A stretch of 29,698 nucleotides of DNA from a virus. The notes beneath the pieces are model-generated. The model was not told where the DNA came from. It worked only from the letters and a program-made list of their open reading frames with translations, and did not search any database. Below are positions 1 to 29,698 of this stretch, piece by piece (position 1 is the stretch's first letter; each line of letters begins with the position of its first letter). A program made the position numbers and the translations under genes. The stretch is from positions 1 through 29,698 of the IMG/VR virus record IMGVR_UViG_3300025626_000091, one strand, 5' to 3'.

Positions 1-106
1 GAAAAATATGGATAAGTTCCATAAACCAGAAACTCATATTGATAAAAAGAAAGAAGGGAAGAAAGACCCTCCCCGAGGAAGAGAGCCTTGGGATAATAGA
101 CCATAG
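1..106 (+). CDS. C-terminal end of an unidentified protein (partial)
   Basis: An open frame enters from the left edge (first full codon at base 2) and stops at the TAG at 104-106. The visible part is about 34 residues, highly charged and rich in Lys, with a Pro/Arg/Glu stretch (DPPRGREPW) near the end. An internal ATG at base 8 could make a 32-residue peptide, but no ribosome binding site can be assessed that close to the edge, so this is more likely the tail of a larger gene cut by the window. The downstream gene begins 6 nt after the stop and its ribosome site overlaps this stop codon. No function can be assigned. Confidence 0.45.
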   Translation, partial: KNMDKFHKPETHIDKKKEGKKDPPRGREPWDNRP

Positions 107-112
107 GAGAGA

Positions 113-673
113 ATGGTGAATATCTTTATTTTGAATGAAGACCCTGTGATTGCTGCGAGAGAGCAATGCGATAAACATGTAGTTAAGATGATCGTAGAGA
201 GCGCCCAGATGCTATCTACTGCTCACCGCATGTTAGATGGTGACTTCGGTAGGCGCAAGTCAGTGTCAGGCAAGACTATGAGTAAGTACTGGGAGTTGCC
301 CGATTCACGTGAGCGTAGTATGTACAAAGCTGTACACATGGCGCATCCTTGTACTGTATGGACTATGGAATCAACTGCTAATTATATATGGCACGTTGAG
401 CATTTCGAAGCGTTGTGTGATGAATACACATACCGATATGGTAAAGTCCATGCAACTGATACTAAGTTACGACAAGTTCTGAGGCGTGTGCCTGATAACA
501 TACCTACAGGTGAGTTGACTCCATTCAAGTTGGCTATGGGTAGTAACCCAGAATGTATGCTCGATGATGCTATTGAAAGTTATCATCGATTCTATGAAAC
601 AAAGCAGAAAAGATTTAGTATGGTGTGGAGCAAACGTCCTACACCATCGTGGTTCAAAACTTTAACTGCATAA
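113..673 (+). CDS. Conserved phage protein with N-terminal CDKH motif, function unknown
   Basis: A 186-residue soluble protein with no signal or membrane segment. Near the start it carries the motif Cys19-Asp20-Lys21-His22, followed by a helix with KMIVESAQML. I recognise this N-terminal pattern from uncharacterised proteins of marine T4-like phages, but no role is known to me. The fixed Cys, His and acidic residues could form a metal or catalytic site; that is inference. The start is supported by AGGAGA at about 106-111 just ahead of the ATG, and the following codons (MVNIF) match the usual family start. It lies in the DNA-metabolism block upstream of an FmdB-like gene and phoH, apparently in the same transcript. 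Confidence 0.75.
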   Translation: MVNIFILNEDPVIAAREQCDKHVVKMIVESAQMLSTAHRMLDGDFGRRKSVSGKTMSKYWELPDSRERSMYKAVHMAHPCTVWTMESTANYIWHVEHFEALCDEYTYRYGKVHATDTKLRQVLRRVPDNIPTGELTPFKLAMGSNPECMLDDAIESYHRFYETKQKRFSMVWSKRPTPSWFKTLTA

Positions 674-676
674 ATA
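669..676 (+). promoter_or_regulatory. Possible variant late promoter box CATAAATA
   Basis: CATAAATA differs by one base from the T4 late consensus TATAAATA and sits across the stop codon of the CDKH gene, 16 nt before the next start. It could drive the FmdB-like gene and phoH late in infection. The position is plausible, but part of the match is forced by the stop codon, so support is weak. Confidence 0.25.
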
Positions 677-691
677 AACAAAAGGTAAAGT

Positions 692-1018
692 ATGCCGTTA
701 TATGATTTTAAAGATACAGAAACTGGCGAGATCATCACGAAACTTATGAGCATAAGTAGTAGGGAAGAATTCTTGGAATCTAATCCACATATCATTGGGG
801 TTATCCTCTCGGCACCGCAACTGGTGTCCGGAATCAATCTCGAATCAAAACAAGATCAGGGATGGAAGGATAATCTTAAAAGGATTGCCGACCAACACCC
901 TGGAACCGCACTTGCTGATAAAGTTGGCGGTCGATCCGTCAAGCAAGCCAAAGTCGCCGAAGTACAAAAGAAACACCAGAAGCGTGTTATAGACTCGGAG
1001 GCATCAAACTCAACATAA
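692..1018 (+). CDS. FmdB-like small protein lacking the zinc-ribbon cysteines
   Basis: A 108-residue protein that begins MPLYDFKD, like the FmdB family start MPxYEF/YxC, and continues with the phage-type middle segment (ISSREEFLESNPH). In classic FmdB proteins two CxxC pairs bind zinc. Here the positions expected for the first pair read DTETGE, and the protein contains no cysteine at all, so the zinc ribbon has degenerated. The C-terminal half is basic and helical with many Lys/Gln residues. Marine T4-like phages commonly carry an FmdB-like protein near phoH, where its role is unknown. AAAGG about 8 nt before the ATG serves as ribosome site. The family call rests on the N-terminal pattern and is tentative. 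Confidence 0.55.
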   Translation: MPLYDFKDTETGEIITKLMSISSREEFLESNPHIIGVILSAPQLVSGINLESKQDQGWKDNLKRIADQHPGTALADKVGGRSVKQAKVAEVQKKHQKRVIDSEASNST

Positions 1019-1040
1019 CAATAACAACTAAGGAGACGCC

Positions 1041-1814
1041 ATGTCATCCACTTTTGCATCTGAAAACAATATTCGTGAGATAGATTATTATATTGATAAA
1101 AGGCAAAAGAAAAAAGAAAAGAAAGCCAATCGGAGAAACCAGCAGTCTGGCTTGCTGCTAAATGAAATAACACCACTGACGAATACGCAGGCTGACGTAT
1201 TCCGTTCTTATAATAGTGGAAAGAATACTGTTCTGCATGGATGTGCGGGAACAGGTAAGACGTTCCTATCAGCTTATCTAGCTATGCGTGATATAATGAA
1301 TAAGGTTGACAATAAACAGCAACTGATCATTGTTCGTAGCGTAGTCCCGTCTCGGGATATGGGATTCCTCCCAGGAAACATTACCGAAAAGACTAAAGTT
1401 TATGAAGAACCCTATCGAGCATTGTTTAGTGAAATGTTCAATCGGGGTGATGCATATGACATACTCAAACAGAAAGGTAGGGTTCAGTTTGTGTCAACGT
1501 CTTTCATACGTGGTACTACTTGGGACGATTCGATCGTACTAGTTGATGAGTTCCAAAATTTAGATTGGGGCGAGTTGAACACAGTGATCACACGTGTGGG
1601 TGAGAACTCTCGGATTATGTTTAGTGGTGATGGTAAGCAGGATGACCTTACTTCTAAAAGATATAATCAAGAGTCTGGCATTGGCCAGTTCCTACAGGTT
1701 TTAGGTAAGATGAAATCGTTTGATACGATCGACTTCAAGCCAGATGACATTGTGCGATCTGACTTCGTTAAGGAATATATCAAAACATGTTATGGCATGG
1801 GAATCTATAGTTAA
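1041..1814 (+). CDS. phoH: PhoH-like P-loop ATPase
   Basis: A 257-residue PhoH-family NTPase. The Walker A motif GCAGTGKT is at residues 67-74, the Walker B segment VLVDEFQNL at about 166-174, and a sensor-like RIMFSGDGKQ at about 191-200. The N-terminal 35 residues are very rich in Lys and Arg and precede the ATPase fold. PhoH is widespread in marine phages. Its bacterial relatives are phosphate-starvation induced, and related proteins are linked to RNA metabolism, but the phage role is unsettled. A good ribosome site (AAGGAG) lies 7 nt before the ATG. The gene sits between the FmdB-like protein and the PD-(D/E)XK nuclease. A separate promoter follows it, so the next gene need not be cotranscribed. 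Confidence 0.93.
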   Translation: MSSTFASENNIREIDYYIDKRQKKKEKKANRRNQQSGLLLNEITPLTNTQADVFRSYNSGKNTVLHGCAGTGKTFLSAYLAMRDIMNKVDNKQQLIIVRSVVPSRDMGFLPGNITEKTKVYEEPYRALFSEMFNRGDAYDILKQKGRVQFVSTSFIRGTTWDDSIVLVDEFQNLDWGELNTVITRVGENSRIMFSGDGKQDDLTSKRYNQESGIGQFLQVLGKMKSFDTIDFKPDDIVRSDFVKEYIKTCYGMGIYS

Positions 1815-1825
1815 TTAAGAAATAA

Positions 1826-1886
1826 TGGTTTACATTTGGTTGGATATACGGTATAATAGTACCTAAATCCGACTAAGTGTAAACCA
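1826..1886. repeat. Inverted repeat flanking the nuclease promoter
   Basis: TGGTTTACA (1826-1834, overlapping the -35 box) is exactly inverted as TGTAAACCA (1878-1886, just ahead of the start codon). The arms are 43 nt apart and bracket the whole core promoter, so they could be paired operator half-sites. The left arm is mostly outside the transcript, so a simple RNA hairpin is not the explanation. Confidence 0.4.
1829..1857 (+). promoter_or_regulatory. Sigma70-like promoter for the RecB-type nuclease gene
   Basis: The -35 box TTTACA (1829-1834) and the perfect -10 box TATAAT (1852-1857) are separated by 17 nt, in the 75-nt gap between phoH and the nuclease gene. One mismatch to the -35 consensus and the ideal spacer make this a strong host-polymerase (early or middle) promoter. 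The expected start is near 1864, leaving a leader of about 26 nt. Confidence 0.75.
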
Positions 1887-1889
1887 AAT

Positions 1890-2546
1890 ATGTTTGAACA
1901 TGATCCTATTGAGTTTAAAGAAGTAGAGACTACTACCATGAAAGGTGGTAGATACTATGGCACCCCCAAGGGTTGGTATCCTAGTGTAACGACTGTACTT
2001 GGCATTCTTTCTAAGAAAGGTATAGCTGAGTGGAGAAGGCGTGTTGGTGATGCTGAGGCTGATCGGATTTCTACTCAAGCTGCACGTCGAGGCACTAATG
2101 TCCACCAGATGTGTGAAGACTATGTTGATAATAATCTAGACAAGTCATTATTCCTTCCCCACGAACGTGCGATGTTCAACTCTATTAAGAAAGTTCTAGA
2201 TAAGCGTGTAGGTAAAGTTCGTGCGCAAGAGTGTGCGCTATACTCTGACTATCTTGGGATAGCTGGGCGTGTAGATTGTATCGCTGAGTTTGATGGGAAG
2301 TTATCAGTAATAGATTATAAGACCGCAGGTAAACTGAAGAAGAAGCAGTATATCGGCAACTACTTTCAACAGGCTTCTGCGTATTGTGTGATGTTTGAAG
2401 AAATGACTGGTATCCCAATTGACCAGATTGTAATTGTTATTGGCGTTGAGAATGAAGACGAGGCTCAAGTATTTGTTGAGAAGCGTGATAATTGGATATT
2501 TAAAATGATTGATACAATTAAATTATACAAGGATTCTATATCATGA
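1890..2546 (+). CDS. RecB-family PD-(D/E)XK nuclease
   Basis: A 218-residue nuclease of the RecB/Cas4-like PD-(D/E)XK group. Motifs appear in the family order: H72 in RGTNVHQMCE, E114 in AQECALYS, G-R-V-D129, the core IDYKT with D142 and K144, and the QASAY segment (Q161, Y165) that marks the RecB branch. These residues form the metal site for DNA cleavage. Marine T4-like phages carry such exonucleases among replication genes, where a role in recombination or host-DNA recycling is likely but inferred. The ATG at 1890 has no clear Shine-Dalgarno sequence ahead of it, unlike its neighbours. The 3' end overlaps the next gene by 4 nt (ATGA), so the lysin-like gene is translationally coupled to it. 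Confidence 0.85.
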   Translation: MFEHDPIEFKEVETTTMKGGRYYGTPKGWYPSVTTVLGILSKKGIAEWRRRVGDAEADRISTQAARRGTNVHQMCEDYVDNNLDKSLFLPHERAMFNSIKKVLDKRVGKVRAQECALYSDYLGIAGRVDCIAEFDGKLSVIDYKTAGKLKKKQYIGNYFQQASAYCVMFEEMTGIPIDQIVIVIGVENEDEAQVFVEKRDNWIFKMIDTIKLYKDSIS

Positions 2547-3064
2547 AGTGGCTGATTGGTTTGATATTTGTTTGTTTGGCTGTTGTTGCGTATACATCGA
2601 TTAACTTGAGTTATGGTGAGGCGGTTGATCATGATGATGTTGAGTTGACATGGCTTGCTAAGAATGTTTATTTCGAGGCAAGGAATCAAGGCGTTGCTGG
2701 TCAGTTGGCTGTGGCTATGGTTACGTTGAATCGTGTTGAGGATTGGCGCTTCCCAAATACTATCGAGGGCGTTGTGACTCAAAGTTTAACACGTGAATCG
2801 TGGAGAACAGGTGAGCAGGTTCCTATTAGAAACAAGTGTCAGTTCTCATGGTATTGTGATGGCAAGGCTGATACGATTAATGACTGGAAGACCTTTGGTA
2901 AAATTAAAAATCTATTATTGACTTATATGTCTAGCCGTAGTATAATAATTGATATCACTGAAGGCGCTACTCATTATCATGCGGACTACGTGATGCCAGA
3001 TTGGGCTGTTACTAAAACTAAGACGATCGAGATAGCTGATCATATATTTTACAGATGGGAGTAA
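2543..3064 (+). CDS. SleB-type cell-wall hydrolase with N-terminal membrane anchor (possible SAR endolysin)
   Basis: A 173-residue protein of the SleB/Hydrolase_2 fold (lytic transglycosylase-like peptidoglycan hydrolase). The motif VYFEARNQG (residues 42-50) carries the expected catalytic Glu45. It is followed by AMVTLNRV and by CQFSWYCDG (99-107), the usual QFSW segment. Residues about 4-20 form one hydrophobic, Ala/Val-containing segment after a single Lys, with no lipobox and no obvious signal-peptidase site. That fits a signal-arrest-release or membrane-tethered lysin that becomes active in the periplasm. It overlaps the nuclease gene by 4 nt and ends just before gp33. This is the only peptidoglycan hydrolase seen here, since the gp5-like spike lacks a lysozyme domain. 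The SAR mode is inferred from the N-terminus. Confidence 0.8.
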   Translation: MKWLIGLIFVCLAVVAYTSINLSYGEAVDHDDVELTWLAKNVYFEARNQGVAGQLAVAMVTLNRVEDWRFPNTIEGVVTQSLTRESWRTGEQVPIRNKCQFSWYCDGKADTINDWKTFGKIKNLLLTYMSSRSIIIDITEGATHYHADYVMPDWAVTKTKTIEIADHIFYRWE

Positions 3065-3067
3065 TGA

Positions 3068-3289
3068 ATGGTAGAAGTCATGACGACAGCAAAGTTCTCA
3101 GGGATTATCGAGAAAGTTGTTATTGAAAAACGGATAAGTTATATGGACGCTGTGTGTTGGTGGTGCGAAACCAATGAGATGGAGATAGAAGTTGCAGCCA
3201 AATTACTTAATACTGTTATAAAAGGTAAACTAGAAGTTGAAGCCCAAGATTTAAACTTTCTTGCTAAGGGCGCAAGACTTCCTATTTAA
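3068..3289 (+). CDS. 33: Late transcription co-activator gp33
   Basis: A 73-residue protein matching the short gp33 of marine T4-like phages: an N-terminal stretch (FSGIIEKVV) followed by ISYMDAVCWWCE, IEVAAKLL and the closing KGARLPI. In T4, gp33 bridges the sliding clamp and the beta-flap of host RNA polymerase, and works with the gp55 sigma factor on TATAAATA promoters. Several exact copies of that box occur later in this window, which fits. The gene is 3 nt after the lysin gene (ribosome site GGGAG within that gene's end) and 2 nt before gp59, so the three are likely cotranscribed. ATG at 3080 is an alternative start. Confidence 0.75.
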   Translation: MVEVMTTAKFSGIIEKVVIEKRISYMDAVCWWCETNEMEIEVAAKLLNTVIKGKLEVEAQDLNFLAKGARLPI

Positions 3290-3291
3290 TT

Positions 3292-3918
3292 ATGGAGAAA
3301 GATGACGATATGATGTCAGGGTTCGAATGCTATAAAGCATATCTCGCAGTGAGTCAACACTTTGTACGTGACTCATATGACTTCTTTAAATATAACGGCA
3401 AGACTAACGCAAAAGAAAACGCATACCTAACACGGAAGGATAGGTACTTCTTTGAGAAGGCGTCTAAGCGATTTAAGCGTGAAGACTTCTTAAAGTTCCT
3501 AGTCGCTAACTATGTAAACAATACTAGCGTGACTAATAAATGGATTGGTGATATGATGGGCAGTTCATCAGCTGATGTTCTGACCGCATGGAAGAAACGT
3601 GTCGAATCATTAACGTATAGGTTCTCAGAAGATATATCGTACTTATATGACATCGATGAAGATTTTAATAATTTGTTTATGGCAATTGACGGGAGTCATC
3701 CTTTGATATATCGTCACTTTGCTCAAGGTAGAATTGCTGTAGAAACTATGGTCTTACTCGATAAGATCGTTGGGTTCTCAAAGTTATGGGCGAAATATGA
3801 TGACATCGTATTGAATGATGCGATTAAGTTGATGAAAAAATACTCCCCCTTTCTTGAGCAGTTCTCGCCAACTGAGAAGAAGAAGCTGAAAGATATAGTT
3901 CTCAGGTGTTATAAATAA
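3292..3918 (+). CDS. 59: DNA helicase loader gp59
   Basis: A 208-residue relative of T4 gp59 (217 residues), which binds fork DNA and gp32-coated ssDNA and loads the gp41 helicase. Family marks include CYKAYLAVSQHF, YDFFKYNGK, the charged RKDRYFFEKASKRFKREDF block, and ANYVNN...WIGDM. The C-terminal half is helical and Lys-rich. The order gp33-gp59-gp32 matches marine T4-like phages. The start is ambiguous. ATG 3292 has no ribosome site upstream, whereas GGAG at 3294-3297 could serve ATG 3310 or 3313, giving MMSGFECYK, closer to the family N-terminus. The stop codon lies inside the late-promoter box that precedes gene 32. Confidence 0.88.
   Translation: MEKDDDMMSGFECYKAYLAVSQHFVRDSYDFFKYNGKTNAKENAYLTRKDRYFFEKASKRFKREDFLKFLVANYVNNTSVTNKWIGDMMGSSSADVLTAWKKRVESLTYRFSEDISYLYDIDEDFNNLFMAIDGSHPLIYRHFAQGRIAVETMVLLDKIVGFSKLWAKYDDIVLNDAIKLMKKYSPFLEQFSPTEKKKLKDIVLRCYK
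3910..3917 (+). promoter_or_regulatory. T4-type late promoter TATAAATA upstream of gene 32
   Basis: An exact TATAAATA overlaps the last codons of gp59, 94 nt before the gp32 start. With the sigma70-like promoter 23 nt further on, it forms a tandem early/late pair for gene 32. The box partly coincides with coding sequence, so chance is possible, but the match to the other intergenic boxes is exact. Confidence 0.6.
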
Positions 3919-3932
3919 AGTTGTTAAAAAGG

Positions 3933-3961
3933 TTGACTTCTCCTTAAAAGAAGTATATAAT
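3933..3961 (+). promoter_or_regulatory. Sigma70-like promoter of gene 32
   Basis: TTGACT (3933-3938), 17-nt spacer, TATAAT (3956-3961). This is near-consensus for host sigma70 and lies in the 92-nt gap before gp32. The expected start is near 3968, giving a leader of about 43 nt that ends in AAAGG ahead of the ATG. It explains how gp32 can be made in quantity before late transcription begins. Confidence 0.85.
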
Positions 3962-4010
3962 ACTAGCAGTACTTAAACTAAAATACATTGCATACAGAAA
4001 GGTAAATAAT

Positions 4011-4919
4011 ATGTCATTTGCATCACTAAAGAAAAACCGCAGTAACTCCCTCAGTAAACTAGTCTCCGAAGGAAACAAATTATCAGCTGGCGCCAAGCCA
4101 AGCGGTGACGATCGTTTTTGGAAACCAGACGTAGATAAAGCAGGTAATGGCTATGCCGTTATTCGATTCCTGCCTGAGCCGAAAGGTGAAGATCTACCAT
4201 GGGTTCGCTTATTTGATCACGGATTCCAAGGCAAAGGTGGTTGGTATATTGAGAACTCCCTAACAACTATTGGCGAGAAAGATCCAGTATCTGAGTACAA
4301 TACCACCCTTTGGAATAATGGTACTGACGCAGGTAAAGATCAAGCCCGTCAACAAAAGCGTCGACTCAAGTATACTTCTAACATTATGGTGGTTAAAGAT
4401 CCATCTAATCCATCGAATGAAGGTAAAGTATTCTTGTATCAGTATGGTAAGAAAATCTTTGACAAGTTGAACGAAGCGATGAATCCAGCGTTTGAAGATG
4501 AGCAAGCAATTAACCCATTCGATTTCTGGGAAGGTGCTGACTTTAAATTGAAGATTCGTCAGGTTGATGGATATCGTAACTATGATAAGTCTGAGTTTGA
4601 TTCGTCTAGCGAATTACTTGGCGGTGACGACGATGCTCTCGAGAAAACTTATGAGGGTTTGTATTCACTAGCTGGATTCCTTGAGCGTAAGAACTTTAAA
4701 TCTTATGCGGAACTTGAGACTAAGTTGAACCGTGTTCTGGGCATTGGTAGCACCGCTCCGACAACTGCTTCAGCTATGGAAGCTACGAATGATGAGATTC
4801 CATTTGAAAAGCCAGCTCCAGTGGCAGCAGCTAAACCAGCTCCAGTAGCTGCAGCTCCTGCGCAGGATGAGGAAGATGATAGTCTATCGTTCTTTGAGAA
4901 ACTAGCTGAAGAAGATTAA
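4011..4919 (+). CDS. 32: Single-stranded DNA-binding protein gp32
   Basis: A 302-residue gp32, the cooperative ssDNA-binding protein of the T4-type replisome (T4: 301 residues). The N-terminal basic patch KKNRS (7-11) matches the LAST-type cooperativity motif. The OB core contains DRFWKPDVDKAGNGYAVIRF, DHGFQGKGGWYIENS and NPFDFWEGADFKLKIR. The tail has a duplicated KPAPVAAA linker and an acidic end (EEDDSLSFFEKLAEED) of the kind that binds gp59 and other partners. No cysteine occurs anywhere, so the His/Cys zinc site of T4 gp32 is absent, as I recall for marine relatives. It has its own sigma70-like and late promoters and ends 20 nt before a strong terminator hairpin, consistent with a highly expressed single-gene unit. 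Confidence 0.96.
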   Translation: MSFASLKKNRSNSLSKLVSEGNKLSAGAKPSGDDRFWKPDVDKAGNGYAVIRFLPEPKGEDLPWVRLFDHGFQGKGGWYIENSLTTIGEKDPVSEYNTTLWNNGTDAGKDQARQQKRRLKYTSNIMVVKDPSNPSNEGKVFLYQYGKKIFDKLNEAMNPAFEDEQAINPFDFWEGADFKLKIRQVDGYRNYDKSEFDSSSELLGGDDDALEKTYEGLYSLAGFLERKNFKSYAELETKLNRVLGIGSTAPTTASAMEATNDEIPFEKPAPVAAAKPAPVAAAPAQDEEDDSLSFFEKLAEED

Positions 4920-4938
4920 TTTATTCTTGGTAGGTTTG

Positions 4939-4962
4939 GGGCAGCTTCGGCTGCCCTTTTTT
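4939..4962 (+). terminator. Rho-independent terminator after gene 32
   Basis: GGGCAGC (4939-4945), loop TTCG, GCTGCCC (4950-4956), then six T. This is a perfect 7-bp GC-rich stem closed by the extra-stable cUUCGg tetraloop. It stops rightward transcription 20 nt after gp32, before the oppositely oriented tape measure gene, whose stop codon overlaps the T tract. There is no A run on the left side, so it would not work well for leftward transcripts. Confidence 0.93.
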
Positions 4963-6751
4963 ATGCAGGAGCGTATTGTCTACCACGTCTAGATCTATTT
5001 CTACTTCTAGATGCGGTTGGTGTTACGTTTGTTTGGCTAGAAACATTAGTTGAAGTTGGAGCATTAACATTAGTGGGTGCGATAGTTGTAACTACTACGT
5101 TCCCAGCTGTAGCAGCAGCCTGAGAAGACTGTGCGTTGATCTCAGACCCTCTAGCGCCTCCTGCCCCGCCTCTGTTTCTACCTGAGGTTTTTCTCTTTGC
5201 GAAATCAGCTGCTTGCCTTTCATTTGTCTCATCGGCAAGCATATTCATTTTCAATTCGTCAACTGAAATTCCTTTGTTCTTAGCAGTTTTCTTCAGCCTG
5301 TTTTCTTTTATGAGGTCATCACGTATCGCACGCTCAGCATCTAAGTTGGCTCTTTCTCGAGCAATCTCTTCATCGCTCATACCCCCAAGCCATTCTGGGC
5401 GTAGAGACTTCAAGCTCAATAGTTTATCTTTAATCCAGTCGCCGATTGCTAGTCTTATGTTCTGGATAAAGTCGAAGAATTTGGCAAACATTTCAGCGAA
5501 CGAGAAGCTGTCAAGTTTCTCCGATAGACCTTCAAATCCTAGCTTTCCAGCAATCCATGAAACCAAATCTTTGAGTAGATCGAGGGGAACAGCAACTAGC
5601 CCAGTAATGACTCCTTCGAATGCGCCAGCCAATCCTCCAACAATTCCTTCTTCAGAAAACCCTTCCATAAACCCTTTGACTGCATCAATGATACCCATGA
5701 TAACTGTCACTGGTAGGAATAGTTTACCAAGAAGTTTACCAGCTCCAGCTGCAAATTTAGCTATAGGTTTGAATCCTTCCGAGAATGCCTTTCCTATACT
5801 GGCGAATTTGCCGCCCTGTCCAAATATCCCCTTTATCTTGCTGCCAATATCTTTAAAGAAGTTCTTCCCTTTGTCGATTGAATTTTTGATAGGATCCAAA
5901 ACTTTACCGAACTTTTCAAAAGCGAATGCTTTAAACTGACCGCCCAGACCTTTTATCCAACGACCAAACCTTTTGAATGGTTCAAATAATTTCCCTTTTG
6001 TGAGGCTGTCTAATATTTTAAACTCAGCTTTGAGTTGACCGAAGAACGAAACTATTGCTATGAATGGAGCAGCAACCAGACCAGCGAAAATGCCAAGACC
6101 CATACCACCGCCTTTACCCAAAGCCTTAAGACCGTCAAGCAGATTCTTACCTAAATCTTTGATACCACCAGCTAATGAACCTAATATGGCAGTCTGTTCT
6201 TCATCACGTCTGGCTTGTTCTCTGCGGTTTTCTATTTCTTGCAGTTGCCCGCCTTCCATGGAACCTACAATGCCATCAACAATTGATCTGGCTGATTGGA
6301 ATCTTCCATTTTCATCACGATCAGCCATTCTAGCTTGAAGCTCTCCTTGCTGATTGAAAAATGTATTTGTATTCAGCCCATATTCTTCAAGAGAGGTTTT
6401 GAGTTGATCAGCAGCAGCCTGTTGCGAATCTTTTAATTCTTTTTGGGCTTTTACTAGCTTGAGCTCATCACGTGTAATACCAGCAGCTTTTGCTATTTGC
6501 TCTTCTTCTTTTTTCCTAGCCAAGTTCTGACCAATAAATGATTTATCAAACCCATCCTTTAGTTTTGCGAATGGGTTTAATTTGCTTACCTGTGCCTTTG
6601 CGAACTTATTTAAAGAATCAGCGGTTCTGCTAAAAATCTTGTTGCTTGCAGTAAATGCTCTCATAGCATTCTGTAACTCTGCTTGATTTTTATCTACTCT
6701 ATTAATAGCTTCAGCATTAGCTTGCATTACTTCAGGTAATTTATTGGCCAT
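4961..6751 (-). CDS. 29: Tail tape measure protein (gp29 position)
   Basis: A 596-residue protein, close to T4 gp29 (590 residues), the ruler that sets tail tube length. The N-terminal third is helical and Lys/Gln-rich (coiled-coil-like). The middle has hydrophobic stretches, one near residues 215-240 (GLGIFAGLVAAPFIAIVSFF) and others near 345-420 (FLPVTVIMGIIDAV, GLVAVPLDLLKDLVSWIAG), a common tape-measure design. The C-terminus is Gly/Asn/Thr-rich and ends in a basic RSRNRSRRGRQ segment. It follows the gp26/frameshift pair and the EF-hand membrane protein, the usual place for a tape measure after its chaperones. AGGAA lies ahead of the ATG. The call rests on size, composition and position; I do not see a diagnostic motif. 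Confidence 0.75.
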   Translation of the reverse strand: MANKLPEVMQANAEAINRVDKNQAELQNAMRAFTASNKIFSRTADSLNKFAKAQVSKLNPFAKLKDGFDKSFIGQNLARKKEEEQIAKAAGITRDELKLVKAQKELKDSQQAAADQLKTSLEEYGLNTNTFFNQQGELQARMADRDENGRFQSARSIVDGIVGSMEGGQLQEIENRREQARRDEEQTAILGSLAGGIKDLGKNLLDGLKALGKGGGMGLGIFAGLVAAPFIAIVSFFGQLKAEFKILDSLTKGKLFEPFKRFGRWIKGLGGQFKAFAFEKFGKVLDPIKNSIDKGKNFFKDIGSKIKGIFGQGGKFASIGKAFSEGFKPIAKFAAGAGKLLGKLFLPVTVIMGIIDAVKGFMEGFSEEGIVGGLAGAFEGVITGLVAVPLDLLKDLVSWIAGKLGFEGLSEKLDSFSFAEMFAKFFDFIQNIRLAIGDWIKDKLLSLKSLRPEWLGGMSDEEIARERANLDAERAIRDDLIKENRLKKTAKNKGISVDELKMNMLADETNERQAADFAKRKTSGRNRGGAGGARGSEINAQSSQAAATAGNVVVTTIAPTNVNAPTSTNVSSQTNVTPTASRSRNRSRRGRQYAPA

Positions 6752-6760
6752 CAGTTATTC

Positions 6761-7081
6761 CTATTTCTTTTTATTTTGAAACCCAAAGAAAGCAGCAACG
6801 ATACCAGCAACAGATACAAAGTATGTTGGTGCCATATCACCTAATGTTTCTTGGGCTTGATCTAATCCAATTAATGATGCAATAACAACAGCAAACGGGT
6901 ATAGCAACAAACCACCAAGAGCAAACCAAGTCATGTTACGCTGTGCGTCACGCATGGCATCAGCGTCTTCGAGCTCTTTTCGTTTAAATTCTAAATACAA
7001 CTGTTCTTCAGCATCACTCACATTACCATCTCCGTTTGTGTCGGCTGGATGGAATGTTTGCTCTTTTGTTTCTTCTGTCAT
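6761..7081 (-). CDS. Two-TM membrane protein with an EF-hand loop
   Basis: A 106-residue protein. Residues 14-25 form a textbook calcium-binding loop, DTNGDGNVSDAE, with acidic or polar ligands at positions 1, 3, 5, 7, 9 and 12. A charged helix follows (EFKRKELEDADAMRD), then two hydrophobic segments at about 52-72 and 86-101, and a Lys-Lys-Lys end. The charge pattern suggests both termini are cytoplasmic. It lies between the gp26 frameshift ORF (10 nt) and the tape measure (9 nt), with an AAGGA ribosome site, so it belongs to the tail-hub operon. A short two-TM protein could be a class II-like holin or a membrane partner used in DNA delivery; neither is proven. No T4 counterpart is recognised. 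Confidence 0.75.
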   Translation of the reverse strand: MTEETKEQTFHPADTNGDGNVSDAEEQLYLEFKRKELEDADAMRDAQRNMTWFALGGLLLYPFAVVIASLIGLDQAQETLGDMAPTYFVSVAGIVAAFFGFQNKKK

Positions 7082-7090
7082 TTCATATCC

Positions 7091-7264
7091 TTACTTTTGC
7101 TGTTTAGCCATTTCTTCTTGTTCTTCTAGATAGTTCTGTAGAAGAGTGACATATATATCTCGCTCAAATGGAATCATATCATCCAGCTCAGATAAGCTGT
7201 AGTTATGGTGTTGCATTAGAGCGAAGTTCATCTGGTACATATTCGCCAATGAGTCATGTACCAT
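7091..7264 (-). CDS. Small ORF, probable -1 frameshift extension of gp26 (tail assembly chaperone C-terminal part)
   Basis: A 57-codon frame from ATG 7264 to TAA 7091. It reads MVHDSLANMYQMNFALMQHH, then NYSLSELDDMIPFERDIYVT and a Glu/Gln-rich end. I recognise the NFALMQHHxYSLSE...IPxERxxY pattern from proteins encoded right after gp26 in T4-like phages. The ATG has no Shine-Dalgarno sequence and lies 2 nt after the gp26 stop (TAAGCATG). The frame is open upstream through the gp26 slippery site, so a -1 shift gives an in-frame fusion of about 292 residues. Alternatively it is made by termination-reinitiation. The position before the tape measure suits a tail assembly chaperone. It is clearly conserved coding sequence; its mode of expression is inferred. 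Confidence 0.75.
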   Translation of the reverse strand: MVHDSLANMYQMNFALMQHHNYSLSELDDMIPFERDIYVTLLQNYLEEQEEMAKQQK

Positions 7265-7279
7265 GCTTATGTAAAAAAA
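7233..7279 (-). promoter_or_regulatory. Candidate programmed -1 ribosomal frameshift signal
   Basis: On the minus strand, gp26 ends GCT TTT TTT ACA TAA. The seven T at 7279-7273 form a T_TTT_TTT heptamer in the correct phase for X_XXY_YYZ slippage. After a 9-nt spacer (7272-7264) comes an 8-bp perfect stem, TGGTACAT (7263-7256) with ATGTACCA (7240-7233), and a 15-nt loop that can form a further 3 bp. Slippage bypasses the stop and reads TAC ATA AGC ATG into the downstream ORF. All three parts (heptamer, spacer, structure) meet the usual rules. A homopolymer length error in the sequence is the main alternative. Confidence 0.7.
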
Positions 7280-7968
7280 GCTGCGAGACCCTCCAGGATC
7301 AACTCATCTTCTTTACCGCATTCTGGGCATTTCCAAGCGACCTTATGCTGCAGCTTTGGCGACTCATTAAAGAAAGTAGTAATCTTAGAAAACTGCTCAG
7401 AGCTCAACTGCTCCAACCACTTCTCCATTTCCTTAACAGTAAAGTCCCCATAAACATTCTCGTCATCATAAACAAACTCAATACAATTAGATATTAATTT
7501 GAATAGGTCTGATGTTGAATCAGTATCAATCTGTTTTATATCAGTCATACCAGCGAATCTGACTTTGACGCCAATGTTATCATCTATCTGTATTTTGCCG
7601 TCAGATATTTCTCCGACAACTTCAATCGCATCGATGTTAATATCAATTTCGGTTCTATGAGTACACGCATTGTCAGGGTTAGAGTGGCCAACCTTCAACT
7701 CTATCACTTCCCCGACAGACTTTCCTCGTAACTTTAAGAACAGATACTCAACATCGAATGTTGCTAATGTGTTTATATCAATGTCACTTATAATACAATT
7801 GCCTAGTATCTTTAATATGGCATTTGTAATTTCATCCTGATCATTACCTTCGAGAGCCATGAGAAGAATCTTTTCCTCTTTGACTAAGAAAGGTCTATAT
7901 TTTATTTCTTCACCTGTCGACGGCACTGCCGTGATAAACTCAGGCGCAGATAATGTTGGTAAAGCCAT
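7267..7968 (-). CDS. 26: gp26-family baseplate hub / tail assembly protein
   Basis: A 233-residue protein of the T4 gp26 family (T4: 208 residues). The N-terminus PTLSAPEFITAVPSTGEEI plus the following YRPFLVKEEKILLMALE is characteristic, as are the DVEYLFLKLRGKSVGE segment and a C-terminal CPECGKED element that looks like half of a zinc ribbon. T4 genetics places gp26 in hub assembly. Here it sits two genes before the tape measure and ends in a slippery T7 run, so a chaperone role like lambda gpG is an attractive inference. GGAG lies 8 nt before the ATG. It is 26 nt downstream of the gp54-like gene. A -1 shift would extend it by about 60 residues. Confidence 0.87.
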   Translation of the reverse strand: MALPTLSAPEFITAVPSTGEEIKYRPFLVKEEKILLMALEGNDQDEITNAILKILGNCIISDIDINTLATFDVEYLFLKLRGKSVGEVIELKVGHSNPDNACTHRTEIDINIDAIEVVGEISDGKIQIDDNIGVKVRFAGMTDIKQIDTDSTSDLFKLISNCIEFVYDDENVYGDFTVKEMEKWLEQLSSEQFSKITTFFNESPKLQHKVAWKCPECGKEDELILEGLAAFFT

Positions 7969-7994
7969 TATATTCTCCAGTTATATAAAATAAT

Positions 7995-8729
7995 TTAAAA
8001 TTGTAACGCACTTCTAATTGAGGCAACTCTGTTATTTATGTTACCTACAGATGCATTAATTTGTCCGCCAAGTCCACTCGCCCCAACTATACTTCCGAGG
8101 CTTGGTATATTCACGCTTCCGCTTATACCACCAGTCCCAAGTCTGACTGAAAACCCAAATCCCTTTTCGGGTTGATCTTGCTTTGTGTATAGACACTTAT
8201 AATTTTTGTAAGCAAACGTAACACCTAATTTAGCAGCACCATCCTCAGCCCAATTCATTGTAACTGGGTTTATGATTAATGGGTATGCTTCGTTTAATGT
8301 GTGTATCGAATGTAATTTACCATGCGAACCATATTGGCGTATCTCTATGGTTCCAGCATAGTCGTCAAAGTATTTTGTGTTAAAGTTTGCTTGTCCATTA
8401 TTTGAGCTGAATGCTCCAGTACCAACCATCTTATCTTGCCAGATTTCAAAGTATTCCTTTTCTCTCATATCCTGACTCATGATAAATTGAACAGTAACAT
8501 CTCCATATATTTGACCATAAGCCACTTTGTTAACTGGACCATAGTTCTGGAACTTGTGCTCAACAGAGGCTACGCTTCTTCCTGGGATGTCGGCACTTTC
8601 TGCACGGTAAGTAAGTTCACGCTCAGTTCCCACGTCACCCCCACCTTGAATGAATACTTCAAAGTGTGATGTCTTGGCAAAACCAGTTTTGTTTAGCGAT
8701 GCCACCATGTCATTGACGTTAAATCCCAT
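7995..8729 (-). CDS. 54: gp54/gp19-like tail tube family protein (baseplate-tube initiator)
   Basis: A 244-residue protein of the T4 tail-tube fold family: TSHFEVFIQGGG, AESADIPGRS, YGQIYGDVTVQFIMS, EYFEIWQD and NPVTMNWAEDGAAKLGVTFAY are typical tube-protein strands. The major tube protein gp19 (163 residues in T4) lacks the C-terminal extension seen here (Gly/Ser/Asn-rich, about residues 195-244). T4 gp54, which caps the hub and starts tube polymerisation, has a similar tail. With gp48 encoded 1.1 kb away across the divergent promoter and the tape measure in the same operon, gp54 is the better call. A minor tube-like hub protein is the alternative. The start overlaps the previous gene's stop (TAATG), so the two are translationally coupled. 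Confidence 0.7.
   Translation of the reverse strand: MGFNVNDMVASLNKTGFAKTSHFEVFIQGGGDVGTERELTYRAESADIPGRSVASVEHKFQNYGPVNKVAYGQIYGDVTVQFIMSQDMREKEYFEIWQDKMVGTGAFSSNNGQANFNTKYFDDYAGTIEIRQYGSHGKLHSIHTLNEAYPLIINPVTMNWAEDGAAKLGVTFAYKNYKCLYTKQDQPEKGFGFSVRLGTGGISGSVNIPSLGSIVGASGLGGQINASVGNINNRVASIRSALQF
8033..8040 (-). promoter_or_regulatory. Possible variant late box CATAAATA inside the gp54-like gene
   Basis: On the minus strand CATAAATA reads toward gp26, whose start is 65 nt away. One mismatch to TATAAATA. It lies inside coding sequence, so chance is a real possibility. Confidence 0.2.
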
Positions 8730-9331
8730 TAGATCATTTTCCTACTGTCTGACCAGACTTTAGTTTTCTTGGCTTTTTGGAACCTTTCTGTTGGTAGGAA
8801 TAACGCTGTATCCCACTCGGTAGAATTAATCTCAATAAACTTTGATCTGACCTGAGAACTGAGGTAATGCTTAAAGGTTGGTTTAAAAAACTTATATTTG
8901 CTAGCACTATTTAGTACATCGTATGACACTTTTAGTTTTGTAGACTCATCATATTTCGTATTATTTGTAATATCATACAATGCGTCCATCAATCTGGCTC
9001 TAAGTTGAGGGGGAAGGTAATGTAAATTGATTCCATAGAACCCCCCAGGAGCTGGACCAACCATAAAGATCAAAGGGAATCTATCATAGTATGGTAATGT
9101 TTTAGCATTTTTTGGTTCATAGTTGAAGTGATACATCCTTCCGATAAGAACATTAGCTTTGCGCTTGTCGGAAGCGGTACTCTTGATAATGTTGGCTGGG
9201 TAAACAGCAGCACTTGTCTGTTGACGTGCCTTCTGCCTAAACCAATCCCTCGCAGCTTGAGTGCGGTTTGGTATCTGCCCCTTACGAACACCAGCTGCGA
9301 GTAGATCATCAAATATAGTAGCGATAGCAAT
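8729..9331 (-). CDS. gp2-like DNA end-protector candidate, with no ATG/GTG/TTG start
   Basis: From the clear core MYHFNYEPKNAK, LPYYDRFPLIF and FYGINLHYLPPQLRARLMDA to VWSDSRKMI, this matches a conserved marine T4-like phage protein usually encoded beside gp4. I tentatively equate it with DNA end protector gp2, which neighbours gp4 in T4. The reading frame continues 68 codons upstream of the first ATG (9136) to a TAA at 9343-9341, and that part (IFDDLLAAG..., ARDWFRQKARQ) looks like the family's normal N-terminus. No ATG, GTG or TTG exists there. ATT at 9331 gives MAIATIFDD..., about 200 residues; ATC at 9325 is better spaced from an AAGAGG ribosome site. Coordinates use ATT. The coding call is firm; the name is not. 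Confidence 0.65.
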   Translation of the reverse strand: MAIATIFDDLLAAGVRKGQIPNRTQAARDWFRQKARQQTSAAVYPANIIKSTASDKRKANVLIGRMYHFNYEPKNAKTLPYYDRFPLIFMVGPAPGGFYGINLHYLPPQLRARLMDALYDITNNTKYDESTKLKVSYDVLNSASKYKFFKPTFKHYLSSQVRSKFIEINSTEWDTALFLPTERFQKAKKTKVWSDSRKMI

Positions 9332-9347
9332 TGCCTCTTGTTATGTA

Positions 9348-9785
9348 CTATTTATTCTTTTTGTACAGCTCTTTTTCGGTGAGTATTTGAAATTTCCAAC
9401 CACGGTCTTTGCAATAATTTAAAGCAGCTTCCCATTTGGCTTGGTTCACACCCCAAGTCTTCACTTCATTTAGATATCTTTTGGTCAACCGCTTCTGCGC
9501 CTTTGGTGCATGGGTCTGGGCATAGGGTTTGACTTCAATCATAATCGTCTCTCTGTTCTTCGTTCGGATGACAAAGTCAACAAAGTAACGGTGCTTCCTG
9601 CCATCGATCGGAGAGCGATATCCTATCGGAAATGGTTCTGATGCCCACCAAACTATATCTGGGTTCTTATCAAGGTAGGTCATCACATTTCTCTCCCAAC
9701 TCGAGCGATAAATAATATCTGATGGGTCTCCCTTATATTTCTCAGGAAACTTACACTGATATTTGCCTTTATAAAATTTAGCCAT
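9348..9785 (-). CDS. 4: Head completion protein gp4 (nuclease-like fold)
   Basis: A 145-residue match to T4 gp4 (also called gp50/65; about 150 residues), the head-completion protein added after packaging before tail joining. Recognisable segments are IIYRSSWERNVMTYLDKNPDI, WWASEPFPIGYRSP, HRYFVDFVIRTK and TIMIEVKPYAQ. The last two give a D...(D/E)xK arrangement (FVDFV then IEVKP) as in TnsA/PD-(D/E)XK endonucleases, so a metal-dependent nuclease site is plausible. It is the first gene of the leftward operon, 31 nt from a TATAAATA late box at 9823-9816. No clear ribosome binding site precedes the ATG. Its neighbour downstream is the gp2-like gene, matching the T4 pairing. Confidence 0.9.
   Translation of the reverse strand: MAKFYKGKYQCKFPEKYKGDPSDIIYRSSWERNVMTYLDKNPDIVWWASEPFPIGYRSPIDGRKHRYFVDFVIRTKNRETIMIEVKPYAQTHAPKAQKRLTKRYLNEVKTWGVNQAKWEAALNYCKDRGWKFQILTEKELYKKNK
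9349..9356 (-). promoter_or_regulatory. Possible variant late box AATAAATA upstream of the gp2-like gene
   Basis: AATAAATA on the minus strand overlaps the end of gp4, 17 nt before the proposed ATT start of the gp2-like gene. One mismatch to the late consensus. Weak, because it coincides with an AT-rich Lys/Asn/stop stretch. Confidence 0.25.
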
Positions 9786-9793
9786 AGGTTGCT

Positions 9794-9801
9794 TATAAAT
9801 A
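9794..9801 (+). promoter_or_regulatory. Late promoter TATAAATA for gp48 operon
   Basis: Exact T4 late box on the plus strand in the 52-nt gap between gp4 and gp48. It should start a rightward transcript near 9807, about 30 nt before gp48, and is probably the main late promoter for the gp48-gp53-hub-spike genes. Confidence 0.85.
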
Positions 9802-9815
9802 GAAGCGTCAACGCA

Positions 9816-9823
9816 TATTTATA
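9816..9823 (-). promoter_or_regulatory. Late promoter TATAAATA for the leftward gp4-tape measure operon
   Basis: Exact T4 late box on the minus strand, only 14 nt from the rightward box at 9794-9801 and facing it. It should start a leftward transcript near 9810, about 25 nt before gp4. The two boxes together make a compact bidirectional late promoter. Confidence 0.85.
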
Positions 9824-9837
9824 CACAGGCTCTTTCG

Positions 9838-10947
9838 ATGAAAATAAACCTGAAACAAGTAACATCCGGAATCAAATCTACTGTCGCTCAAGCGACTGGT
9901 AAGTTAGAGAATATTGCAGGAGCAGCTGGGCAAGGCGCATTCTCAATATCAGCTGGGGACAATGGGGTTTCTATCAACGCCAACTTCAATTCTCTTTTAG
10001 AGAAAACTAAAGTAGGCAATCTTATAAACTCACCATTAGCTGATTTATTTGATAACAATAAAGTAAAAGAACCGTTACAATTTCCAAATGATTTAACAGA
10101 TGAACATTATATGATCTTCACTGTTAAGAATCGTATTCGTCAAAGCAGAACTGATGCTGCTCAAGATTTATCTATTAGAAATATCGTGCTTCCGATACCG
10201 AGCAATCTGCAAACAACATATGGTGCGCAGTATGAGAATGCCGACTTGGGCGCTTTGGGTGCTGCTGCAGCTGGTAGGATTTCTTCTGATCAGTTGAGCG
10301 CTGCTGGTAATGACTTGGGCGAGCTGATCAATTCAAAAATAAGTTCTTCTGTTGGTGCGTTCAAATCTGGAGATACGGATGCGCAGGTTCAAGCTGGTGC
10401 GCCATTAGCTGCAGCTGCAGCAACTGCCGTGGCGGGAAAACTTGGTGGCGGTGCTGGTGCAGCTTTGGGTGGTGCGTTTACTGGTGCGTCATTAGTTCAA
10501 GGGACTTTGGTTGACGAGGGGTTGGCTATTAACCCCCATATGGCTGTTCTATTCAAAGGCGTTGATATGCGTGAGCATAGTTTCAGTTATAAGTTTATAG
10601 CTAGAAACCAACAAGAATCTGAAGCTATACAAGGAATAATAAGCGCATACAAATACCATATGCATCCAGAATATGCAGCAGGATCGCTTGCCTTTAAATA
10701 CCCAGACGAGTTTGAAATAACATTCGCTGATGCCATCGCAGGGAATTTGTATAAGATAGGAACTTGTGTGTTGAAGTCAATGACTGTCAATTATAACGGA
10801 GAAGGAATACCATTATTCTTTGATCAAACAGGTGCGCCTGTTTCAGTTGAGGTACAATTGGCATTCCAAGAAACTAAAATTATTACACGTGGCGATTTAG
10901 ATTCTGGTCTACCGCAACCTGTTAACTCTAAACCAGAGGGATCGTAG
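9838..10947 (+). CDS. 48: Baseplate tail-tube cap/initiator gp48
   Basis: A 369-residue protein (T4 gp48: 364 residues) of the tube-initiator type. gp48 sits on the hub and with gp54 forms the platform for tube assembly. The N-terminal region has an extended Gly/Ala/Ser-rich segment. The central part is Ala/Gly-rich (GALGAAAAGRISSD, AAAAATAVAGKLGGGAGAALGG). The C-terminal tube-like domain contains NPHMAVLFKGVDMREHSFSYKF, SEAIQGIISAYKYHMHPEY, KYPDEFEITF and VLKSMTVNYNGEG, all typical of marine T4-like gp48. It is the first gene of the rightward baseplate operon under a late box at 9794-9801 and has no obvious Shine-Dalgarno sequence. gp53 follows 2 nt after the stop. Confidence 0.88.
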   Translation: MKINLKQVTSGIKSTVAQATGKLENIAGAAGQGAFSISAGDNGVSINANFNSLLEKTKVGNLINSPLADLFDNNKVKEPLQFPNDLTDEHYMIFTVKNRIRQSRTDAAQDLSIRNIVLPIPSNLQTTYGAQYENADLGALGAAAAGRISSDQLSAAGNDLGELINSKISSSVGAFKSGDTDAQVQAGAPLAAAAATAVAGKLGGGAGAALGGAFTGASLVQGTLVDEGLAINPHMAVLFKGVDMREHSFSYKFIARNQQESEAIQGIISAYKYHMHPEYAAGSLAFKYPDEFEITFADAIAGNLYKIGTCVLKSMTVNYNGEGIPLFFDQTGAPVSVEVQLAFQETKIITRGDLDSGLPQPVNSKPEGS

Positions 10948-10949
10948 TA

Positions 10950-11558
10950 ATGTCTAATTATTTCTCATACTTTCCGTCAACTGACCACGATCTAACTAAT
11001 GTTGGGCAGAAAGTAAAATTAACAAACATTATGAGAAGGTTCAAGGTCCAGAGCGAACTGTCCGATATCTCTAGCGTTTATTATGAATATGATATTCAAG
11101 ATGGGGACAGACCCGATACTGTTGCTGAAAAATATTATGGAGATTCAAAATACGCATGGTTGGTATTGCACTTCTCAAACATAAAAGACGTACATTTCGA
11201 TTGGCCATTGTCTACGTTTGATTTTGAAGAATTCATTAAAGGTAAGTATGGTTCTATCGAAGCTGCGCAAGCTGAAACGCAAGAGTATAGAATATATCTT
11301 TCTAAGGTTAAGGATGGTGTCAAAGTTCCAGCTGAAGCTGAGGTTTTATTTGACGGAACATCGCTTTTAGAAAGGGTTGTTGTTGTTGATGAAACGACAT
11401 ACAATAGAACTGCTTCAAATTATCAGAAAGCAGTGGTAAGCAAATATGATTATGAAGTTGAATTGAATGAAGAAAGGCGTTCTATAAGATTACTAGATAA
11501 AAGATATTTATCTCAAGTTAGAGATGAGGTTGAAGATATCCTGAGGAATGGCGTTTAA
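10950..11558 (+). CDS. 53: Baseplate wedge protein gp53
   Basis: A 202-residue wedge subunit (T4 gp53: 196 residues) that joins neighbouring wedges to the hub. The N-terminus reads YFSYFPSTDHDLTNVGQKVKLTNI, then YYEYDIQDGDRPDTVAEKYYGDSKYAWLVLHFSNI, a LysM-like turn in which a named peptide position is followed by the WLVLHF strand, and then DPxSxFxxFIKGKYGS-type residues (LSTFDFEEFIKGKYG). The pattern DxxAxxYYGDxxYAWLVL is the gp53 signature. GAGGGA about 9 nt before the ATG serves as ribosome site. The stop overlaps the hub gene's start (TAATG), indicating coupled translation. Confidence 0.93.
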   Translation: MSNYFSYFPSTDHDLTNVGQKVKLTNIMRRFKVQSELSDISSVYYEYDIQDGDRPDTVAEKYYGDSKYAWLVLHFSNIKDVHFDWPLSTFDFEEFIKGKYGSIEAAQAETQEYRIYLSKVKDGVKVPAEAEVLFDGTSLLERVVVVDETTYNRTASNYQKAVVSKYDYEVELNEERRSIRLLDKRYLSQVRDEVEDILRNGV

Positions 11559-12925
11559 TGTCGGAGTCTATTGGTGGGTATAAGCACGCAGGCGATGTTG
11601 ATGTTCGAACATTTAAACTCATAACTGCAGTTGGTCAGGTCATAGACCTAGAATCAATCACAGTTGAGTTTAGCGTCTATCAAAGTTTGTTTGAGCATTA
11701 CCTTCAATGCGACCTTGTATTGAACGACTCTCTCGGCTTGATCAATACATTAAATCCATTAAAAGACGGAGTAACTCAAGGTGGGTTTTCTGGCGGTGAC
11801 CTTTTGGTGGTATCATATAGATCTAATGACGAATCCCTGCCTTACAAATCTCACGTGTTCGCCCTATACGAAATGACTGATAGGAAGCGCCTAGAAGAAA
11901 ACAGCGAAGCGTATTTTTTCTCAGGAATTAGCATTGAGGCGTATAGCGCAACCACTCAAAAGATATCTAGGTCTTATGGTGGATCGGGCGGGAACGACAT
12001 CTCGTCAATGGTTAAAAGTATAACAGAAGAATTTATATACAGCAACTCAATCAAAGACCTACATAGCAGTATCAGGCAGGCTACAAAGTTCAGAATACAA
12101 AAAGAAAATGATTTTGAAAAGACTATCGGTAAGCACAAGTATGTGATACCAAACTTATCGGTTGATGATACTATTGATTTTTTGTGTAAGGAAGTTGACA
12201 ATGATGATCACATTCCATACTATTTGTTCTACGAGAACAGTAAGGGGTTCAACTTTAAAAACTTGGGGACATTAGTCAACCAAGAGCCGAAGCAAACGTA
12301 TTCTTACATATCGTCAAACTTTGGCGATTCATATAAAGATAAGAAGAGCATTGAATATACTGAAGCGACCAATATACGTTCTTTTGATGTTTTGAAGCAA
12401 GGTGACTTTCTAGAAAACCTAGAGTCGGGTCTGTTTCAGTCTAGAACTATACACATCGATGTTCTCAGAAAGAATAAAAGAGAAGTCGTCTATAAGTATG
12501 ATGATTACTTTCCAAAGTTTAAGAAATTACAAAACCTTAAGATAGCTGGCGGTGAAACAAAAGGCGACCCAGTCGTTCGTATGTTCACATCTAGGTTTGG
12601 TCATGACAGTGATGCATTATTTTCTGGAGAATCGCCCAACCCGAAAAGATACACTGAACATATAGGGCAGTCCGAAGCATACCTCTCGCACACATTTAAC
12701 ACACAACTCGAGGTTGTTGTTCCTGGAGATAGTGAGTTAGATGTTGGGGATGTTATTGTGTTGAATATTCCACCAGCGACTAACGTATTAGACCAAGTGA
12801 ACGTGGGAGATAAATACTTGAGCGGTAAGTATTTAGTAACTAAAATAAGAAATAAGTTTCTTGACGATTCAGAATCGATGTCAACAATTCTAGAATGCGT
12901 TAAGGATACAGGTACAAAACAATAG
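11558..12925 (+). CDS. 27: Baseplate hub protein, gp27-like
   Basis: A 455-residue protein (T4 gp27: 391 residues). gp27 trimers form the cylinder joining tube to spike. Segments such as ITVEFSVYQSLFEHYLQCDLVLNDSLGLI (first tube-like domain), ISSMVKSITEEFI, NLSVDDTIDFLCKEVDNDDHIPYYLFYENSKGF and GDVIVLNIPPAT...KYLVTKIRNKF follow the typical hub order. The TIDFLxxxAxxxxxxxPYYLFYEN stretch is shared with myovirus hub proteins generally. It overlaps gp53 by one base. The 53-aa basic protein and the gp5-like spike, its structural partner, follow directly. The exact assignment as gp27 rests on position and fold-level motifs. Confidence 0.85.
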   Translation: MSESIGGYKHAGDVDVRTFKLITAVGQVIDLESITVEFSVYQSLFEHYLQCDLVLNDSLGLINTLNPLKDGVTQGGFSGGDLLVVSYRSNDESLPYKSHVFALYEMTDRKRLEENSEAYFFSGISIEAYSATTQKISRSYGGSGGNDISSMVKSITEEFIYSNSIKDLHSSIRQATKFRIQKENDFEKTIGKHKYVIPNLSVDDTIDFLCKEVDNDDHIPYYLFYENSKGFNFKNLGTLVNQEPKQTYSYISSNFGDSYKDKKSIEYTEATNIRSFDVLKQGDFLENLESGLFQSRTIHIDVLRKNKREVVYKYDDYFPKFKKLQNLKIAGGETKGDPVVRMFTSRFGHDSDALFSGESPNPKRYTEHIGQSEAYLSHTFNTQLEVVVPGDSELDVGDVIVLNIPPATNVLDQVNVGDKYLSGKYLVTKIRNKFLDDSESMSTILECVKDTGTKQ

Positions 12926-12935
12926 GAGAAATGAT

Positions 12936-13097
12936 ATGCCAATCCCAGGATCAAGTAGAAATAAATTTTTATCAGAAGTGGCAAACTCTGACCAACCAGA
13001 ATTCTTACAAGAGATTAAAGAACCATCTCATGAAGAAGAAGAATTGGTTGAAGAGAAGCCAAAGAAAAAAAGAAAGCCTCGTAAAAAGAAATCATAA
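12936..13097 (+). CDS. Small acidic-then-basic protein between hub and spike, unknown
   Basis: A 53-residue ORF starting MPIPGSSRNKFLSEVANS, followed by an acidic stretch (EEEELVEE) and a strongly basic C-terminus (KPKKKRKPRKKKS). AGGAGA is 6 nt before the ATG, and the stop TAA is immediately followed by the spike gene's ATG. An ATG at 12931 in another frame is too close to the ribosome site and gives a less protein-like product. Low complexity and opposite-charge blocks suggest a nucleic-acid or protein-binding tail, perhaps an assembly factor, but I recognise no family. Confidence 0.65.
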   Translation: MPIPGSSRNKFLSEVANSDQPEFLQEIKEPSHEEEELVEEKPKKKRKPRKKKS

Positions 13098-14018
13098 ATG
13101 AGAGAGTTTGTCGGCAAGGGTAACTTCACTTGGTTTTTCGGTGTAGTTGAAGATCGGAATGATCCATCACAACTGGGTCGGGTGCGTGTGCGTGCATATG
13201 GGTATCACACTGACGACAAAGACAAAATACCGACAGACTCCCTACCATGGGCTATACCTTTGGGTGGGATTGATTCTGCTTCGATTAGCGGTATCGGCAA
13301 ATCACCAACTGGTATGGTTGAAGGAACATGGGTTGTAGGTTTCTTTTTAGATGGAGATAGGGCGCAAGAACCTGCTGTAGTTGGCACTCTTACTGGCGCC
13401 CCATCCCAGTCTGCGGAAACATCGCTTGGATTTAACGACCCAAATGGAGTTTATCCGAAATATACTGACGAGTCGGATGTAAATAAAAAGGCGAGAGGCG
13501 TTGCCGATGATTCTGAAGAAGATGCTGGCAAGATAAGCATACCGCCATCAACATATGCTCCAGTATATCCGATGAACCATGTTATGGAAACTGAGTCGGG
13601 GCATTATAAAGAATATGATGACACCGAGGGCGCAGAAAGAATTAAAGAGTTACATAGAAGCGGTACGATGTATGAGTTGTACCCTGATGGCGATAAGGTA
13701 ACTCGAGTTGTTAAAGATAATTATTCATTAGTGGCTGGTGATGATAAATTACACGTCAAAGGTAATGTTACAATATTTGTAGATGGAAATACCAATGTCA
13801 CAGTTGCTGGTGATACCAATCTTACAGTTTCTGGTACAACTACGGTTGAAACCCCAACTACCAACTGGACAGGTAATATAAATCTAACTGGTGACCTTGA
13901 TATCACTGGTACATCTACAGCATCTGGCGATCACGTTTCGGCAGGAATATCGGGTAAGGGTCATACCCATACAATACCAGGTGGTTCTTCTGCTGGTAGC
14001 ACAAAAGGACCCAAATAA
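13098..14018 (+). CDS. 5: gp5-like baseplate central spike without lysozyme domain
   Basis: A 306-residue spike. An OB-fold N-terminus (FTWFFGVVEDRNDPSQLGRVRVRAYGYH, then LPWAIPL and GTWVVGFFLDGDRAQEPAVVG) is the gp5/gpV family signature. The C-terminal part is a triple-stranded beta-helix with VxGxxx-type repeats from about 205 to 280 (VKGNVTIFVDGNTNVTVAGD, TNLTVSG). The end reads GKGHTHTIPGG: an HxH motif, as in the iron-binding tip of P2 gpV-type spikes. T4 gp5 has 575 residues with a lysozyme domain in the middle; here nothing of that size or sequence is present. So the spike punctures without digesting, as in other marine T4-like phages. It directly follows the 53-aa gene, in the hub operon. 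Confidence 0.88.
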   Translation: MREFVGKGNFTWFFGVVEDRNDPSQLGRVRVRAYGYHTDDKDKIPTDSLPWAIPLGGIDSASISGIGKSPTGMVEGTWVVGFFLDGDRAQEPAVVGTLTGAPSQSAETSLGFNDPNGVYPKYTDESDVNKKARGVADDSEEDAGKISIPPSTYAPVYPMNHVMETESGHYKEYDDTEGAERIKELHRSGTMYELYPDGDKVTRVVKDNYSLVAGDDKLHVKGNVTIFVDGNTNVTVAGDTNLTVSGTTTVETPTTNWTGNINLTGDLDITGTSTASGDHVSAGISGKGHTHTIPGGSSAGSTKGPK

Positions 14019-14154
14019 ACGTAAAAAGAGTTAGAAGTAAAGCTGATATTGTTGGTATAGAATCGTTATAGAAGTTATAAATAGAAACTAGTATTACTTA
14101 AAGCGGTACAATATTTATTATACCTGATTGGTTGCAAAAGTCAAGGATTATTTT
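14019..14154 (+). other. Intergenic gap with late promoter
   Basis: 136 nt between spike and the next gene. It holds the TATAAATA box at 14076-14083 and the ribosome site of the small basic gene. No hairpin terminator with a T run was seen after the spike gene, so read-through from upstream is likely. Confidence 0.6.
14076..14083 (+). promoter_or_regulatory. Late promoter TATAAATA for the gp25-gp6-gp7-gp8 operon
   Basis: Exact late box in intergenic DNA, 71 nt before the small basic gene at 14155. No other promoter-like sequence stands out before gp25, gp6, gp7 or gp8, which are tightly packed, so this box probably serves the whole wedge operon. Confidence 0.8.
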
Positions 14155-14325
14155 ATGTCTCACGATAGTTTAGTTAATTTATTTGAAACGTATGTTCAAG
14201 AAAACGAAAAGTTTGCCGCAGGCAATAAGTCAGCTGGTACCAGAGCGAGAAAGGCTCTAGCCGAGATAAGCAAGCACTGTAAAGATCGAAGAAAAGAAAT
14301 TCAAGAATCTAAGAATTCAAAGTAG
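14155..14325 (+). CDS. Small basic histone H1-like conserved phage protein
   Basis: A 56-residue helical protein: MSHDSLVNLFETYVQENEKF, then AAGNKSAGTRARKALAEISK, HCKDRRKEIQE. The KxAGTRARKALxEIxK segment is conserved in small proteins of marine T4-like phages and resembles the Lys/Arg-rich core of Hc1/H1-like histones. DNA binding is inferred; its place beside gp25 suggests it may be packaged or act in assembly. A TTG at 14128 in the same frame would add 9 residues but lacks a ribosome site, whereas AAGGA lies about 7 nt before ATG 14155. It is preceded by a late promoter box and followed after 7 nt by gp25. Confidence 0.7.
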   Translation: MSHDSLVNLFETYVQENEKFAAGNKSAGTRARKALAEISKHCKDRRKEIQESKNSK

Positions 14326-14332
14326 GATATAA

Positions 14333-14743
14333 ATGGCCACAACTGGTGCGAAAACAAAAAAGAAAGAAATATACAGTGACGTCGATCTGGGGTTCTTTGC
14401 TCATCCGATCACTGGGAACGTTTCGCGAAAGGTGAATCGTGATGCTGTGAGGCAGTCGGTCAAGTCACTCATACTTACAGATTATTATGACAGACCATTC
14501 AAACCAAACATTGGTTGCGGTATCCGCTACTATTTGTTTGAATTATTTACACCAGCCGTAAAGCAACAGATGGAAAGTGCTATTAGGGAAACTGTAGCTA
14601 ATCACGAACCAAGAGCTGATATCGTAAGTGTTTTGGTTGAAGAAAAACAAGATATGCACGCACTTGTAATTTCAGTGGCGTTCATGATATTAAACGATCC
14701 GAACCCAGTGGTTCTGGATGTAATCTTAGAAAGAGTTAGGTAA
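14333..14743 (+). CDS. 25: Baseplate wedge protein gp25
   Basis: A 136-residue wedge protein (T4 gp25: 132 residues) of the GPW/gp25 lysozyme-like fold family. It plugs the sheath's first ring to the baseplate. The marks are VDLGFFAHPITGNV, VRQSVKSLILTDYYDRPFKPNIGCGIR, LFELFTP and the conserved EPR motif in NHEPRADIVSV. It starts with an AGGA ribosome site, and the ATG overlaps a chance TATAAATG. gp6 begins at the next base after the stop, the standard marine T4-like arrangement. Confidence 0.96.
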   Translation: MATTGAKTKKKEIYSDVDLGFFAHPITGNVSRKVNRDAVRQSVKSLILTDYYDRPFKPNIGCGIRYYLFELFTPAVKQQMESAIRETVANHEPRADIVSVLVEEKQDMHALVISVAFMILNDPNPVVLDVILERVR

Positions 14744-16513
14744 ATGTCAGCAAATACATACTTACAAGTTTCAGAACTAGATTTTGACGATATAAGGTCA
14801 AACCTAAAAACATATTTGTCTTCACAATCATCACTAAAGGATTATGACTTTGAAGGTTCTGTTATGTCAACCCTTTTGGATGTATTGTCATATAACACTC
14901 ATTATAATGCATACTACTTAAATATGGTTGCTAATGAGATGTTCTTAGACACAGCTCAGCAAAGAGACTCTGTTGTTTCAAGGGCGAAGGAGCTGGGGTA
15001 TACTCCAGTTTCATCTATTGGTGCTATTGCTGAAGTCAATATTCAATTCTCAGGAATTCCTGCTGGAGTGGCTCAGGTAATTATCCCGAAGAACTCAAAG
15101 TTTACTTCTACTGTTGATGACGTGACGTACACTTTTGTGACACCTAAATCCGAAAGGGTTGATGCGGATATATCGGGCGTGTTCAGTAAAACAATATCAA
15201 TTAAGGAAGGCGAGCCACTTTCTCATAGTTGGACCGCAAGCGCATCTAACCCTGTTCGGTACATTATTCCAAACGCTGGAGTAGACACCAGTAGCATCAC
15301 AGTAAGGGTTCAGGAATCAGCAGCTGATGCTACCATCACCGAGTTCAAATTAGCATCTAATATAAATCAGGTGTTTTCAACTTCTGCTATATTCTTTATC
15401 GAGGAATCTGCAGATAGGAAATATGAAATTATATTTGGGTCAGGTTCTTTGGGTAAAGCTATTAAAGCTGGTAATATCATTATTGTTGACTATCTTGTCA
15501 ATAATGCAGAAGCAACTAATGGCGCTTCTACGTTTAGCGTAGACTCAATATCCCTCGGGGTTAATTATGATAGCGCAACAATATCATCGGTTGTAACTAA
15601 AGCCAATGGTGGTAGACAGCAAGAAGATGTGAATTCAATAAAATTCTCAGCCCCAAGAAATTTCCAGACTCAGAACAGAGCGGTTGTTGCTGGAGATTAC
15701 GAACGGATATTGTTGAGCGAGAATGCTGACTTACAGTCTGTAGTTGCCTTTGGTGGAGAACAAGCATCGCCCCCGCAAAACGGAAAGGTCTTAATTGCCG
15801 CCAAGCCATTTGGCGAGAAGTTCTTGACCAATAACCGTAAAGCTGCGTTGAGGTTGTCGATATCAGATAGGACACCGCTCGCTGTGGATCCAGTTATCGT
15901 TGATGGTGATTATACATACCTAATTCCAAGAGTTGATACATATTACGATTTAACCAAATCATCATTAACACAATCTGCAGTAGAAGCCGACATAAGAACC
16001 CAAATTGAAGAGTATGCGGCAAACAACCTTCAGAGATTTGGTAATAAGTTTAGATACTCTAGATTTGTGCGAACCCTAGATAACGCTGCTGGCGGATATA
16101 TTCTAAATAATGATGCTAAGATAAGAATGCAAAAAAGAATAACCCCAAACACGGAAGCGGTCACTTCCGTCGAAGTTCTATTCAATAATGCAATAAGAAA
16201 AACTACACTATCATCTTCTCAGTTTACATACAATGGATTTACAGCTAACCTTGAAGATAATGGTTTGGGGATTGTGAGGATATTCAGATACACTGATGAT
16301 AATAAGATTGTTATTATTGATTCCTCAGCTGGCACGATAGACTATACTAGCGGTCGAATCTTCTTACCCAACTTTGCGCTGACCGCATATGCTGACTTAG
16401 AACTGAAGATAACAGTTACTCCTGAGAACCTGGATGTTACCCCAGTTAGGGAGCAAGTTTTATTGATGGAACTTACAGACGCAATCGTTAATGTAATTGG
16501 TGAGCAAACCTAA
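14744..16513 (+). CDS. 6: Baseplate wedge protein gp6
   Basis: A 589-residue protein (T4 gp6: 660 residues) of the gpJ/gp6 family, the inner-ring wedge subunit that moves on sheath contraction. The N-terminus (YLQVSELDFDDIRSNLKTYLSSQ, DYDFEGSVMSTLLDVLSYNTHYNAYYLNMVANEMFLDTA) is the gp6 signature. The middle carries the beta-rich region and NGGRQQEDVNSIKFSAPRNFQTQNRAVVAGDYE, the conserved stretch shared with P2 gpJ relatives. TTAGG before the ATG can serve as ribosome site. The stop overlaps gp7's start (TAATG). Confidence 0.95.
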   Translation: MSANTYLQVSELDFDDIRSNLKTYLSSQSSLKDYDFEGSVMSTLLDVLSYNTHYNAYYLNMVANEMFLDTAQQRDSVVSRAKELGYTPVSSIGAIAEVNIQFSGIPAGVAQVIIPKNSKFTSTVDDVTYTFVTPKSERVDADISGVFSKTISIKEGEPLSHSWTASASNPVRYIIPNAGVDTSSITVRVQESAADATITEFKLASNINQVFSTSAIFFIEESADRKYEIIFGSGSLGKAIKAGNIIIVDYLVNNAEATNGASTFSVDSISLGVNYDSATISSVVTKANGGRQQEDVNSIKFSAPRNFQTQNRAVVAGDYERILLSENADLQSVVAFGGEQASPPQNGKVLIAAKPFGEKFLTNNRKAALRLSISDRTPLAVDPVIVDGDYTYLIPRVDTYYDLTKSSLTQSAVEADIRTQIEEYAANNLQRFGNKFRYSRFVRTLDNAAGGYILNNDAKIRMQKRITPNTEAVTSVEVLFNNAIRKTTLSSSQFTYNGFTANLEDNGLGIVRIFRYTDDNKIVIIDSSAGTIDYTSGRIFLPNFALTAYADLELKITVTPENLDVTPVREQVLLMELTDAIVNVIGEQT

Positions 16514-19500
16514 TGATAAAGGCAAAACTGTCAAGCCTCGTAAAGAACCAATTCCCTGACTTCTATAAAGAAGAAGGTCAGAATTTCCTTGCGTTTATAG
16601 AGGCATATTATGAGTACCTAGAACAAAACGGAAAACTCACAGACGCCATACAAAACCTTGAAGACTATAAAGACATAAACACAACTCTTGATGAGTATCT
16701 TGATTATTTCCAAGATACCCTTTTACCATCAGTTCCTCATGATGTTCTTGGTGACAAACGAGTGATGGCTAAGTATGTTAAGAACTTCAATATATCAAGA
16801 GGAACGGAAGCGTCTTATAGATTATTATTTAGAGCAATTTATAATGAAGACATCGAGGTAAACTATCCTTCTGAGCAGATGCTAAAGATATCTGATGGCG
16901 ACTGGAGGTTAGACAGATACATTGTAACAAATTATGATACTCGTGCATATGAATTAATCGGTAGAACTATACAGGGTAGATTTTCTGGAGCACGTGCACT
17001 TGTTGAGGATGTCGTTGGGCGAGTTGTTCGTAACCGTGATGTTATGCAGATTTTGGTTTCTAATGTTGTTGGTAAATTCGAGCAAAACGAACCGATTAAA
17101 ATAAATGGCGAAGAGCTGACTGCGAATACATACTCACCAAAGGTTGAAGTTGGTATAACTTCTTTAGATATTATTAACGCAGGTGCCCAATATCAGACTG
17201 GCGATGTTGTAGAAATAATTTCTGATAAGACAGGAGACCTTGGCAAAGTTGTTGTAACTGGCACAGTTGATCTGGGCGGTGCGATAACATTTGATTTAAA
17301 AGATGGTGGTTCGGGGTATACGAGTTCAGCAAATGGACCTGATCAGGGCGAAACACAAGTAACGATAACGGGCGGTGATGGACAAACTCCTGCCAACTTT
17401 ACTGTTGATACACCTGATATCGGTGATCGATTCGCAATCTATATGAATACAGATCTTATCGGGAAGCCAAATATATTTGGAGATAATGCGCCCTTTGCCA
17501 CTTACCCAACGACAACATTCAAAGACGCCAATACTGGAATACAAAACATATTTGCTAATACATTATTATCTTCACCTAATTTTGGGTTTCAAGAACAGAA
17601 CGAAATTGAAACCAACCAATCATTTTTTACAAATGCGAATGCTGTAATTGTAATCGCAAATACTCAGGCGATTCCATTAAATTCAAGTTTGTATGGGTCG
17701 GCTACTGGCGCCAACGCTCACGTCACATCTATTCTTGTGGGCACTGATGGCGCTGCGGTACTAAAGGTAAATACATACAAAAACTTCACTTCAAGTATCC
17801 ACAACTACTTCTCTGACTCAGAAGCAGTTGAGAATGGTAATCATTGGATAAGTAGTTTCTCAGATATTAGCGACCCAAATATTATAATTGCTCCTGACGG
17901 ATCCCAAACAGCTGAGAATTTAATCGAAGATGATACAACGGTAGCGCAAAATGCACAGGTCACTCACTATCTAGGCGTAAAAAACGCTGCGCTATCTCAC
18001 ACAACAACTGACACCTGGAACTTCTCTTGCTACGCTAGAGCAATTTCAGCTGGAAGTAAGAGGTGGCTTGGGTTTAGAGGTATGGGCGTTGGTGGGAATA
18101 ACAGGTACCCAGTGTTTGATGTTGCTGATGGTGTGATTGCTGATGCTGGGGACGGAACTACTTGGACTAATGTTCAAATGGAAGCTGTTGGTGGCGGTTG
18201 GTACAGGTGTTCGGGTGCAGTACAACCAACCTCCGCTTCTACTGGGTTTAGGTTCACGCTAATTAACACAGGGAATAATAATTCTGCTAGTTCCTTCAAT
18301 TATGACGGAGACGGAACTTCTGGTCTTTCTATTTGGGGCGCTCAACAATCACTAGGAGCTGAACCCAAAGCATATCATAGAACAACTGGTACTGGCGACA
18401 ACGGTCAAGGTGATGGTGAGTATCTTCACTTTGGAACTAGCGAAGCTGGCGCAAATCTCGGTACTGTGACATCATTCAGCGCCAATGCTATCGGTCGGCA
18501 CATCTTAGATATCGGTGTTACTGATGGGGTTACGATTAGCGAGGGCGATGAGTTTGTATCAGTAAACCCCAACGAATCTGGGAACTACAGTTTTGGCGTT
18601 GTTAAGGACATTATTTCTCAATCTACTGATGCGTATACGCACGACCCGAGCGGAACACCTGAGGTCAGGGATTTGTATAGCGTGTTGATATCAGCAAATA
18701 ATACATCAGCACTAACTAATCAATTTGATAGTGGACCGATTGTTCCGTTTAGGGAAGAAGATGGAATTAAAGTTGTTGGTAGTTCTACAGTCATCGCTAA
18801 CGTCGCAACCGCAGCATATACTTCGAACACTAATGTTGAAAATATACATATGGCCATTGGTGACTGTATTATATTTAAAGAATCTACGTTCGGTACAATT
18901 GAAAACTTATCTAACAGGGTTGGCGGTTCAGGATTTAGTGTAGCTCCCGAGGTTCAATTAATAGAACCAAATATATCAACGTTGGGTATTGGTGAGCAAT
19001 ATGTGACCTTAGAAACTGATTCTGACTTAACAGCTACTACAGACTCAAACGATAAGTTATTGCAAGACTCAGCTAGTGGCGACTTGAAGCATGTTACTGA
19101 TTCCGTACAGCAATCAGATGGAAAGTGGCATACTGTTATTAGGGTCTGGCAAACAGCCCTACAAAGAGATCCGGGAAATATCTACTATGCCAATAACGCA
19201 AATGCAACATTAGAGCATTATGGAAGCGAATATATTCCAGGAACTCTTGATACTAGGACAGCTGATTCATCTGAAACTGTTAAGATAGTTAAGATTGTAG
19301 ACGAGGGTGTATTGGGTAAGAACGCTAATGTTGAAGCGAGGGTTGGCGCTGATGGTACTGCGACAGGATTTAGAATTGTAGATTCAGGATTCTCATATAC
19401 TCAAGGCGAGAGAGTTCGTGTCAACGATTCAGGAAGAACCAATTCAACCCAAGCGGTTGTTGATCTGTCATTACTTGGCGTCGCTAACTCTCAAGGATAC

Positions 19501-19968
19501 TATGCTACTTCCAGAAGCCATGTGTCAACTAAGAGGGGATATATTCAAGATAGCAAATACTACCAAGAATATTCATACCAAGTTGTTGCCCCATTAGCTG
19601 TTGAAAGGTACAGAGATATTGCTTTAAAATTGGTACATCCTGCGGGGCAAGCGTTGTTCGGTAAGTATCAACTACACTCAAATGTTAATATTGATATAAC
19701 AACTTCAAGAAAGAATACTACGATGCTCAAGTCCGCTGGTACAATTTCTATACCCGAAGATAGCGCCAGCATAACGGGAACTGATACTACATTTGAATCT
19801 CACTTCGGCACTGCTAATTCTATGATTGTGGAAGTTTCTGAAAATAACTATATCAATATTCCGCTAAATAGTGTAACAAATGACACAACCGCAACTGCTA
19901 AGATTGCATGGAATGGCGATGCAATTAGTAATGCTAAAATCTATTATAGGACAGGTGAAATAACCTAA
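16513..19968 (+). CDS. 7: Baseplate wedge protein gp7 with an inserted lectin-like domain
   Basis: A 1151-residue protein (T4 gp7: 1032 residues), the largest wedge subunit. The N-terminus (KAKLSSLVKNQFPDFYKEEG, FLAFIEAYYEYLEQ, FNISRGTEASYRLLFRAIY) is typical of gp7. Residues about 212-290 and 939-975 contain Gly-rich beta modules (GSGYTS and DSGFSYTQGERV). Between about 425 and 630 lies a domain of the kind found in phage fibre and lectin-like jelly rolls: APDGSQTAENLIEDDT, WNFSCYARA, GGGWYRCSG, DGTSGLSIWGAQ and EPKAYHRTTGTGD. This is the usual order of those modules and is not part of T4 gp7 as I know it. It is framed by gp6 and gp8 with one-base overlaps. Confidence 0.9.
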   Translation: MIKAKLSSLVKNQFPDFYKEEGQNFLAFIEAYYEYLEQNGKLTDAIQNLEDYKDINTTLDEYLDYFQDTLLPSVPHDVLGDKRVMAKYVKNFNISRGTEASYRLLFRAIYNEDIEVNYPSEQMLKISDGDWRLDRYIVTNYDTRAYELIGRTIQGRFSGARALVEDVVGRVVRNRDVMQILVSNVVGKFEQNEPIKINGEELTANTYSPKVEVGITSLDIINAGAQYQTGDVVEIISDKTGDLGKVVVTGTVDLGGAITFDLKDGGSGYTSSANGPDQGETQVTITGGDGQTPANFTVDTPDIGDRFAIYMNTDLIGKPNIFGDNAPFATYPTTTFKDANTGIQNIFANTLLSSPNFGFQEQNEIETNQSFFTNANAVIVIANTQAIPLNSSLYGSATGANAHVTSILVGTDGAAVLKVNTYKNFTSSIHNYFSDSEAVENGNHWISSFSDISDPNIIIAPDGSQTAENLIEDDTTVAQNAQVTHYLGVKNAALSHTTTDTWNFSCYARAISAGSKRWLGFRGMGVGGNNRYPVFDVADGVIADAGDGTTWTNVQMEAVGGGWYRCSGAVQPTSASTGFRFTLINTGNNNSASSFNYDGDGTSGLSIWGAQQSLGAEPKAYHRTTGTGDNGQGDGEYLHFGTSEAGANLGTVTSFSANAIGRHILDIGVTDGVTISEGDEFVSVNPNESGNYSFGVVKDIISQSTDAYTHDPSGTPEVRDLYSVLISANNTSALTNQFDSGPIVPFREEDGIKVVGSSTVIANVATAAYTSNTNVENIHMAIGDCIIFKESTFGTIENLSNRVGGSGFSVAPEVQLIEPNISTLGIGEQYVTLETDSDLTATTDSNDKLLQDSASGDLKHVTDSVQQSDGKWHTVIRVWQTALQRDPGNIYYANNANATLEHYGSEYIPGTLDTRTADSSETVKIVKIVDEGVLGKNANVEARVGADGTATGFRIVDSGFSYTQGERVRVNDSGRTNSTQAVVDLSLLGVANSQGYYATSRSHVSTKRGYIQDSKYYQEYSYQVVAPLAVERYRDIALKLVHPAGQALFGKYQLHSNVNIDITTSRKNTTMLKSAGTISIPEDSASITGTDTTFESHFGTANSMIVEVSENNYINIPLNSVTNDTTATAKIAWNGDAISNAKIYYRTGEIT

Positions 19969-21752
19969 TGGCAACGTACAGATACGCAACTAAAGAATTA
20001 TCCATAGCATCTGCCAAATCTTTTATAGAGAAGATACAGGCTACAGATACATCTTCAGAAAAGAACTCATCAATAATATATGCTGTATTGGGGCATAGTA
20101 ATCAGTGGATCAATGAACCCACTCAAAATACTATACAACCATCTAGACAGAATTACGAATTAGATCCTTACCGAAACTTTATTGGCGGTAAGAGAATATC
20201 TTCTGGCGATGTTTCTCATGTTGCCCGAAGAATTGATTGGGTTTCTGGTGTTGTATACCCAATGTATAAAGACACTATTAGAAATTTATATGATACTGAT
20301 TTTTATGTGATGACTGATGAATATAATGTATACAAGTGCATATACAATAACAAAGATGCATCTTCTACAGTTAAGCCAACAGGATTTACATCTTCTTCTA
20401 TAACCCTCTCTGACGGGTATACATGGAAATATATGTATAGTATTTCTTTGGGCGATGCTGAGAAGTTTATGACGACGAACCATATTCCAGTCAAAACACT
20501 AACCAACCCAGATAGCACCCCAGAACAAACTAGGCAAGCAGCAGTTCAAAATGCAGCTGTTAATGGTTCTATTGAAATTGTAGAAACAGATGTTATTGGT
20601 TCGGGTTACTATCAAATAGACAACATCGATGTAGAGGCTGCGACAGATACTACAGTAAGGTTCTCTGGTTTGGGTTCGGGTTTGTATGGGTCATTATCAA
20701 CTAATGATGATTTCTACAGCGGTTCGAGCATTTACATAAAGTCAGGGACAGGCTCAGGGCAACTTAGAAGAATTACAGATTATGTTGGTGAAACAAAAAC
20801 AGTAACAGTTAATAGCGCATTCACCACAACTCCAGACCAAACATCTACTGCTATAATCTCGCCAACAGTAACTATTATTGGAGACGGTTCGGGTGCCCAA
20901 GCGTATGTTAAAGTTAATACTGGAGCTGGAACTGTTGCTAATGTCAGTGTAATAAATGTCGGGTCGCACTATACTAGAGCTAAATCTTATATTTCTGCAA
21001 CTCAAGGTTCTGGTGCAACTGCTAACGCTATCATTTCACCTGCGGGTGGTCACGGTGCTGATTCTATTTCAGAACTTGGCGGTGACAAACTAATGGTAAA
21101 TGTTAAGTTCCAAGGCAGCGAAGGAGTTTCTTCAACAGGTAGAGGGTATATCCCAGCGAATACTGAGTTCAGAACGATTACGCTACTGCAGGATCCAATC
21201 CTAAAGGTCAACTCAAATAATGAACCAGTGGTGGTTGAATCAGTTGCTAATACTTCAAATAGCCCAAGCACTTTACGATTCTCTCACCGTGCAACAATCT
21301 CATATGAGAATATGGATGGGGACTTGCCGAATAACCCATTATATGCTGATGACATAATCACTAACGAACGAATGAGATTAGCTGCGGAGCTGGGTACTCT
21401 AGAGTTTGTTACCGAATTGGTGCCGCAAGATCGAGAAGATAATGCTATGAGAAATGCGCTACAAGGCGCTAATGCTCAAATAATTTATATTCGGGATGAT
21501 GAGGTAAAAGACGATACATCCTTCTATACAATTTACCTAAATAGTGTACAAAGCAACGGGGAAAGAATAGCGTTCGCCAAAGATGATACTATTTTAAAGA
21601 AAGGTAGTGAAGAAAAGATAGCTGTCATTGAAGATTATGTGTATCCAGAAGCCAATACATTTTCTGGAGATGTTCTCTATGTTGAGAATATAGAAAAAGT
21701 AACAAAAGACCCCGATCAATTAGAAGATATTAAAGTCATACTAGATTTTTAA
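19968..21752 (+). CDS. 8: Baseplate wedge protein gp8
   Basis: A 594-residue protein matching marine T4-like gp8, longer than T4 gp8 (334 residues). The N-terminus TYRYATKELSIASAKSFIE, followed by YAVLGHSNQWINE, SHVARRIDWVSGVVYPMY, YVMTDEYNVYKCIYNN and DGYTWKYMYSIS, is diagnostic. The extra length is largely in the middle, including a Gly-rich beta module near 312-344 (AQAYVKVNTGAGTVANVSV, NVGSHYTRAKS) of the same style as those in gp7. gp8 bridges gp10 and gp7 in the outer wedge. The ATG overlaps gp7's stop. An AAAGG site and 11 nt separate it from the next gene. Confidence 0.93.
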   Translation: MATYRYATKELSIASAKSFIEKIQATDTSSEKNSSIIYAVLGHSNQWINEPTQNTIQPSRQNYELDPYRNFIGGKRISSGDVSHVARRIDWVSGVVYPMYKDTIRNLYDTDFYVMTDEYNVYKCIYNNKDASSTVKPTGFTSSSITLSDGYTWKYMYSISLGDAEKFMTTNHIPVKTLTNPDSTPEQTRQAAVQNAAVNGSIEIVETDVIGSGYYQIDNIDVEAATDTTVRFSGLGSGLYGSLSTNDDFYSGSSIYIKSGTGSGQLRRITDYVGETKTVTVNSAFTTTPDQTSTAIISPTVTIIGDGSGAQAYVKVNTGAGTVANVSVINVGSHYTRAKSYISATQGSGATANAIISPAGGHGADSISELGGDKLMVNVKFQGSEGVSSTGRGYIPANTEFRTITLLQDPILKVNSNNEPVVVESVANTSNSPSTLRFSHRATISYENMDGDLPNNPLYADDIITNERMRLAAELGTLEFVTELVPQDREDNAMRNALQGANAQIIYIRDDEVKDDTSFYTIYLNSVQSNGERIAFAKDDTILKKGSEEKIAVIEDYVYPEANTFSGDVLYVENIEKVTKDPDQLEDIKVILDF

Positions 21753-21763
21753 AGGTATTATAA

Positions 21764-24700
21764 ATGGCGTCATTAGAAACCAACTTGAACCAAAGTCCTT
21801 ACTTTGATGATTATAGCGAAGAAAAAAACTTTCATCGTATTCTGTTTAGACCTGGATATGCTGTTCAAGCTAGAGAGCTTACTCAAATTCAGTCTATTCT
21901 ACAGAATCAGATAGAACGATTTGGTGACGAGTTTCTCGACAACGGAACTATCATTAATGGGTGCTCTGTAGACCCCGAGAAGTGGTCTTTCGTTAAGTTA
22001 AAAGACAGAAACCCAACAACTGAAAATCCAATACTTTTGGGCAGTTTCTTTGATAATGATGCGGTTATAGAAAATGCAACAGTAACAGGCGCAACGACTG
22101 GCGTAACTGCTAGATTGCTTTATGCTGTTGAGGGTTCTGAATCGGCAGCTCCAGATTACCTTACAATCTTCGTTTCCTATACTAACTCTGGGACTGACCA
22201 AGAAACTAAAACCTTTGCCGATGATGAAACATTAACAATTACAAGAAACAGTGATAGTGTGGTGTTAGTTACAGCGAAGTCTATATCAGCTTCTTCTACT
22301 GGTACAGGTCTAGGCGTCTCCTCTTCCGAGGGCATTGTTTATCATAAGGGAAACTTCATTAGATCCCGTGAACAAGTTGGTGTGGTGAGCAAATACACTA
22401 CAGAGCCAACCATTCGGATTGGGTTTGAAACTATAGAAACAATTGTTGATTCCAATCAAGATTCATCGTTACTTGATAATGCTACTGGCGCAACAAACTT
22501 CACTGCTCCTGGAGCATCAAGGCTGAAAATTGATACTAAAATCGCAACAAGAACCCTGACCTCTGCAAATACTGAGGATTTCTTTGTTGTCGCTGATGTT
22601 CAAGATGGTATCATAACTAGAAGATATGAAACAAGTTATGGTGACCTTGAAGATGAAATGGCACTAAGAACATATGAAGAGTCTGGCGATTACGCATTAG
22701 AACCGTTTGATGTATCAGTTCATGAGCATTTACGAAGTTCTACGAATCAGGGAGTATATGGTCCGACTGGTTCTGATACTGTTGGCGATAGTGATAAATT
22801 GGTCATCGAAACTGATCCTTCTACTGGTTATGTTAGGGGTTATAGAACACAACTGGTTAAGGCTGATAAGAAGTCAATTGATAAAGCTACTGAGACTGAC
22901 ACGAAGCAGGCTGTTACTGTTGGACAATCTATTGGTAACCATGTTATTTGCCAGAACGTATTCGGTACGTTTAGTTCACAAGAGTTAGACCTAGTTAATC
23001 TATACGATCAAGCTCAAACTGCGACAACTGGTGGCGCTGACACCGTTCAAGAAGGGGCTTCTGTAGGTACTGCTAGAGTTCGTGGGTTTGAGTATCATGA
23101 ACAAAACAAGTATAGAATATATCTTTATGATATAAAAATGAATTCTGGAAAATCATTCCAATCTGATGCCAAATCATTGGTTATTGTAAACTCAATGGCA
23201 ACAAATAAGAGTTCATATGCTAATATTGTATTAGAGAGTGGTACTGCTAAACTTAAAGATTCAAACTTGCTTAATCTTGTTTTCCCCTTACAGAGTTCTG
23301 GTGTCAAGGCATTAACTTCTTCTCAATATGTTTACAGAGAAGAGCAGGATATTACGATAAATTCCAATGGTACGGCTGACGTTAATATTGAAACTGCTCC
23401 AGCTGGAGGCACTCATTCGTTTAATGATACTGGCGACCTTTCTAGTTCTGATAGAACTAATGTCATCATAGTATTTAAAGATGCTGACGCTGGCACAAGC
23501 ACCAAAGTTGGTGAAATATGGGATTGGGCGCAAGGCGGTACAATAGATTCAACCGCATCAACCATGACGATAGATTTGGGGGAGACTTACTCCTCAGATA
23601 TGGCTGCTACTGTTTATTATAATGTACTGCGATCTTCATCCACCCCCGCATCTAAAGCATTGAATTCGTCTAGATATGTCCATATTGATACAACTACCAA
23701 CGCTGCTGGTCCATGGAACCTTGGTGTTTCTGATGCATTTAAACTAGAAGCAGTTTACAGATCTACCGATGCTGGCGTTGCTAATATTGGCGAAAACATT
23801 ACTTCCCATTTTACATTAGATGACGGTCAGAGAGATTCTTTCTATGATGGCGCTAGGCTATTTAAGAATTCAACAAGCAGTATAGATATAAACAACGAAG
23901 ACCTTATCGTCAAGTTCAGCTACTTTACTACATCTAGAACTTCTGGTTTGGGGTACTATACTTTAGAATCATATCCCGTTGATGATTCCAACCCAGATGA
24001 TACGGCTAAGATAACTACACCAGAAATCCCATTGTTCGTAAGAAGTTCTGGAGATTTAATCGACCTTAGAGATTCTGTTGATTTCAGACCAATAAAAGCC
24101 AATACGTGTGCGCCAGTGACTACAGGTACAGCGCCATCTAATCCATCGGCATTGTCTGCATACGATACCGATTCTAATGGTAGCTTTTTCCCAACTCCTG
24201 ACGAAAACTTCCAGGCGAACATTGAAAAGTATTTACCAAGAGCTGATTTGGTTGTTATGAGATCTACTGGAGAAATCCGTGTAATCAAAGGCGCTTCTGG
24301 CGAAAGTCCTTTACTTCCTCAGCCTGATGAATACTCTATGACTCTTGCCGAGGTCTTCATTCCCCCATATCCATCATTATCTCCATCGGCAGCTGCATAT
24401 TACAATAGACCGAAATACGAGGTTATAGTTAATCGTACTGACAACAGAAGATTGACTATGGAGGATATGAGGCGTCTTGATGACGAAGTTTCGCTTCAGC
24501 GTGAGATGATAATGTTGAATAGTAAAGAGATTCAAGCATTAACAAGAAGCGTGTTGACTGATGCCGACCCATTAAACTGTGCCGAGCCTCCTAAGGATAG
24601 TGTTATTGTAGATCCCCCTGCTGACCCTGTTATTGAAAATACAATGAGGAGTTCGGATTACCCATTCACCAGAGACCCTTTGCGTGTAATACCGACTCTT

Positions 24701-25072
24701 GAAGATGTGGAATTTAAACTGAAAGGCGGGTCATTTGATGCTGCGTTGGTTTCAAATACTGTATTGACTCTAGTTCCGACTGGGAGTGGTACGTTTGTGA
24801 ATCAAACATTCGCTACCCAGCCCAGACAAGTAACTGTTAAGAGTACTGCCCCTGCCAAATTGTATAATGGGCAAATGTCAACATCTCACGCTGTATGCGC
24901 CATTGAACAAATTGTTGACACTGTTGTTGCGCCAACCCCACCAAGACCAACCCCAGCAACTCCAGTAATTCAGCCTGTCACTAGTACATCGACTGGCTCT
25001 TATGGTGGTGGTGTCGGGTACGGATTTAGCTGGAGCAGCTGGAGCTTTAACTTTGGTGGGTGGCATTTTTAA
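21764..25072 (+). CDS. Large baseplate/tail structural protein, DUF4815-type
   Basis: A 1102-residue structural protein. The start (LNQSPYFDDYSEEKNFHRIL, FRPGYAVQARELTQIQSILQNQIERFGDEF) is the DUF4815 pattern found in large baseplate or fibre-attachment proteins of marine T4-like phages. A central segment (EHLRSSTNQGVYG, DPSTGYVRGYRTQL) follows the family order. The chain continues through several beta-rich domains to a Pro-rich linker (VAPTPPRPTPATPVIQP) and an unusual aromatic Gly/Ser end (YGFSWSSWSFNFGGWHF). Its place after gp8 corresponds to gp9/gp10 in T4, so it may take the role of gp10 or a fibre-network protein; no clear gp9 or gp10 motif was seen. AAAGG precedes the ATG. Confidence 0.8.
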   Translation: MASLETNLNQSPYFDDYSEEKNFHRILFRPGYAVQARELTQIQSILQNQIERFGDEFLDNGTIINGCSVDPEKWSFVKLKDRNPTTENPILLGSFFDNDAVIENATVTGATTGVTARLLYAVEGSESAAPDYLTIFVSYTNSGTDQETKTFADDETLTITRNSDSVVLVTAKSISASSTGTGLGVSSSEGIVYHKGNFIRSREQVGVVSKYTTEPTIRIGFETIETIVDSNQDSSLLDNATGATNFTAPGASRLKIDTKIATRTLTSANTEDFFVVADVQDGIITRRYETSYGDLEDEMALRTYEESGDYALEPFDVSVHEHLRSSTNQGVYGPTGSDTVGDSDKLVIETDPSTGYVRGYRTQLVKADKKSIDKATETDTKQAVTVGQSIGNHVICQNVFGTFSSQELDLVNLYDQAQTATTGGADTVQEGASVGTARVRGFEYHEQNKYRIYLYDIKMNSGKSFQSDAKSLVIVNSMATNKSSYANIVLESGTAKLKDSNLLNLVFPLQSSGVKALTSSQYVYREEQDITINSNGTADVNIETAPAGGTHSFNDTGDLSSSDRTNVIIVFKDADAGTSTKVGEIWDWAQGGTIDSTASTMTIDLGETYSSDMAATVYYNVLRSSSTPASKALNSSRYVHIDTTTNAAGPWNLGVSDAFKLEAVYRSTDAGVANIGENITSHFTLDDGQRDSFYDGARLFKNSTSSIDINNEDLIVKFSYFTTSRTSGLGYYTLESYPVDDSNPDDTAKITTPEIPLFVRSSGDLIDLRDSVDFRPIKANTCAPVTTGTAPSNPSALSAYDTDSNGSFFPTPDENFQANIEKYLPRADLVVMRSTGEIRVIKGASGESPLLPQPDEYSMTLAEVFIPPYPSLSPSAAAYYNRPKYEVIVNRTDNRRLTMEDMRRLDDEVSLQREMIMLNSKEIQALTRSVLTDADPLNCAEPPKDSVIVDPPADPVIENTMRSSDYPFTRDPLRVIPTLEDVEFKLKGGSFDAALVSNTVLTLVPTGSGTFVNQTFATQPRQVTVKSTAPAKLYNGQMSTSHAVCAIEQIVDTVVAPTPPRPTPATPVIQPVTSTSTGSYGGGVGYGFSWSSWSFNFGGWHF

Positions 25073-25094
25073 ATCGTAGGATTAGATTTTAACG

Positions 25095-25102
25095 TATAAA
25101 TA
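25095..25102 (+). promoter_or_regulatory. Late promoter TATAAATA for the 805-residue structural gene
   Basis: Exact late box in the 55-nt gap after the DUF4815-type gene, 25 nt before the next ATG, with TAGGAA as ribosome site between them. It is the only candidate promoter in the gap. Confidence 0.82.
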
Positions 25103-25127
25103 ATAGAAAAATATAGGAATAAATTTT

Positions 25128-27545
25128 ATGGGCGTCGCCACACAAGCATCTTCAACAGCTATAATCATGAAAGAAAAGTATAAGGCTGCTGGTCTTGATT
25201 ATACTGGTCTTGCTGAGTACTCTGACGTTTCTGGTTATCAGAACGGAACGAACGATTACGAGATTAAGGCGCATACAAAATCTACTGCTACTTGTAGCGG
25301 CATGAAGCCGAGCACAAGAGTTTGGCCACGCCTTGATGGTAGGGATTTATCGAATTACTCTAGAATGCCTGGGAATGCGTATGGCACTTCTCTCGTCACA
25401 GATTCCAGCGGTAACCTTACGTTTGATTATAAGATACCAAACGATTCTGATATGAAATTCCGAGGGTTGAAGCACTTATTGGAAGTTAGTGACGTTGCTC
25501 CCCCATCTGGCGGTGGTGGTAATGGCGTAAGTTCAGGTAAAACTGGAGCTACAACAAGAAGCGGTCAATACCTTTATTTCCCATCGAATAAAAAAGGATT
25601 CAAGCAGTCTGACGTTAAACAAACATCTAATATCGGACTAACAGAACTGGTAGCAGATACCACGAAAACTACAGTTGTCACAACTAAAGTTGACGCAGAA
25701 TTTCCAGACTATATGTCTCAATCGTTCACTGTTCTCAAGAACGACATCGACGGAGTTAGAATTAAGTTCTTAGATTTATATTTTTCTGACAGACCAACCA
25801 GCAGCGGTTCTTACCTTATTGTTCAACTTAGAGAAACTGGAAAAAATGGTGTACCCACCGATACTGTTTTGACTCAAAGTAGTAAGGTATTCAGGAATAG
25901 TGTTAATGTTTCATCTACAGCAGCCTCTGCGACTAGGTTCTCATTCCCTAATTCTATAGTTTTGAAAAACAATAAAACATACGCATTAACGATTATACCA
26001 AGCGAAGACGATAGTGACTTTACTGTATGGACAGCTAGAGATAATCTCCGTGATGTTCAGAGTAACATTAATTCATACTTTAATCCTGGGGTGGGCAAGC
26101 TCTATGGTTCAGCTTCAGGTAATGTCTGGAACGAATTGAAGAATGAAACTCTAAAGATGAAATTGTACGCTCTAGAGTATACAACTAATTCTAGTTCTGA
26201 GTTTATTGTTGAAAATGAAGATTTGGAATTTATTAATATTTCAGATATTAGACCACCCATAACAACAGGTACAAGCGGATTCCAAATGGATGAAAGGGTT
26301 AGGGGTGAGTCTGAGTTGACAATCACCTATGTGAGCGGTCACAACGCATCTGTTGGTACTGTTTATCAAACTGCTGTGGCCAGAGATGGTGGTGCAGTTG
26401 TCAAAGACAATTTCGCGAACGGAACTATCAGAAGCGTTGTTAGTGATGACACCGTCGATACTGCTGTCGTTAAGGTAGATGCTGCTGGTAACTTCAGCTA
26501 TGAGGCAGGCGCTAACGTGTATGTCGGTATCACTAAAGTTGGGGTCGTTTCTTCCTTTACTGCAAATACCTGTGCTGGCTACGCTTCGATGATCAATACT
26601 GATTTTGGTAGGATTCGTTTGACGCAATCTACAGCCGACTCAACCACAGAGAATAAGTTCCAAGCAGGCAAGTATATACGTGGCCAAGAGTATGGCGCTA
26701 GTGCTAAAATTGATTCTGTCGTAAACCCAACTATTGATGAAGTTGATGTTAGAATACCGTTTACGGCTGACCATGACACCGATTTAAAATGGTACATTAA
26801 AACAACCAAAGCTGGAACTGTTGCCCTTGATGCTGATTGGGAAGAAATTAATGGCAATAGAATAGTTAGTTTCGGCAAAGATCGACAGCAAGTTTATAGT
26901 AAGTCGAATCAATCGTTTAAGTCTATGCAAGTAAAGGGTGCTTTGTCGACAACTAATAAAAACGTATCTCCTTCGGTTATATTAGATGACCTTACTGTCG
27001 TCGCCAAAAGACAAAGAATTAACTCTACAAACGCAAATGAAATTTCTCCTGCGGGCGACAGTGCTGCTAGATATGTATCTAGACCTCTCCGTGCGACCAA
27101 CGCTAAAACAGGCGAGCCTTCTGATAGGTTGATCATTCATGGAACCGCATACTACCCAGACGGATCTTCTATATATGCGTATGTTAGAGCAAGAAACGAT
27201 GGCGATTCTGAGAAACTTCAAGACAAGGATTATACATTATTCCGTGGCAATGCATCTGGTAGGTCGGTTCTTGGCGAGCGACAGGATATAGTGAATATTG
27301 TGTTCGCTCCAGTTGCGAATACTTCAGGAGAGCAATTCTTATCGTCGACTAATTTATTAAGAATGAACAGCGCCAATAGTAATGTGTTGGCATATAAATC
27401 TTCTGACGGTTCGATACATCATGGTATCGATGACTTCCAAGTTAAAGTAGTATTTACAAAACCTGAAAATGGCGGAACCGAGTACGCTCCAGAAATATAT
27501 GATTTGGATTGTATTGGGCATAAAACTGCTATAGAAATCGTATAG
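25128..27545 (+). CDS. Large virion structural protein, probable fibre/baseplate attachment
   Basis: An 805-residue beta-rich protein with no membrane segment. Segments seen in order: KPSTRVWPRLDGRDLSNYSR, SSGNLTFDYKIPNDSDMKF (an Ig-like/adhesin linker pattern), a Gly-rich spacer (PPSGGGGNGVSSG), ITVLKNDIDGVRIKFLDLYF-type strands (QSFTVLKNDIDG, RIKFLDLYFSDRP), and a C-terminal KDYTLFRGNASGRS and DDFQVKVVFTKPENGGTEYAPEIYDLDCI. The latter resembles the C-terminal domain that commonly accompanies DUF4815 proteins in marine phages. I cannot equate it with a single T4 gene; gp10 or a gp11/gp12-like role is possible. It has its own late promoter. Confidence 0.65.
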   Translation: MGVATQASSTAIIMKEKYKAAGLDYTGLAEYSDVSGYQNGTNDYEIKAHTKSTATCSGMKPSTRVWPRLDGRDLSNYSRMPGNAYGTSLVTDSSGNLTFDYKIPNDSDMKFRGLKHLLEVSDVAPPSGGGGNGVSSGKTGATTRSGQYLYFPSNKKGFKQSDVKQTSNIGLTELVADTTKTTVVTTKVDAEFPDYMSQSFTVLKNDIDGVRIKFLDLYFSDRPTSSGSYLIVQLRETGKNGVPTDTVLTQSSKVFRNSVNVSSTAASATRFSFPNSIVLKNNKTYALTIIPSEDDSDFTVWTARDNLRDVQSNINSYFNPGVGKLYGSASGNVWNELKNETLKMKLYALEYTTNSSSEFIVENEDLEFINISDIRPPITTGTSGFQMDERVRGESELTITYVSGHNASVGTVYQTAVARDGGAVVKDNFANGTIRSVVSDDTVDTAVVKVDAAGNFSYEAGANVYVGITKVGVVSSFTANTCAGYASMINTDFGRIRLTQSTADSTTENKFQAGKYIRGQEYGASAKIDSVVNPTIDEVDVRIPFTADHDTDLKWYIKTTKAGTVALDADWEEINGNRIVSFGKDRQQVYSKSNQSFKSMQVKGALSTTNKNVSPSVILDDLTVVAKRQRINSTNANEISPAGDSAARYVSRPLRATNAKTGEPSDRLIIHGTAYYPDGSSIYAYVRARNDGDSEKLQDKDYTLFRGNASGRSVLGERQDIVNIVFAPVANTSGEQFLSSTNLLRMNSANSNVLAYKSSDGSIHHGIDDFQVKVVFTKPENGGTEYAPEIYDLDCIGHKTAIEIV

Positions 27546-27552
27546 GTGATGT

Positions 27553-27765
27553 GTGAGTAGATTAGTTGATGTATCTGAGCGACCCGACTTATTGAAAGAC
27601 GTGGAAACGGGAATGATATATGTAGTTGATGATAGAGAATTGAATGAGTATAACGCTATGAAGATCAGAAAAACAAAAGCAAATATAATTGAACAAGATA
27701 TTAATAATTTAAAATCTGATATCGATGACATAAAAAGAATGCTGACAACTTTAATAAATAAGTAA
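27553..27765 (+). CDS. Small conserved coiled-coil protein between structural and fibre genes
   Basis: A 70-residue protein starting with GTG: MSRLVDVSERPDLLKDVETG, MIYVVDDRELNEYNAMKIRK, then a heptad-like C-terminal helix (IEQDINNLKSDIDDIKRMLTTLI). The pattern (N-terminal LxRDxETGxxxN-like turn, then a coiled coil) recurs in small proteins before fibre genes of marine T4-like phages. It may be a virion or neck/fibre accessory protein; the function is unknown. TAGGTGA ahead of the GTG is a fair ribosome site. It starts 7 nt after the 805-residue gene. Confidence 0.7.
   Translation: MSRLVDVSERPDLLKDVETGMIYVVDDRELNEYNAMKIRKTKANIIEQDINNLKSDIDDIKRMLTTLINK
27753..27760 (+). promoter_or_regulatory. 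Possible variant late box AATAAATA before the fibre gene
   Basis: AATAAATA overlaps the end of the small coiled-coil gene, 26 nt before the fibre gene's ATG, the same spacing as the exact box before the 805-residue gene. One mismatch; position supports it, base composition weakens it. Confidence 0.4.
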
Positions 27766-27786
27766 AACCACTTAAAGAGAATTCAA

Positions 27787-29698
27787 ATGACAGTTACTGT
27801 TGCAAATACCGAACTCCTGAATAGCTTTGATGCTTGGAGATTAAACACAAACTTTATTGCTACTGTTATTAGTAATAACGTAGTTACAGTTTCAGGAACT
27901 GGTCAAACTGCTCGTGGCGGTACTGCTACTGGTGACGGTCACGTCAACGGTCAGTTCTCAGCAAATAACTTGTCGACTCCAATTCTGAGTGGCGGTATAG
28001 TTGGCGATCCAGGTCCAATATCTATTACTTCTAATACCACGATTGTATCTTCAGTTGCCGACTTTACAGTAGATTCTGATGCGACGCTTACTTCTAATGT
28101 AAACTTCACAATCACTGGTGAGAATAGAATGATCTTACCTAGTGTTGAAAAGATACGTATTAGTGGCGGTTCGGGTGGTCAAGTATTAAGAATAGAACAG
28201 AACAACGAACCGCACTTCAAAGACTTCAAACTAAGAGATTTACAAGGCGATCATGCATTTGAATTGACGCATAGTGATTTAACTCTGGCTGGCGGTAATA
28301 CTGCATTTAGAGATGATGGTGATTCGCCGCACTTAATATTCTCTGGAGGAAATGGCGGAAGTGGTAATACTGATGTTGTTTCTGTCTACTTGGCGGGTGC
28401 TGCTATTACTGGCGATTCAGATCTATACATTAAATTGGTTGATGCCTTAGGCGACTCTGCCCTTGTGATAACGAATTCTGCTAATACTATTGTCGCTACA
28501 GTAGATTCTGAGGGTAATGCTCATTTCAATAGCGACCTAAATGTAGACGGTGTAACAACTTTAAACACTACCAGTACGACATTTTTAACTGCCAATGGCG
28601 CAACAAACTTAGAGTCAACCTTAGATGTTGATGGTGTCACTACTCTAAATTCAACCTTAGACGTTGATGGCGGAACTACCTTAAACTCAACCTTAGATGT
28701 TGATGGCATTACTACTTTAAACGCTACTAGCACAACAACTCTAACTGCTAATGGCGCAGTAGATTTAGAATCAACCTTAGATGTTGATGGCGGGACTACC
28801 TTAAACTCAACCTTAGATGTTGACCTTGGAACTACCTTAAACTCTACATTAGACGTTGATGGCGCAACTACACTAAACTCAACATTAGACGTTGACCTTG
28901 GAACTACCTTAAACTCTACATTAGACGTTGATGGCGGAACTACCTTAAACTCTACGCTAGATGTTGATGGTGCGTCAACTCTAAATGGTCTAACAGTTAC
29001 AACGCTGACTGCTAATAGCGCAGTAGATTTAGAATCAACCTTAGACGTTGATGGCGGAACTACCTTAAACTCTACATTAGACGTTGATGGCGGAACTACC
29101 TTAAACTCTACATTAGACGTTGATGGTGTGTCAACGCTACATGGTCTAACGGTTACAACTCTAACTGCTAATGGCGCAACAAACTTAGAATCAACCTTAG
29201 ACGTTGATGGCGCAACTACACTAAACTCAACCTTAGATGTTGACGGTGTGTCAACTCTACATGGTCTAACAGTTACAACGTTGACTGCTAATGGCGATAC
29301 AATAATCAAAGGTAGTGCTAATCTACAAAGCACTGAAGTTACAACTCTAGACGCTAATGGCGCAGTAGACTTTACTTCTACCTTAAATGTTGACGGAAAT
29401 ACAACCCTTAATGGGCTAACAATCACAACGCTGACTGCTAATGCTGCCGTTGATTTGAAATCAACCTTAGACGTTGATGGGGCTACATCCGTTAATGCGC
29501 TAACAACTACAACGTTGACCGCTAATGGTAATGCGGTTATTAAAGGCAGTGCCAATTTACAAAGCACTGAGGTTACATCTCTAACTGCTAACAGTACAGT
29601 TAACTTCCACGAAGGAGCATTCTTCGCCAACGGTAATGTGACGTTTGGTACAGATAGAACAGCTGAAACTGATGAATCAGTTAGACGTACCTTGTGGG
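27787..29698 (+). CDS. Tail-fibre protein with tandem STLDVDG repeats (partial, runs off window)
   Basis: An open frame from ATG 27787 to the window end, at least 637 codons with no stop. The N-terminus (MTVTVANTELLNSFDAWRLN, TNFIATVISNNVVTVSG) is the usual start of marine T4-like fibre proteins with the FDxWRxxTN motif, likely the baseplate-attached end. A beta-rich domain follows. From about 28530 to 29480 the protein is built of 12-residue units (TTLNSTLDVDGG and variants, about 16 copies), mixed with longer units containing GLTVTTLTANGA and a duplicated KGSANLQSTEVT segment. Such short repeats build trimeric beta-helical shafts. AAAGAGAA precedes the ATG. The distal, receptor-binding end is outside the window. 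Confidence 0.85.
   Translation, partial: MTVTVANTELLNSFDAWRLNTNFIATVISNNVVTVSGTGQTARGGTATGDGHVNGQFSANNLSTPILSGGIVGDPGPISITSNTTIVSSVADFTVDSDATLTSNVNFTITGENRMILPSVEKIRISGGSGGQVLRIEQNNEPHFKDFKLRDLQGDHAFELTHSDLTLAGGNTAFRDDGDSPHLIFSGGNGGSGNTDVVSVYLAGAAITGDSDLYIKLVDALGDSALVITNSANTIVATVDSEGNAHFNSDLNVDGVTTLNTTSTTFLTANGATNLESTLDVDGVTTLNSTLDVDGGTTLNSTLDVDGITTLNATSTTTLTANGAVDLESTLDVDGGTTLNSTLDVDLGTTLNSTLDVDGATTLNSTLDVDLGTTLNSTLDVDGGTTLNSTLDVDGASTLNGLTVTTLTANSAVDLESTLDVDGGTTLNSTLDVDGGTTLNSTLDVDGVSTLHGLTVTTLTANGATNLESTLDVDGATTLNSTLDVDGVSTLHGLTVTTLTANGDTIIKGSANLQSTEVTTLDANGAVDFTSTLNVDGNTTLNGLTITTLTANAAVDLKSTLDVDGATSVNALTTTTLTANGNAVIKGSANLQSTEVTSLTANSTVNFHEGAFFANGNVTFGTDRTAETDESVRRTLW
28530..29490 (+). repeat. 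36-bp coding tandem repeats in the fibre gene
   Basis: Units of the type ACYACCTTAAACTCAACC then TTAGATGTTGATGGCGGA (36 bp, 12 codons) occur about 16 times, some directly in tandem and some separated by one to three units of a different 12-16-residue type (LTANGAVDLE). Copies differ mostly at third positions (GAT/GAC, TTA/CTA, ACC/ACA), so nucleotide identity is high. The array is a likely substrate for slippage or recombination that changes fibre length. Confidence 0.85.

Follow-up and report, generated by a model that had tools for sequence, protein, structure and literature searches.

A tail assembly chaperone gene of a T4-like phage in which a -1 frameshift probably joins gp26 to the C-terminal domain of gp51

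The window, meaning the whole stretch of DNA analysed here, is 29.7 kb long, part of a virus record, and carries T4-like baseplate, tail tube and head-completion genes, as identified by Pfam and PHROG profile matches. The tail tube protein is encoded at 7995-8729. On its minus strand (Table 1) lies gp26, whose PF12322 match scores 207 bits against a cut-off of 24.5 and whose 3' end reads GCA GCT TTT TTT ACA TAA. The T-run in this end forms a heptamer that fits the canonical X_XXY_YYZ pattern, in phase ahead of the gp26 stop, and the -1 frame is free of stops from 7303 down to the stop at 7091. Read across FF-YIS, with base 7273 used twice, gp26 and the -1 extension make a fusion of 292 aa. A first-pass annotation of the bare DNA had built on these elements, namely a T_TTT_TTT heptamer in phase at 7279-7273, a 9-nt spacer followed by a perfect 8-bp stem, a -1 frame open into a 57-codon ORF, the resulting fusion, and an ATG at 7264 that has no Shine-Dalgarno sequence; every one of them is present. 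A near DNA search across phage records gave no match to the window, and protein searches were therefore used.

Table 1. Features of the chaperone locus and its neighbours in the window (all on the minus strand)
Feature	Coordinates	Strand	Evidence
gp26, predicted short chaperone form TAC-N, 233 aa	7267..7968	-	PF12322 2.8e-61; phrog_150 1.1e-64
Slippery heptamer T_TTT_TTT, in phase with gp26, one codon (ACA) before the stop	7273..7279	-	
gp26 stop codon TAA, which a -1 shift would bypass	7267..7269	-	
9-nt spacer between heptamer and stem, ACATAAGCA	7264..7272	-	
-1 frame extension YIS...KQQK to stop, gp51-type C domain of the predicted TAC-NC	7091..7273	-	phrog_634, phrog_150 C-terminal columns; -1 frame in 197/197 loci
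Stem, 5' arm	7255..7263	-	covariation; fold
Stem, 3' arm	7233..7241	-	covariation; fold
ATG of the 57-codon ORF, judged not a start	7262..7264	-	not conserved; without ribosome site
GGAGGG, Shine-Dalgarno-like, ends 9 nt upstream of the heptamer	7289..7294	-	spacing; codon choice; no gp51-frame start
Membrane protein of 106 aa, EF-hand-like, encoded between the chaperone and presumed tape measure genes	6761..7081	-	
Presumed tape measure protein, 596 aa	4961..6751	-	position and hydrophobic segments only

The 57-residue product of the small ORF matches phrog_634 (gp51, 'baseplate hub assembly catalyst') at 1.2e-24, and also the C-terminal columns of phrog_150, the family of gp26, whose profile is long enough for both parts. 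What had been presented as a small downstream ORF of its own is instead, by its profile matches, the C-terminal domain of gp51 and no new gene. In T4, gp51 carries PF12322 over residues 1-201 and is matched by the phrog_150 profile to its end, gp26 matches the first part of phrog_150 only, that is the PF12322 domain alone, and the C-terminus of gp51 aligns with the window's small ORF. Because of these matches and this alignment, T4 gp51 is, at the level of domains, the long form and T4 gp26 the short form of what the window encodes in one gene. Both viruses thus have the gp26 N domain and the gp51 N plus C domain, but T4 holds them in two diverged genes on opposite strands, and its gene 26 lacks a terminal slippery site, the -1 frame there leading into gene 25. 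Searched whole, T4 has two PF12322 genes and 18 other phages have one each; 15 T4-like phages with the T-run combine a single PF12322 gene with a -1 extension, and in 3 of the 18 (two Ackermannviridae, one Vibrio phage) the -1 C domain is kept without the T-run. One PF12322 gene and no second is found in the window's fragment, which is an incomplete genome. The two-gene layout of T4 recurs in Aeromonas phage UP87. As an aside, T4 gp26 (L042, 7803-8429) has a weak match to phrog_1140 (gp28, hub distal subunit; E 9e-4), on the strength of which gp28 may also be related to the chaperone N domain.

Relatives were collected as 934 phage records by protein search and through three scans of viral contigs, with protein words away from the heptamer as scan patterns. 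Wherever a relative has both parts (197 of 197), an in-phase T_TTT_TTN is followed by the second part in the -1 frame; this number counts loci and not viruses, as some contigs were fetched repeatedly, and the repeats are removed in a less-redundant set of 123 loci. The heptamer reads TTTTTTT in 100 of the 197, TTTTTTC in 95 and TTTTTTA in two. In the less-redundant set, the first (P-site) Phe codon is always TTT (123/123, versus 939/1330 elsewhere) and the base preceding it is always T (123/123), while only 12 of 132 other Phe-Phe pairs of the same genes show T_TTT_TT. The set spans cyanophages, HTVC008M (Pelagibacter) and Melnitz-3 (Methylophilales), together with KVP40-type Vibrio, Aeromonas, pf16, Stenotrophomonas and Rhizobium phages, in which gp26 shares 27-33% identity with the window's protein. 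Judged on this comparison, the combination of T_TTT_TTT and -1 frame is far beyond chance and no sequencing error; a miscounted homopolymer is very unlikely because L001, a separate contig 97% identical, has seven Ts as well.

Public records annotate gp51 as its own gene, and in the window ATG 7264 stands close to the gp26 stop, which would suit a separate small protein translated from that ATG or nearby, using a ribosome site of its own or translationally coupled to termination of gp26. The candidate start is, however, not conserved. Within the window's clade the ATG is swapped for TTG, CTG, CTC or TTA; 120 of the 123 loci lack any ATG or GTG that has a ribosome site and lies near the start of the C domain, and in 37 of the 123 its first 15 codons hold no ATG at all. 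The gp51 starts annotated in public records vary from phage to phage. Moreover, a separate gp51 would not need an invariant -1 frame and heptamer, and in T4 gp51 the N domain is fused. We therefore rejected a free-standing gp51 gene on its unconserved start and absent ribosome sites, and consider it highly improbable.

A second alternative keeps a single gene and moves the slip to the polymerase: seven consecutive Ts stand in the window, polymerases can slip on such runs, and frame-shifted mRNAs would then take the place of ribosomal slippage. We give this reading equally little credence. The run is of six Ts only in 83 of 123 loci, which is short for transcriptional slippage, and TTC serves as the second (A-site) Phe codon in 81 of 121 loci, versus 391 of 1330 (29%) elsewhere (p 6e-16; this and the other conservation p-values ignore shared ancestry, although gp26 identity to the window drops to 27% among the loci). 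Because TTC is enriched at this codon, selection appears to shorten the T-run without disturbing the ribosomal X_XXY_YYZ phase; transcriptional slippage was rejected on the length of the run and the enrichment of TTC. The Shine-Dalgarno-like element and the stem, which would act on ribosomes, also argue against it. Outside the window's clade, codon usage suggests that U_UUU_UUC is favoured over U_UUU_UUU, as it seems to be in L039, L040 and L050. Last, homopolymer errors are common in general, and a true run of eight (or six) Ts would turn gp26-gp51 into one plain open frame, but the frame relation is unchanged in L001 and throughout the 197 loci, half of which read TTTTTTC and hence have no seven-base run, and complete phage genomes agree on it, so that an assembly error is for practical purposes refuted and deserves next to no belief.

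A few phages depart from this pattern. Four Ackermannviridae loci (L058, L060, L206, L208) and two from Vibrio phages (L057, L207) keep the -1 frame C domain, with its MPWHL motif, and have the run of six Ts replaced by [GA]ATTTTC or CTTTT[TC]. P-site re-pairing would be poor at these sequences, and another type of slippage or another mechanism may operate there.

Returning to ribosomal slippage, the heptamer is preceded in the window by a Shine-Dalgarno-like GGAGGG that the first-pass annotation had missed. A GGAGG or GAGGG core stands at exactly the same spacing in 84 of 123 loci, and a comparable core in 0.8% of other 12-nt stretches of the gene. As the 5-nt core is missing in 38 of the 123, we regard the element as a modulator and not a requirement. 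GGAGGG overlaps a conserved Leu-Glu-Gly, and codon choice was therefore tested with the amino acids fixed. The Glu codon at the element is GAG in 84 of 109 cases versus 766 of 2906 elsewhere (odds ratio 9.4, p 5e-27), and the excess persists in the strictest set of 54 more distant loci (30/44 versus 353/1250, odds ratio 5.4, p 8e-8). Pairing with the anti-Shine-Dalgarno sequence (CCUCCU) averages -7.0 kcal/mol, versus -4.2 for synonymous recodings, with 0 of 100 as low. Synonymous codon choice thus indicates that the element is under selection. The element was rejected as a ribosome site for gp51, since none of 85 core-bearing loci has a gp51-frame start codon 3-13 nt behind the core; by analogy with known signals it would stimulate frameshifting. 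It is apparently absent from the earlier descriptions that we found, as far as the accessible parts of those go.

Downstream of the heptamer, a G-U pair (7255/7241) adds a ninth to the eight perfect pairs of the stem (7263-7256 with 7240-7233). The fold has an energy of -10.4 kcal/mol and a z of -1.88, a level reached by 10 of 200 shuffles; taken alone in the window this would be unremarkable, and it is covariation that supports the stem. In an alignment of 31 distinct sequences of the window's clade, from which six more distant members with a mostly disrupted stem were left out, 96.4% of cells pair, and 16 are changed on both sides versus 4.9 in shuffles (0/500 as high), while sliding the partner gives at most three double-changed cells. 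Nearly all double changes come from one pair (columns 19/45, G-C/A-U), plus one C-G swap. With one pair dominating, they may reflect few evolutionary events, and we see the covariation as good but not overwhelming support for a functional stem. Compensatory change is found within the window's clade only, mainly at that one pair; other lineages have hairpins of their own (z -4 to -6.6 in P-HM2, AG-345-L05, S-WAM1 and S-SSM6a) or no clear downstream fold (L025, L027, L030, L051 and L059). Over 31 loci, downstream folds average a z of -1.77 with a standard error of 0.29. A single universal stem was accordingly rejected.

Between the chaperone gene and the presumed tape measure lies a gene for a protein of 106 aa that combines two hydrophobic segments with an EF-hand-like loop (DTNGDGNVSDAEE) and for which we found no Pfam, NCBIfam or meaningful PHROG match. 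It is 77% and 64% identical to the proteins at the same place in Melnitz-3 and HTVC008M, where the adjacent gp26 is less conserved (42% and 38%), and it is unannotated at the same place in the cyanophages looked at. The distance from the gp51 C domain to this gene is about 455 bases in L011, L012, L080 and L081 and 3-27 bases in the other listed loci. The 596-aa ORF that follows is presumed to be the tape measure by its position and hydrophobic segments; its only family match is phrog_27688, of unknown function, and comparisons with the PDB and HTVC008M gave no support for a tape measure.

The predicted structure of gp26 (pLDDT 88.9) matches baseplate hub proteins among viral models. Against the PDB it has no significant match, the highest probability among the matches listed belonging to 2ob9, the tail assembly chaperone of HK97; the similarity is slight, with E 1.3 and a probability of 0.60 over about 63 columns, and the likeness of the model to 2ob9 is a hint and not proof. 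A search of the gp26 sequence against solved structures gave no match.

Frameshifting is reportedly conserved in several T4-like groups, with the T4 group using genes 26 and 51. Casting gp26 as a chaperone, as the first-pass annotation did, is likewise no new step, since gp26 and gp51 are both already listed as hub assembly chaperones in T4; a 2016 review still lists T4 as an exception. Tail assembly chaperone genes of T4-like phages were identified by Vladimirov, Gautam and Davidson (Virology 2022;566:9-15, doi 10.1016/j.virol.2021.11.003). In the accessible portions of two later articles, that work is cited for T4-like phages that do not frameshift but encode the short chaperone and a fused long one in separate genes (PMC10885494) and for poly-T -1 slippery signals in T4-like TAC-N genes (PMC12846349). 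According to these citations the core idea was published in 2022 and is therefore not new, contrary to the first-pass view that no frameshift was established for T4-type gp26. As far as those texts describe them, the published phages share the TAC-N/TAC-NC logic predicted for the window, which differs in belonging to an uncultivated lineage and in its upstream element and covarying stem, both unmentioned in the literature found, within its accessible parts.

Other systems resemble the locus in part. In lambda G/GT, as predicted for the window, a short form is accompanied by a rare long form made by -1 frameshifting, and the pair is encoded a short way upstream of the tape measure; in the window one extra small membrane protein gene lies between the chaperone and the presumed tape measure. 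The lambda slippery site is G_GGA_AAG. Escherichia coli dnaX presents a Shine-Dalgarno-like sequence, a slippery heptamer and a downstream stem in the same order as the window, although its heptamer is A_AAA_AAG and not U_UUU_UUU and the genes are unrelated. In dnaX the Shine-Dalgarno-like sequence lies about 10 nt upstream of the heptamer. The internal Shine-Dalgarno of that signal is treated in PMC5600365, in the part accessible. The chaperone locus of Vandenendeviridae and Andersonviridae (PMC12846349) has, as predicted for the window, a T-rich -1 site leading into a C-terminal domain upstream of the tape measure, but with a GTTTTT motif.

Comparison across relatives supports the gene architecture, the heptamer, the stem, the upstream element and the assignment of the C domain to gp51, and the -1 frameshift making a lambda G/GT-like chaperone pair, as first suggested from the DNA, is strongly supported by it. 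We hold with high confidence that gp26 and the 57-codon ORF are one tail assembly chaperone gene, giving short and long forms by -1 frameshifting, whose occurrence and rate we infer. Most ribosomes would stop at the TAA at 7269-7267 and release the short TAC-N (gp26), while a minority would slip back one base on U_UUU_UUU, with the 16S anti-Shine-Dalgarno pairing with GGAGGG nine bases upstream during the slip and the 9-bp stem blocking the way ahead. Slipped ribosomes would make the long TAC-NC, ending in the gp51 C domain. If the two forms act as lambda gpG and gpGT do, many short copies would coat the tape measure and a few long ones would recruit the tail tube protein. Beyond the window, we lean towards the view that single-gene T4-like phages use a three-part, dnaX-like signal (upstream GGAGG, U_UUU_UUY, downstream stem) in which the upstream element would be an evolved dial of the short-to-long chaperone ratio, and that the T4 group does without it by means of genes 26 and 51.

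The locus in the window thus very likely joins, mechanism included, the published T4-like frameshifted chaperones. The frameshifted chaperone would then be no rarity but near-universal in a large set of T4-like phages, marine and otherwise, in whose public annotations the C domain is named as a free-standing gp51 with drifting starts or omitted. The upstream element offers a specific point, open to experiment, at which the balance between the two chaperone forms could be controlled, and comparison with T4, which has two genes and lacks a slippery site, allows the switch between frameshifting and a two-gene arrangement to be traced.
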